This document shows, one piece after another, positions 1-64,000 of a stretch of 64,000 bases of DNA. The DNA is taken from the NCBI GenBank assembly GCA_004359435.1, contig PTET01000002.1, positions 84,278-148,277 on the forward strand. The letters run 5' to 3'. The position numbers and the translations under genes are program-made. Position 1 is the stretch's first letter, and every line of letters starts with the position of its first letter. The DNA is from Flavobacteriaceae bacterium. GTDB taxonomy: Bacteria; Bacteroidota; Bacteroidia; Flavobacteriales; Weeksellaceae. A model generated the notes under the pieces. That model was given only the letters and a program-made list of their open reading frames with translations. It did not search any database and had not been told where the DNA came from.

Positions 1-176
1 TTTTTTAAAATATCGATGAGATTATCTACATCAACAATTCGAGGAATGTTGGTAATGGTTACTTTTTGATCGGTCAAAAGTACTGCGCAAAGTACTTGTA
101 AGGCTTCGTTTTTGGCTCCTTGTGGGGTTACACTTCCACTTAGTTTTTTTCCACCTTTGATTTTAAAAGACTCCAT
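1..176 (-). CDS. murA: UDP-N-acetylglucosamine 1-carboxyvinyltransferase, N-terminus (runs off window edge)
   Basis: Reverse translation MESFKIKGGKKLSGSVTPQGAKNEALQVLCAVLLTDQKVTITNIPRIVDVDNLIDIL matches the MurA N-terminus. Confidence 0.93.
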   Translation of the reverse strand, partial: MESFKIKGGKKLSGSVTPQGAKNEALQVLCAVLLTDQKVTITNIPRIVDVDNLIDILK

Positions 177-797
177 TTAGATTCGATTTTTGTTTCGATT
201 TTTGTTTCGATTTTTATTGTTTTTTTTGGGTTTAATCTCACGTTGATCAGAGAGATCTACAAAAGCCAAAACAGGAAAATCGCGTTTAAATTTAAGTGCA
301 CCATCAGACATATCCTCCACATGCTGCCAAATTATGCTATCTTCCACATGGTCTTTGTTCCATTTTAGATAGCATTTTTTCATGTAGTTTGCCGTTGCGA
401 TGGTTAGTGCATCTTTTTTATCTCCGTCTTCCAGTTGAGAGGTTTGCTCAATTAAACTTTGCACGTTTCTTCCGTAATAGCGGTATTTGTAATTGGGAAC
501 CGGATAGGGAATTCTATCGGGCTTGGTGAACAAAACTTCTTTGGTTGGAGTTTCAACGGGACAGTCCACCTGAAGCTGAAAATCGGACATAATAAACAGC
601 TGATCCCAAAGTTTGTGTTGAAAATCGGGAATGTCTCTAAGATGTGGATTTAAGGTTCCCATCACAGAGATGATGTAATGGGCAAATTGATTTCTTTTTT
701 GGCGGTCTTCAATGGTTAGACAATGATCTACCATTTGTTGGAGATGTCTGCCGTATTCAGGGATAATCAATTCTTTTCTCGAAGTGTTGTATTGCAT
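177..797 (-). CDS. DUF4290 domain-containing protein
   Basis: MQYNTSRKELIIPEYGRHLQQMVDHC...; its stop codon directly abuts the murA start codon. Confidence 0.85.
   Translation of the reverse strand: MQYNTSRKELIIPEYGRHLQQMVDHCLTIEDRQKRNQFAHYIISVMGTLNPHLRDIPDFQHKLWDQLFIMSDFQLQVDCPVETPTKEVLFTKPDRIPYPVPNYKYRYYGRNVQSLIEQTSQLEDGDKKDALTIATANYMKKCYLKWNKDHVEDSIIWQHVEDMSDGALKFKRDFPVLAFVDLSDQREIKPKKNNKNRNKNRNKNRI
182..216. repeat. 12-bp tandem repeat (TTTCGATTTTTG, about 3 copies)
   Basis: attcgatttttgtttcgatttttgtttcgattttt; encodes the KNRNKNRNKNR tail of the DUF4290 protein. Confidence 0.85.
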
Positions 798-1033
798 GGC
801 TCAAATGTACAATTTTATCTAAAATAGGAGAATTAAATCTTTGTCAAAATTTTATTTTCATGCGGTTTTGGTTTTATAACCCAAAAGCCTCCCCGTTTTA
901 AAACCCCTTTATTTTGGGTAGAATCACTAAAGAAAATCTTAAAAATCAATTGCAGTTTTGTAACATCAAACCACTTATCCAACCCATAGAAATCTATGCA
1001 AAAAATCTACCTAATTTATTAAAATTGATTCTC

Positions 1034-1649
1034 ATGAGCAAGAAGTACTTAACATTGTTAACCGCATTTTTGGGGACAATGTCATATTCACAGGTAGGTA
1101 TTGATACCAACAATCCTGCTGCCACCCTAGATGTAACAGGGAAAGCAACCTCAGCCACGACCATTGATGGAGTAATTCCACCAAGGCTAACCGGAAATCA
1201 GCTCAAGGCCAAAGATGCAGTCTATACAGCGGCCCAAACCGGAGCCATTGTGTATATTTCTGCGGCAGCATCTCCCACAACAACCAAAACCGCCAATGTA
1301 ACCAGTGCAGGGTATTATTATTTTGATGGAACGATTTGGAAAGGTATGGGCGGAGCTTCTCCATCTGCAGCGTACAAAATAGCAGGTACCATTCCAACAA
1401 CAGGAACCACGGGAATTACTTCATATACGGATGAAGCAGGGGTTTCTACCACAACGCTTCCATCCAATGATTGTTTCTTTTAATGGGAATTCTGCAATGG
1501 CAGTCAATACTTTTGCTACGTTCAAAATTACAACTCCAACCAGAATCAGAATTGGAACCAGAGATGAAAGCGATGTAGTTAAAATCGAAAAAGGACCTGC
1601 TACAGGTATGCCCAATGTATATACGCTTGCTATTTTGAAATTGGAGTGA
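1034..1649 (+). pseudogene. Secreted hypothetical protein interrupted by a frameshift
   Basis: Signal peptide MSKKYLTLLTAFLGTMSYSQVGIDTNNPAATLDV... stops at 1483; coding-like sequence FNGNSAMAVNTFATFKITTPTRIRIGTRDESDVVKI continues in the next frame to 1649. Confidence 0.65.
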
Positions 1650-1670
1650 TAGTATAACCTCCATTAAATT

Positions 1671-1703
1671 AAAAAACCGTTTCCTTTTGGATACGGTTTT
1701 TTT
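1671..1703. terminator. Stem-loop with T-run
   Basis: AAAAAACCGTTTCC-TTTT-GGATACGGTTTTTT. Confidence 0.75.
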
Positions 1704-1733
1704 GTGTTTTCTAGCGATGATTTATTTTAATAT

Positions 1734-2447
1734 TTAAAACTCCATTGGCACTTCCATAAGCAATATTTTGCTGTTTTTTTGGGCTTTGATTTCAAAAGAA
1801 GGGGTTTCCCAAATCCCAAGGGCATCACGGAAAGAAAGTTTTTGGTTTTCCACCTCAAATTCTCCTTCTATGTTGAGCACAAAAACACCGTTTTTGGGGT
1901 CTTGTAAGGTGTAGGAAAGGGTAGTGTCCGAAGAAAAATCACCCATAAAAAACCATGCGTTTTGGTGAATCCAAACCCCTTGATCTTCCTTGTTTGGGGA
2001 GAGAATTTGGTAAATTTCATTTTCTTTTTTGAGACTCGAAATCTTGATTTGGTCGTACCTAGGAGTTACATTTCTTTGATTTGGTATCACCCAAATTTGA
2101 AACAACTTCACCTCTTGGGTTTGGCTGGCATTGAATTCACTGTGCTGAATTCCAGTTCCAGCACTCATCACTTGTATGTCTCCACTTTCAATGGTGGTTC
2201 CATTTCCCATGCTGTCTTTGTGAGCCAATGCCCCAGAGGTAGGAATGGTGATGATTTCCATATTGTCATGGGGATGGGTAGCAAAACCACCTCCACCAGC
2301 AACGGTATCATCATTGATTACCCGAAGTGCTCCAAAATGCATGCGTCTTGGATTGTAATAAGAGGCAAAACTAAAATAATGTTTGGCATTGAGCCATCCG
2401 TGGTTTGCAAATCCTCTTTGTGATGCTGGGTGAAGTTCTGTTTTCAT
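1734..2447 (-). CDS. Pirin family protein
   Basis: FGALRVINDDTVAGGGGFATHPHDNMEIITIPTSGALAHKDSMGNG...IQVMSAGTGIQHSE. Confidence 0.93.
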   Translation of the reverse strand: MKTELHPASQRGFANHGWLNAKHYFSFASYYNPRRMHFGALRVINDDTVAGGGGFATHPHDNMEIITIPTSGALAHKDSMGNGTTIESGDIQVMSAGTGIQHSEFNASQTQEVKLFQIWVIPNQRNVTPRYDQIKISSLKKENEIYQILSPNKEDQGVWIHQNAWFFMGDFSSDTTLSYTLQDPKNGVFVLNIEGEFEVENQKLSFRDALGIWETPSFEIKAQKNSKILLMEVPMEF

Positions 2448-2665
2448 AGTATAGATATTTTACTTGTGATGTAAATTGAGCTTTATTTAATTGTTGTAAG
2501 TGCAAATGTTGTATATACAAATATATAAATTTATTTTCAAGGATTCAAATCAAAATGGATATAATTCAGACGATTTATTTGATTCAAAAAATTAGTTTTC
2601 ATCGAAAATATCTTTAAATTTAAAACATTCAAATCCATTTTCACAAAGAAAAAATTAAACAAAAG

Positions 2666-4573
2666 ATGAGTGATTATATCCTTGAGAATCTCGAACATTA
2701 TTTTAAGATGTACAACAAATCGGTTCGGTCTCCCAAAAAATTTTGGAGTCAAATAGCCGATGAAAACTTTACTTGGTGCCAAAAATGGGACAAAGTATTA
2801 GAATACGACATGCAAGAAGCCCAGTTCAAATGGTTTTTGAATGCCAAAGTGAATATAACCAATAACTGTTTGGATAGACATTTGGCCAATTCTGGTGATA
2901 AAACCGCCATTATTTTTGAACCCAACGACCCCAAAGAAGAAGCCCAACACATCACCTATAATGAGTTGTATGTAAGAGTTTCCAAGATGGCAAATGTATT
3001 GAAAGATCAAGGTATTCAAAAAGGAGACAGGGTTTGTATTTATTTGCCAATGATACCCGAGCTAGCAGTTTCGGTTTTGGCTTGTGCCAGAATTGGTGCC
3101 ATTCATTCGGTTGTTTTTGCAGGATTTTCGGCCACTGCAGTTTCTTCTCGAATCAACGATTCTTCTTGTAAAATGGTAATTACCTCAGACGGAAGTTATA
3201 GAGGAAGCAAAGCCATCGATCTAAAAGGCATTGTAGATGAAGCGCTTGAGAATTCTCCCAGTGTAGAAAAAGTTTTGGTGGTACAAAGAACAGGAACAAA
3301 GGTAAACATGAAGGAAGGTAGAGACATTTGGCTCAAACCTTTGTTGGATGCTGCTTTGGCTAACAATGTTGCTCAGGTTATGGACGCCGAAGATCCGCTT
3401 TTTATTTTGTATACTTCCGGTTCTACCGGTAAACCCAAAGGCATGGTACATACCACCGCTGGGTACATGGTGCAAACAGCTTATTCTTTTAAAAATGTGT
3501 TTAATTATCAGCAAAACGATGTCTATTGGTGTACCGCAGACATTGGATGGATTACAGGACATTCTTATATACTATACGGTCCACTTTTAAATGGAGCTAC
3601 AACCATTATTTTTGAAGGAGTGCCTTCTTATCCAGATTTTTCACGTTTTTGGCAAATCATCGAAAAACACAAGGTCAATCAGTTTTATACAGCTCCAACT
3701 GCCATTCGGGCTTTGGCAAAAGAAAGTTTAGATTTTATTCAACCCTATTCATTGGAATCTTTAAAGGTGATAGGTTCTGTGGGAGAGCCCATCAACGAAG
3801 AAGCTTGGCATTGGTACAACACCCATGTTGGAGGAAAACGTTGCCCGGTGGTAGATACTTGGTGGCAAACCGAAACTGGAAGCATCATGATTTCTCCCAT
3901 TTCTTTTGTTACTCCAACCAAACCTACCTATGCTTCGCTTCCTCTTCCTGGAATTCAACCTGTTTTGATGGATGAATTGAAAAACGAAATTCAGGGAAAT
4001 CAAGTAACAGGCAGTTTGTGCATCAAATTTCCATGGCCCAGTATGGCAAGAACCATTTGGGGCGATCATCAGCGTTATAAAGAAACCTATTTTACCGCCT
4101 TTCCCGGGAAATATTTCACTGGCGATGGGGCACTAAGAGACGAAGTGGGTTATTATAGAATTACCGGTCGAGTGGATGATGTAATTATTGTTTCTGGACA
4201 CAACTTGGGTACAGCTCCCATCGAAGATGCTATCAACGAGCATCCTGCCGTGGCAGAAAGCGCCATTGTTGGATTTCCTCATGACATTAAAGGAAATGCC
4301 TTGTATGGTTACGTGATTTTAAAAGAAGTAGGTGAAGCCTTAAACCAAGGAAACTTAGCCAAAGAGATCAACCAGTTAATATCCGACCAAATTGGCCCCA
4401 TTGCCAAATTAGATAAAATACAGTTTGTAAGCGGTCTCCCTAAAACCCGATCAGGCAAAATTATGCGAAGAATCTTACGCAAAATAGCTGAAGGTGATTT
4501 CTCTAATTTTGGAGACATTACCACGCTTTTAAATCCCGAAATTGTAGAAGAAATCAAAAATGGAAAGGTCTAA
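2666..4573 (+). CDS. acs: Acetyl-CoA synthetase
   Basis: Motifs YTSGSTGKPKG, WWQTETGS, TGDGA, GRVDDVIIVSGHNLGTAPIE, KTRSGKIMRR; full length 635 aa. Confidence 0.95.
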   Translation: MSDYILENLEHYFKMYNKSVRSPKKFWSQIADENFTWCQKWDKVLEYDMQEAQFKWFLNAKVNITNNCLDRHLANSGDKTAIIFEPNDPKEEAQHITYNELYVRVSKMANVLKDQGIQKGDRVCIYLPMIPELAVSVLACARIGAIHSVVFAGFSATAVSSRINDSSCKMVITSDGSYRGSKAIDLKGIVDEALENSPSVEKVLVVQRTGTKVNMKEGRDIWLKPLLDAALANNVAQVMDAEDPLFILYTSGSTGKPKGMVHTTAGYMVQTAYSFKNVFNYQQNDVYWCTADIGWITGHSYILYGPLLNGATTIIFEGVPSYPDFSRFWQIIEKHKVNQFYTAPTAIRALAKESLDFIQPYSLESLKVIGSVGEPINEEAWHWYNTHVGGKRCPVVDTWWQTETGSIMISPISFVTPTKPTYASLPLPGIQPVLMDELKNEIQGNQVTGSLCIKFPWPSMARTIWGDHQRYKETYFTAFPGKYFTGDGALRDEVGYYRITGRVDDVIIVSGHNLGTAPIEDAINEHPAVAESAIVGFPHDIKGNALYGYVILKEVGEALNQGNLAKEINQLISDQIGPIAKLDKIQFVSGLPKTRSGKIMRRILRKIAEGDFSNFGDITTLLNPEIVEEIKNGKV

Positions 4574-4588
4574 ATAGAGGTGTTTTTT

Positions 4589-5857
4589 CTATTTGGACTG
4601 AAGCATTTTAAAAGAAAAATATCCCAACAGAAGCATCAAACTACCCAGCAAAACCCAAAGCAAAATCGAATTTTTTTGGTTTTTAGCAGGGGCATTTTTT
4701 TGCCCTATTGCAACTACATTTTTGTCTAGTTCAACTGGGGTAAGATTTTTTGAAAGCGAATCTTGAAAGTAGGCGATATCGTATTTTGGGGAGATTAAAC
4801 TAGAGTCTCCATAGGTAACATAATAACTTTCTGCTTTGGGAAATCGAACATAAAAAACAGGCAAACTACCCAAAACTTGGGTTTGAGCAAAACTCAGAGG
4901 TTCGTTGGGTCCGTTTTCGATGATGATTTTCAGCTTTTTTAGCCTTGTTTTGGGAAATGTATAAGTAGATGATTTTCCATAAACAAGATTTGTGTTTAAA
5001 AGGTTTTCCATGGGATAAATTACGCCTTTTTCGGTTTTTATTCCCTTAAGATTGTAGGAAATAGAAATGGGGCGATGATATTCGAAATTTGAAGTGGGAA
5101 AAAGTGCAATTTTGGATATTTCAACTGCCATTGGAAAATCCAAATCAATGGTGGTGGTTTTGTTTTTTTTGTCCTGAATCACCCTTTGATTTTGAACCGA
5201 AAATTCCATCAAACTTTCTTGAGTCGATTTCTTTGTGGTAAGCCCTGCTGATACCAATTTTGGGTCTATGTTTGATGCGATGAAAACCCTGTAATAACTG
5301 TAATTAGAGGGTGAAAATCTCAGGGTAGTGGAGCGTAAATGTTCCGAATTGTTCTCTAGGGAAACCAGTCTTTGGTCTTGGCTTAAAGTAAACCACTCAG
5401 ACTGATTGAAACTACCTTCAACGGTGGTTTTCCAGTCAAAATTAGATTGATTTAAGTTTAGCTCGATGCTTGAGATAGTAGAATTTTGATGTACCTTGAA
5501 AGTGTAATAGTATCCGTTTTGGGTTTTGGATTGGTTTAGAAGCTGAAATTCTATTGATTGTTCTTTAGACTTGTTTTGATTGTCCAAAAGAAAGTAGGGC
5601 ACTTCTAAGGTTTTGCTGTCTTTGGTTATAGCCCAAATTCTTAAATCTGAATAATCCAAATTGGTGTAGGCCAAAGCCTCTTTGGGAAGAGTGAGACTAT
5701 GCCACTGAGAGGTAACGCCTAAAACAGATTGTTTGTAGAGCGTATTTTTGTTTTCAGATTTTTCTTGTCCCTGAATGGTTGAGACAAAAAAGAGAAAAAT
5801 AAAGGATATAGCAATGTCAATCGACCTTTTCATCTTGAAAAAATTTATTGTAAACAT
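4589..5857 (-). CDS. DUF3999-like membrane protein
   Basis: Signal peptide, beta-rich body, single C-terminal TM helix, and adjacency to a DUF2339 gene. Confidence 0.65.
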   Translation of the reverse strand: MFTINFFKMKRSIDIAISFIFLFFVSTIQGQEKSENKNTLYKQSVLGVTSQWHSLTLPKEALAYTNLDYSDLRIWAITKDSKTLEVPYFLLDNQNKSKEQSIEFQLLNQSKTQNGYYYTFKVHQNSTISSIELNLNQSNFDWKTTVEGSFNQSEWFTLSQDQRLVSLENNSEHLRSTTLRFSPSNYSYYRVFIASNIDPKLVSAGLTTKKSTQESLMEFSVQNQRVIQDKKNKTTTIDLDFPMAVEISKIALFPTSNFEYHRPISISYNLKGIKTEKGVIYPMENLLNTNLVYGKSSTYTFPKTRLKKLKIIIENGPNEPLSFAQTQVLGSLPVFYVRFPKAESYYVTYGDSSLISPKYDIAYFQDSLSKNLTPVELDKNVVAIGQKNAPAKNQKNSILLWVLLGSLMLLLGYFSFKMLQSK

Positions 5858-7675
5858 AAGACATCAAAAGTAACAAAATACCAAGCGAAACAAGCACCAA
5901 GGTTTTTTCTAGGGTAGAAAGATCGATTAGATCTACCACAAAGAGTTTGACAAGAGTAACCCCAAAAAGTGCCATCGAGGCCAGTCTAAGGTGTTTTTTC
6001 TTTGTTCTAATTCCAAGGAAAATCAGAACAAGTGCATAAAGTCCCCAAAGAATAGATTTTTGAATCGAAAAAGGAGAGGCGTATCCCAACTTATCTAACC
6101 AAAAATCAAGTTCAATTCCCAAAAACAGCAAAATACTTCCATGGGTAACTAGCTCCAAAATCATGTTTCGGGTTGGATTTTGGTTGAACAGATTTAAATT
6201 GCTTTGAATGTTTTTAAGGATATAAAACATGGCTCCATAAAACACATAAGGCATAACAAGAAGGAACTTAGATGCTTGAAAGTAAGCATTGGGTCTAAAA
6301 TAGGTATCTCTAAAATCCCGAGTAATTTGGTTCGAATTTATAATGATGCACAAAAATATCACAGTAAAACTCACCCAGAGAAAATCTGCCAGACCTTTGT
6401 CTTTGAATTTTTTAAGGTTCAAAAAGGAGATTCCCCCTAAGAACAATAAGAAGTAACCGGCAAGTACCGAATCATTAAAAATTATCAAACTTGGGTTTTT
6501 TTCTGAATTTTGGCCAGTGATATCAATGGCAGAGGAGTCTATCCAGCGGCTAAAAACAAGATTAATTTCTCTAAAGAAGGTATAAAAGAGTACCACGGTA
6601 AAGCAAATCAAAAGGATTTTTAAAGCTGCTTTCCAATTGTCTTTAATTGGAGCAAGGGCGGTGGTTTTGGGGTTTCTGTAAAACAGATTCGCAAGCCAGC
6701 CCAAACAAAAAACATAAACCAAATTGGTGGCAAACATAGAGTTGAAGAAGGCTTTCCTGTATCCAAAATAACTTGCATCTTCCCAATCTTGCCAAAGGCT
6801 AACAAGGGCGATTAAAAACAGAGGATATGCAAAATATTGGTAAAGTGGAATTTGTTTTTTTACCCCAAGGGTAAACAAAAGACAGGTTTGAAGGATCCAA
6901 AAGATGCTCACAAAATGTCCTTCCAATTGAATGGGTACTGCTATGGTAACAAAAAGCAGTACCATAGAACATAAGCACCCACAATTCCCAAATGAGCAAT
7001 GATGGGTTTGTTGAAATTAAGAGCTGCAATCACAGAAAAAACCGTAAAAACAAACATCAAACCAAAACTTAGGTATTTTGAGAAAATCCCATAAAATTCG
7101 TGGGCAGAAAAGGTTACAAAATACATGATGGCAATGGACCCGCCCACAAGTATCGCCGAAAAATTTAGGTATTTTTCCTTGAGTTTCATTCCTGTTAAAA
7201 GTAGTGCCAAAGACATAACATAACCTGAGATTATTCTAACAATCGGCGGAACCAAATTGTTTTCTATTGAATATTTCATTCCGATTATAACACCAAACAG
7301 CAGCACCAAAATCCCGATTTTGCTGATAATACTGGTTCCAATCAAAGATTCAACCTGAGAAAAAGACTCCAAAAATTCTTCGAATACAGACGGGGTCTTT
7401 GCTTTTTCAACCGTTTTTTTGTTGCTAAAAATGTTTTGAGAAGGTGCAGATACAACCCACTTTTCATTTTCTTTTGAAGCTGGAATTTTGGCTATTTCTG
7501 GCTGCTCTTTGGAATGTTCTGCTTTGGGAAGCCGTATTGAACTTTGATCCTGTGTTTCTGATAAAAAGTCTAACTCCTTTTGTAGATTCTGTATTTTATC
7601 GGAGAACCTTTTTTGGTCCATCGCTAGCTGTTCCAACTGCATTTTCAGTTGAAGGATTCTAGGGTCTGTTTGCAT
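5817..7675 (-). pseudogene. DUF2339 membrane protein, split by internal deletion/frameshift near 6960
   Basis: N-terminal part 6941-7675 (coiled coil + TMs, ...HLGIVGAYVL) and C-terminal part 5817-6965 (LLFVTIAVPIQLEGHFVSIFW...) lie in different frames; the middle TM region is missing. Confidence 0.75.
6934..6967. repeat. Nested inverted repeats at the DUF2339 junction
   Basis: GGTACTGC(6934-6941)/GCAGTACC(6956-6963) and CTATGGTA(6941-6948)/TACCATAG(6960-6967). Confidence 0.8.
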
Positions 7676-7720
7676 TTTTTTTGGTTTGATCCAAAGAACA
7701 AGGTAAGTAATTTTTTTGGG

Positions 7721-8665
7721 TTATTTTATAACCCTCACTTCGTTGATGAGGACTATGGGTTTGTTGGATATCAGTTTTAAAGCCATCACTCCTAGAAAAG
7801 AGGTGTATTTTCTGCCTTGAAACTCATACCACCAAAGGGATTGATACACAACACCCTGTTTTTCCATCAAATTGAACCAAATTTTGTCTTTTCCTTGGGT
7901 GATGCATTTGGACTGGGTGATTTTGTAACCGTTTCCTGTCCAACAAACCAAAGGTTTGTGGGTTGGAGTTTTGAGGTAAACCAATTTGCCAGCAGTCTCG
8001 ATTTTGTACACCTCTGGATTGACCCAAGTTCCATTTTTGTGGTTGTAAGTTAAATTTTCTATTTGCAGAGGAGCAGATTGATTGCCGAATTTCGTGTTCA
8101 AACTTATAAATGCGACAATTGATAAACAAACAGATATAACCCAAGGGGAAATTCTGGTTGATTTATGGATAGATTCCTGTTTTTCGGGCTGAAATTGGTT
8201 TATCAAAAATGCCATCGGCACCAACTGATACAAGACAAAACAGAAGATTCCTACGCTATAATGGAGCAAGTTTTCCTCTGTACAGTCAAGCAAAATCAGA
8301 GTAACAATCCGAAAATAATTGGAAAGGATATTGAAAAAAACAACCAAAACGGCAAAAACCAAAATTTGACCCATTCTGTATGTTTTTTGATGTTTCTTCT
8401 CTTCTAAGGTAAGCAAAATGGCACCCAAAAGAAGGCCAGTTTTGAACATGGAAAGCCCCATACAGGCAGTGTCGATGGAAATTTTTGCACCTCCAATTAC
8501 AAAATTGACACCCTCTACTTTTTGAATGTCCACAAAATTCTTGAGTGAAAAATAGACAACAGAACAAAGGGCTTGTTTGATTTGTGAAGTAGAATATTTT
8601 TCTTTTGAAAGTCTTACTGGATTCAAATGAACTGTTCTCAGAAAATTGAATTCTGGAGAGAGTTT
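7721..8665 (-). pseudogene. xrtN: Exosortase N (XrtN)-like, N-terminal TM region missing
   Basis: Exosortase core retained: DTACMGLSMFKTGLLLG, FFNILSNYFRIVTLILL, LLHYSVGIFCFVLYQLVPM (Cys, Arg, His); 5' part lost at the junction with the upstream VIT gene. Confidence 0.75.
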
Positions 8666-10109
8666 CTGCATGATTCAAATTGGGTCCTTTTATCTTCAAA
8701 CTTTGATAGAAGAGCCTATTTCCCTCCAATTTTAATGGAGTGGTAAACCCGCATTTGAAGGTTCTTGGAAGATCAAACGAAATGGGAAAAACCCTTACAA
8801 CCACTTTGTTTCCTTCTCTCCATTGCATCAGAGATGGGTCACGTGCTTCAACAGCTACAATTTGTTTGTAGGCTTTTTGGGCTTTTTCTTTGGTTGTCAG
8901 AACTCCTTTTCTTTCCACTCCATTTACCCAAAGCGAAAGAGAAGTGGCAACTGAACCTTCTGGTAGTTGAAACGAATAAATGGCTTCTTTTTGTCCCCAA
9001 GCGTTGATTTGGCTTGCAACATCAATGGTGATTTCAGTGTAGGCAAGTCTTTCTTTTTCAAAGATTTTCACATCTTGTTTGATGTTTTTGGTCACCAAAT
9101 CTTTTCCACTCCAAAGTTGTTCTTCGGTTTCCAATCTGTTGTCAAAATTGGATTTTAAGATATTGATTCGGTCGTCTTCACTCAACCCCAAATCTTTTGT
9201 AAACATTAGTCCAATATTGTAAATCGGGTTGTGGGTTCTTCTTTCATTGAATTGTTTCATTCCCAATCTTCTGCTTCCAAAAAAATTGTCCATGCTGTTG
9301 GTGCAGATATAAACGATGTCTTTCTTCAACAGAATATTGTTCAAAAAACCTGGTTTCAAGTTCTGGGAAACTTTGATATAAGCAGGCAAATCTTCCTCAA
9401 TATCAAAAGATTTGGTGATGAGATTTTCTTTCAATTTGCGGCTTTCAATATTCAAACTCACCACAAAAACCACCAAACCAAAAAAAACGGTGAGGATTCC
9501 AGACCAGAAGAATTTTTGGTTTGTTCTCTGTTCAGAAAGTTCTTTTTTCAATTTGACTATGTGAATGATTGTAACCACAAAAGGAACCAATCCATAGAAG
9601 CCCAAACCCAATGCCAAAACTCCAAGTAGAGAAATTGGCATGATAGGGATGAGATATACAAGATAATACAGAATCAGGACAAAAGTCGCCCCATTGAAAA
9701 AGTACACCAGTGGGTTGATTTTTTTGTTCAACAAATCAGAATACACAAAAAAGTTTGTAAAACAGAAGCAGAAGGTTGCCACATACACCCAAATGGGAAG
9801 ATTCTCAAAAATCCCCATCAACACATTGGTGCAAAAACATCCAACAAACCAATTGAGTATCAAAAACGGCATCAGATGCAAATATTTGTCTCTTGTTTTT
9901 TTTCTCCATATCAAAATGGTTATGGTAGTTCCATAAGAAAGTTCAAACAAGAGACCCAGAAAGCAGAGCATCTCTATGTCTCGAAATTCCATGTGTAAAC
10001 CAATCAAAGAGATTGTAAACAATACAAAACTCAATAAACTCACAATCACACTTACCCAAACACCAGGTTTATGTTCATGATTTTTGAGGATTTCAACTAT
10101 ATTTTTCAT
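8665..10109 (-). pseudogene. XrtN-system VIT-domain protein, C-terminal half missing
   Basis: Multi-TM N-terminus then VIT-like ASQINAWGQKEAIYSFQLPEGSVATSLSLWVNGVERKGVLTTKEKAQKAYKQIVA...PSLMQWREGNKVVVRVFPI; coding breaks near 8665 and the rest of the 607-aa ORF is out-of-frame read-through of xrtN. Confidence 0.72.
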
Positions 10110-10245
10110 TGCAAATAAGTTTTAAGTTAAAAGTACTTTGAAGTACAAAGCTAAATATATTTTCGAAACCAAAAAGAAAAATTGAAAAAATAATCACTAG
10201 AAGAAAAAAATGTCATTTTGAAAAGCCATGAAAATGAGTTAGATT

Positions 10246-12339
10246 GTGCGTTCAAAACCCACAAAAAGAAAAAACTTGAAAAACCCGATCACTCTATTTT
10301 TATTTATTTTGGCATCTTCTGTTTTTGCTCAGAAAGTCACTATCAAAGTTCCCAATGATATTTCATATGCTAAAGCACCAAATGACAATAAACCTATGGC
10401 CGGAGTAGCTATAAGGGATATCACAGCCAGTTGGAAAATGTCCATGGCTGGACATGCAGTGTTTTCTGGTCTTGGCATGGGAATACGTGATAGAATAAAA
10501 GTACGAGCTATTTATTTACAAGATGCTAATAACAAAGCCTTAGCACTGGTTCAACTGGATTTGGTAGGTGGAGATTTGTTATTGCATCATAGAGTTTCTG
10601 AAATGGTACAAAAAGCTACAGGATTAAAACCAGAACAAATTACACTACTTGGAACACATACCCATAAATCATTTGGTAATATCTGGGATAATGATCTTAT
10701 GAATATGAATGGAAAACAGAATGTAGCTGGTTTTGATGAAAAATTAAACTTGTTTGTGTGTAATAAAATTGCAGAAGCTATAATAGAGTCATATAATAAT
10801 AGAAAAATCGCAAAAATCGCAACAGGGAGTATAGAAATATATGGTCATTCATGGAATAGATCAATAGAATCTTACGCTGCAAATTATCCTGATAAAAAAA
10901 TAAACACCAAAGACAAAAACGAGCGTTATAAATCTATTAACCCCAATTTTAATATGATTCGCATAGATGCTTTAGATAAAGATGGAAAATATAAGCCACT
11001 AGCTACATTGTCTAATTTTGGAGCTCATGGCACTGCAGTTTCAGAAATCGGAGATCTATATAGTGGTGATTGGTTTGGAGTTACTCAACGTTATTTAGAT
11101 CATAAAATCAATGCAAATTATAACGCATCTTGGGAATCTATAAATGCCATAAGTGCTGGAATAGAAGGAGATACAGAACCCAATATGCCTTATAAAAAAA
11201 CTGGAGATATCTGGGGAACCAAGCAATTGGATTATGATGCGGTGGATAAGGTAGGAGAAGGAATCGGAAAAAAAGCTTTGGAACTTTTTTATCAATTAGA
11301 ATCTAAATTAAAATCCGATTATAACTTGTCTTGGAAAGCAAAGGAAGTAGATTTGCTTGAAGAAAGAACAATCAACAATGTCAAGTTAGGTAAGCCAATT
11401 ATGGGTTTGGCTTCAGCAGGAGGACCATATAGTAATTCTGGCGTGCCTATATTCAAAGGGCCTAGAAATCCTTTAACCAGAAGATGGATTTTTAACACCC
11501 CACTTCAAGGCAGAAAAATTCCAATAGGTTGGACATTTGGATTGTTTCAGAAACTTGTTTTAGGTCCAATTGCTCCTCATAAGGTAATGTTTCAAATCTA
11601 TCAAATTGATGACACTTACTTGATTCCTCTGCCTTGGGAAGTTACCGTTTTTTCGGGTATACAAATTCAAGAAGCTTTACAACCCCTACTCAATGTAAAT
11701 GAAATTAATAAAATACAAGTTTTAAGTGTAGCAAATGGAGTATTAACTTATGCTAGTTCACCAAAAGAATACAATGTTCAAGACTACAATGGAGGGCAGA
11801 ATTGGTTTGGAATAAACACCGTACCATACATTGTAGAACAATTAAAAGATTTAACTACTTTTAAGGAAAATACTGCTAAACTTCTGGATAAATGGGAATT
11901 TAACATTTCAAAACAAATATCTGATTTTAAATTAGATACAACAAATGTGAACACGAATTTCAAAAGAGATGCGGTAAAACAACCCATTTATTTTGAGGGC
12001 GAAACAACAAAAAATATAATTTATCAATCTGCTTTCCAATTTGAATGGAAAGACTTGGCCTTCGATAAAATAAATTGGAATGAGCCATTAATTGAGGTTC
12101 AAGAAAGTAATGATGGTGAATCTTGGAAAACAGTTGTAGATGATGATCAACCAATAACCGATCAGGGATATAAATTATACATAAGAATTTATGACAATAT
12201 AGAGACAAATGGTAAAAATGGTATGACATACAGAGCAGATTGGATAAACCCAAAACTTGAAAAAGGCAAAAAATATAGATTTGTGGTAAAATCAAGATAT
12301 GATATTCCTGAATTTTATTCAGACCCATTTGGGATTTAG
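10246..12339 (+). CDS. Neutral/alkaline non-lysosomal ceramidase-like, secreted
   Basis: Signal peptide; MAGVAIRDITASWKMSMAGHAVFSGLGMGIRDRIKVRAIYL, LGTHTHKSFGNIWD, ISAGIEGDTEPN motifs. Confidence 0.85.
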   Translation: MRSKPTKRKNLKNPITLFLFILASSVFAQKVTIKVPNDISYAKAPNDNKPMAGVAIRDITASWKMSMAGHAVFSGLGMGIRDRIKVRAIYLQDANNKALALVQLDLVGGDLLLHHRVSEMVQKATGLKPEQITLLGTHTHKSFGNIWDNDLMNMNGKQNVAGFDEKLNLFVCNKIAEAIIESYNNRKIAKIATGSIEIYGHSWNRSIESYAANYPDKKINTKDKNERYKSINPNFNMIRIDALDKDGKYKPLATLSNFGAHGTAVSEIGDLYSGDWFGVTQRYLDHKINANYNASWESINAISAGIEGDTEPNMPYKKTGDIWGTKQLDYDAVDKVGEGIGKKALELFYQLESKLKSDYNLSWKAKEVDLLEERTINNVKLGKPIMGLASAGGPYSNSGVPIFKGPRNPLTRRWIFNTPLQGRKIPIGWTFGLFQKLVLGPIAPHKVMFQIYQIDDTYLIPLPWEVTVFSGIQIQEALQPLLNVNEINKIQVLSVANGVLTYASSPKEYNVQDYNGGQNWFGINTVPYIVEQLKDLTTFKENTAKLLDKWEFNISKQISDFKLDTTNVNTNFKRDAVKQPIYFEGETTKNIIYQSAFQFEWKDLAFDKINWNEPLIEVQESNDGESWKTVVDDDQPITDQGYKLYIRIYDNIETNGKNGMTYRADWINPKLEKGKKYRFVVKSRYDIPEFYSDPFGI

Positions 12340-12386
12340 TTTGAAATCAAAATATCAAAACAGTACAAACCTTTAAAATCAACACT

Positions 12387-13577
12387 ATGAAAAAATATCA
12401 TCACCCAAAATATTTTCTGCTTATAATTTTCAGTTCCATAATTATGATAGGCTGCAGCTCCATAATTTTTGATAGACTCATTATGGGAACCACCATTGAC
12501 AAACCCTACAAAATTTCGGATGGGGCATTGGCGTTTCATCAGTCACTAGATTTTGTGGCAGATTTGCATTCTGATGCACTGATGTCTCAGCGAAATCTCA
12601 CCAAAGAATCAGACGTTGCACATGTAGATTTGCCCAGAATGAGAAAAGGAAATGCCGCTTTTCAGGTTTTTACCATTACCAGTTGCTCGCCACCCTTTCA
12701 ACTTTCCAGTGGAACAGGTCTTTCTTTTGATGCAAATAAAAGCAAATTTGTCAACCAAATGGGCGTTTACAGTTTTATGAATTTGGAAGGCCCACAGCTT
12801 TGGGGTAACATGTACAACAGATCTATCTGGCAAATGGACAAACTGGCAAAATACGCCAAGGAAGATCCGTATTTTCATCTGATCAAATCCAAAAAAGACT
12901 TTTTGGAACTGATTGAACTAAGAAGCAAAGACAAGCGCCACATAGGTGGAATTTTGGGCATAGAGGGCATACACAACCTCAAAGGGGATATTAAAAATCT
13001 GGAAACTTTTTACCAAAAAGGGGTAAGAAGCATAGGTTTTGCCCATTTTTTTGACAATATGTATGCCGGTTCTCGCCATGGAAAAGACAAATATGGACTC
13101 ACAGAAAAGGGAAGAGAGGTTCTCAAAAGAATGGATGAACTCGGCATTATTGCAGATTTGTCCCACGATTCTGAAAAAACCATTGAAGATGTTTTAAAAT
13201 ATGGAAAAAACCCACCCATCATCACCCATGGTGGATCGAGGGGAGTAGAGGATACACCCAGAAATTTCACAGATGCCCAGCTCAAAGCAGTGGCACAAAA
13301 AGGAGGAATCATCGGGGTGATGTTTTTTGATTCCACAGACAGACATGCCATTACGGTGGACAAAATCGTTCAAAATATCTTGTACATCAGAAATTTGGTG
13401 GGATCCCAGCACATTGCTTTGGGTTCCGATTATGATGGAGGAACCATTACGCCTTTTGATATTTCGGGTCTGGGAATTCTTACAGAAGCCCTTCTAAATG
13501 CAGGAATACCCAAAGAGGAAATCAAAGGAATCATGGGGGAGAACTACAAGAATTTTTTGTTGAAGTATTTGAAATAG
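12387..13577 (+). CDS. Membrane dipeptidase (peptidase M19), lipoprotein
   Basis: Lipobox IMIGCSS; DLHSDALM, GGILGIEG, GFAHFFDN, LGIIADLSHDSEKT, THGGSRGVEDTPRNFTD, LGSDYDGG. Confidence 0.93.
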   Translation: MKKYHHPKYFLLIIFSSIIMIGCSSIIFDRLIMGTTIDKPYKISDGALAFHQSLDFVADLHSDALMSQRNLTKESDVAHVDLPRMRKGNAAFQVFTITSCSPPFQLSSGTGLSFDANKSKFVNQMGVYSFMNLEGPQLWGNMYNRSIWQMDKLAKYAKEDPYFHLIKSKKDFLELIELRSKDKRHIGGILGIEGIHNLKGDIKNLETFYQKGVRSIGFAHFFDNMYAGSRHGKDKYGLTEKGREVLKRMDELGIIADLSHDSEKTIEDVLKYGKNPPIITHGGSRGVEDTPRNFTDAQLKAVAQKGGIIGVMFFDSTDRHAITVDKIVQNILYIRNLVGSQHIALGSDYDGGTITPFDISGLGILTEALLNAGIPKEEIKGIMGENYKNFLLKYLK

Positions 13578-13639
13578 GAAATAAATTCTCAAATCAATAG
13601 GGTGATCAAAATTCTATTTTACATCCTTTTGTGACACTA

Positions 13640-13674
13640 AAAAAGCCTTTGTTCACTAATAACAAAGGCTTTTT
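13640..13674. terminator. Bidirectional terminator between convergent genes
   Basis: Perfect 14-bp stem AAAAAGCCTTTGTT-CACTAAT-AACAAAGGCTTTTT. Confidence 0.9.
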
Positions 13675-13704
13675 GCATTCAATTTTAAAATAAGAGAGAA
13701 GCTC

Positions 13705-15219
13705 TTATTGAACAATTCTTATCGCTCCGTAGTTGACTTCGGTTTTTCTGTCCACAAGTTCAGCTGGAACATCAATTTGGTATCCACCATCTACTTTTTT
13801 GGCAGTAAGGGTTTTGTTTTTTCCTACCAATTCAATCTTGGTGTTGGGTCCAAAATTGATCTTTTGTCTGATGATTACAGAACTTTGGTTTTTGGGGTAA
13901 AACACATAAATAGAACCATCTTTGGCTTTGGTGTAGTATTCTTCATCCTTGATTTTTGTATTGAAACCATCCATGATGGTACTTCCATAGACTCCATCAC
14001 CATAAATTTTCAGCCATTTTCCCGTTGGAATGAGTGCGTCTTTTACTTGTTGTGCAATTGAACCATCTTTTTTGGGAGCCCACATCAAAGTGAGATTTCC
14101 CCCCAATTCAACCTGATCCAACAAAATTTTGACAATTCCTGTACCATCTTTCCAAACGGGATCTTGCTCAGAGTATGCTACACAACATCTTTGCACCTGA
14201 TCTACCTTGTCAAAAGGAAGGAGAGGTACCCCTGAATGAAATTCCGTTGTGTTCCAGTCGTGGTGGGCATCAATGTCACTGGCTCTGTCATTGACCATCA
14301 CCCCTTCTGGATTGTGAATCTTGGCAAAATTGTAATAATCCGCCATCCACTGGTTCATTTTTAAATATTGCTCGTTTCCACCGATGTCCAAATACCAGAA
14401 TGAGGGTTTGTACTCATTCATCAGTTCATATAGTTGAGGTTTTAAAATTTGAGAAGCGAAATCTTTGATGGTGTCGCTTTGTCCTGTGTATGGAACAGGT
14501 TCTTTTGTGAAGGCGTTTCTGGGTTTGTGTTTATAAGAAAAGGCAGCATAACCCATTTGTCTACTTACAAAAGTCACCTCTTTGGATTTAGAAGGTTTTC
14601 TCATCATGGCTTTTGGAGTCGCAGGATTGTACCATTCTGGAACGGTAAAATACAATCCATTGATCAAATCTGTTTTTTCCGCCTCAATCCAAGTTTCTTT
14701 CAAGAAATCCCTGTGCGGATTCATATCTACGGTATTTCTCCCTGTGGTTTTGGTATCCCAGTTGCAGATTCCATCGTGGTGTTTGGCTGGATACGCAAAG
14801 TATTTGGCACCTGAGGCCACCACCAAATCTACAATTTCTTTTGCATCGTATTTGTCTGGTTTCCACATAGGGATAAAATCGTCATAGACAAAATCTTTAC
14901 CGTAGGTTTCTTTGTGATGTTTTCTCAGCCTATAGTGGAAGGGAGATCTGTCCATATAGTAGGGATACCAAACCGCATAACCAAAAAAGGGATTCAGTTT
15001 TGTGGCAGCAGTATCGTTGTAAGCGGGAACAGAATATACTCCATGGTGAAGCATAATTCCAAACTTGGACTCGTTCCACCAAGGGGCTACGGGATGTTTG
15101 TCAAGAGTTTCTTTGTCTGCGGTGTAATGTTCTGGCTCAGCAGTTGGGCTATTTTGGGCAAGCATGTTTCCGCAAAATAGCATCAGGGAAATTCCCAAAA
15201 GGCATAGTTTTTTTTTCAT
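13705..15219 (-). CDS. Alpha-L-fucosidase (GH29), secreted
   Basis: Signal peptide; WWNESKFGIMLHHGVYSVPAY, AKYFAYPAKHHDGICNWDT, YFTVPEWYNP, SFWYLDIGG. Confidence 0.93.
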   Translation of the reverse strand: MKKKLCLLGISLMLFCGNMLAQNSPTAEPEHYTADKETLDKHPVAPWWNESKFGIMLHHGVYSVPAYNDTAATKLNPFFGYAVWYPYYMDRSPFHYRLRKHHKETYGKDFVYDDFIPMWKPDKYDAKEIVDLVVASGAKYFAYPAKHHDGICNWDTKTTGRNTVDMNPHRDFLKETWIEAEKTDLINGLYFTVPEWYNPATPKAMMRKPSKSKEVTFVSRQMGYAAFSYKHKPRNAFTKEPVPYTGQSDTIKDFASQILKPQLYELMNEYKPSFWYLDIGGNEQYLKMNQWMADYYNFAKIHNPEGVMVNDRASDIDAHHDWNTTEFHSGVPLLPFDKVDQVQRCCVAYSEQDPVWKDGTGIVKILLDQVELGGNLTLMWAPKKDGSIAQQVKDALIPTGKWLKIYGDGVYGSTIMDGFNTKIKDEEYYTKAKDGSIYVFYPKNQSSVIIRQKINFGPNTKIELVGKNKTLTAKKVDGGYQIDVPAELVDRKTEVNYGAIRIVQ

Positions 15220-15291
15220 TTTGATAGTGTGTTTGATTTTAAAATTGGATTAATGTATAATATTTGAATTTTGAAGGTGAATGAAGATTTT

Positions 15292-15681
15292 TTATACAAA
15301 ATTTTTGGCGAGAGTTTTCATCTGAAATAAACCGAAAATTACGCACCAAAGGTTGATGATTACGTTTAGAATTCCATCTGGAAAACCTACACAGTACATG
15401 CCGTTTTGGATGTTGAAGGCAAAATCTACAAGTCCCAAAAATACCATCGCACCTGAGGCGATTAGGGTGTAAAAAGTCCATTTCGAGTTGTGTCTGTTGA
15501 AAAAGGCCAAAAACAGGGTAAGGGCCAAAAATCCGTCGGGTAAAGGAAAGCTGTGTTCGAATTTGGTGTAATAGGGGGGATATTTCGGATTTTCAAACCC
15601 AACGGTGAAAAACAAAATCCAGAAAAGCAGAATAAAAATGGCTGTTCCCAGTTGAAATTTGGAAATTGTAAGTGCATTCAT
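15292..15681 (-). CDS. Small polytopic membrane protein, unknown function
   Basis: 129-aa ORF with about 4 hydrophobic segments, start at 15681. Confidence 0.65.
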   Translation of the reverse strand: MNALTISKFQLGTAIFILLFWILFFTVGFENPKYPPYYTKFEHSFPLPDGFLALTLFLAFFNRHNSKWTFYTLIASGAMVFLGLVDFAFNIQNGMYCVGFPDGILNVIINLWCVIFGLFQMKTLAKNFV

Positions 15682-15712
15682 GTTTTTTGTGGTTTTGGTT
15701 TATTTGGTCAAT

Positions 15713-16609
15713 CTACTTTTTGGATTGCACTTTTTTGATGACTTGGTTCATGTAAAAAGTCACCACCCCTGGGATAAATCTTCTGGCTAAAAGGGTGAAT
15801 TTTCCGTCCATTCCAGGGATAATCATGAATTTGTTGTTGTCCAAATTTTTGATGGCTTCACGGGCTACATATTCTGGTTTTACAAGTTTTACACTTCCCG
15901 CAATGGCATTTGTTTCTTCTGGTTTGTGTAGATTTTCTGCCTCATATCCGGGAGTATCTGTATCAGGTGGACAAAGCACTTTTACGTTGATGTTGTATTT
16001 TTTGAGCTCGAAACGAAGAGATTCAGTAAAACCGATAAGTCCAAATTTGGTCATGCAGTAATCCGTATAACCAAAAACAGGCATAAACCCAGCGATAGAG
16101 GAGGTATTTATGAGCACAGATTTGGGTTTTTGTTTCATAAAGGGAACAATGGCATAACAGGAATTCCAAGTTCCATAAAGGTTGGTTTTTATGGTTTTGT
16201 CAAAAATTTCTGGGGTGATGTTTTCGAAGTGATCAGGCTGTGCAATTCCCACACAGTTGATCATATAATCTGGAATGTCAACTTTTTGTACTGCAGTTTC
16301 ATAGGTAGATTTTACAGCCGCAAAATCGGACAAATCCACAGAAAAAATTTCAATAATCTGGTCACTGGACTTTCTGTGTTTTTCCAAAAGTTGTTTTGCT
16401 TCTTCCAGTTTAGAAAGTGTTCTGGCAAATATGGCAATGTTGCAGTTTTTCTCTGTGAGTTCTTTGGCAATGGCAAGGCCAATTCCCATAGAACCACCGG
16501 TGATAAAAGCAGTTTTGAGTGTAGATGTTTCCAAGGTTTTTTGAATTTTGGGGTTGAATAAGTGATATGTTTCTAAACAAAAAGTAAAGCAATATACAAA
16601 ATAATCCAA
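15713..16609 (-). CDS. SDR family oxidoreductase
   Basis: TAFITGGSMGIGLAIAKEL, NCVG, NTSSIAG, YTDYCMTKFGL. Confidence 0.93.
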   Translation of the reverse strand: MDYFVYCFTFCLETYHLFNPKIQKTLETSTLKTAFITGGSMGIGLAIAKELTEKNCNIAIFARTLSKLEEAKQLLEKHRKSSDQIIEIFSVDLSDFAAVKSTYETAVQKVDIPDYMINCVGIAQPDHFENITPEIFDKTIKTNLYGTWNSCYAIVPFMKQKPKSVLINTSSIAGFMPVFGYTDYCMTKFGLIGFTESLRFELKKYNINVKVLCPPDTDTPGYEAENLHKPEETNAIAGSVKLVKPEYVAREAIKNLDNNKFMIIPGMDGKFTLLARRFIPGVVTFYMNQVIKKVQSKK

Positions 16610-16714
16610 AACATAAGGGTCTGATTTTCTTCTCTAACGAAGGAATTAAACAAAACCCATGGTTTAATTTTCTATCTTTGATTCTATCCTAATTCAATTT
16701 TATAAATTCCATAT

Positions 16715-17497
16715 ATGAAAAATAGATTTTTGATATTGACATCTTTCATTTTGATTCAAACTTTCTCTAGCAGTTTTTGGATAGAAAATCCTTTAAACCA
16801 AACGATTTTCCATAATTCCTTTGACGTATCAAATAAAAAACCACAGATAATTACCCAGCCTGTGGGTGGAACTTTTGAAGAAGGAAGTTCTTTTACCCTA
16901 AAAGTGGAAGCAATTGGCAAAGATTTGGGCTATCAGTGGTATAGAAACAATCAGGCTATTGGTGGTGCCAATTCTTCAACATATAAAGCAACAGAAGAAG
17001 GTACTTATTTTGTAAATGTGTTTAATAGTAAGAGAAACAAAAAGCTAGAAATTAAAAGCAAAGTTGTTATTTTAACAAAAACATCAACACCTATAACGTT
17101 TACAAAACCAGTGTATAGCTCTAAAATTCAGACAAATAATTCAGATGTTAATCAGGGTAATTATGGAACCACAGTACCAGGTCCATCATTTGGTACGGGT
17201 GACAGAAAATTGATCTCTTGGCCTCCAGGTGCAGATTCACACTATGATATGACAATAGAAATAGACGCTAACAAATTACAAGAATGTACTCAAATAGAAG
17301 GATTTAGCAGTGGAAATGTGAGAGTGAATTATTGGGTAGATGAAAAAGGCAACGTGATTAAAGTTGCAATTAATGCTTCGAAAACAACTACAACAAATCC
17401 TTGCTTAAGAAAACATGCTTTTGATGCTGTTAAAAGATATGTAAAAGCAGAACCAGGGATACCAGAAGATAAATCTTACTATGATTTTAAGTTTTAG
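16715..17497 (+). CDS. Secreted protein with one Ig-like domain and a TonB-C-terminal-like domain
   Basis: PQIITQPVGGTFEEGSSFTLKVEAIGKDLGYQWYRNNQAIGGANSSTY (Ig-like) followed by SSGNVRVNYWVDEKGNVIKVAINASKTTTTNPCLRKHAFDAVKRYVKAEP. Confidence 0.7.
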   Translation: MKNRFLILTSFILIQTFSSSFWIENPLNQTIFHNSFDVSNKKPQIITQPVGGTFEEGSSFTLKVEAIGKDLGYQWYRNNQAIGGANSSTYKATEEGTYFVNVFNSKRNKKLEIKSKVVILTKTSTPITFTKPVYSSKIQTNNSDVNQGNYGTTVPGPSFGTGDRKLISWPPGADSHYDMTIEIDANKLQECTQIEGFSSGNVRVNYWVDEKGNVIKVAINASKTTTTNPCLRKHAFDAVKRYVKAEPGIPEDKSYYDFKF

Positions 17498-17555
17498 TGG
17501 GTCGGGGTTATTATTTTATTCCAGTATAAATTAGTGTATTATACTTGTTAAAGTT

Positions 17556-17570
17556 CTTGCTTTAAGCAAG
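17556..17570. repeat. Short palindrome CTTGCTTtAAGCAAG
   Basis: 7-bp arms about 40 bp upstream of the giant Ig-repeat ORF. Confidence 0.8.
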
Positions 17571-17612
17571 GGAGAATATTAATTTTTGTAGGTTTGGGGC
17601 ACATTTAAGTCT

Positions 17613-20600
17613 TTGTATATGAACCAAATCTCTACTACTAGTATTCTAGGTTTTTTTAGAATTTCTTTGTTTGGCCTTTTACTTTTTAGCTCTTCATTTG
17701 TAAGGGCAAAATCACCACTTCCCATTTTAGAAAAAACAGAAATTCCTTCTGGAATAGAGAAAAACGATGCCGTTTTGGCAAATCCAGTGATTTCTACCCA
17801 GCCTATGGGAGGGGAAATCTGCAATGGAAGTTCCCATACGCTAAGCGTTGGAGTTACTGGAACGGGAGTATGGTACCAATGGTACAAAGATGGAATTGCC
17901 ATTGCGGGAGCAACCAAGTCAACTTATACAACAAAAGAAACTGGAAAATACCTAGTGAAAGTGTACTACGGTGGATTTTTGGGTCTTTTTGCTACAGAAA
18001 TGGTGAGCCAAACTGCAGAGGTGAGATTGGGTGAGTCTGCGAAAATCGTGAGTTTCCCCACTTCACTTCAAATTTGTACATCGGGAACCAGCACTCCACT
18101 TACTGTTGTTGCCACTGGGAAAGACCTCAAATACAGATGGTTCAAAGATGGAGTTTTGATTCCCCAAGCGGTTTCGAATTCCTATACTCCTCAAACAGCT
18201 GGAAACTATTCTGTTTCTATTGGGGCAAGCTGTGGAACAGAAGTAACTGCCTCTGCTCAAGTAACTGAAAACTGTGATACCAAAATTGTTGCTCAGCCTC
18301 AAAATACTTATTTGTGTGCAGGGCAAACGGCAACACTTAGTGTGCAAGCTACCGGGAACAATCTAAAGTATCAATGGTACAGTGATACAAATAAACTCAT
18401 TGTAGGTGAGAATTCATCGTCCTATACAACAAATACGCCAGGTAAATATATTGTTACAGTCAATGATGGAACAAAAACCATTACTTCAAATGTGGCGGAT
18501 GTCACTTTGAATTCAGGAGTTCAGATTACCAGTCAACCAGTTTCAAGTATTTTGGTTTCTGGCAAAACTTCTATTGGAGTTCAAGCCAATGGAAGCAATT
18601 TAAAATATCAATGGTTAAAAGAAGGTCTAGAAATTCCTGGGGCAACTTCAAACGTATTTACGGCAACCTCAACTGGCAATTATAGCGTTAAGGTAAGTGG
18701 AGATTGCGGTAGTGTTACTTCTGATGTCGCAATGGTTTCAAATACGATTGTAATCTCCAAACAGCCAGTAGGAGGAAAGGTCTGTGAATTAAATCAATTT
18801 GGAAAAAACCACTATTTGAATATAGAAGTAATTGGTAACTATAACGGGATAAAGTGGTTTAGGGATCAAACTGAAATTCCAGATTCAAATCAGAAGGCAA
18901 TTAATACAAATTTACCAGGAACATATTATGCTAAGGTATATTTCGGTGGATTTCTAGGTTTGTTTCAGTCTGAGATAATTTCTGAGAAAGCAGTTGTTGA
19001 AAAAAATATAGGTACTACTATAACGAAACAACCTGTTTCAATTGAAATGTGTGATCTTGATTCAGAATTCAAAGTAGAAACACAGGGTTCGAATGTTACC
19101 TATCAATGGTATGAAGTAATCATCATAGATTGGCCATACAGCGAAACGAATGTCCTAATACCTGGAGCTACAAAATCCACATATAAACCTACAAAAACTG
19201 GAACATATTTTGTGGAGGTAAAGGGAGATTGTAATTTGAACTCTTTTAATAGATCTAATCGTGTTAAAGCAGTTTTTGGAAGAATCCCCTCTGTAGAAAA
19301 AAAGATTACTGGAGCTCAGCCTGATGGAATTTTTTATACAAATTTCAAAATTTATGTTCCTCAGATAGCACAAGCTGTGGATAATTGGTCAAGTTATAAT
19401 TATAAAAGTCAATGGTATTTTAATGATGAACCTATTTTGGGGGCAACTCAGCACGATTATACTCCATTAAACGAGGGGAGATACAAGGTTGTAACTACTG
19501 GTGAATGTGGTATTTCGACTACTTCCGAAGAGGTTTTTGTTCAGAAATACAAAGTCAAGATAATCACTCAACCCAAATCGAGTTTCAATTGCGATGGTTC
19601 ACCTGAAACTTTAACAGTAGAAGCAAAAGGATATTCATTATGGTATCAATGGTTATATAAACCCAGAGTTGATGCAACTTTTGAATTCATTGATAGATCT
19701 AATTATAACGGTTCTGAACCTAATAAATATGTAGCTACAAAACCAGGATTTTATAGTGTATTGGTTTACGCAGGATTAGAAGGAGGGATAGTGCAGTCTG
19801 ATGTAGTAGAGGTAGGAATAAAGCCAACTTTGGATTATTCCCAAACTCCGAAAGTAATTTTAAGTGAATCTGAAGGTATACTTGGATACGAATATACCCC
19901 AATTACAAATGGACCTATTTCTTCATTCAAAATGATCCCAGATCTAAGTAGTAAAGGAGTTATTTTGGACCCAATAAAAGGTACATTAACATACCAGAAA
20001 GAAGCCGTAGGAGAACCCTTCGTTATTGAGGCAACTAACTCTTGTGGACAGATAGTTTACAATAATCCGAATTGTGAAAAGCCTGAAATAACAAGCCAAC
20101 CTCAATCTACTTTTTTTATGGGTGATTCTGAAACTTGTTTATTCTACAATCAGAGTTTTAAGGTAGCTGCCAAAAACGCAAGTGCTTTTCAATGGTATAA
20201 AGGTGATAAATTAATCCCAGGTGCTACAAAAAGTGAATATGAGATATCAGAACCGGGAAGTTATTCTGTTAAAGTGATAGGGACTTGTGGGCAAGTTATA
20301 AGTTCTCAGGTTGTTAATGCAGAGGCTTTTAAAGAAGAGGTTGTAGATATTCGATATGATTTCGATAACCCAACAACATTGACTCAGAGTTTAGCAACTT
20401 TTAAGCCAATAACTGATCAGCAATATTATTTTTATGGTGAGGGCAATATTTATAGTAATAATTTTTGGGGTAAATATATAGACGTTGAAGGAGCGTCTTT
20501 GAAAGCAGATGGTACAATTACTCTTGATTTGACAAAAACTACAATAGCAAAATTTAAAAATACTCCCTTTAATATTTATATACTTGGTGGTTGTCCATTA

Positions 20601-23243
20601 CGAGTAGGATTTAGAAATATTTGTCAACCGATTAAAGTCAAAAATGAGTTGATACGTGATACTAAGCTTTGTGGTGATGAAATTGCAAATTTGAAAGTAG
20701 ATGCAACTGGAGTCGATAATTATCAATGGTTAAGAGGTGATGAAATTATATTTGGCGCCAATACTTCTAGTTTTTCAACCAATGTGCCAGGTCTGTATAC
20801 TGTATTGATGACAACACTTTGTGGTGAGGAAGAGAGAGTGGAATTTAAAGTTATAGGGGAAAGACCCAAACTAGATTATAGTTTTCCTTATGCTGTAAAA
20901 GATGGATATATAAGACTTATATCATTTGGCCCGAAGAATGATATTCCTCAGTCCGAAAAGGAATATTATAACGATGTCAAATACCATTTTTCTGAAACTC
21001 CAACAGGTTGGTTTATAGATCCTGACACGGGAAAAATTACCATAGTTGATAGAAATAATGTTATAGCAGACAAATGTTTTGACATCATACGAACTAGCAG
21101 TTGTGGAACAGTTGAAAAAGTTTCCTATCGTAATGTTGGTTTTGAAAACGAACAAACAAATTATAATATTTGTGAGGATAATGGATACGTCGAATTGAAA
21201 TGTAAAGTAGTAGGATCCTTAGATGAATACAATCAAAAATTTAATCAAATAAATTGGTATAAGGATGATGTATTGATTCCAGGTGCTACTGGAAACGTTT
21301 TTAAAGCCTATGAAAGTGGTAAATACACAGTAAAAGTAAAAGACTTTTGTGGTCAAACAACTACCTCACGTGAATATAAGGTTTACCATTATAAGGATTT
21401 GAGAATTAACTATAATTTAGAAAATCCCTCATTTGAGTATGATCAATATGCAGTTTTTTATCCTGAGATATCTGGCGTGAATACCGATGTAAAAGAATTT
21501 TCACAATATTATGATACAAATTTTTTAGAATATTATAAAGACAGTTTCAAAACAACAATATTGGATTCCGATAAAGTTTACTTTAAAGATGGAAAAATCT
21601 ATTTAGACATAACTAAGATGTCTATAGAGGAATTAAAAAACAAAAGATTCGAAATTACATTTAAAGGTCCATGTGGAAATATAGCCAAATTTAATAACAA
21701 CGGTTCAGAAATTAGAATTACCAAACAACCTGTAGATGGTGTGGTATGTAATAATGAGGTTACATTTAAGGTCGAAGCTCAGGGAGCAGTAGGTTACCAA
21801 TGGTTTTATTTTGGTAAACCAATATCGGGTGAAACATCTTCAACTTTACACGTATCTGTCAAACCTGAACCTGCATATTCATCATACTATGTTGAATGTT
21901 ATAGTTCTTTTGGTGAAGTCGTAAGGTCAAATTCTGTTGGCAAAAACTTTCCTGTTTTTCTAGAAACTTTCAGTTATCGGGAATCGTATTCTTCAGATCC
22001 AGATGTTAAATTATTAGAAGTAGATGGCTATGTTGGTCCAGGTATAACTTTTCGTTTTTCTGACACACCAAATGGATGGAATATAGATGAAAATACTGGA
22101 AATATTACTGTCCGAGGTAAATCTAATTTCATACCAGACAGATGCTTTGATGTGATTGCAACAAATGCATGTGGAGCAGGGGAAGGAATCTGCGAATTCA
22201 ACAAAACTTCAATTGAGATATCCCATAGTAGAAATCTTGAACTTTGTGAAGGTGAGGATGTAACTTTATATGCTCATTTACCAAGAAATGTTAATTCTTA
22301 TCAGTGGTATAGAGATGGTGTAGCAATTCAAGGTGCAACTTCTGACGAATACAAAACCAAAATACCTGGTAAATATAAGGTGGAAGGAATTGGGATGTGT
22401 GATTCAGCCTTTTCAGTAGAAGAGACAATAACTATATGGGGAAACCCTAGCCTTGAATATAGTTTCAATCCAACTACTTCTAGTACGAATCTGGTTACAT
22501 ACAAGCCCATAAGTGAAATACAACCAAATGCTTGGTTTGAAATTAAGCCAGAAACATTAGGCGTAACTGTAGATTATAGAACAGGTATAATATCAATTGA
22601 TTTAACAAAATCTAAACCTATGAGTGCTGAATCGCCCTGGTATGTCTTTTCTGGTGCTCTATGTGGCTACCCTCGTTTTCATCCTTCCAAATCTCCAATG
22701 ATTATTGAAGCAGAAGGCGTAAGGGATTGTTATAACAATAATGTCAAATTTAAAGTAAATGTTATAGGTGAAGGTAAAATTACCTATAAATGGTACAAAA
22801 ATGGACAATTGGTTTATGACGAGGCAAAGGATTGGATTGGAAGTTTTGATCAAAATTTATTTTTATCAAATGATAGTCCTATGCCTGAATTTAAATTGGT
22901 TGTCTCCAACGCTTACGGAAGTGTTTCAAAAATAATTGTTCCTACTCCTTGTCCTTTAACTCAATCAGGAACCAAATCCACAACTCTCTCAGCAACTTTC
23001 ACCACAACAGTTGCACCGAATCCTTTTGATGCAAGTACAAAACTATTTGTTTCTTCTCCAGATCTGGATACCGATGTATTGGTGAATATCTATGATTTTG
23101 CTGGAAATCTGATGCTTTCATCTAAGTTGGATCTTAAGGTTTCTTCTCAGCTAGAATTTGGAGATAACTTCCCTGTTGGGGTTTATATTGTCAACATAAC
23201 CCAAGGAGAAGAGACCAAACAGTTGCAGGTAATTAAGAAATAA
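17613..23243 (+). CDS. Giant (1876 aa) Ig-like repeat surface/secreted protein with T9SS type A sorting domain
   Basis: At least 14 Ig-like repeats (QWYKDG..IPGATKSTYT motif); C-terminus APNPFDASTKLFVSS...NIYDFAGNLMLSS...FPVGVYIVNITQGEETKQLQVIKK. Confidence 0.92.
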   Translation: MYMNQISTTSILGFFRISLFGLLLFSSSFVRAKSPLPILEKTEIPSGIEKNDAVLANPVISTQPMGGEICNGSSHTLSVGVTGTGVWYQWYKDGIAIAGATKSTYTTKETGKYLVKVYYGGFLGLFATEMVSQTAEVRLGESAKIVSFPTSLQICTSGTSTPLTVVATGKDLKYRWFKDGVLIPQAVSNSYTPQTAGNYSVSIGASCGTEVTASAQVTENCDTKIVAQPQNTYLCAGQTATLSVQATGNNLKYQWYSDTNKLIVGENSSSYTTNTPGKYIVTVNDGTKTITSNVADVTLNSGVQITSQPVSSILVSGKTSIGVQANGSNLKYQWLKEGLEIPGATSNVFTATSTGNYSVKVSGDCGSVTSDVAMVSNTIVISKQPVGGKVCELNQFGKNHYLNIEVIGNYNGIKWFRDQTEIPDSNQKAINTNLPGTYYAKVYFGGFLGLFQSEIISEKAVVEKNIGTTITKQPVSIEMCDLDSEFKVETQGSNVTYQWYEVIIIDWPYSETNVLIPGATKSTYKPTKTGTYFVEVKGDCNLNSFNRSNRVKAVFGRIPSVEKKITGAQPDGIFYTNFKIYVPQIAQAVDNWSSYNYKSQWYFNDEPILGATQHDYTPLNEGRYKVVTTGECGISTTSEEVFVQKYKVKIITQPKSSFNCDGSPETLTVEAKGYSLWYQWLYKPRVDATFEFIDRSNYNGSEPNKYVATKPGFYSVLVYAGLEGGIVQSDVVEVGIKPTLDYSQTPKVILSESEGILGYEYTPITNGPISSFKMIPDLSSKGVILDPIKGTLTYQKEAVGEPFVIEATNSCGQIVYNNPNCEKPEITSQPQSTFFMGDSETCLFYNQSFKVAAKNASAFQWYKGDKLIPGATKSEYEISEPGSYSVKVIGTCGQVISSQVVNAEAFKEEVVDIRYDFDNPTTLTQSLATFKPITDQQYYFYGEGNIYSNNFWGKYIDVEGASLKADGTITLDLTKTTIAKFKNTPFNIYILGGCPLRVGFRNICQPIKVKNELIRDTKLCGDEIANLKVDATGVDNYQWLRGDEIIFGANTSSFSTNVPGLYTVLMTTLCGEEERVEFKVIGERPKLDYSFPYAVKDGYIRLISFGPKNDIPQSEKEYYNDVKYHFSETPTGWFIDPDTGKITIVDRNNVIADKCFDIIRTSSCGTVEKVSYRNVGFENEQTNYNICEDNGYVELKCKVVGSLDEYNQKFNQINWYKDDVLIPGATGNVFKAYESGKYTVKVKDFCGQTTTSREYKVYHYKDLRINYNLENPSFEYDQYAVFYPEISGVNTDVKEFSQYYDTNFLEYYKDSFKTTILDSDKVYFKDGKIYLDITKMSIEELKNKRFEITFKGPCGNIAKFNNNGSEIRITKQPVDGVVCNNEVTFKVEAQGAVGYQWFYFGKPISGETSSTLHVSVKPEPAYSSYYVECYSSFGEVVRSNSVGKNFPVFLETFSYRESYSSDPDVKLLEVDGYVGPGITFRFSDTPNGWNIDENTGNITVRGKSNFIPDRCFDVIATNACGAGEGICEFNKTSIEISHSRNLELCEGEDVTLYAHLPRNVNSYQWYRDGVAIQGATSDEYKTKIPGKYKVEGIGMCDSAFSVEETITIWGNPSLEYSFNPTTSSTNLVTYKPISEIQPNAWFEIKPETLGVTVDYRTGIISIDLTKSKPMSAESPWYVFSGALCGYPRFHPSKSPMIIEAEGVRDCYNNNVKFKVNVIGEGKITYKWYKNGQLVYDEAKDWIGSFDQNLFLSNDSPMPEFKLVVSNAYGSVSKIIVPTPCPLTQSGTKSTTLSATFTTTVAPNPFDASTKLFVSSPDLDTDVLVNIYDFAGNLMLSSKLDLKVSSQLEFGDNFPVGVYIVNITQGEETKQLQVIKK

Positions 23244-23261
23244 TAGTTCATCCTAAAACAG

Positions 23262-23288
23262 AAAAAAGCCCCTTTTTGGGGCTTTTTT
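23262..23288. terminator. Stem-loop terminator
   Basis: AAAAAAGCCCC-TTTTT-GGGGCTTTTTT. Confidence 0.9.
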
Positions 23289-23297
23289 TATGCGTAT

Positions 23298-24161
23298 TCA
23301 TAAAGTTAAGGGTAAATTATCCACCTTCTCTATGTTGTATTTTTTGTCATAAGAAAGTAGCTCTTGTAGGATGGTTAATGAAATTTCCTTTTCGCTAACC
23401 AGCAAAATTTCTGAAAAGTCAGAACTCATTTGTACATTTTTAGCGCCTTGAAGTTCCATGATTTTTCCTGTAACAGTTTTCATGCAGCCGCTGCAAGTAA
23501 TGCCCTGAATTTGATAGAAATTCACCAAATTTTGGCTGTTTTTCTTAAACTCAATAAAAAGCTCTTGGTTTTGCCTTTTGGGGGCAGAATTTTGTGCGAT
23601 TTCCATGGATTCAATTTCAAAGGCAGAAGAAAAAAGACTTTCGTATTCTTTTTTGCTTCCTCCAAAGGGTGGTGAAACCTCAAAGCTTGTGTCAAAAAGT
23701 AGTCCGCATAGCCTTCCATTTTCCTTAAGCAGTTGATGCATTTTCCAAACATATTTGGGTCTAAGGCTTGGAGGAAGGGCACAAAAGAAGGTTTGTTCTA
23801 TAATTAGATCGTAAGAGCCTTGGAGCTTAAAAAAATCGCCTAAAACAATGTGGATGCAATGGTTGTCTAAAAAGCGATTTTTTAAATCTTCTACCAAAAC
23901 AGGAGCAATATCAATGACCGTAATGTTTTTGAATCCTTTTTCTAATAGATATTGAGCCTCATAGGTGTTTCCACAGCCAGGAATCAAAATGGATTGATTT
24001 TTGTCTTCTAAAGTGTCAATCCAGTTTTTGATGGGGCCTGAAATTTCACCCAAATCCCAACCTGTATCGTTTTGCTGGTATCGGCTATTCCAATAGTCTT
24101 GGTTTAAAGGAACATCACATTTAACTGTACAACACTGTTCTTGGTTTTTTTGTGGTTCCAT
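23298..24161 (-). CDS. TPMT-like SAM methyltransferase fused to C-terminal heavy-metal-associated (HMA) domain
   Basis: YWNSRYQQNDTGWDLGEISGPIKNWIDTL, SILIPGCGNTYEAQYLLEKGF, IIEQTFFCALPPSLRPKYV (TPMT family) plus VNFYQIQGITCSGCMKTVTGKIMELQGAKNVQMS (CxxC HMA). Confidence 0.88.
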   Translation of the reverse strand: MEPQKNQEQCCTVKCDVPLNQDYWNSRYQQNDTGWDLGEISGPIKNWIDTLEDKNQSILIPGCGNTYEAQYLLEKGFKNITVIDIAPVLVEDLKNRFLDNHCIHIVLGDFFKLQGSYDLIIEQTFFCALPPSLRPKYVWKMHQLLKENGRLCGLLFDTSFEVSPPFGGSKKEYESLFSSAFEIESMEIAQNSAPKRQNQELFIEFKKNSQNLVNFYQIQGITCSGCMKTVTGKIMELQGAKNVQMSSDFSEILLVSEKEISLTILQELLSYDKKYNIEKVDNLPLTL

Positions 24162-24179
24162 CAGAATTTATTTAACTAA

Positions 24180-25229
24180 TTATTTGAAAATTAGCGTTGT
24201 TTTTACCCCGTTATGATCCGAAGGAGTTAGTTTGTTTCCTTCAATGGTAAGCGAATTTTCATAAAAAATAACCTCGCTTTGGAAAGAAGAAATCTTAGAC
24301 ACAAAGTTTTTGTTGATTAAAATATGGTCTATTTTTTGGTCTGCAGAAGAAGGGAAATATCCTCCTTCAAGGTTTAAAAAACTTTCTTTGTCCCAAGTCT
24401 CTCTGTCGCATGATTTGTCTTTGCACCCTAGGGGAAAAGTATCTACAAACCCCGCATCAATCATACTTTGGTAGTTTTCTTTTGAGGCTTCTTTGATGGT
24501 TTCTGTATAAGGGCTTTGGGGTCCAGCGTTGAAATCGCCACAAATAAATACCAAGTGGTTTTCTTGCTTAGCTTTGGCCAGATCTAGCATTTGGTCTATT
24601 TGCTTCTGTCTGATGAAATCAGCTCTTTTAGATTCGGAATGATGAACTCCACCCCCTGCGGTTGTATGGTTGTTGAAGAAAAACACAGACTGGTTCTGAA
24701 AAAAAACTTCAACCTGTAAGGTTCCTTTGTCAGCGGCTATTTTTTCTAACAAAACCCCAGATTTATAAGGATGATATTCAGAGGTTAAAATGGGATATTT
24801 AGAAAAAACCATCATGCCATCATCCAGACCAAAAGTGAGACCCCGTCTTGATACATAAGTGGCAAAAGGGTACTCTTTAGATAGATTTCCGATTAAAAAC
24901 TGTTTGTCTTTTTCTTCGAACACTTCTTGTAAACAAAGTACATCTGCACCGCTATTAAGAAGAATTTCGGGTAATTTTTCAAGTCTTTGACGGGTGTAGG
25001 GCACCAGGTCTAAAGTTTTAAAAGGAACTTTAAACCTCAAAATACCTAGATTATAGGTGAGAATACTTAAGGAATTAGCGTTATTTTCTTTGGGAACAGA
25101 CTCCCATTTTTCAACTGTCGAAGGAAAATTTTCAACCACCAGGGTATATTCATTTTTTAACATTGACTTTTGGGCAAATCCACCGATGGAAAAGCCCAAA
25201 AGCAAGAAAAGTGAAAGTATTTTTTTCAT
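24180..25229 (-). CDS. Secreted endonuclease/exonuclease/phosphatase-family protein (neutral sphingomyelinase-like)
   Basis: Signal peptide; LTYNLGILRF, ADVLCLQEVFEEKDK, FICGDFNAGPQSP, KIDHILINK, SDHNGV. Confidence 0.82.
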   Translation of the reverse strand: MKKILSLFLLLGFSIGGFAQKSMLKNEYTLVVENFPSTVEKWESVPKENNANSLSILTYNLGILRFKVPFKTLDLVPYTRQRLEKLPEILLNSGADVLCLQEVFEEKDKQFLIGNLSKEYPFATYVSRRGLTFGLDDGMMVFSKYPILTSEYHPYKSGVLLEKIAADKGTLQVEVFFQNQSVFFFNNHTTAGGGVHHSESKRADFIRQKQIDQMLDLAKAKQENHLVFICGDFNAGPQSPYTETIKEASKENYQSMIDAGFVDTFPLGCKDKSCDRETWDKESFLNLEGGYFPSSADQKIDHILINKNFVSKISSFQSEVIFYENSLTIEGNKLTPSDHNGVKTTLIFK

Positions 25230-25273
25230 CCTGGTTTTTTGATGTTTATACTAAATAAAAAGATTGTAAAAAA

Positions 25274-26416
25274 TTATTTGCTCAGCACAGATCTGGAGAT
25301 CACAATTCTTTGGATTTCAGAAGTTCCTTCGTAAATCTCTGTGATTTTGGCATCTCTCATCATTCTTTCTACATGGTATTCTCTAACATATCCATATCCT
25401 CCGTGGATTTGTACCGCTTGGGTAGTCACTTTCATTGCAACTTCGGAGGCGAAAAGTTTGGCCATGGCAGAAGATTCGGAATAATCCATTCCACCATCTT
25501 TTTCCCAAGCAGATTGATACACCAAAAGTCTGGCAGCTTTGATTTGGGTTGCCATGTCTGCAAGCATAAATGCAATGGCTTGGTGTTCGCAAATGGGTTT
25601 TCCAAATGTTTGTCTTTCTTTGGAGTATTTCAGGGCTGCATCATATGCTCCTTGTGCAATTCCAAGGGCTTGGGCTGCAATCCCGATTCGTCCTCCTGCC
25701 AAGGTTTTCATGGCGAATTTGAATCCAAATCCATCTTCAGCAATGCGGTTTTCTTTAGGGACTTTGCAGTCTGTAAAGAGTAGGGAAGTGGTGTCAGAAG
25801 CTCTGATTCCCAGTTTGTCTTCTTTTACTCCAGTGGAAAATCCAGGGTAAGATTTTTCTGCGATAACCACATTGATTCCTTTGTGACCTTTGCTTTTGTC
25901 TGTTTGTGCAATAACAAGGGCGATGTCTGAGGTTTCACCATTGGTAATCCAGTTTTTTGTACCGTTGATCAGATAATGATCTCCTTTGTCCTCTGCAATG
26001 GTTTTTTGGGAAGTAGCATCAGAACCTGCTTCTGGCTCAGAAAGTCCAAAACATCCCAGTTTTTCTCCAGTGGCTAGGGGTTTGAGGTATTTTTCTTTTT
26101 GCTCATGGGTTCCAAATGCGTTGAGTCCATAACAAACAAGAGAGTTGTTTACAGACATAATTACCCCAGCAGAGGCATCTACTCTGGAGATTTCTTCAAG
26201 TGCCAATACATAAGAAAGGGTATCCATACCTCCGCCACCATAAGCAGGATCCACCATCATTCCCATAAAGCCCATTTCCCCCATTTTTTTGCGCAGTACG
26301 GGATCGAATTTGCTGTTGATGTCTCTTTCAATCACCCCAGGGAGAAGTTCGGTTTGTGCGAATTCTCTTGCGGATTGTTGAATCATTTGGTGTTCTTCGG
26401 ATAATTTGAAATTCAT
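25274..26416 (-). CDS. Acyl-CoA dehydrogenase
   Basis: LGCFGLSEPEAGSDATSQKT, GTKNWITNGETSD, RQTFGKPICEHQ, QIHGGYGYVREYHVERMMRDAKITEIYEGTSEIQR. Confidence 0.96.
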   Translation of the reverse strand: MNFKLSEEHQMIQQSAREFAQTELLPGVIERDINSKFDPVLRKKMGEMGFMGMMVDPAYGGGGMDTLSYVLALEEISRVDASAGVIMSVNNSLVCYGLNAFGTHEQKEKYLKPLATGEKLGCFGLSEPEAGSDATSQKTIAEDKGDHYLINGTKNWITNGETSDIALVIAQTDKSKGHKGINVVIAEKSYPGFSTGVKEDKLGIRASDTTSLLFTDCKVPKENRIAEDGFGFKFAMKTLAGGRIGIAAQALGIAQGAYDAALKYSKERQTFGKPICEHQAIAFMLADMATQIKAARLLVYQSAWEKDGGMDYSESSAMAKLFASEVAMKVTTQAVQIHGGYGYVREYHVERMMRDAKITEIYEGTSEIQRIVISRSVLSK

Positions 26417-26431
26417 GGTTGTAAAAATATT

Positions 26432-27151
26432 TTATTGGAATTTTAAGATGATGGCAATGCCTCGGGTTTGAAGTTCGTCTATAGATCCCATCCACTGATT
26501 GCCTGTGGAAGGATTGTCGTCTATTTTTTCGTTGTTTAATACGTAAATGTATCGAATGGCAGGGGTAAGCCTGAAATATTCAAAATAGAAAGTAGTACCA
26601 ATCTCAAATTGAGCTGAGAAATTGTTGGTAGTACTTCTAAATGTTCCCGTTGAGATGTCTTCACTTTTTTGCTCATTGGACTGAATGTTTCGAATGTACG
26701 AAGCCCCAGCCTGAACATAAGGTCTAGAGTTCATCCATCTTTCTCCATGATATTGCAAGAAAAGCGGAACGTCTATGTAAGTAGATTTTAAGACTCTTTC
26801 GGGCGATTCTGGGATATGATCAAAAACCAAGGTTCTACTTAAAAAATGAACCGAAGGTTCTAGTTGAATATTAAAAGAAGGAGAAAGTTTATAAATACCC
26901 AAAACCCCTACGGTAAATCCCATCTCTGCATCAGAATATACGGTTTGGCTCACGCCATTTGACATGCCTATGGTAGTTGGGTTTAGTTTGTAATCTAGGC
27001 TATTCAGACCAAGGCTGAATCCCCAATCGAAGGTTTCATCTATTCTTCCTGTTTGATAAATGGGTTTGTTTCGGTTGATTCTAAACTGTCCAAAAGCAAG
27101 CGGAAGATTCAGAAATAACAAACTCACCCAAAGTAAATAATGCTTTTTCAT
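26432..27151 (-). CDS. porT: PorT-like outer membrane beta-barrel protein (T9SS)
   Basis: Signal peptide, beta-barrel pattern ending in F-Q; next to menG/ubiE as in many Flavobacteriia. Confidence 0.75.
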   Translation of the reverse strand: MKKHYLLWVSLLFLNLPLAFGQFRINRNKPIYQTGRIDETFDWGFSLGLNSLDYKLNPTTIGMSNGVSQTVYSDAEMGFTVGVLGIYKLSPSFNIQLEPSVHFLSRTLVFDHIPESPERVLKSTYIDVPLFLQYHGERWMNSRPYVQAGASYIRNIQSNEQKSEDISTGTFRSTTNNFSAQFEIGTTFYFEYFRLTPAIRYIYVLNNEKIDDNPSTGNQWMGSIDELQTRGIAIILKFQ

Positions 27152-27707
27152 TTGCTTGAGGTATAAATAGAGGCAATCCCAAAGGTTTGCTTATGTGTCT
27201 TGGGGTCGATGAAATTATTTCTACTGAGAATTTCTTCCAGTTTTTTTCCATAAGGAAAAGCGTTGGCAGACTCAGATAGATAAGTGTAGGCAGATTTGTC
27301 TTTGGAAAGTAATTTTCCCAAAAATGGAAGGATATATCGGGTATATATTTTATAACCCAAATTAAAGGGGAATTGGTCTGGTACGGAGGTTTCTAGAATC
27401 ACAAAAGTACCACCAGGTTTTAAAATTCGATGGATTTCGGCAAGGCCCTTGTTTAAATCCTGAAAATTTCTAACCCCAAAGGAAACCGTAATGGCATCAA
27501 AACTGTTGTCTGCAAAAGGCATTTTTTCTGCATCACCTTTGATAAAATCTATTTTTTGTAAATTTTTAGATGCTGCTTTTTCTCTAGCGACCGCTAACAT
27601 TCCTTCAGAAAGATCAAAACATCAGATATGGTGTTGAACATAGCTTCAACCTGAGATTTTTTGGACTGATCTAAGGTTTGGTAAGGCGTAATTTGATCGT
27701 GCTTCAT
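27148..27707 (-). pseudogene. menG: Demethylmenaquinone methyltransferase with internal deletion
   Basis: MKHDQITPYQTLDQSKKSQVEAMFNTISD then frame change directly into (F)DLSEGMLAVAREKAASKNL...; SAM-binding VLDVATGTGD region absent. Confidence 0.88.
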
Positions 27708-27731
27708 AAGGTCAAAAATAAGAACTAATCC

Positions 27732-28265
27732 TTAAAGTGAATGGTAGAAATCGATAAAATCTCTTTTTCTAAATATTTTAGATCTGGTTTTAAGGGAATC
27801 TTGCTTGACTATTTTTTCGAAATCTTGGTCTAAACCATAATAGAAATCTTCCAAATAAAGCGCGTTGGAAACGACTCCTTTCCCACGATAATACACCGAA
27901 TCTACTTTGATAGAATCAGCAGTTATCAAGGAATCTTTGTTTTGGCTTACACCATAATACCGGTGATAGTTTACATAGGTTTGTCTCAACGGATTTACCA
28001 GTCCTTGATTTTGGGTTACCACAAAAAAAGTATCTAAATTCTGTGATGGAACGCTTATAATGTGCTTTCCTTTATTTAAATTTAACCTAAGACTTTGTTT
28101 GGGAGAAAGGTTGTAGATTTTGTCATTGAGTCTAACCTCCAATAGGGTATCACTGGGGTTGTCTAGGTAAAAATAATTGTCTTTTTTTAGGAATGCAAAA
28201 TAGATTCCAAAACTTAAAAGGGTTGCCAAAAGAGCAAGTAAAAGACCAGAAGTAGAAGGTTTCAA
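27732..28265 (-). CDS. Single-TM hypothetical protein
   Basis: MKPSTSGLLLALLATLLSFGIYFAFLKKDNYFYLDNPSDTLLEVRLNDK... Confidence 0.6.
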   Translation of the reverse strand: MKPSTSGLLLALLATLLSFGIYFAFLKKDNYFYLDNPSDTLLEVRLNDKIYNLSPKQSLRLNLNKGKHIISVPSQNLDTFFVVTQNQGLVNPLRQTYVNYHRYYGVSQNKDSLITADSIKVDSVYYRGKGVVSNALYLEDFYYGLDQDFEKIVKQDSLKTRSKIFRKRDFIDFYHSL

Positions 28266-28431
28266 AAGTATTTTATTAAGGTTTAAAATGTTTGTTTTAA
28301 AGCATAAAATGCCACCATTTTTTATCCAAACAAAACTACGAAATTATCTTATTTACATGACTTTTTTACTGGGTTTAATTTTTTGGGTATGTTTTGTGTT
28401 ATATTTGTGGCCATAAAAATTGATTGAGACA

Positions 28432-29189
28432 ATGGGCGCGATTATTATTGGTTCTGGAAGTTATTTGCCTGAAAACAATGTAACAAATGAAGATTTTCTT
28501 CAGACTCAGTTTTTTGATGAAAAGGGACAGCCTTATACGGTAGAAAATAGCGAAATCATTGAAAAATTTAGATCTATCACGGAAATTAAATCCAGAAAAT
28601 ATGTCTGGGAAAATCAAAACAATTCAGACATCGCAGCCCTGGCCGGTCTACAAGCTGTTCAGGATGCTGGTATAGACAAAGAATCGTTAGATTATGTAAT
28701 TGTCGCGCACAATTATGGGGATATGGACGCCAAGCAAAGAAGAACAGACATCACCCCATCTATTTCAGCCCGTGTAAAACACAAAATGGGCATAGAAAAC
28801 CCCAAATGTATCCCCTATGATATGCTTTATGGTTGTCCAGGTTGGGTTGAGGGAATGATTCTAGCCAATACCCTAAAGAAGTAATAGAAAGCGAAGGTTT
28901 AACCGCAGGTGATATAGATCTCATTCTTATCCATCAAGCCAACGCCAAGATGGACCATGTGATGGTGGATAAATTTTTCAAACTTTTTGGTCAAACGCCC
29001 AAAACCGATATCACTCCAATGACCATTCAAGACAATGGAAATTCGTCTGTTGCAACAGTACCTACCTTATATGATTTGGTGAAGAAAAATAAGTTGGGTG
29101 ATTTTAAGCTTAAAAAAGGAGCCAACATTATTTTCGCCTCTGTGGGAGCAGGAATGAACATCAACTGTGTGCTATATCGAGAAAAATAA
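28432..29189 (+). pseudogene. Beta-ketoacyl-ACP synthase III family protein with internal deletion
   Basis: MGAIIIGSGSYLPENNVTNEDF...YDMLYGCPGWVEGMILANT, then frame change to PKEVIESEGLTAGDIDLILIHQANAKMDH...IQDNGNSSVATVPTLYDL; Cys, His and Asn retained but central segment missing. Confidence 0.88.
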
Positions 29190-29195
29190 AACCCT

Positions 29196-30431
29196 GTGAT
29201 ATATTTTGTTCTACTTTTGGCCGTATTAACCATACTCTATTTTGTAGAATTTTATACTTTTTCTGCCATTCAAAGGGTGCTTGGTTTTTCGAAAACCTTG
29301 TTTACCATCTATTTGGCCATCAGTTTTGGTTTTGTTATTTTGCTCTTTGCCTCAGTATCATATATTAGTTTTTCTAAGCAGGCCGATTTTGATTTAGAAA
29401 TTGTCTTTCTATTGTTGAATTTGTTTTTTGTTCCTAGGGCTTTTGTTACTTTTATACTTGTTTTAGAAGATGTTTGGTCAGAAGCCACTTTTTTTCTATC
29501 TCTAATTCTTGAAGGCGACTACCACAAAGTACAGTATAATGGTCGAAGATTTTGGGTGAGTACCTTAGCTCTTATAGGTTCTATTGTTGTTTTTATTGCT
29601 GTTTTGTACTCAAATTTTGTGGGAAGATATAATTTTGAGATAAACAGACAAACCTTGTTTTTTGATGATTTGCCAAAAGAGTTTGATGGAAAAACCATTT
29701 TGCATCTATCGGATTTGGATCTAGGTACTTTTAAAAATCAGGATAAAGTAAAACATTTTTTAGATTCTATTTCTGGTTTAAATCCCGACATTTTAGTGAT
29801 TAGTGGTGGGGTAGTGGTTTTAAAAGCAGAGGAGCTTTCTCCCTATGTTGAATCTTTTAAAAAAATAAATCCACCTCTAGGAAAATATGCTTCCCTTGGA
29901 CTCACAGATATAGGTTATTTTAAAAATTGGAAATCCATATCTCAAAAAGAACAAAATACAAAAAGGCTGCTTGAAGGATTGTCAGAGTCTGGATTTTCGA
30001 TTTTGAGCAATGAAAATAAATTAATTAAAACCCAAAATGATTCTTTGTATATGGTGGGTGTTTTGCCTTCGTATTTTTTTCCTCTGCCCATGAAGGCAGA
30101 CCTAAATGAAGCCATGGCAGGGGTAAATCCAGGTAGTTTTAAAATTCTTTTAAGTCATTGTCCAGATATGTTTTTTAAACAAGTAGTAAATTATCCTCCC
30201 AAATTTCAACTTACCCTTTCAGGGTTTACCCATGGCGGACAATTTGAGTATAGTTTTTTGGGACTTAAGTTTAAGCCATTTTCTATTCTTTTTGAAGATA
30301 CAGGGCTTCATCAATCCAAAGACAGAAAACTGTTTATCAACAAGGGATTAGGCAGTTTTATCTATACAACAGGTAGGTTTGGCGCTTGGCCAGAGGCTGT
30401 TCTAATCACGTTAAAAAAAGGTGCCGGTTAA
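29196..30431 (+). CDS. Metallophosphoesterase-fold membrane protein lacking metal ligands (putative pseudoenzyme)
   Basis: Aligns with 62240-63481 product; motifs altered: SDLD for SDIH, SGG for TGD, GLTD for GNHD, SHC for SHD, GFTH for GHTH. GTG start. Confidence 0.85.
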   Translation: MIYFVLLLAVLTILYFVEFYTFSAIQRVLGFSKTLFTIYLAISFGFVILLFASVSYISFSKQADFDLEIVFLLLNLFFVPRAFVTFILVLEDVWSEATFFLSLILEGDYHKVQYNGRRFWVSTLALIGSIVVFIAVLYSNFVGRYNFEINRQTLFFDDLPKEFDGKTILHLSDLDLGTFKNQDKVKHFLDSISGLNPDILVISGGVVVLKAEELSPYVESFKKINPPLGKYASLGLTDIGYFKNWKSISQKEQNTKRLLEGLSESGFSILSNENKLIKTQNDSLYMVGVLPSYFFPLPMKADLNEAMAGVNPGSFKILLSHCPDMFFKQVVNYPPKFQLTLSGFTHGGQFEYSFLGLKFKPFSILFEDTGLHQSKDRKLFINKGLGSFIYTTGRFGAWPEAVLITLKKGAG

Positions 30432-30478
30432 TTTTTTGTGTATCTTTATATTATTATTCGTTTAAAATTTTCACAAAT

Positions 30479-30763
30479 ATGAACCTAGAAGAAATACTAC
30501 AAAACCCAAAGACTACTTTCATTGATGTTAGAGAAGAGTTAGAACTCATCAACGATGGGGCTATTGCAAGCGCGCTGCATATTCCACTTGGCGAAATTCC
30601 AGAACACATTGAGGCCATAGAGGCTATGGAAAAACCAGTTGTCATTTTTTGCCGAAGCGGAAACAGAAGTGGAAAAGCCATCGAATTTTTAGAAGCACAA
30701 GGCATTGAAGGTTTATACAACGGTGGCGGATATTTAGACTTGGTAGACATTTTAGAGTCTTAA
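30479..30763 (+). CDS. Rhodanese-like domain protein
   Basis: TTFIDVREELELINDGAIASALHIPLGEIP...PVVIFCRSGNRSGKAIEFLEAQGIEGLYNGGGYLDL. Confidence 0.93.
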   Translation: MNLEEILQNPKTTFIDVREELELINDGAIASALHIPLGEIPEHIEAIEAMEKPVVIFCRSGNRSGKAIEFLEAQGIEGLYNGGGYLDLVDILES

Positions 30764-30769
30764 ATTTGT

Positions 30770-30856
30770 TCAAGAAGAAGACTTCTAGATTACCTTAAAA
30801 ACACAGACATCGAAAGATACAGAAAGATTATTGCTGAACTAGGCATTAGAAAATAA
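30770..30856 (+). pseudogene. rpsO: 30S ribosomal protein S15, C-terminal remnant (about 29 codons)
   Basis: SRRRLLDYLKNTDIERYRKIIAELGIRK* directly upstream of pnp (classical rpsO-pnp order); no start or N-terminal two-thirds. Confidence 0.88.
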
Positions 30857-30875
30857 TCCAAACAAAAGTTTGCCT

Positions 30876-30908
30876 AAAGAGACAATGAAAATTGTCTCTT
30901 TTTTTTTG
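30876..30908. terminator. Stem-loop with T-run between rpsO and pnp
   Basis: AAAGAGACAAT-GAAA-ATTGTCTCTTTTTTTTT. Confidence 0.88.
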
Positions 30909-30995
30909 TGGCATAAAATGCAAAAAGCCCTACATTTACACTCTTAAGAAATATAGAGAAAAAAAGAATAACAAAGACGAAAACAAAAGACAAAG

Positions 30996-33113
30996 ATGAT
31001 TCCAACGGCAATTACGCAAACAATTCAATTAGAAGACGGTAGAGAAATAATTATTGAAACAGGAAAACTGGCAAAACAAGCAGATGGGTCTGTTGTAGTG
31101 AGAATGGGTGATACCATGCTCCTAGCAACGGTGGTTTCTGCAAAAGAAGCCAATGCTGGAATAGATTTTCTTCCACTTACTGTAGATTATAGAGAAAAAT
31201 TCGCCTCTGCTGGAAAGTATCCAGGAGGTTTCTTCAAAAGAGAAGCGCGTCCCTCCGATGCGGAAATTCTTACCATGAGATTGGTAGACAGGGTTCTAAG
31301 ACCTTTGTTTCCCAAAAATTACCACGCTGAAACTCAGGTGATGATTCAACTGATGTCTCATGACCCCAAAGTGATGCCCGATGCACTGGTAGGACTTGCA
31401 GCTTCTGCAGCCCTTGCCATTACAGACATTCCATTCGAATGTCCCATTTCTGAGGTGAGAGTTGCCAGAGTAAACGGGGAACTTCTCATCAACCCAACCT
31501 TTGAGCAATTGGAACAGTCTGACATTGATATGATGGTAGGAGCTTCCTATGATTCTGTGATGATGGTAGAGGGAGAGATGCACGAAATCTCTGAAAAAGA
31601 AATGGTGGAAGCCATTCGTTTTGCTCATGATGCCATCAAACTACAGTGCAAAGCCCAAGAAGAATTGGTAGCCAAAGTAGGGAAAAAGACGACAAGAGAA
31701 ATTCCACAAGTGGAAGAGAATTTGGACATCTACAACAAAGTAAAAGAGTTCGCTTACGACAAAGTGTATCAAGTTGCAAAACAAGGTTCTTCTAAAGCAG
31801 AGCGTTCTGAAAAATTTGCCGAAATCAAAAACCAAACCAAAGAATTGTTCTCCGAGGAAGAATTGGAGCAACATGGTGGGTTGATTTCAACCTATTATTC
31901 CAAAGTAAACAAAGCTGCGGTAAGAGATTTGACCCTTAACGAGCAACTCAGACTGGATGGAAGAAAAACCACAGACATTCGTCCGATTTGGTGTGAGGTG
32001 AATTATTTGCCTTCAACACACGGTTCTGCCGTTTTTACAAGAGGGGAAACCCAAGCCTTGGCAACAGTAACTTTGGGTTCTTCCAGAGATGCCAACCAAT
32101 TGGATTCTCCTACCTTTGAAGGAGAAGAAAGATTCTATCTTCACTACAATTTCCCTCCATTCTGTACTGGTGAGGCAAGACCTCTAAGAGGAACTTCCAG
32201 AAGAGAAGTAGGACACGGGAATTTGGCTCAAAGAGCACTCAAAAATATGGTTCCTGCAGATTGTCCTTATACCGTTCGTGTGGTATCAGAGGTTTTGGAA
32301 TCCAACGGTTCTTCTTCTATGGCAACGGTTTGTGCTGGTACCATGGCACTGATGGATGCTGGGATTCAAATGAAAAAACCGGTTTCTGGTATTGCAATGG
32401 GATTGATTTCTGATGACAGCACTGGAAAATACGCGGTACTTTCTGATATTTTGGGTGATGAAGACCACCTTGGAGACATGGACTTCAAAGTGACAGGAAC
32501 TGCAGATGGAATCACAGCTTGCCAAATGGACATCAAAGTAAAAGGTCTTTCTTATGAAATTTTGGAGAAAGCTTTGGGACAAGCAAGAGACGGAAGATTG
32601 CACATTTTGGGAGAACTTACCTCTGCCATTTCTGCTCCAAATCCAACTGTGAAGCCACACGCACCGAAAATGGTGAAAATGGTTATCGCCAAAGATTTCA
32701 TCGGAGCGGTGATTGGACCTGGAGGAAAAATCATCCAAGAGATGCAAGCCGCTACAGATACTGTTATTACCATTGAGGAAGTTGGAAATGAAGGACACAT
32801 CGAAATTTCTGGTGTAAACCAAGAAAAAATTGATGCTGCCATCCAAAGAATCAAAGACATTACGTTCATTCCAGAGGTGGGTGCAACCTATTCTGCCAAA
32901 GTAAAATCCATCAAACCATTTGGTGCTTTTGTGGAAATCAAAAAAGGAGTAGAGGGATTGGTTCATATCTCAGAGGTAGCTTGGGAAAGACTAGAAACCG
33001 TGGAATCTGTTCTTTCTGAAGGACAAAGTGTAGAGGTAAAATACATTGGAGAAGATCCTAAAACCAAAAAGATGCGTCTTTCTATGAAGGCGTTGCTACC
33101 CAAACCAGAATAA
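30996..33113 (+). CDS. pnp: Polyribonucleotide nucleotidyltransferase
   Basis: Two RNase PH domains, KH ([13 protein letters not shown]) and S1 ([17 protein letters not shown]) domains; 705 aa. Confidence 0.98.
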
Positions 33114-33132
33114 GGTTTTTGTATACTATTTT

Positions 33133-33156
33133 AAAAGGAGCCATTTGGCTCCTTTT
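33133..33156. terminator. Stem-loop terminator
   Basis: AAAAGGAGCC-ATTT-GGCTCCTTTT. Confidence 0.9.
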
Positions 33157-33178
33157 TTTATTCAAGTTAGGTCTTCGG

Positions 33179-33427
33179 TTAGGTTTTCTTCAGTTCGCCT
33201 TTGTCCAACATATCCTGTATTTTGAACAATATTTCATCCAAACCATTGGATTTGATTTCGTACAAGGTAGAAAGTTGCATACCCAGTTTTCCCCCAGGAA
33301 AACCACCTTTTCTTAAAAACCATTCCAGATAACTCACCGGAAGAGAAGAAAGCAGGGTTCCTTTGTATTTGCCAAAAGGCATTTTTGTGGTTACAATCTC
33401 TATGAGGATTTTTTGGTCTGGTTTCAA
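33179..33427 (-). CDS. DUF3820 family protein
   Basis: TTKMPFGKYKGTLLSSLPVSYLEWFLRKGGFPGGKLG. Confidence 0.88.
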   Translation of the reverse strand: MKPDQKILIEIVTTKMPFGKYKGTLLSSLPVSYLEWFLRKGGFPGGKLGMQLSTLYEIKSNGLDEILFKIQDMLDKGELKKT

Positions 33428-33488
33428 AATATGGGGTGTGATAAGTGTGGGAGAGGAGGTTGTTTGAGAGGGGTTATGGAAATTGAAA

Positions 33489-36212
33489 TTACCTGATTAA
33501 GTTTTCAGTGAAAAATTCAGCAAGTTTAGCGTCATAATTGACTTTTAGTTCTTTTACTACTTTTTCTTTTAGCGGCTTTATATGATGTAGTTTTTCGTTT
33601 ATGTAATACGGAACAAACAAATCGGTTAGCCATTTTAATTCAAAGAGTTTATAATCATATGTTTCGTAATTGATTAACCAATTATAGTAGTCTGATTTTT
33701 TTGAAATTTCTTGAATGCTTTCTTGTTTAAAGTCCACATTTAAGTAGGCAAGACAATTAATGAAGTTGAAACCTGTAAAATTCTGAAATTTCCATTTTCC
33801 GTTTTCTTGTTTAATGTCGTATGGTGAACAACTCTCAACCACACTTTTAATGAAACTTTTTAAGAGACTTGAGTTTTCGTCTTTAGTGAAGACGCCTTTA
33901 AATGCTGCGTTCATATAAAAGTCAGCATCAAATTTACTTTCTAAATATTCAACGGATTTTTGTTTGATTGCTTGTTTTCCTGTTTCATTAGCAATATTCC
34001 AAGCAGCAAATATTTGCTTAGTGTCGTGAACTCTGTTGTTACAAGTTGTTTTAACGTAGTTGAATAACTTTTCAAAAAAATCTTTGTCATCTTCCGACAA
34101 AACAAAATTAGTCTTCTCAAATGCTATATCACTAATTAATTCAAGAACATAATCACCCGAATTGTGGTGTTTATCGTCAAATGTTAGTTCAATAATTTTT
34201 TTAATTTGCTCCGATGAAAATATTTGAATTTTTGCCTTAAAAAATTTAATAGCATAAGACCAATTATTGTGATTAAAGTCTTCTGCAACTTGTAAATAAT
34301 TTACAAATGGTTCTGTTATCGGTTTTAATTCTTCATCTGATAGCTCTGCTTTTGAAAGTAACAGCATTATCTTATTGAAAATAAAACGAAGCGACTGGCG
34401 ATAAGATGAAAAGTAATCTTGTTTTAAAATATCATCATTAAAATTAATGCTATCCCAAATACCTGTCGTATATTGAAATGTAAAGAAATTTGTAATTGTG
34501 CTAATGAAACTTTGCTTTTCACTATCAATAATTGGAATACTTTGAATTTTATACTCATTGAAAAGTTGTTCCAACTTTTTTTCATCAACATAGAAATACA
34601 TATAAGATAATAGCATGCTGTCAAATTCTTTAAGTCTGAATTCATAGCTTTTATCTGTAGTAAAACTAATCAGAATACCTTCAATTCCTTTTGTTATGAC
34701 CTGTTTGAACATGTAAAAGTCATCCTTAACAATATGATTATATGAATAAAATGCAAATAGGATATGCAGTTCTTCTCTCAACAAATTGATTGCGTTTGAC
34801 CCCCAACTTGTTCCGCCGTTTTGGTAGAGTTTATTAGTGCTTATTATGCTTTCGACTTGCTCATCAATAATTTCCCGACTCATATGCAAGTAATATTTTT
34901 CTTTTACTTTTATTAATTCGTCCCTTAATTCAAGAGGTATTGATAGTTCATTAATTGTATTATATAAATCAATATTATCTATTTTAGGAAGTATTAGCTC
35001 TTTTTCACTCTCCCACCAAGGGGAATTAATAAAATTTCGTATCTGTTTTATGTTATATAGTGACAAAAAATGTATGGCAGAATTATTTTGATTTTTACTT
35101 TTTTCAGCAACACTGTTTAAAATTTGCCAACCCTTTACGTGTTCGCCAAGTTTACACAAATAATATCCTTCGGCTAATGCTTCCTCAAGCGTTTCTGAAT
35201 GTGCAATCGCTTTGCTTTTTAAGTCTGTGATAAGCGTTTTTATTCTAAACTTGTGAAATTGACAAGACATGCAATTACAGCTATCGTAGTGTTTGACTTT
35301 GATTTTATGATGTTCTATTTCTGTGTATTTTTCTCTGTAACAGATACATTGAATTAAAGAGTTGTTAAGAATGAGGAAAATTTCTTTTAATTTTTCTTCA
35401 TACGGTTTTAGTGAATCATCGCTTATTGTAATAGCTGTATTTTCAACTTTTACTTTTTGCAAAAGTTCATGAATCGCTTTATTGCTCGTTTTTAGGCAGT
35501 AGTGCGAATATGAATCGTGAAAACTTTCTTCACTGTTAAAGATTGGAAGTCTGGAAATTGTTCTTGGGTAGATAAATTTGAATCCTTTAAAGAGCTTTAA
35601 ATATTCTAAAATTTGGTCAACAAGATGGAGGTCTTTGTTAGGTTTAAATGAATTGGGTTTTGTGTTTGATGACTCGGTATTTGTAAATATTTTTTTTGCT
35701 TTTTCAGGGTCAAGTTCTTTTAAAACAAATTCCCAAATTGGTTTTATTTTATCCGAATTATCAAAATTATTTGTCAGCTCTCCTAAAATTGTTGTGTTGT
35801 CGTGAAATTTAATTTTTACACCGTGTTCGTTTAATTTGTTTTCATCGAAATTGAAATCTTTTTTTCTATCAATAATTAAAAAGTGTAACTCATTATAGTT
35901 TTCATATTTCTTTTTTTCTACAAAGGTTTTTAATGTGCTATTAACTTTAGCGCTTGTATTGTTTGCTGTTACTTGAACACAAACTCTTTTTTCTGGATCG
36001 TGTAAGTCAATAGTATCATTGGTTGCACTTTCAATTTTATCTTTTGAGAGATTTAATCCAAAAAGTAAATTTAGAAAATTTCGAAAAAAACCTTCAGCAT
36101 TAACTGCTTCGCTGTTTAAATTATTGGCTGTATGCCTTTTTATACCATCAACATATTGACCTAATAGCTTGTCAATTTCCTCTCTATAATTTCCAGTTTG
36201 TGTTAGTGGCAT
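33489..36212 (-). CDS. SMEK-domain-containing large protein (907 aa)
   Basis: N-terminal SMEK-like NAEGFFRNFLNLLFGLNL...ATNDTIDLHDPEKRVCVQVTANNTSAKVNSTLKTFVEKKKYENYNELHFLII; central Cys cluster CNCMSCQFHKF; helical C-terminal region. Confidence 0.78.
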   Translation of the reverse strand: MPLTQTGNYREEIDKLLGQYVDGIKRHTANNLNSEAVNAEGFFRNFLNLLFGLNLSKDKIESATNDTIDLHDPEKRVCVQVTANNTSAKVNSTLKTFVEKKKYENYNELHFLIIDRKKDFNFDENKLNEHGVKIKFHDNTTILGELTNNFDNSDKIKPIWEFVLKELDPEKAKKIFTNTESSNTKPNSFKPNKDLHLVDQILEYLKLFKGFKFIYPRTISRLPIFNSEESFHDSYSHYCLKTSNKAIHELLQKVKVENTAITISDDSLKPYEEKLKEIFLILNNSLIQCICYREKYTEIEHHKIKVKHYDSCNCMSCQFHKFRIKTLITDLKSKAIAHSETLEEALAEGYYLCKLGEHVKGWQILNSVAEKSKNQNNSAIHFLSLYNIKQIRNFINSPWWESEKELILPKIDNIDLYNTINELSIPLELRDELIKVKEKYYLHMSREIIDEQVESIISTNKLYQNGGTSWGSNAINLLREELHILFAFYSYNHIVKDDFYMFKQVITKGIEGILISFTTDKSYEFRLKEFDSMLLSYMYFYVDEKKLEQLFNEYKIQSIPIIDSEKQSFISTITNFFTFQYTTGIWDSINFNDDILKQDYFSSYRQSLRFIFNKIMLLLSKAELSDEELKPITEPFVNYLQVAEDFNHNNWSYAIKFFKAKIQIFSSEQIKKIIELTFDDKHHNSGDYVLELISDIAFEKTNFVLSEDDKDFFEKLFNYVKTTCNNRVHDTKQIFAAWNIANETGKQAIKQKSVEYLESKFDADFYMNAAFKGVFTKDENSSLLKSFIKSVVESCSPYDIKQENGKWKFQNFTGFNFINCLAYLNVDFKQESIQEISKKSDYYNWLINYETYDYKLFELKWLTDLFVPYYINEKLHHIKPLKEKVVKELKVNYDAKLAEFFTENLIR

Positions 36213-36486
36213 AAACTAATTTCCTTCAACAATTTAATTTCTTTATCGGTCAGTTAGTAAAGTTAAAAAAACACTTGGTCTATTTTATCATCAATTTCAT
36301 AAAAATCAATGATTTGTCTATCGAAATATTAGTGCTTTTCTAAATACATCTTAATAACCCATATTTTCCATTACTCACATTTCATGTAATATAAGAAAAT
36401 CCCACCCCCAACTCTGTTAAAAAATCCCATTTTCCTTTGCATTTGATTTGCTTTTTGTAAATTCGACCAGCACAGTACAGCATAGT

Positions 36487-37503
36487 ATGGATTTGAATAT
36501 TTCTTCCAAAAGTGAAGTTCCCAAATATCAGCAATTGGTAGATGCCATTGGTCATGCCATTGCCAAAAACACGCTGTCTGTGGGAATGAGGCTACCCTCG
36601 GTCAATGAATTGAGCAAAAAAGAGAACCTCTCTAGAGATACCATTGTAAAAGCCTACGAGCTTCTCAAAGAACAAGGAATGATTGATTCCGTTCCTGCCA
36701 AGGGCTATTTTGTGAGTGGCAACACCAAAAAAGTGCTTTTGTTTTTGGATACCTTAAAGGCATACAAAGAAGTTTTGTATCATGCCTTTGTAGGAAATTT
36801 GCCCGAGAATTTTATTGTAGAGGTGCAATTTCACCATTACCATGTAGAAAACTTCAAAAACATTGTGGAGAGCAGTCTTGGGAAATATTACAAATATGTA
36901 ATTATGCCCTTTGATGACCCAAAAGTCACCGCAGCCTTAAAAAAACTGCCCGAAGAAAGATTGCTTCTGATAGACTCTGGAAATTATCCCAACGCCCAAA
37001 ACCACCGCATTTATCAGGATTTTGCCCAGAGTTTTAACGATTGTTTGGAAAAAGCATTGCAGCCCTTAAAAAAATACCAAAAGCTTTGTTTTGTCTATCC
37101 CAAGCATACCCACCATCCCAAAATCTCCCTTTCCATTTTTGAAAAATTCGCTGTGGATAATGATTTTGAGCACCAAATCATCTATGACATCAAAGATTTC
37201 AAACCCAGCAAAAATACAGCTTACATCAGTGTGAGCGACCAATTTTTGGGGATTTTGCTAGAGGAAGCCAAAAAACAGAACCTAGACATCGGAAAAGACA
37301 TCGGTATTCTTTCCTACAACGAAACACCCATGAAGAAATTCATCTACAAGGGCATTTCGGTGATTTCTACCGATTTCAAAAAGATGGGTGAAAAAGGAGC
37401 AGAATTTGTCTGTGGCTCCCAAGACATGAGCTTTAAGGATTTGGAAAACCAAAAGCTTAACCTGAAAATTCCAACCCAGCTTATCCTTCGGGATTCACTT
37501 TAA
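36487..37503 (+). CDS. GntR-family transcriptional regulator with LacI-like effector domain
   Basis: VPKYQQLVDAIGHAIAKNTLSVGMRLPSVNELSKKENLSRDTIVKAYELLKEQGMIDSVPAKGYFV. Confidence 0.93.
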   Translation: MDLNISSKSEVPKYQQLVDAIGHAIAKNTLSVGMRLPSVNELSKKENLSRDTIVKAYELLKEQGMIDSVPAKGYFVSGNTKKVLLFLDTLKAYKEVLYHAFVGNLPENFIVEVQFHHYHVENFKNIVESSLGKYYKYVIMPFDDPKVTAALKKLPEERLLLIDSGNYPNAQNHRIYQDFAQSFNDCLEKALQPLKKYQKLCFVYPKHTHHPKISLSIFEKFAVDNDFEHQIIYDIKDFKPSKNTAYISVSDQFLGILLEEAKKQNLDIGKDIGILSYNETPMKKFIYKGISVISTDFKKMGEKGAEFVCGSQDMSFKDLENQKLNLKIPTQLILRDSL

Positions 37504-37531
37504 ATCACCCAACAAAAAAAATGCAAAACAG

Positions 37532-39028
37532 ATGGTATATATAGGATTTGACATAGGAAGTTCATCGGTAAAAGCCGCACTCTTAGAGGTCTCAACAGGC
37601 AAATGCCTTGGTGTAGTGCAAGAACCCGAATCAGAAATGGGTATGATTGCCCACAAAAACGGTTGGGCAGAACAGCATCCAGAAGATTGGTGGAACCATG
37701 TGTGTACGGCGAGCCAAAAACTGCTCAAAACCTACAACATTTCTAACGAAAAGGTGTCAGGAATTGGGATTTCCTACCAAATGCACGGACTTGTGGTGGT
37801 GGACAAAGAGGGAAAAACCTTAAGACCCTCCATCATTTGGTGCGATAGCAGGGCTGTTGAGATAGGAAACCAAGGGGCAAAAGAGTTGGGAAAGGACTAT
37901 TGCGACCATCATCTTCTCAATACCCCAGGGAATTTCACCGCCTCCAAACTCAAATGGGTGAAGGAAAACGAGCCAGAATTGTACCAAAACATTCACAAAT
38001 GCATGTTGCCGGGAGATTATATCTCGTACCGCTTCTCTGGAGAAATGAACACCACCATTTCTGGACTTTCTGAAGGGATTTTCTGGGACTTCAAAAAGGA
38101 GGACATCTCCAAATCCTTGATGGATAACTACGCTCTAGAAATGGATTTGATTCCAGAGCGGGTTCCCACTTTTGGACTGCAAGGAAAGGTGGACGAAAAA
38201 GGAGCTGCAGAAAGCGGACTTGCCGTTGGAACCCCAATATTTTACAGAGCGGGAGACCAGCCCAACAACGCCCTTTCTCTTGGGGTACTCAACGCAGGTG
38301 AAGTAGCAGCAACCGCTGGAACTTCTGGAGTGGTATATGCCGTTACAGACAGCCTTTTGGCAAAAGAAACCTCCAAAATCAACCATTTTGCCCACGTCAA
38401 TTATGCCAAGGGAAATCCCAAAATTGGAAAACTGCTTTGTATCAATGGTGTGGGAATTCAATATCGCTGGTTACAGGCCAATTTGGAGGTAGAATCTTAT
38501 ACCCAAATGAATGCTTTGGCAGAAAGTGTACCCGTAGGTTCTGAGGGATTGTTTGTCCTTCCCTTTGGAAACGGAGCTGAAAGAATGTTTGAAAATAGGC
38601 AAATCGGGTCACATTTTTTGCATCTCAACCTGAATGTTCACAACAAAGCACATCTTTGCAGAGCCGCACTAGAGGGAATAGCGTTTTCCTTTGTGTATGG
38701 AATGGAACTTTTGAAAAAGGATGGAGTCAATCTGTCGAGAATCAAAGCAGGAAATGACAACATGTTTCGCTCCGAGATTTTTGCAGATACCATTTCTACC
38801 CTTTTGGGAATAGAAATTGAGATTTTCGCTACTACAGGAGCCATTGGAGCCGCAAGGGCAGCAGGACTTCACTCTGGAGATTTTGAAACTTTCAGAAAAA
38901 ATATCACTGATAACGATTTTGACAAACGTTTTGTTCCCCAAAAGGAAAAACAGGAACTTCAAAAAGCCTATGAGGCTTGGAAAAAGGAGTTGGAAGCCTT
39001 CACAAAAAGACAAGAAACTCAATCATAA
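37532..39028 (+). CDS. Xylulokinase-like FGGY carbohydrate kinase
   Basis: YIGFDIGSSSVKAALLE, GISYQMHGLVVVD, IIWCDSRA, AGDQPNNALSLGVLNAGEVAATAGTSGVVYA. Confidence 0.92.
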   Translation: MVYIGFDIGSSSVKAALLEVSTGKCLGVVQEPESEMGMIAHKNGWAEQHPEDWWNHVCTASQKLLKTYNISNEKVSGIGISYQMHGLVVVDKEGKTLRPSIIWCDSRAVEIGNQGAKELGKDYCDHHLLNTPGNFTASKLKWVKENEPELYQNIHKCMLPGDYISYRFSGEMNTTISGLSEGIFWDFKKEDISKSLMDNYALEMDLIPERVPTFGLQGKVDEKGAAESGLAVGTPIFYRAGDQPNNALSLGVLNAGEVAATAGTSGVVYAVTDSLLAKETSKINHFAHVNYAKGNPKIGKLLCINGVGIQYRWLQANLEVESYTQMNALAESVPVGSEGLFVLPFGNGAERMFENRQIGSHFLHLNLNVHNKAHLCRAALEGIAFSFVYGMELLKKDGVNLSRIKAGNDNMFRSEIFADTISTLLGIEIEIFATTGAIGAARAAGLHSGDFETFRKNITDNDFDKRFVPQKEKQELQKAYEAWKKELEAFTKRQETQS

Positions 39029-39083
39029 CAATTCATAACAATCTATAAAATCAAGTATAAAACACAATCAAAACGAGAGCAAT

Positions 39084-40307
39084 ATGGCAACAATAGGAGC
39101 AAAAGAATACTTCAAAGGAATTGGAGACATCAAATTTGAGGGAAAAGAATACAGACTCTTTTTGGCGAGCTGTCTGGCACTGATTACCACATCTATGACC
39201 TTTGCCATTCGTGCACATTTGGAAAATGTTTTCGGCCCAGAAGGATTTGGACTTACCTTGACACAAATTGGAAATGCTTTTGCTCCCGCCTTTTTTGGAT
39301 TTACCATCGCGATGATTATCGGAGGTCAACTCGTGGACTCTCTTGGAATCAAAAAAATTGTCGTTTTGGCCTTTGTGATGCATTTCTTTGGAATTATCGC
39401 CACCATGATGGCGACCACCGAATCCTCTCTTTTTTGGGCAACCTTACTGATTGGAATCGGAAATGGAATGGTGGAAGCTGCACTAAACCCGATGGTAGCC
39501 TCTATGTATGACACAGAAAAAACCAAAATGCTCAACCGTTTCCACATGTGGTTTCCCGGTGGAATTGTAATAGGGTCTCTTATTGGATATCTTTTGATAG
39601 ATGTACTGCAACTGGACTGGAGAATTTTGGTAGCTACGCTTTTTGTGCCTCTTTTGTCTTATGGAATTTTGTTTTTTGGACAGAACGTTCCTCTAACAGA
39701 AAGAGTAAAACTGGGAATTTCCACCAGCCAAATGTTTTCCAGTTTGGGAAAACCGCTTTTTCTTTTTATGGTTTTGTGTATGTTTCTCACCTCTGCAACA
39801 GAACTAGGAACCAACCAAAGAATCTCTTCACTGCTCAAAGACTCGGGAAGCAATCCACTTTTGGTATTGGCTTTTATCAACGGAATTATGGCTGCAGGGA
39901 GAGTTTTTGCAGGAGACGTTGCACACAGACTTAAACCTTCTGGAATGCTGCTTTTCTCTGCCATTTTCTCTTTTGTTGGACTTTGGCTAATGACCCTCAC
40001 AAGTGGAGCGATGACTTTTGTATCTGCTGGGTTTTTTGCCGTTGGAATCACCTTTTTCTGGCCAACGATGATTAGTTTTGTGGCGGAAAATTTGCCTGAA
40101 ACAGGAGCTCTTGGACTTTCCATCATTGGAGGAGCGGGAATGTTTTCCGTGTCTCTTATTTTGCCCCTAATGGGAAAACTCATGGATGAAAATCCAGATA
40201 CAGCTCAGGCTCTCAGAACCATGTCCATTTTGCCGGCCATCCTCATTGTGGCTTTCCTTGGACTGAATTTCTATATGAACAAAAAATTCAAACAAACTTC
40301 AAATTAA
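39084..40307 (+). CDS. MFS sugar transporter
   Basis: 12-TM hydrophobic pattern within sugar operon. Confidence 0.88.
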   Translation: MATIGAKEYFKGIGDIKFEGKEYRLFLASCLALITTSMTFAIRAHLENVFGPEGFGLTLTQIGNAFAPAFFGFTIAMIIGGQLVDSLGIKKIVVLAFVMHFFGIIATMMATTESSLFWATLLIGIGNGMVEAALNPMVASMYDTEKTKMLNRFHMWFPGGIVIGSLIGYLLIDVLQLDWRILVATLFVPLLSYGILFFGQNVPLTERVKLGISTSQMFSSLGKPLFLFMVLCMFLTSATELGTNQRISSLLKDSGSNPLLVLAFINGIMAAGRVFAGDVAHRLKPSGMLLFSAIFSFVGLWLMTLTSGAMTFVSAGFFAVGITFFWPTMISFVAENLPETGALGLSIIGGAGMFSVSLILPLMGKLMDENPDTAQALRTMSILPAILIVAFLGLNFYMNKKFKQTSN

Positions 40308-40313
40308 CAAATC

Positions 40314-41453
40314 ATGCCAAAAAAAATCAAACTCGGAATCATTGGTGGGGGAGGAAATTCCCTGATTGGTGTTTTGCACAGAGTGGCAGCCTACATCAAT
40401 GACAATTATGAAATAGTAGGTGGAATTTTCAACTCAGATTTCAACCAAAGCCTTGATTTTGCCAAAGAAATAGACCTTCCCACCCACAGAATTTACCCTG
40501 ATGTAGATGCACTTATTTTGGAAGAAAACAAACTGGAAAAAGAGGAAAAAATGCAAGCAGTCTGTATTTTGACCCCCAACTTTTTGCATTTTGAAATGGC
40601 CAAAAAACTCATTGATGCGGGATATCACGTCATCTGCGAAAAACCAATGACCACTACCTACAAAGAGGCGGTAATTTTGCAAGAAGCCTTGGAAAAATCC
40701 AAAACCGTCTTTGCTCTTACCCATACCTACACAGGGTACCCCATGGTAAGACAAATGCGAGAAATGATACAAAGCGGAATGCTGGGAAAAATCCACAAGG
40801 TAGATGCCAGCTATTACCAAGGTTGGATCAATACCCTCATCCATGATCCTGCTAAGAGAAAATCTACTTGGAGACTAGACCCAGAAAAATCTGGTTCCAG
40901 CTGCTGTGTGGGAGACATCGGTGTACATGCTTTCAATATGATAGAGTTCACCACTGGATTGAAGGTAAAATCTCTTCTTTCCGATTTCAATTATTTGTAT
41001 TCAGACAACAAGATGGACATCGATGCCAGCATCTTGGTTCGTTTTTCAGACCATGTCAAGGGAATCATCCGTTCTTCCCAAATCGCAACAGGGGAAGAAA
41101 ATGGACTCACCATTGCGGTATATGGGGACAAAGGAGGGCTTCGTTGGCAGCAAGAAGACCCCAACTTTTTGTATTTCCTCACAGATGACAAACCCGTGCA
41201 AATCTACAAACCCGGACATGGATACAACACAGAGATTTCTCTAGACGGAACCAAACTTCCTGCTGGACACCCTGAGGGAATTTTCGATGCCATGGCAAAC
41301 ATCTACAAAGGAGCTGCCAGAGCCATCCGTGGAGAAAAATACAATTCTGGTGAATTTCCAACCATCTATGATGGAGTTCGCGGAATGGAGTTTATTGAAA
41401 AATCCGTTGCTTCCAACGCCAAAGGTGGAGTTTGGGTAGAGATGGAATCTTAA
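40314..41453 (+). CDS. Gfo/Idh/MocA family oxidoreductase
   Basis: KLGIIGGGGNSLIGVLHRVAAY, VCILTPNFLHFEMAKKLIDAGYHVICEKPMTTTYKEA. Confidence 0.95.
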   Translation: MPKKIKLGIIGGGGNSLIGVLHRVAAYINDNYEIVGGIFNSDFNQSLDFAKEIDLPTHRIYPDVDALILEENKLEKEEKMQAVCILTPNFLHFEMAKKLIDAGYHVICEKPMTTTYKEAVILQEALEKSKTVFALTHTYTGYPMVRQMREMIQSGMLGKIHKVDASYYQGWINTLIHDPAKRKSTWRLDPEKSGSSCCVGDIGVHAFNMIEFTTGLKVKSLLSDFNYLYSDNKMDIDASILVRFSDHVKGIIRSSQIATGEENGLTIAVYGDKGGLRWQQEDPNFLYFLTDDKPVQIYKPGHGYNTEISLDGTKLPAGHPEGIFDAMANIYKGAARAIRGEKYNSGEFPTIYDGVRGMEFIEKSVASNAKGGVWVEMES

Positions 41454-41481
41454 AAAAATAAGTAGAAAAAAATCAACAACA

Positions 41482-41574
41482 ATGAAGACAATCAAAGGAC
41501 CTGCCGTGTTTTTGGCACAATTTGCAGGATCAGAAGCACCATTCAATTCCCTAGATGGAATGTGCAAGTGGGCA
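41482..41574 (+). pseudogene. Sugar phosphate isomerase/epimerase, N-terminal remnant (about 31 aa)
   Basis: MKTIKGPAVFLAQFAGSEAPFNSLDGMCKWA then abrupt switch into antisense oligopeptidase sequence. Confidence 0.72.
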
Positions 41575-43265
41575 GAAACCACATCTACAAAAGGAACTGC
41601 AGCCAGAATTCCGTTGAAAAGCTCTGGTGCATAATTCATCACAGCTCCCATCAGAAGTCCTCCAGCTGAACCACCCATGGCATAGAGATGTTTGGGCGAA
41701 GTTTGTTTGGTATCGATAAAATGTTTGGCTACATCGATAAAATCAAAAAAGGTGTTCTTTTTGTTGAGCAGTTTTCCGTCTTCATACCAATGTCTTCCCA
41801 AATATTCAGAACCTCTGATGTGGGCGATGGCATAGACAAAACCTCTATCCAAAAGCGAAAGACGAATCGAGCTAAAAGCAGCATCCACAATGGCACCATA
41901 AGAGCCATATCCATAGAGCAAAAATGGCGTGTTTTCATTGGGTTTGGTGTCCTTGTGACGAACAAGGGAAACAGGAACTTTTTTTCCATCACGGGCAATG
42001 ACCCATACTCTTTCCGTAAAATAATTTTCCTTTTTGAAGGTTCCACCCAAAATTTCCTGTTCTTTGAGAACCGTATGGGTTTTGGACTCAAAGTTGTATT
42101 CTATGGTACTCCAAGGGGTTGTGAGAGAACTGTAAGAGTATCTCAAAGTTTGACTATCAAATTCCAGGTTCAGACCAATGGCTGCAGTATATGTAGTTTC
42201 ACCAAAGGGCAACACATAATCTTGTTTTCCGTCCCATGAGGTGATTCGAAGTTTGACCAATCCCTGAATTCTTTCTTCCAAAACCAGATAATCTTTGTAA
42301 ATTTCTATATCCTCCAAAAGTGCATCTTCTCTGTGGGGAATCACCATCTTCCAATTTTCCATAGAAGGTTTAGAGGTGGGCATTTTCATCAAACAAAAAT
42401 TCTCTGCACCATCTTTGTTGGTGATGGTATAAAAATGGTCCTCATAATGCTCCAAAGAGTATTCCAGACCTCTGGTTCTTTCTTGCACCATTTTCCAAGA
42501 GCCATGAGGATTGTCCGCAGAAAGAAATTGGTATTCTGAGGTGAGTGTAGAACTAGAACCGATAAAAATGTATTCTCTGGATTTGGATTTGCACACAAAA
42601 CAGGAGAAAGTAGGGTCTTTTTCCTCATAGACCAAAGTATCCTTTTTGGGGTCTTCACCCAAAATGTGTTTGTAGATTTGGCAAGGGCGAAGACTTTTGT
42701 CTTTTCGGGTGTAAAAAACGGTTTGGTTGTCGTTTGCCCAAACAATTCCTCCGGTGGTATTTTCGATTTTGTCTTTTAAGATTTCACCACTCAAAAGATT
42801 TTTGAAAGAAATGCTGTAAATTCTTCTGCTTATCTTGTCTTCAGCAAAAGAACAAAGCTGGTTGTTGGGAGATACACAGACCGATTTCAGGTCATAATAG
42901 GCGTAATCTTTGGCCATTTTGTTGACATCAAAAAGAAGTTCTTCCTTGGCGGTGAGTTCTTCTTTTTTGCGAACATAGATGGGATATTCTTTTCCTTTTT
43001 TGTATTTGGTGATATACCAATATCCATCGTATTTGTAGGGAAGAGAGCTGTCATCCTCTTTGATTCTGGATTTCATCTCTACAAAAAGTTGTTTTTGTAG
43101 CTCCTTGGTAGGTTTTAGAACCGAATCTGCATATCGATTCTCTTTTTTGAGATAATCCAAAACTTCTGGATTTTTGGGGTCGTTCAGCCAGTAATACTCA
43201 TCTGTTCTTGTATGTTTATGAAAAGTGATAGGATAAGGCTTTTTGGCAGCTTTTGGAGGTTTCAT
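41575..43265 (-). pseudogene. Oligopeptidase B-like S9 peptidase, C-terminus missing
   Basis: MKPPKAAKKPYPITFHKHTRTDEYYWL...LYAMGGSAGGLLMGAVMNYAPELFNGILAAVPFVDVV; catalytic Ser (GGSAGG) present, downstream Asp/His region absent. Confidence 0.88.
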
Positions 43266-43533
43266 GGCAATCTGATTGAAAAATAGTTTTGCCAAGGTAA
43301 GGCAAAGAGAGAAGATTTCCTGCATTGCCCCTTTAAAATATCGTTAAAAATTGCCTGATTATTCTTGTTTTTTTATTGAAAAATGAGAAAGAAATACCTC
43401 ATTTGAGCTTTTGAAATTATTTTTCCTGACAGAATTTCCTTTTTTGCCTGACAAAAAGTTCTTGGCAAAAAAATTGATACTAACTAAACCAAAGAATTTG
43501 TTGAGAACTTTCGAGTTTTATTTTTTCGAAAAC

Positions 43534-43563
43534 TTGTATAATCTAATTCTTTGAATATTTTTG
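43534..43563 (+). promoter_or_regulatory. Bacteroidota-type promoter (TTG / TAnnTTTG)
   Basis: TTG at 43534-43536, 19-nt spacer, TATTTTTG at 43556-43563, upstream of the DUF2795 gene. Confidence 0.5.
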
Positions 43564-43627
43564 TACCAAATGCGAAATGCAAACAAATAAAGCGTAAAAT
43601 AGACACAATTAGTTAAAAAATTAAGAT

Positions 43628-43849
43628 ATGTATTGGACATTAGAACTTGCCTCATATTTGAGTGATGCCCCTTGGCCAGCAACCAAAGACGAGCTTATAG
43701 ATTATGCCATTAGAACTGGAGCTCCCATGGAAGTAGTGGAAAATCTACAATCTATCGAAGACGAAGATGAAACCTACGAAAGTATAGAAGAAATTTGGCC
43801 AGATTATCCTTCAGACGATGATTTTCTGTGGAACGAAGATGAGTATTAA
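43628..43849 (+). CDS. DUF2795 domain-containing small acidic protein
   Basis: MYWTLELASYLSDAPWPATKDELIDYAIRTGAPMEVVENLQSIEDEDETYESIEEIWPDYP. Confidence 0.9.
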   Translation: MYWTLELASYLSDAPWPATKDELIDYAIRTGAPMEVVENLQSIEDEDETYESIEEIWPDYPSDDDFLWNEDEY

Positions 43850-43865
43850 TTGCAACAAGTAAAAC

Positions 43866-43899
43866 ATGTCAAAAGCCCTCCTTTAGGGGCTTTTGACAT
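43866..43899. terminator. Stem-loop terminator
   Basis: ATGTCAAAAGCCC...GGGGCTTTTGACAT. Confidence 0.85.
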
Positions 43900-43975
43900 T
43901 AAAAGAAAACAAGGCAGACATCTGTTTGTACTTTCTCTTTATAATTACACACAAACAAAATAGAACCAACACTTT

Positions 43976-46900
43976 ATGGGTTTTTTAGACAAAATATTGA
44001 ATGTTTTTATTGGCAACAAAAACCAAAAAGACATCAAAGAAATTAACAAGATTATTGGGGCCGCACTGGCAAATGAACCCGAGTTTGATGCATTAACCTT
44101 AGACCAGTTAAGAGCCAAAACCCAAGAATTTAAAGAGAAAATTAAGGCAGCAACTACTGATCTAGATCAAAAAATACAAGATCTAAAAACGGAGATTTCT
44201 TCACAAACCGATTTTGACCTTAAAGACAAACTTTATAAGCAAATAGAAGTTTTAGACAAAGAAGTGTATGCCAAACAAGAAGAAGTTTTGGCTCAGCTAC
44301 TGCCCGAAGCTTTTATGGTGGTAAAACAAACAGCCAAACGTTTTGCAAAACAAAAAGAGTTAGAAGTTTCAACTACAGAAAAAGACCAAAGTTTTTCAAT
44401 GGTAAAACCTTACGTGAAGGTACAAGGAGATAAAACCATTTGGGACAATTCATGGGATGCTGCTGGAAAACTCATTACTTGGGACATGGTTCACTATCAG
44501 GTTCAGCTAATTGGTGGATCTGTATTGCACAGTGGTAAAATTGCCGAAATGCAAACAGGAGAGGGAAAGACTTTGGTTTCAACCCTTCCTATTTATCTCA
44601 ATGCCTTAACCGGTAGAGGTGTGCATGTGATTACAGTAAACGACTATTTGGCCAAAAGGGATGCCCAGTGGAATGCACCACTTTTTGAGTTTCATGGTCT
44701 AACCGTTGATTGCATTGACAACTATCCGCCCAATTCTAACCAAAGAAGATTGGCCTACCAAAGCGACATTACCTACGGAACCAACAACGAATTTGGTTTC
44801 GATTACCTTCGTGACAATATGGCAGATGATCCCAAGAAATTGGTGCAAAGAGAGCTGAATTATGCCATCATTGACGAGGTAGATTCGGTGTTAATCGATG
44901 ATGCCAGAACTCCGCTGATTATCTCAGGACCTGTTCCTCAAGGAGATCAACAAGAGTATGATGTACTCAAACCCAAAATTGAAGAATTGGTTTCGGTTCA
45001 AAGACAGATGCTCACCAAATATTTGTCTGATGCAAAAAGTATTCTCAAAGAAGGTTCTTCCAAAGAAGGAACTTTAAAGCTTTTTCAAGTATACAGAGGT
45101 CTGCCTAAATTTAAACCGCTTATCAAGTTTTTGTCTGAAGACGGAATCAAAGTACAGCTTCAAAAAACAGAGGCTTACTTTATGCAGGACAACAACCGTG
45201 AAATGCCTAAGGTGGACAAAGATCTGTATTTTGTGATTGACGAGAAAAACAATTCAATCGATCTAACAGACAAAGGACTAGATTTCTTGGCCAAAGGCTC
45301 TAACGACAAAGATTATTTTATTTTGCCCGATGTAGGTTCTGAAATCGCACTGATCGAAAAACAAAATCTATCTCCCGAACAAGAGGCAATTCAAAAAGAT
45401 GAATTCTTTCGAGATTATGCCATCAAATCGCATCGAATTCACTCTATTACCCAACTTTTAAAGGCTTATGCACTTTTTGAAAAAGACGTGGATTATGTGG
45501 TGATGGACTCTCAAGTAAAAATTGTGGATGAGCAGACGGGCCGTATCATGGAAGGAAGACGTTATTCCGACGGACTTCACCAAGCATTGGAGGCCAAAGA
45601 GAACGTAAAAATTGAAGATGCCACCCAAACCTACGCTACCGTTACTCTTCAGAATTTCTTTAGAATGTACAACAAACTCTCTGGAATGACAGGAACCGCT
45701 GAAACAGAAGCGGCCGAATTCTGGGAGATTTACAAGCTAGATGTGGTTGCAATTCCTACCAACAAACCCATTTTAAGAAAAGACAAAGACGATTTGGTTT
45801 ATAAAACCAACCGTGAAAAATACAATGCCATTGCCGAAGAAATCGAAAAAATTACCCAAGAGGAAAAAAGACCTGTGCTTGTTGGAACCACTTCGGTAGA
45901 AATTTCTGAGCTTTTAAGTAGGCTTTTAAAGATCAAAAAAATTCCGCACAATGTGCTTAACGCTAAACTTCACAAACAAGAAGCAGAAGTAGTGGCTCAA
46001 GCTGGGAATCCTTCTGTGGTAACCATCGCAACCAATATGGCTGGTAGGGGAACGGACATCAAACTTTCTTCTGAGGTTATAGAAAGAGGTGGACTTGCCA
46101 TTATCGGGACAGAAAGACACGACTCTAGAAGGGTAGATAGACAGCTTAGAGGTAGAGCAGGAAGACAAGGAGATCCAGGATCGTCTCAGTTTTTTGTTTC
46201 TTTGGAAGACAAGCTCATGCGTCTTTTTGGATCGGAAAGAATTGGTAAACTAATGGACCAAATGGGACACAAAGAAGGTGAAGTGATTCAATCTTCAATG
46301 ATTACCAAATCCATCGAAAGAGCCCAAAAGAAAGTAGAAGAGAACAACTTTGGGGTTCGTAAAAACCTACTTGAATATGACGATGTAATGAACAGACAAA
46401 GAGAAGTGGTCTACAAACGTAGAAGAAACGCTCTTTTTGGTGAAAAATTAGATCTGGACATTGCAGACATGATCTATGATATCGCCCTTTTGATCTGTCA
46501 AAAAAACAAACCTACAGGAGACTTCAAGAATTTTGAGTATGAGCTTATCAAGTTTTTTACCATGGAATCTCCTTTGGATGAGGATCAGTTCAAATCGATT
46601 TCTGAGAAAGATTTAACTGAATTGGTCTACCAAAAGGCCATGGAAGACTATGCTTTCAAAACCAAACACACTGGCCAAACGGCGCATGGTGTAATTGCAC
46701 CGATTTTCGAAAACAAAGACAATCAATTTCAGAATATTCAGGTTCCTTTTACCGATGGAAACAAATCTATTTTGGTGGTTTCAGACTTAGAAAAGGCTTA
46801 CCACAGCAAAGGTTTAACCTTGGTAAAAGATTTTGAGAAAAAAGTGATTCTAACTTTAATTGACGACCATTGGAAAGAGCATCTAAGAGACATGGATGAT

Positions 46901-47305
46901 CTTAGAAAATCGGTTCGAAATGCTTCTTATGAGCAAAAGCAACCCATTGTGGTTTATAAAGAGGAGTCTTTTCATTTGTTCAAAAGAATGATTACTTCCA
47001 TCAACCAAGAAGCGGTTGCATTTCTTTTCAAAGGAGAATTGCCTAAAATTCAGCCCGAGGTTGAAAAAGCGGTAGAAATTAATTTACCCGAGCCCCAAAT
47101 GCAAACCAGCCGAGGAGAAGAAACAGAGGTAGAAGAGAATCAACAACAAGAGCCACAACCCAAACTAGAACCCAGAAAGGTAGATAAAATTGGGCGAAAC
47201 GATATGGTTGAAATCATTAATGTTACAGATGGACAAGCCAAGGAGCTAAAATACAAACAGGCGCTACCGCTCATTGAAAGTGGTCAGTGGATCATCAAAA
47301 ATTGA
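43976..47305 (+). CDS. secA: Preprotein translocase subunit SecA
   Basis: EMQTGEGKTLVSTLPIYLNAL, GVHVITVNDYLAKRDAQWN, DEVDSVLIDDARTPLIISG, MAGRGTDIKLS, RQLRGRAGRQGDPGSSQFFVSLEDKLMRLF; 1109 aa. Confidence 0.98.
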   Translation: MGFLDKILNVFIGNKNQKDIKEINKIIGAALANEPEFDALTLDQLRAKTQEFKEKIKAATTDLDQKIQDLKTEISSQTDFDLKDKLYKQIEVLDKEVYAKQEEVLAQLLPEAFMVVKQTAKRFAKQKELEVSTTEKDQSFSMVKPYVKVQGDKTIWDNSWDAAGKLITWDMVHYQVQLIGGSVLHSGKIAEMQTGEGKTLVSTLPIYLNALTGRGVHVITVNDYLAKRDAQWNAPLFEFHGLTVDCIDNYPPNSNQRRLAYQSDITYGTNNEFGFDYLRDNMADDPKKLVQRELNYAIIDEVDSVLIDDARTPLIISGPVPQGDQQEYDVLKPKIEELVSVQRQMLTKYLSDAKSILKEGSSKEGTLKLFQVYRGLPKFKPLIKFLSEDGIKVQLQKTEAYFMQDNNREMPKVDKDLYFVIDEKNNSIDLTDKGLDFLAKGSNDKDYFILPDVGSEIALIEKQNLSPEQEAIQKDEFFRDYAIKSHRIHSITQLLKAYALFEKDVDYVVMDSQVKIVDEQTGRIMEGRRYSDGLHQALEAKENVKIEDATQTYATVTLQNFFRMYNKLSGMTGTAETEAAEFWEIYKLDVVAIPTNKPILRKDKDDLVYKTNREKYNAIAEEIEKITQEEKRPVLVGTTSVEISELLSRLLKIKKIPHNVLNAKLHKQEAEVVAQAGNPSVVTIATNMAGRGTDIKLSSEVIERGGLAIIGTERHDSRRVDRQLRGRAGRQGDPGSSQFFVSLEDKLMRLFGSERIGKLMDQMGHKEGEVIQSSMITKSIERAQKKVEENNFGVRKNLLEYDDVMNRQREVVYKRRRNALFGEKLDLDIADMIYDIALLICQKNKPTGDFKNFEYELIKFFTMESPLDEDQFKSISEKDLTELVYQKAMEDYAFKTKHTGQTAHGVIAPIFENKDNQFQNIQVPFTDGNKSILVVSDLEKAYHSKGLTLVKDFEKKVILTLIDDHWKEHLRDMDDLRKSVRNASYEQKQPIVVYKEESFHLFKRMITSINQEAVAFLFKGELPKIQPEVEKAVEINLPEPQMQTSRGEETEVEENQQQEPQPKLEPRKVDKIGRNDMVEIINVTDGQAKELKYKQALPLIESGQWIIKN

Positions 47306-47318
47306 TTTTATTTAAACA

Positions 47319-47356
47319 ACATAAAAAAACCGACTCAAGAGTCGGTTTTTTTATGT
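47319..47356. terminator. Bidirectional terminator, 18-bp perfect stem with 2-nt centre
   Basis: ACATAAAAAAACCGACTC-AA-GAGTCGGTTTTTTTATGT. Confidence 0.92.
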
Positions 47357-47363
47357 GTACATT

Positions 47364-47792
47364 TTAAGGGTGAAAAACTTCAAAGCTTCCATCTGAATAG
47401 AAAAATACAATTTTTTGGATTTCTTTTTTAGAACTTTCCATTTTGTGAGCTTTTTCAGGTTTTCCCTCAAGTCTCTGAGAATCGTCTATTTTATTTTTTT
47501 CTACCTCTGGGCTTAAATATTCCAAAGAATCAGGTTCATCAAAAAGAGTTGGATTTGTCTGATTTATATTGGAAGTAGGGTGGAAGGGTTCCCCTTTTCC
47601 TTGAAGCAGCCATAGAAGAGAAACATTCGGAAATCGATTTTCGATCTTTTGTAAAAATTCTACACTGGGTTTGTTTCTTCCAGAGGAAATGTGAGAAATG
47701 CTAGATTTCTGCACGCCAATTTCACGGGCAAATGCACTTGAACTCATCCCCAGTTTTTCAATCAAAAGCAAAAGTCTGTTGTTTACATCCAT
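47364..47792 (-). CDS. XRE-family helix-turn-helix protein
   Basis: MDVNNRLLLLIEKLGMSSSAFAREIGVQKSSISHISSGRNKPSVEFLQKIENRFPNVSLLWLLQGKG. Confidence 0.9.
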   Translation of the reverse strand: MDVNNRLLLLIEKLGMSSSAFAREIGVQKSSISHISSGRNKPSVEFLQKIENRFPNVSLLWLLQGKGEPFHPTSNINQTNPTLFDEPDSLEYLSPEVEKNKIDDSQRLEGKPEKAHKMESSKKEIQKIVFFYSDGSFEVFHP

Positions 47793-48051
47793 GTTACAAA
47801 TGTAATAATTAAATTTTAAATCTCTTGCAATTGCAGAATGAAAAATGCTACTAGACAAGGAGATTTTATTTAAAGTAAACATGAAATTATACTTCATACA
47901 ACTAATTATAAAATATTAATAATTATATACTTATAAATTTTAAGTTTAGATTGTAAATCAAATTTGAAAACTGCTGAAATAGTTGTGCAGAAAATAATGT
48001 AAACCAATAATCACTAGGGTTTGGGGAGATAAATTTTATCAAACTTGGGAT

Positions 48052-49272
48052 ATGTCAAAAAATAGTTTGAAATTTGAGAAACAAAGAAACAGACAAAAGA
48101 TGCGTTTTGATATTCATAAGTTAGATGCCCAATATCACAGCTTTAAAGTGAAAAATTTAGAAAATAGGTATTTGCCATTTTCTGTTTTACAATCCGTTAT
48201 AGATGATTTTCACCAAAAAGGAGAATATCATTTTGAAGTTTTGGGATATTCTAGTTTGGGACAACCCATTTACAAAACCACATTTGGAACCGGTGAAAAG
48301 CATTTGCTTATTTGGTCTCAAATGCATGGAAACGAAAGCACAGGAACCAGAGCCATGTTTGATGTTCTTTCTTTTTTGGCTTTAGATTCGGAAATTTCAA
48401 ACCAAATTAAAAAGGAACTTACCATTACCTTTATTCCAATGCTCAATCCAGATGGAGCCAATGCTTATACAAGAGTAAATGCGCTTGGAATAGACATGAA
48501 TCGAGATTTACTCGCTTTGTCTTCTGTTGAAATCAATCTTCTTGTCTCGGAGCTTAAGAGTAAGCCATACAAGGTTTTGTTTAATCTGCACGACCAAAGA
48601 AATATTTTTAACGTAGGAAACACCAACAAACCTGCAACCCTTTCTTTTTTGGCTCCATCACAGGAGGTTACAAGAGAAGTAACTGCATCTAGGAAAAATA
48701 CTATGGGTATCATTTCCCTTATTAACCAAGATTTGCAGCAACTAATCCCTGGAAGAATAGGCAGATATACCGATGAATTTTATCCTACAGCCACGGGAGA
48801 TAATTTTCAGAAATGGGGCTATTTAAGTGTACTTTTTGAGGCGGGATTTTCCTCAGTTGAAGATCCAGATCGAAATCAAACCCGAAAATACAATGCGCTG
48901 GCGATACTCTCAGGTATGGAGCATTTTTCAGCTTTGAGTAGGTGGGATGATCATTTCAAGGGTTATTTTGAAATTCCTGAAAACGGACAAATATTTACAG
49001 ATGTAATAATTCGAGATGTAAACTTGAAAAACCATCCAAACACTAAGGTCGATATAGGAATCCAATTTACCGATGAGATGCATCAAGAAGGACTTCAAAA
49101 AATAGCGAAAATTACCGAAATTGGAGATTTGAGATTTAAGTTTGGACATACCGAATATAGGGCAGAAGGAGAGTTTTTTGCCTCAAATGATTGTATGTTT
49201 CCAAGGTTAAACCAAGTGGCAACTTTTACTTTGGGAGAGAAATTTAATTTTGTAAACGGAGAGCTTTTGTGA
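48052..49272 (+). CDS. M14-family zinc carboxypeptidase
   Basis: LIWSQMHGNESTGTRAMFD, MLNPDGANAYTRVNALGIDMNRD, NLHDQR; actual start may be ATG 48100. Confidence 0.88.
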   Translation: MSKNSLKFEKQRNRQKMRFDIHKLDAQYHSFKVKNLENRYLPFSVLQSVIDDFHQKGEYHFEVLGYSSLGQPIYKTTFGTGEKHLLIWSQMHGNESTGTRAMFDVLSFLALDSEISNQIKKELTITFIPMLNPDGANAYTRVNALGIDMNRDLLALSSVEINLLVSELKSKPYKVLFNLHDQRNIFNVGNTNKPATLSFLAPSQEVTREVTASRKNTMGIISLINQDLQQLIPGRIGRYTDEFYPTATGDNFQKWGYLSVLFEAGFSSVEDPDRNQTRKYNALAILSGMEHFSALSRWDDHFKGYFEIPENGQIFTDVIIRDVNLKNHPNTKVDIGIQFTDEMHQEGLQKIAKITEIGDLRFKFGHTEYRAEGEFFASNDCMFPRLNQVATFTLGEKFNFVNGELL

Positions 49273-49311
49273 GGTGTTTACATAAGTAAAACAAGATAAA
49301 TAATCAGAAGA

Positions 49312-50325
49312 ATGAATAGATCATTAGAAAGTTTTGAAAACATCACAAAATTCAAAACCATTGGAGTTTTTACCTCTGGGGGTGATTCTCCTGGCATGAA
49401 TTCAGCCGTTCGGGCTGTGGCCAGAACTTGTGCTTTCCATGGTGTTCAGTGCATAGGAATCGAACAAGGGTACAGAGGAATGATTGAAAACAAAATGATT
49501 CCCCTTGGACCCCGTGATGTAAGCAACATCGTTCACCGTGGGGGAACCTTTCTTCGAACTGCCAGATGCAAAGAATTTATGGAAAAATCTGGAAGAAAGC
49601 AGGCTTTTGAGAATTTGAAAAAACATGGTGTAGAAGCTTTGGTCTGCATTGGAGGAGATGGTTCTTTTACCGGAGCCAACATTTTTGAGCAGGAATTTGG
49701 CATTCCAACTCTTGGAATTCCAGGTACCATAGATAATGATATTTTTGGAACAGATTTCACTTTGGGTTACGATACTGCACTCAATACAGTGGTAGAAGCT
49801 GTGGACAAAATTCGAGATACGGCAACCTCCCATGACAGAATCTTTTTTGTAGAGGTGATGGGAAGAGATGCGGGTTTTATCGCCCTAAATGCAGGAATTG
49901 CATCAGGAGCAACCCAGATTTTGATTCCCGAAACCCAAGATACCTTTGAAGATGTATTTTCGGCACTGGAGACCGCCAGAAAAAACGGCAAAACTTCTTC
50001 CATAGTTTTGGTTTCTGAAAAAGACGAGCTGGGTTCTGTTTTCGATATTGCCAAAGAAGCCAAAAATCATTTCCCAGATTATGACATTCGGGTAACGGTT
50101 TTGGGGCATATTCAAAGAGGAGGTGCTCCCAGCTGTTTGGATAGGGTTTTGGGTGCCAGATTTGGAGTTGCTGCTGTGGAAGGATTATTGCAAGGAAGAA
50201 AAAACCAAATGGTAGGGGTCAAAGGCCAAGACATTTCTTATACCGATTTTGACAAAGCCGTAAAACAACACAATCCACTGGACAATTCTATGGTAAGGGT
50301 GGCTAAAATCTTGGCTGGAACCTAA
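49312..50325 (+). CDS. pfkA: ATP-dependent 6-phosphofructokinase
   Basis: IGVFTSGGDSPGMNSAVRAVART, IGGDGSFTGA, GIPGTIDNDIFGTDFTLGYDTAL, VEVMGRDAGFIAL, LGHIQRGGAPSCLDR. Confidence 0.97.
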   Translation: MNRSLESFENITKFKTIGVFTSGGDSPGMNSAVRAVARTCAFHGVQCIGIEQGYRGMIENKMIPLGPRDVSNIVHRGGTFLRTARCKEFMEKSGRKQAFENLKKHGVEALVCIGGDGSFTGANIFEQEFGIPTLGIPGTIDNDIFGTDFTLGYDTALNTVVEAVDKIRDTATSHDRIFFVEVMGRDAGFIALNAGIASGATQILIPETQDTFEDVFSALETARKNGKTSSIVLVSEKDELGSVFDIAKEAKNHFPDYDIRVTVLGHIQRGGAPSCLDRVLGARFGVAAVEGLLQGRKNQMVGVKGQDISYTDFDKAVKQHNPLDNSMVRVAKILAGT

Positions 50326-50414
50326 TTTTGTGTGCTTAAACGAAAAAGAAAACACAGAAAATTTGTCTTTGGCTCATTTATTGTGAATCTTTTCTAAATT
50401 TAAATCTGTAAAAG

Positions 50415-51035
50415 ATGAAAAAATTACTATTTGCTTTGCTTTTTGGTGTTTCTTTCGCCCATGCACAAAATACTGAACCTGTTGCTGAAAGAGGCGCTTA
50501 TTATTTAACCAGTGAAATTGGAGGTGGAAATTATGGAGGTTTTAATATTCATTTGAATTATATCACACCAGAGAATGTCAGTATCAAGTTTGGTGCTTCT
50601 TCTTTGAGAGCTCAACAATACAAGGAAGTTCCAGATGATTTTAATTATGGAGGCGCTGTAAATGTATTGTTTTTAGGACTTGGTACTTTGACTGAAGATA
50701 CCGAAACCTATTCTATTTCTGTAGGTAAAGTTTTCCCGTTAAACCAAAGAGGAACCATTAGGGCTAACTTGTCTGCTGGATTGGGATATTCTATATTTAC
50801 AGTAGCAGAAAATTTCACAAAAAAAGATGGTTTATTTTATCTAGATAGCAATTATACTTGGGAGAAAAAGGACTATGATATGGTGAGTTTGATCATCAAT
50901 CCCAAATTGGAATTTCCGTTTACCAGATATGTTGGGCTTACCCTTTCACCCGAGCTCACCATCAATGAAAAGAGGGTGTATTACGGAGCTGGTTTGGGCT
51001 TAATGGTGGGATTATTAAGAGACAAGAACCATTAA
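50415..51035 (+). CDS. Secreted/outer-membrane beta-barrel-like hypothetical protein
   Basis: Signal peptide MKKLLFALLFGVSFAHAQ and alternating beta pattern. Confidence 0.65.
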   Translation: MKKLLFALLFGVSFAHAQNTEPVAERGAYYLTSEIGGGNYGGFNIHLNYITPENVSIKFGASSLRAQQYKEVPDDFNYGGAVNVLFLGLGTLTEDTETYSISVGKVFPLNQRGTIRANLSAGLGYSIFTVAENFTKKDGLFYLDSNYTWEKKDYDMVSLIINPKLEFPFTRYVGLTLSPELTINEKRVYYGAGLGLMVGLLRDKNH

Positions 51036-51065
51036 TAAAAGTCTATATTTTAGACTCAAAACAAA

Positions 51066-51096
51066 AAAAAATCCGCAAGATATTTGCGGATTTTTT
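51066..51096. terminator. Stem-loop terminator
   Basis: Perfect 13-bp stem AAAAAATCCGCAA-GATAT-TTGCGGATTTTTT. Confidence 0.88.
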
Positions 51097-51111
51097 CATT
51101 TTAAAAAAGTG

Positions 51112-51185
51112 TGGAGATAAGGGGATTCGAACCCCTGACCCCTTGCCTGCCAGGCAAGTACTCTAGCCAACTGAGCTATACCCCC
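51112..51185 (-). tRNA. tRNA-Ala (anticodon GGC)
   Basis: GGGGGTATAGCTCAGTTGGCTAGAGTACTTGCCTGGCAGGCAAGGGGTCAGGGGTTCGAATCCCCTTATCTCCA; cloverleaf with G3:U70. Confidence 0.9.
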
Positions 51186-51353
51186 GTGGTTATACTGCAT
51201 GGCAAAAGTATAAAAAATAAACCAATCTCAAAATATACTTTTCAAAATTAAAATCAGTTTAAAAATTTAGAAATAAGGGCTGTTTTTTTATAAAAATTAT
51301 GGCTATCTTTCGGCTTTAAAAATTTTCATAATTCTAAAAAAATTCAACGCAAA

Positions 51354-51752
51354 ATGAATAAATTACTAATTACAGGGTTAGCTTTATTTTTGGTTTCTTG
51401 TGGAGGAGCCGAAAAAGGTACAGAATCACAAACTTCTGCGCCATCAACTCCTGTTGAAACTCCTTCTGAAGCACCAAAATCCGATTCAGAACTAGCGAAA
51501 ATTTTACCTACAGATCCAGCTCTTAAAGCCAAATATGAGGCTTCATGTATTTCTTGTCATGCCGTTACAGCTGCACAATCGCCTCTTGTGGGAGATGCTG
51601 CTGAATGGGAAAAAAGAATTTCAGAAAAAACAATTGAAGGACTGGTTGCCAATGCTAAAAATGGAATCAATGCAATGCCACCTATGGGGCTTTGTATGGA
51701 TTGTTCAGATGATGATTTGAAAAATCTCATCCTTTTTATGGCTGGAAAGTAA
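51354..51752 (+). CDS. Cytochrome c5-like lipoprotein
   Basis: Lipobox FLVSCGG; CISCH haem motif; MPPMGLCMDCSDDDLKNLILFMAGK. Confidence 0.88.
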   Translation: MNKLLITGLALFLVSCGGAEKGTESQTSAPSTPVETPSEAPKSDSELAKILPTDPALKAKYEASCISCHAVTAAQSPLVGDAAEWEKRISEKTIEGLVANAKNGINAMPPMGLCMDCSDDDLKNLILFMAGK

Positions 51753-51806
51753 TTGGAGAAATTCCAAATTGAATCGCCAAAACATATAAAAGCAAAAAAA
51801 AACAAG

Positions 51807-53177
51807 ATGGATAGAAGAGATTTTCTTAAAAGTTCCGCGGCTTTGGCCGTTACAGCAACTACCCTTCAAAGTTGTAAAGACTATGCAAGGGAAGATTATG
51901 ATCCAACAGACAAGCCCAAGTGGAAAAACTGGTCTGAGCTACATAAAGCAAACCCAAAAGTAATCGCGGCTCCAAAGGACGAGGCAGAGCTTGTCAAACT
52001 GATGAAAGAAGCCAAAACGGTTCGTTTCGCTGGAACCTCACACTCGTTTATGCCTCTGATTCCAAATGATGACACTATCATTTCATTAGACAACTTCAAA
52101 GGAGTTCTCTCTGTGGACAAAGAAAAGGTACAAGCCAGAGTGGGTGCAGGAACCAAACTCTTTTTTCTATCCAGTGAATTAGATAAACATGGACAAGCCT
52201 TGGCCAGTATTCCAGACATCAACACCCAAAGTTTTGCGGGTGCTATGTCAACGGGAACCCATGGAACAGGAAAAAAATGGCAAGCCATGCACGCCTATGT
52301 AAAAGCCATCAAAATTGTGGCTCCAACTGGGGTTGTATATGAATGCTCCGAAACCCAAAACCCAGACATTTTCCAAGCAGCCAAAGTATCTGTGGGAACC
52401 CTTGGGGCCATTACAGAGGTAACGCTCCAAAACAGACCTGCCTACAACGTGCACAAAACGGTTAAAGTACAAGAGTTAGATTGGGTTTGGAAAAATGCAC
52501 AAAATTCTTTCGAAACCGCTGAACACTTTGAAATCTATTACATCCCTCATACCAACTTGGTGGCACTATTGACCTCTGAAATACATGAAGGAGAAGTACA
52601 AGACAGACCCAATTCTGAGGATGAAAACGCACTCAAAGATTTGAAAATGCTCCGTGATTACTTTTCATGGAGTCCATGGCTGAGAAAAAAACTCGCTTCT
52701 ACCATGGGAAAACCAGACGATGTAATAGAGGATTTCAAAGACAAATCTTTTAAATCTTTGGCTCAACCCCGTGTGACCAAGTTCAACGAATCTGAATACC
52801 ACATTCCCAAAGAAAATGCTTTTGCTTGTTTCAAAGAAGTGGTAGAACTTATCGATAGCATGCCTGGAACTTACTATCCAGTGGAGCTTAGAAACATCAA
52901 ACAAGATGATGCTTGGCTCAGTCCATTTTACATGAAAGATTGTTATTCTATTGCCGTGCATGCGGACAATACAGAAGAATATCAGTATTTGCTAGATGAT
53001 TTTGGTAAAATCTTCAGAAAACACGGTGGTAGACCTCACTGGGGAAAACTCAATGACTTCACAAAAGAAGATTTTGCAGCGGCCTACCCAAAATGGAACG
53101 ACTTTTTGGCTGTAAGACAAAAATTGGATCCAGAAGGAAAATTGTTAAACGAGTATACAAGAAAAATTTTCGGATAA
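51807..53177 (+). CDS. FAD-binding D-arabinono-1,4-lactone oxidase-family protein, Tat lipoprotein
   Basis: MDRRDFLKSSAALAVTATTLQSCKD (RR + lipobox); VRFAGTSHSFMPLIP, INTQSFAGAMSTGTHGTGK, FRKHGGRPHWGKLNDF. Confidence 0.92.
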   Translation: MDRRDFLKSSAALAVTATTLQSCKDYAREDYDPTDKPKWKNWSELHKANPKVIAAPKDEAELVKLMKEAKTVRFAGTSHSFMPLIPNDDTIISLDNFKGVLSVDKEKVQARVGAGTKLFFLSSELDKHGQALASIPDINTQSFAGAMSTGTHGTGKKWQAMHAYVKAIKIVAPTGVVYECSETQNPDIFQAAKVSVGTLGAITEVTLQNRPAYNVHKTVKVQELDWVWKNAQNSFETAEHFEIYYIPHTNLVALLTSEIHEGEVQDRPNSEDENALKDLKMLRDYFSWSPWLRKKLASTMGKPDDVIEDFKDKSFKSLAQPRVTKFNESEYHIPKENAFACFKEVVELIDSMPGTYYPVELRNIKQDDAWLSPFYMKDCYSIAVHADNTEEYQYLLDDFGKIFRKHGGRPHWGKLNDFTKEDFAAAYPKWNDFLAVRQKLDPEGKLLNEYTRKIFG

Positions 53178-54001
<824 letters not shown>

Positions 54002-54023
54002 TTCTACAAACAAATTCTAAACC

Positions 54024-54055
54024 AAAACGCCAATCGATTGATTGGCGTTTTTTTT
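54024..54055. terminator. Stem-loop terminator
   Basis: AAAACGCCAAT-CGATTG-ATTGGCGTTTTTTTT. Confidence 0.88.
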
Positions 54056-54114
54056 GTGTTTTAAATTCTATTATTTTGATAAATGTTTGATCTTTATTTT
54101 AAATATTAATTTTT

Positions 54115-54249
54115 ATGATAAAATATGTTTTATTCTATTTGGTGATTTTTTTATCCTGCAAAAAACAAGATAAACCAAACAATAAGATATACATGAATTT
54201 ACCGTTTATAAAAAAGCCCTCAAAAATTTTCACAAGTGAAAATTTTTGA
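54115..54249 (+). CDS. Short putative lipoprotein, possible gene remnant
   Basis: MIKYVLFYLVIFLSCKKQDKPNNKIYMNLPF...; lipobox-like signal then reads into palindrome. Confidence 0.4.
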   Translation: MIKYVLFYLVIFLSCKKQDKPNNKIYMNLPFIKKPSKIFTSENF

Positions 54250-54258
54250 GGGCTTTTT
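54211..54258. repeat. Perfect 48-bp palindrome (copy 1 of 3)
   Basis: AAAAAGCCCTCAAAAATTTTCAC-AA-GTGAAAATTTTTGAGGGCTTTTT. Confidence 0.95.
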
Positions 54259-54303
54259 AGAGAATATCTGTTTTTTTATTGAATGATTTTTTTAAAAACG
54301 ATC

Positions 54304-54804
54304 TCAAAGAAGTGGCAAATATCTCTGGGAAAGTATTTCCAAATGGTGCATTTCGTGTCCTATGAAAGCCCTTATAAATTCTTCTACAGTGAGTTCAAAC
54401 TTCCAAGCACTTCCCTTTAGAAGCAACTGCTCCTTAGAAAGTGATTTGACCAAACTCAGCGACGCGTTTCTCACATTGTCCAAATCCAAAAGAAGGTCTG
54501 AAAGAGAAAGCTCATCAAATCTGGCGTTGTCCACAAAGAAATTTTCATCATAACCCGGAAGGACGGTTTTGTCTTTCCTGCTAAAACGAAGGGCTCTGTA
54601 GGTCATGATTCTTTCGTGGTCTGTGATGTGCCCCAACACCTGCTTGATGCTCCATTTGTCTTTTTCATACCGAAAATTCGCCTGTTCTTCCGATAGGTTT
54701 CCCAAAATTTTCAAATAGGCTTTTTCTTCTAAAAGAGACAATATATCTTGACTTCCCGCTTTTTCTATGTAGTAGGGAAAATAATCTTTTGGAGTGTATT
54801 TCAT
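54304..54804 (-). CDS. DinB family protein
   Basis: YEKDKWSIKQVLGHITDHERIMTYRALRFSR...EEFIRAFIGHEMHHLEILSQRYLP. Confidence 0.88.
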   Translation of the reverse strand: MKYTPKDYFPYYIEKAGSQDILSLLEEKAYLKILGNLSEEQANFRYEKDKWSIKQVLGHITDHERIMTYRALRFSRKDKTVLPGYDENFFVDNARFDELSLSDLLLDLDNVRNASLSLVKSLSKEQLLLKGSAWKFELTVEEFIRAFIGHEMHHLEILSQRYLPLL

Positions 54805-54820
54805 GGCTTAAAAAATTAAA

Positions 54821-55658
54821 TCAATAATTCTCCCGAATGTACAGCAAAATTTCTTCAATTTTGGATTTGAAAATCGAGCCTTTTGAATCAAAATTGGTAT
54901 TGAGAAGGCCAAAAGTAACCACTTTGTTTTGATTTGTGATGATGTATCCACTTAGGTTGTACACTCCACCCATGGAACCCGTTTTGGCATAGACATAAGG
55001 TTTACCGTTTGTACTTTTGTAACTGTTTTTCAGGGTTCCTCTTTGTCCACCACTGGGAAAATAATCCAGAAAATCACTGGGGTTTTCCGTTTTGATTCTC
55101 CCCAAAACCTCCACCAACTGCATGGGAGAAATCAGGTTGTATCTGGAAAGTCCACTCGCATCCACCCACTTTTGCAAAAAGGCAGAGGAAATGCGTTTTT
55201 GGTTTTGAATTGCCTCTATGGTTTTGGTGGTATTGAGTTCGCCTAACAGGGTTTCTCCACACATCAGCAGAATTTGTTCCGCCAAAAAATTGTCGCTTTC
55301 CCACATCATTTCTTGCAAAACTTGTTTTTTGCTTACCGAATAGATTTTTTGCGCTACTTCTTTTGAAACGGGAAATTTTCTCTCTTCAAACTCTTTTCCA
55401 GTCTTTTCTTCCAGCATTTTCAAAATCAATTCATGGCTTAGAAGTAGTGGGATTTCCACCGCCTGATTTCTGCTTTCGGGGTGAAATACATTCTGGTGCA
55501 ATTCTCTTCTAAAACCAGTTGAAACATAAGAAAAAGGCAGAAAAGAAGGAAAAGTTTTTCCGCACCAAAATTTCCAGTATTCCCAGTTGTTTCAGAACTA
55601 TTCTGGGCGGAAACAAAGGCGGAAACAAAGCAAAATAGGACAATCAAAGCCTTTTTTG
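54821..55658 (-). pseudogene. dacB: D-alanyl-D-alanine carboxypeptidase (PBP4/DacB-like), two disruptions
   Basis: Signal-peptide-like KKALIVLFCFVSAFVSAQNSSE lacking a start, then frame change to NWEYWKFWCGKTFPSFLPFSYVSTGFRRELHQNVF...SDNFLAEQILL...DASGLSRYNLISP...YAKTGSMGGVYNLSGYI; SxxK region missing. Confidence 0.82.
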
Positions 55659-57220
55659 GAGTCTATTTTTAGGTAATTCAGTCCAAAATGTTCAGCAATT
55701 TTCTTGAGTTTTTTTTGATGCGCGGTTTCAAAATAGGTTTCCATCTTGTCTTTTGGGGTTCCATCTTGAATAATTTTAAAAATATTTCCTCCACCGTTGT
55801 TAAAAACAATAATTTTAAAATGGGAGGGAAGGTAATTGTTCCAAAGGGCATTGATGTCGTACATAAATCCAATGTCTCCACTGATAAGAAGGGTAGGATT
55901 AGGATTTAGGATAGAAAATCCGACGGCAGTCGAACTGCTTCCATCAATTCCACTGGTTCCTCTGTTGGAGTACACGATGTTTTTGCTTGCAAAAAGCTGC
56001 CCATACCGAACAACAGAGCTATTGGCATATTGTAAAATATAATTTTCTGGAATTTGTTTTTTTAGTTTGTAATGCACCCATAAATCTGAATAAGGCAAAG
56101 TAGAAAGAAACTTCTGGTTTATTTTTTTTCTAGCTTTGAGTGTTTCTTTCCATAAAGAGGCATAGGTGTTTTTTTCTGCCTCATCTTTTTGAAAGACAGC
56201 TTTTTGGGTGAGTTCAGAAAGAAAATCGCTAGCAGAGTAGCAAAGAGAATCAGATAAAATTCCATAGGTGTTAGGGGACCAAAATGGATCTATATGCCAG
56301 TGAAATTGGGCTTTTTGACTTCTTAAAAATGCCTTGATTTTTTTTGAAATCACATTTTGCCCCAAGGTGATAAGCAGATCTGGGGCATAGTCTTTAGCTT
56401 TTTCGGGTAAAATACCAGAGAGTATATTGTCTATCTGCCCCAAACTACCTTTTGCTTTTAGGTTAGAGGTAGTTTCTTTTAAAACCACAATTCTTGGGTC
56501 TTGGGTTAGGATTTCTATTTTCTGGCAAAAATGGGCATTATAATTTTGCATGCCTACCAAAACCAAAATCTTTTTAGCTTTTTCGAACTCAGAAAGCATT
56601 TTAGAGGTCAGAAGCATTTTTTCTTCTTGGATGTGGCTCTTTTCTAAACTTTTTTCTGGGATTAACTGGTTTTCGAACTTGAAGGAATCTTCGATTGGAA
56701 TCATTCCATAGAGCGGTTCAGAAAAAGGAAGGTTGATGTGGCAAGGTGTTTTTTTGTCAATTTTGGAGTTTAAAAATGCCAAAAGGTTTGCATAATCTTG
56801 TGTTTCTTCTTCTTGGTTTAACACAAAACTCTCTCCTAGATGAGTCTTAAACAAATGATTTTGTCGGATGGTTTGCCCTTCAAACTGATCCACTTTGTCC
56901 AGTGGCCTATCTGCACTAAGTACAATCAAAGGTAAATTTTGATAAAAAGCTTCAACCACCGCTGGATAATAATTTACAAGTGCCGAGCCAGAGGTACAAC
57001 AAACCGCAACAGGTTTTTGTAGTTGTTGAGCCATTCCAAGAGCCACAAAGCCTGCAGATCTTTCATCGACCACACTAAAACAAGAAAAATAGGGATCTTC
57101 GCTGAAAGAAAGAGTAAGAGGAGCATTTCTAGATCCTGGAGAAATCACTACATGTGAAATCTCTAGGTTTTTGAAGGCTTTTAAGAGTTTTTGGGCAGAA
57201 ATTTTATCTGAAATCTCCAT
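55659..57220 (-). pseudogene. menD: MenD (SEPHCHC synthase), extreme C-terminus lost
   Basis: SPGSRNAPLTLSF, SVVDERSAGFVALGMAQ, CCTSGSALVNYYPAVVEA, YSNRGTSGIDGSSSTAVGF, LLISGDIGFMYDINALWN; coding breaks after HFGLNYLKIDS. Confidence 0.9.
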
Positions 57221-57223
57221 CTT

Positions 57224-57967
57224 TTAAGTATACATTCCGCCATTAACTTGCAATACTTGTCCTGTGATATAGCTAGATAGATCAGAGGCTAAAAACAAAC
57301 ATGCATCTGCCACTTCTTTAGGTGTTCCTCCTCGTTTCATCGCAATGGCTTCAGCCCATTGTTCAACTACTTTTGGGTCGAGTTTATCTGTCATTTCGGT
57401 TTGGATAAAGCCAGGAGCAACCACATTGCAGCGGATGTTTCGAGAGCCTAATTCTAAGGCGATAGATTTCGAAAATCCGATGATTCCAGCCTTGGAGGCC
57501 GCATAATTGGACTGTCCTGCATTTCCTTTTAGTCCCACCACAGAACTAATGTTGATAATGGATCCAAACCTTTGTTTAAGGAGGGTTTTACAAGCTGCTT
57601 TGGTAAGATTAAAGCAAGAATTTAGGTTGGTAGAAACTACCTGGTTAAATTCTTCTTGACTCATTCTAAGCAGAAGGTTGTCTTTGGTAATTCCTGCATT
57701 GTTGACCAAAATATCTATTTGACCAAATTTTTCAAGGGTAAAATCAATTAGTTTTTCTGCAGCCACAAAGTCTTCTGCAGCGGACTGCATAGAATATACT
57801 TCACCGAATTGGCTTAAGTCTTTTTCTAACTCTTCGGCCAATTCTTTTGAGGAAGCATAGGTGAAAACTACTTTTGCGCCTTGCTGAGCAAACAAAGTAG
57901 CGATGGCTTTGCCAATTCCTCTTGTAGCACCGGTTACAATGGCTACTTTTCCTTCTAACATTTTCAT
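57224..57967 (-). CDS. fabG: 3-oxoacyl-[ACP] reductase
   Basis: KVAIVTGATRGIGKAIATLFA, NNAGITKDNLLLRMS, NISSVVGLKGNAGQSNYAASKAGIIGFSKS. Confidence 0.96.
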   Translation of the reverse strand: MKMLEGKVAIVTGATRGIGKAIATLFAQQGAKVVFTYASSKELAEELEKDLSQFGEVYSMQSAAEDFVAAEKLIDFTLEKFGQIDILVNNAGITKDNLLLRMSQEEFNQVVSTNLNSCFNLTKAACKTLLKQRFGSIINISSVVGLKGNAGQSNYAASKAGIIGFSKSIALELGSRNIRCNVVAPGFIQTEMTDKLDPKVVEQWAEAIAMKRGGTPKEVADACLFLASDLSSYITGQVLQVNGGMYT

Positions 57968-58192
57968 TGAATCTAAGGTTGATGATAAGGTAAAGGTAAG
58001 CATAGATTTTAGATTCAAAAACCATTTGTCAACCCATTTTTGTCATTTGAGAATAATTTAGAGGGAATTTTTTTCTGGTTTTTCGATTTTATAAAGTTTT
58101 GACAAATTTCTTATATTTAAATTAGGGGATTTCAAAAATTTACTCCACAACAAATAGAAAGGATGATAGATATATTAAAGCACAACAACCAA

Positions 58193-58762
58193 ATGAAGAT
58201 CCAGATTTTGACCAATAACATAGTTATAATTTTATTGATTACTGTACTTACCTCTTGTAGTCATGTTCTGAATACTGAATATAGGACTAGAGAAAATAAT
58301 TATTCTTCACCTGTATATTCAAATTATATTAGAAAAGATTTAGAGGAACAACTACAGAAAAGTATTGATGATAGACTGATTTTGTTTTTCGATTTGTTTA
58401 GTTTAAAAGGGAACGATATAATTGTTAATGGAGAAAAATTAGAGTTTGTAGACGAATATTCGGGCGATTTTTGTGTAAATAAAGTATTTGTAGATGTACC
58501 TAGAGATGAAAAATCAATTGTAAAAATCGGAAGTTTCAGATATGTTATTTATCCAAGGAATTTAAGAACAAATCATTTTTCAATACAATCTGTTACTTTC
58601 TCAAATAGACAATTTCTTGATTTGAGAGTTGTTTATTTCAATGATTTTTGTGACTATTCAGAATGCACTAAGAGAGAAGGAGATAAAATATTGACATTAT
58701 TAAGAAAGCCAATTTATGGCAAACAACTACCTCAAAAAACCGACACAATTCCATCCCTCTAG
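58193..58762 (+). CDS. Hypothetical lipoprotein
   Basis: MKIQILTNNIVIILLITVLTSCSHVLNTEYRTREN... Confidence 0.6.
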   Translation: MKIQILTNNIVIILLITVLTSCSHVLNTEYRTRENNYSSPVYSNYIRKDLEEQLQKSIDDRLILFFDLFSLKGNDIIVNGEKLEFVDEYSGDFCVNKVFVDVPRDEKSIVKIGSFRYVIYPRNLRTNHFSIQSVTFSNRQFLDLRVVYFNDFCDYSECTKREGDKILTLLRKPIYGKQLPQKTDTIPSL

Positions 58763-58794
58763 CAACGCATCTCGCTCCAGCCATAAATAACCAA

Positions 58795-58835
58795 AAGCCC
58801 TTAAAATTTTCACTTGTAAAAATTTTTAAGGGCTT
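58795..58835. repeat. Palindrome family copy 2 of 3
   Basis: AAGCCCTTAAAATTTTCACTTGTAAAAATTTTTAAGGGCTT. Confidence 0.85.
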
Positions 58836-58996
58836 CAATTTTTGTTTCTTTTGTAAGTATTTCTATTTTGGGACAAAAGAAGACATAATCCTTTTATAGA
58901 TTGAAAAAAAATTCTAGTTTTTCAATCCAATTCTTTCTTTATCTTTGAAAAAATAGGTTTTTAAAACCGTTTTTTATTTTTATCAATTTGAAAAAC

Positions 58997-59131
58997 ATGG
59001 AAGAAAGCAAAATCAGCAAAAGACTCAAAAGGGTAATGCCACTGATGCGGTTTTATGGGCCCTATTTGGGAGCTGGAGTAAAGGTGAAAGAATTCAATGA
59101 AGATCTCACCCAAATTACCGTGCAAATATGA
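58997..59131 (+). pseudogene. DUF4442-like thioesterase-fold protein, N-terminal remnant
   Basis: MEESKISKRLKRVMPLMRFYGPYLGAGVKVKEFNEDLTQITVQI then stop; rest absent. Confidence 0.6.
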
Positions 59132-59183
59132 CCAAAATTGCCAGAAACGCTGTGCCCAAATAAGAAAACCTGATAGCTTAACC

Positions 59184-59630
59184 GTGATAACCAAAACCCA
59201 ACCCAAACTAGGGATTATTTTTTATACTTTCTATCTGCTTTATGGTTGTAATTTAAAGCAAAACAAAGCCATAATTACAAATGAGACCCAAATGCATAAT
59301 TCAATAGATAAAAGCCAAGTTCCAGAAGTATTGTATGGCTCTTGGACAATTTCGCATCAAGAAAATGGTCTCTTAGTTTATATACCTACAGATCGGGGAG
59401 ATTTTCCACCCGCAAGGTTTAGACATCAAATAGATATTCAAAAAGATGGCAAAGCACAAATCTTGGAACTTTCTCCAAGTGATGCCCACCAAATGGTTTC
59501 GGTCCTTTGGACTTTCGAGCCTCAAAATGATATTTTAACCTTTAAATCAGAACAGGGAGAGGTTTTGCAATCCTATAAATTAATCTTTGTGACTAAAGAA
59601 AAATTAGAGCTTGAATTGGTTTTAAAATAA
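59184..59630 (+). CDS. Hypothetical lipoprotein (GTG start)
   Basis: ITKTQPKLGIIFYTFYLLYGCNLKQNK...VLYGSWTISHQENGLLVYIP... Confidence 0.5.
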   Translation: MITKTQPKLGIIFYTFYLLYGCNLKQNKAIITNETQMHNSIDKSQVPEVLYGSWTISHQENGLLVYIPTDRGDFPPARFRHQIDIQKDGKAQILELSPSDAHQMVSVLWTFEPQNDILTFKSEQGEVLQSYKLIFVTKEKLELELVLK

Positions 59631-59731
59631 ATATGAAAAGCAATAAATCTATTTATTGTTTTGATCGTTTGAATTTATTTTTAACGAAATCGTAGCTCCA
59701 AATCTTTCTAGTTTAATTTTATATAAATATC

Positions 59732-59773
59732 AAGCCGTACAAATTTTTCACTTGTGATAATTTTGTACGGCTT
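59732..59773. repeat. Palindrome family copy 3 of 3
   Basis: AAGCCGTACAAATTTTTCAC-TT-GTGATAATTTTGTACGGCTT. Confidence 0.88.
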
Positions 59774-59896
59774 TGTTTTTTTTGGCAACCGTTTATGTTT
59801 TTTTGAAGTACAATTGAATTTTTGGTAGGCCAATCTTCCCCATTTTTTGATTAAGTTTGTTTAATTCAAAAAACCAAAACCCAAAAACATTTCTGA

Positions 59897-61276
59897 ATGA
59901 ACCGAAGAGAATTCATCAAAAAAAGTACCACCTTGGCGCTTGGCACCTCTGCCGCCTTATCCCTTGAAGGATGCAAAAATCAGGAAAACAATGAGGAACT
60001 AGAACAAAAGAAAAGCCAGGCCAAATGGTACAACTGGTCCAAAAGTTTGGAGGCCAACCCCAAATATATCCAAGTACCCAAGGATGAAAAAGAACTCATC
60101 TCTGTGATGCAAAAGGCTAGTCAGGTAAGATTTATGGGAACTAGCCATTCTTATATGCCACTTGTTCCCACAGAAGATACCATGGTTTCTCTTGCCTATT
60201 TTAATCAGGTTTCCAAAGCAGAGGAACCTCTTATGGCCTATGTTGGGCCTGGAATTGTGCTTTCTTCCATGAACCGAAAATTGGAGGAATTCGGTCAAGA
60301 TTATATCAGCATGCCGGGAGTCAACCAACAGACTTTTGGGGGAGCCATGTCCACTGGAACCCATGGAACGGGAAAGGATTTGATGGCTTTACACGCTTAC
60401 ATCAAACAAATCAAACTCATCACAGCAAATGGTGAAACGGTGGTGTGTAGCAAAGACAAAGAATCTGAGATTTTTGAATCTGCCAAAGTTTCGCTGGGAC
60501 TTCTTGGTGCCATCACCGAAGTAAAAGTACAAAACAGAGAGAGCTTCAACATGAAACAAACCATCAAGATGGAGACACTGGAATGGTTCTTGGAAAATGG
60601 AGAAAAACTTTTTGAAACCACAGAATGTTTTGAGTGTTTGTACATTCCAAATACGGGTAAAGTGGTGATGATTTCTTCCCAACAGTGGGATGGAGAAATT
60701 CATCCCAAAACCCATTCCAACGATGAAGAAAACATTCAAACTTTAAAATTGCTCAGAGATACCCTGTCTTGGAGTCCATATCTTAGAAGAAAACTCTTTG
60801 ATTGGTTTACTTCAATGAACAATGTAGAAGAAGAACTCTATGATAGGTCCTTCCGAATTTTGTGCCACCACATGGTTACCAAAGTCAATGAGTCCGAATA
60901 CCACGTTCCTCTTGAGAATGGGATTTCTTGTTTTGGAGAAGTTTGTGCACTGATGGATACTTTTCCTACTGCCTTTTTCTTTTTGGAAATCAGAAGAGTC
61001 AAAGGGGACGATGCCTACATGAGTCCTTTTTACCAAAGAGATTCGTACAGTGTATCGGTGCATTCTCCTGTGGAGAAAAATCCAATTGACCTTACTCCAT
61101 TTGGTGCCATTTACAGAAAACACAAGGGAAGACCACACTGGGGAAAATGGCATGACTATTCAAGAGAAGAAATTGAGGCAGCCTACCCAAAAATGCAGAA
61201 TTTCTTGGATGTTAGAAAAATGTTGGACCCAAAGGGCAAGCTGTTAAATGATTATACCAGAAAGATGTTTGTTTAA
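59897..61276 (+). CDS. FAD-binding D-arabinono-1,4-lactone oxidase-family protein, second paralog, Tat lipoprotein
   Basis: MNRREFIKKSTTLALGTSAALSLEGCKNQ (RR + lipobox); VRFMGTSHSYMPLVP, VNQQTFGGAMSTGTHGTGK, YRKHKGRPHWGKWHDYSREEIEAAYP. Confidence 0.92.
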   Translation: MNRREFIKKSTTLALGTSAALSLEGCKNQENNEELEQKKSQAKWYNWSKSLEANPKYIQVPKDEKELISVMQKASQVRFMGTSHSYMPLVPTEDTMVSLAYFNQVSKAEEPLMAYVGPGIVLSSMNRKLEEFGQDYISMPGVNQQTFGGAMSTGTHGTGKDLMALHAYIKQIKLITANGETVVCSKDKESEIFESAKVSLGLLGAITEVKVQNRESFNMKQTIKMETLEWFLENGEKLFETTECFECLYIPNTGKVVMISSQQWDGEIHPKTHSNDEENIQTLKLLRDTLSWSPYLRRKLFDWFTSMNNVEEELYDRSFRILCHHMVTKVNESEYHVPLENGISCFGEVCALMDTFPTAFFFLEIRRVKGDDAYMSPFYQRDSYSVSVHSPVEKNPIDLTPFGAIYRKHKGRPHWGKWHDYSREEIEAAYPKMQNFLDVRKMLDPKGKLLNDYTRKMFV

Positions 61277-61371
61277 CACTCTGAGGGTTTTTTAGATTTT
61301 TAGATTGGATTATTTGTTCTATTTTTGAGCATCTTTGCATCTAATGCAACCAAACCTAAATACAAAAACAA

Positions 61372-62223
61372 ATGATTCTTATCGCAGACAGTGGCTCTAC
61401 CAAAACAGATTGGGTGTTGCTAGACACAGACAAAACCGAAGTTCTAAGAACCTCTACCATCGGGTTTAACCCTTATTTTTGTGATTCTAAACTGGTTGAA
61501 AAAGAAATTTTAGACAACCAAGAATTGTATCACTACAAAGATAAAATTTCTAGAGTTTTCTTTTATGGTGCAGGATGTAGCTCTAAATTATCCAACCAGA
61601 TTATCGAAAAAGGTATGACCATGGTCTTTAAAAAGGCCAAGATTTTGGTAGATCATGATATGTTAGCTGCTGCTTATGCGGGTTACGACGGATCTCCGAG
61701 CATTGTTTGTATTTTGGGAACGGGTTCTAATTGCTGTTATTTTGATGGTAAAAACATAAGGTCGGACATGCCTTCATTGGGTTATATTTTTGGCGATAAG
61801 GGTAGTGGAAATCACCTTGGGAAAAAGGTTCTAACCCAATATTTTGAGAAAAAAATGCCCAAGGATTTGTCAGAGAAATTGGAGGATAGTTTTGATGTAA
61901 GGTGGGATACAGTAAAGAATAATATTTACAACAAACCACTTCCCAATACCTATTTGGCGACTTTTAGCGAGTTTGTGTACCAATATAAAGAGCATCCATT
62001 TATCAAAAAATTGGTAGAAGATGCTTTTGTATCGTTTTTTGTTTCTCAGGTAGAAATTTATCCAGAGTCTAAAACCTGTCCCATCCATTTTTCTGGATCT
62101 GTGGCTTATTATTTTCAGGATATATTGGCAGAGGTGATGCAAAAATTAAATTACAAAATGGGCAATATCATTAAAAAACCCATCGATTCACTGGTAAAAT
62201 ACCATGTGGATTATTTGCTTTAA
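61372..62223 (+). CDS. BadF/BadG/BcrA/BcrD-type ATPase (N-acetylglucosamine kinase-like)
   Basis: MILIADSGSTKTDWVLLD, STIGFNPYF, VFFYGAGCSS, DHDMLAAAYAG, CILGTGSNCCYFDG, YIFGDKGSGNHLGKKVL. Confidence 0.93.
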   Translation: MILIADSGSTKTDWVLLDTDKTEVLRTSTIGFNPYFCDSKLVEKEILDNQELYHYKDKISRVFFYGAGCSSKLSNQIIEKGMTMVFKKAKILVDHDMLAAAYAGYDGSPSIVCILGTGSNCCYFDGKNIRSDMPSLGYIFGDKGSGNHLGKKVLTQYFEKKMPKDLSEKLEDSFDVRWDTVKNNIYNKPLPNTYLATFSEFVYQYKEHPFIKKLVEDAFVSFFVSQVEIYPESKTCPIHFSGSVAYYFQDILAEVMQKLNYKMGNIIKKPIDSLVKYHVDYLL

Positions 62224-62239
62224 TTATTTAATACTTTAG

Positions 62240-63481
62240 ATGCTCACCCGCCTTCTAGTTTTACTTTTTGTTTGTGTCTTGATAGAAATTTACTGCTTTA
62301 AGGCAGTAAAAACAGCCTATCCACAATTTTTGGGTGTTTATCTAGGTTTTACCTTTTGCTTGTATGTTTTTTTTCTATACAAGATTTTTACTTTCTCGCC
62401 CTATTTGGGTCTTGGAAAAACGACCCTTTTTACAAGTGTTTTGTTTCTGCTTTTTGTACTTCCTAAATTGCTTGTTTTTGGAGTCCTTTTCGTAGAAGAT
62501 TTGGGTAGAACGGTTCAGTTTAGTTGGCAAAAAATTCAGTCTTTCTTTCAGAAGGAGCAAAGTTCAATAAGTGGAGGGATTCCTCGGAGTGTATTTTTGA
62601 GCAAATTGGCTCTTTTTTTAACAACGGTTCCATTTTTGTCTGTTCTGTATGGAATTACCAAAGGAAAATACAAATATAGGGTCATCAAAAAAGCCATTGA
62701 TTTTCCTGAGCTTCCAAAGGCCTTTGATGGATTACGAATTTTACATATCTCTGACATCCACGTGGGAAGTTTTAATCAGGTTGAACCTGTTAAAAAAGCC
62801 ATCGAACTTATTAATGCCCAAGAATTTGATCTTTTTGTTTTTACAGGAGATTTGGTGAACAATTTATCCTCAGAGATGTCTTCTAAGTGGGTAGAGCTTT
62901 TTAAAACAATCAAAACTCCCAAATATGGGAAGTTTTCTATCCTTGGCAATCACGATTATGGAGAATATATTCAGTTTCATTCTGCCCAAGAAAAACAGCG
63001 GAATTTTGAAGAAATCAAAGCTTTGCATCCCAAAATTAATTTCAATCTACTATTAAATGATTCTGTTCTGATAGAAAAAGACAGCGAAAGAATACATTTA
63101 ATTGGTGTCGAAAACTGGGGAGAGCACTTTAAAAAATTAGGGAATCTTACCAAAGCCTCAGAAAAGGTAGATCCTAAGGCTTTTAAAATACTTTTGAGTC
63201 ATGATCCTTCGCACTGGGAAAAACAGGTTCAAAACAATGAGGTAGATTACCATTTAACCCTTTCTGGTCACACCCACGGCATGCAATTTGGCATTGAAAT
63301 TCCTGGGTTTATTACTTGGAGTCCAGTGAAATATGTCTACCGATTTTGGGCAGGACTTTATAAATCTTCTAACCGCTATTTGTACGTAAACCGTGGTTTT
63401 GGGTTTCATGGATTTCCAGGTAGGGTAGGGATCTGGCCAGAAATCACCTTACTTGAGATTAGAAGTAAAACTACGAGTTAG
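62240..63481 (+). CDS. Metallophosphoesterase with N-terminal TM segments
   Basis: ILHISDIHVGSF, VFTGDLVNN, ILGNHDYG, ILLSHDPSHW, LTLSGHTHGMQFG: all canonical motifs. Confidence 0.95.
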   Translation: MLTRLLVLLFVCVLIEIYCFKAVKTAYPQFLGVYLGFTFCLYVFFLYKIFTFSPYLGLGKTTLFTSVLFLLFVLPKLLVFGVLFVEDLGRTVQFSWQKIQSFFQKEQSSISGGIPRSVFLSKLALFLTTVPFLSVLYGITKGKYKYRVIKKAIDFPELPKAFDGLRILHISDIHVGSFNQVEPVKKAIELINAQEFDLFVFTGDLVNNLSSEMSSKWVELFKTIKTPKYGKFSILGNHDYGEYIQFHSAQEKQRNFEEIKALHPKINFNLLLNDSVLIEKDSERIHLIGVENWGEHFKKLGNLTKASEKVDPKAFKILLSHDPSHWEKQVQNNEVDYHLTLSGHTHGMQFGIEIPGFITWSPVKYVYRFWAGLYKSSNRYLYVNRGFGFHGFPGRVGIWPEITLLEIRSKTTS

Positions 63482-63558
63482 AAGTTCCTGTTTTTTGTAG
63501 CTTTTCTGCCTTTAAAAATTTCTTAGTATTCAAATAAATGATGAAAAACCTTGGTTTC

Positions 63559-63591
63559 TTTGGCGTTTTAGAATAATTAAGCGTATATTTG
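63559..63591 (+). promoter_or_regulatory. Bacteroidota-type promoter of the rpsF operon
   Basis: TTTG 63559-63562, 21-nt spacer, TATATTTG 63584-63591. Confidence 0.65.
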
Positions 63592-63616
63592 CACCCTTAA
63601 TTAAAATAATTTATTT

Positions 63617-63955
63617 ATGAATCGTTACGAAACTGTTTTCATTTTAACTCCCGTTCTATCTGAACAACAGGTAGAGGAAGCAGTAAACAAGTTCCTAGAG
63701 GAAATTAAATCCTGTGGTGGAACCATTTCTCATACAGAGAATTGGGGATTGAAAAAACTTGCTTACTCCATCGACCTGAAAAAAAATGGATTTTACCATT
63801 TGGTAGAATTTGATGCTCCTGGAGAAACCGTTCACAAGTTAGAATTGGCTTTCAAAAGAGACGAGAGAATTTTGCGTTACATGACCTTAAAAATGGACAA
63901 ACACGCACAAGACTGGGCACAAGAGAGAAAAGTAAGAATATCAAAAGTTAAATAA
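63617..63955 (+). CDS. rpsF: 30S ribosomal protein S6
   Basis: MNRYETVFILTPVLSEQQVEEAVNKF...NWGLKKLAYSIDLKKNGFYHLVEFDAPG. Confidence 0.97.
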   Translation: MNRYETVFILTPVLSEQQVEEAVNKFLEEIKSCGGTISHTENWGLKKLAYSIDLKKNGFYHLVEFDAPGETVHKLELAFKRDERILRYMTLKMDKHAQDWAQERKVRISKVK

Positions 63956-63956
63956 T

Positions 63957-64000
63957 ATGGCCATTGATCAATTAGCTGAACAAGCAAACAAAGGAGAAAG
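63957..64000 (+). CDS. rpsR: 30S ribosomal protein S18, N-terminus (runs off window edge)
   Basis: MAIDQLAEQANKGE directly after rpsF. Confidence 0.75.
   Translation, partial: MAIDQLAEQANKGE

Follow-up and report, generated by a model that had tools for sequence, protein, structure and literature searches.

A membrane metallophosphoesterase gene that has very probably lost two-metal catalysis while its reading frame is kept, in a bacterial genome with a second, canonical homolog

The stretch of DNA analysed here (64,000 nt, called the window; all coordinates are positions in it) carries two homologous genes for membrane metallophosphoesterases (MPEs). P2 is canonical, and P1 has lost five of its eight ligand and catalytic residues. 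With moderate confidence, we interpret P1 as a lineage-specific, catalytically dead MPE that was retained for its fold or for binding after P2 had taken over catalysis. The features that bear on this reading are listed in Table 1.

Table 1. Positions of P1, P2, the FabH-like neighbour, and the altered motifs of P1 in the window
Feature	Positions	Strand	Description
FabH-like (KAS III) gene, directly upstream of P1	28420..29189	+	out-of-frame internal deletion; about residues 145-250 absent at 28867-28874
P1, degenerate membrane MPE	29196..30431	+	411 aa, GTG start, no internal stop
P1 motif 1 region, SDLDLG for SDIHxG	29706..29723	+	D173 kept, H175 replaced by D
P1 motif 2, SGGV for TGDL	29802..29813	+	bridging Asp 205 replaced by Gly
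P1 motif 3, GLTD for GNHD	29898..29909	+	Asn 236 (metal ligand) replaced by Leu, catalytic His 237 replaced by Thr
P1 motif 4, SHCP for SHDP	30153..30164	+	ligand His 321 kept
P1 motif 5, GFTH for GHTH	30222..30233	+	His 344 replaced by Phe, His 346 kept
P2, canonical membrane MPE	62240..63481	+	413 aa, ATG start; neighbours are a BadF/BadG-type gene and rpsF

Both genes were found where the original prediction had placed them, an intact 411-codon ORF and its canonical paralog. P1 is laid out as about four N-terminal helices (residues 1-145) followed by an MPE-fold domain (residues 146-411). BLASTP aligned P1 and P2 over 406 aa with 32% identity (E 1e-52), and the divergence between them is saturated. 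P2 is an ordinary PF00149 protein (8.8e-17 in Pfam); P1 gave no match in Pfam even at E<=1. With the NCBIfam models, P1 and P2 scored 79.8 and 97.5 bits against LpxG (NF033458) and 70.3 and 96.2 bits against YaeI (NF008460), all below the curated equivalog cut-offs of 350 and 188 bits, respectively. The overall homology and the fold of a calcineurin-like MPE are present in P1, as evidenced by its identity to P2, the structure model, and the Foldseek matches. The ligand set of catalytic PF00149 enzymes (DxH / GD / GNHD / H / GHxH) is not. LpxG, which has the same motif, has been described as an enzyme that is associated with the membrane and depends on Mn2+ (PMC4807358). Annotation by similarity could label P1 a metallophosphoesterase, although it is very probably unable to act as one.

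Three of the eight ligand or catalytic positions are retained in P1 (D173, H321, and H346), and the other five are gone (H175D, D205G, N236L, H237T, and H344F). The motif changes that had been reported from inspection of the sequence (DIH to DLD, TGD to SGG, GNHD to GLTD, SHD to SHC, and GHTH to GFTH) are exact. The two-metal chemistry of the MPE family depends on the bridging Asp and the catalytic His. Since both are gone in P1, the two-metal mechanism should be unavailable, and P1 very probably does not work as a phosphoesterase of the two-metal type. With five of these eight residues absent, the earlier view of P1 as non-catalytic is very probably right.

We then compared the ligands with the other invariant positions of the family. 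The invariant-site set consisted of 71 columns that are unchanged across 15 canonical relatives. P1 retains 38 of them, comprising 3 of the 8 ligands and 35 of the 63 others, and the rates of loss in the two classes did not differ significantly (Fisher p=0.46). In leave-one-out comparisons, every other member, including P2, retains 71 of 71-77 invariant columns. Because ligands and other invariant sites were lost at similar rates, the ligands were no special target; changes occur throughout the invariant sites, and nothing in P1 points to a newly conserved site. Judged from these columns, the canonical constraint on P1 is lifted as a whole. The original prediction had set lost ligands against conserved flanks. 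The ligand loss stands, but the contrast was overstated, as 28 of the 63 non-ligand invariant sites have changed too. In the tree, P1 ends a branch of 4.46 changes per site; the corresponding branch of P2 measures 1.04, and the median is 0.23. The neighbouring pnp gene of the same genome is unremarkable (0.38 vs. 0.20). As measured on these branches, the acceleration is specific to P1. Also beside pnp, a 907-aa ORF (33489-36212, minus strand) has a low GC content at codon position 3 (0.25) and is possibly an acquired gene.

The constraint remaining on P1 was assessed by a neutral simulation, in which P2 was taken as the start and mutated until only 38 of the 71 invariant columns remained. None of the 200 runs was free of stops at this point, and the mean number of stops was 13. 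When the simulated loss was restricted to 5 of the 71 invariant sites, about 90% of the runs carried stops and about 10% were stop-free. The changes at the invariant sites of P1 are also milder than the neutral ones (mean BLOSUM62 -0.38 vs. -0.87, sd 0.29). Furthermore, the hydropathy of P1 tracks that of the family (r=0.65), and its GC content by codon position is typical of a coding gene. These results suggest, indirectly, that P1 lost its canonical function but probably remained under constraint at the protein level during most of the period that followed.

Structure prediction, which had been proposed as a check, gave a confident model. AlphaFold2 placed a four-helix membrane part and an MPE domain in P1 (pLDDT 88.1, pTM 0.86; for P2, 93.4 and 0.89), consistent with the earlier description of P1 as a membrane protein. 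The confidence of the P1 model is lower at about residues 291-300, 341-370, and 381-400, and the active-site loops are among the less confident parts. Because the model was built with an alignment of canonical homologs, it is no independent proof of folding. PDB sequence searches with P1 and with the family profile returned no matches, so we turned to a fold search; the Foldseek matches of the P1 model included Mre11, MPPED2, PolD, and the B subunit of human Pol epsilon.

The main alternative, though a less probable one, is that P1 is redundant and on its way out. With P2 present, the constraint on P1 would have relaxed to folding and non-toxicity, full neutral decay would be recent, and the open frame would be a functionless leftover. 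The uniform loss of ligand and non-ligand invariant sites, the extreme branch, and the less confident active-site loops all agree with this, as do the broken FabH-like neighbour and the restriction of the altered P1 to a single genome. However, P1 has neither a stop nor a frameshift. Neutral loss of 5 of the 71 sites leaves about a tenth of the simulated frames open, and loss of 33 of the 71 leaves none. The conservative character of the changes at the invariant sites argues against this explanation as well.

We consider it improbable that P1 is still an enzyme with an altered chemistry, for example, one that uses a single-metal site formed by D173, D175, and H346. Metal site 1 does retain these three as potential ligands, with an Asp replacing the His at position 175. 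However, the bridging Asp and the catalytic His are absent, site 2 retains one ligand, and neighbours in the active site have turned hydrophobic (N208V, N236L, Y239I, and H344F).

The gene order around P1 was compared with that of its relatives. P1 starts 6 nt past the stop of the FabH-like gene. Among 54 MPE loci of relatives, 33 have a FabH-like gene on the same strand within 1.5 kb upstream (<=1.5 kb), and the MPEs of these loci are canonical. In several of these fabH-linked loci, ubiE lies on the other side of the FabH-like gene, as it does in the window. The genome nearest by pnp (G038) has a single MPE, which is fabH-linked and canonical. Given that a canonical MPE stands directly behind the FabH-like gene in many genera, P1 occupies the resident slot of the family. 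Three lineages whose MPE is unlinked have another gene behind the FabH-like gene. The locus of P2, between the BadF/BadG-type gene and rpsF, was not seen in the flanks of the relatives' MPEs, and in the tree P2 clusters with homologs that lack the fabH linkage (support 96/87). The lengths of two loops in P1 match the fabH-linked type, and also a few other homologs; they differ from those of P2 and its tree neighbours. The position of P1 in the tree is unreliable owing to its long branch, and we therefore relied on the gene slot and the loop lengths. A tree with P1 and P2 as sisters was not rejected by the AU test (p=0.135; 9.5 lnL units below the free tree). Since this test keeps a sister relation possible, it is gene order and loop lengths that support the proposed sequence of events. 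On these grounds, P1 is most likely the positional ortholog of the fabH-linked membrane MPE, and P2 the copy at an odd locus. This reverses the paralog relation that had been assumed: P1 is no additional copy next to a resident gene.

The altered form was then sought in other genomes. At the nine motif positions examined, DHDNHDHHH was the reading in all 144 further homologous loci that cover every motif. Some of these loci were collected by a scan whose patterns demand intact motifs; free of this bias are the roughly 65 that were recovered with P1 as the query. Where genomes have two homologs, the second copies that were fetched proved canonical as well. In one relative (locus L204, G267:C42:75492-86398), two canonical membrane MPE copies lie within 11 kb, which indicates that duplication alone does not cause motif loss. 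The copy in another genome (G197) is merely split by a frameshift. No altered-form ortholog was found when P1-specific peptides were searched against GTDB contigs, and no second case appeared in 323 genomes of the family and 398 of the order (overlapping samples, with one genome of the genus). Likewise, these samples and the GTDB contig scans yielded no full-length homolog with more than about 36% identity to P1. On present evidence, the altered state would be a single-lineage event in a widespread family of Bacteroidota membrane MPEs whose ligands are invariant in all other sampled members, two-copy genomes included. The original prediction had named orthologs with intact motifs as a finding that would speak against it, and such orthologs exist, namely the canonical MPEs in 33 of the 54 relatives' loci. 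Its proposal that selection had maintained P1 is supported insofar as long neutral decay is rejected by the simulation. Its further proposal of a conserved regulatory pseudophosphatase is unsupported, as the altered form occurs in one genome only.

Several genes in the window carry clean internal deletions. In the FabH-like gene, about 100 codons are missing; relatives have about 300 nt where the window has 8. Both remaining parts are 51-60% identical to those of relatives and are otherwise undecayed. The ubiE gene (menaquinone methyltransferase; 27148-27710, minus strand) is without about residues 30-88 and out of frame, and its remainder is undecayed. When the host genome (G000; 1.65 Mb, 5 contigs, 83% complete) was searched for ubiE, this broken copy was the sole match. 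At 7721-10109 (minus strand), the XrtN exosortase lacks the first 104 or so profile positions, and the VIT protein of the XrtN system lacks positions 490-822. The two genes are read in different frames and share about 390 nt, which suggests a deletion across both. A further ORF (54821-55501, minus strand) covers positions 267-427 of the 444 in the peptidase S13 (D-Ala-D-Ala carboxypeptidase) profile, its N-terminal part being apparently missing. The deletions in the FabH-like, ubiE, and XrtN/VIT genes may be real or assembly faults, and are too recent to account for how far P1 has diverged. They might suggest that P1 itself is an assembly or binning artefact of a metagenome-derived genome, which is very improbable, since P1, at the expected position, has an open frame that can be aligned over its full extent and shows changes along its whole length; deletions or misjoins cannot yield such a pattern.

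Our preferred reading, that of a dead MPE retained for its fold or for binding, implies the following course. A second canonical homolog, P2, would have come to cover the catalytic role from another locus. The loss of five residues from P1 (the bridging Asp, the Asn, the catalytic His, and two His that bind metal) would have followed, leaving, by established MPE chemistry, no two-metal centre and no means of leaving-group protonation. Thereafter P1 would have evolved on under protein-level constraint, with frame, helical membrane part, and MPE fold kept, as the simulation and the structure model indirectly suggest. By analogy with known pseudoenzymes, P1 may now act through the binding surface of the MPE fold as a non-catalytic membrane protein, whose partners could be P2 or the membrane complex that the ancestral enzyme served. 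The restriction to a single genome and the even spread of the changes over the invariant sites count against this reading, as do the broken FabH-like gene upstream and the GTG start, both as in a gene losing importance. If it is correct, P1 provides a clean case of a resident gene that was free to turn into a pseudoenzyme once a copy at another locus had replaced the enzyme. It is a rather unlikely extension that P1 is a membrane pseudophosphoesterase which regulates P2, or its complex, through a heteromer, and so is the bacterial equivalent of those eukaryotic subunits whose phosphoesterase domain is inactivated.

Among known systems, the membrane MPEs of Bacteroidota (LpxG/YaeI-like, PF00149 behind about four helices) are like P1 in full-length homology (28-38% identity), in the layout of helices and domain, and in the slot behind the FabH-like gene. 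However, all other members examined keep the ligand and catalytic residues, of which P1 lost 5 of 8. Literature searches by the words metallophosphoesterase pseudoenzyme and calcineurin-like pseudophosphatase found nothing. VPS29 of the retromer has the MPE fold and serves as a metal-independent scaffold rather than a functional metalloenzyme (PMC3101248). VPS29 is a soluble eukaryotic protein, old and conserved, with known partners, whereas P1 belongs to the membrane and to a single bacterial lineage. The B subunits of DNA polymerases alpha, delta, and epsilon likewise contain an inactivated calcineurin-like phosphoesterase domain as a structural subunit, as reported for Dpb2 (PMC7308368), and the Pol epsilon B subunit is among the Foldseek matches of P1; these subunits are ancient and universal in eukaryotes, and their context is unrelated to that of P1. 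In trypanosomatids, prozyme is a dead paralog that activates AdoMetDC (PMC5201418). This pair resembles P1 and P2 in that an active and a dead homolog occur in one genome and in being lineage-restricted. The fold of prozyme differs from that of P1, and prozyme acts on its active paralog, whereas an interaction between P1 and P2 would be hypothetical. Pseudoenzymes are known as a kind, and P1 would be a new case, so far in one species.
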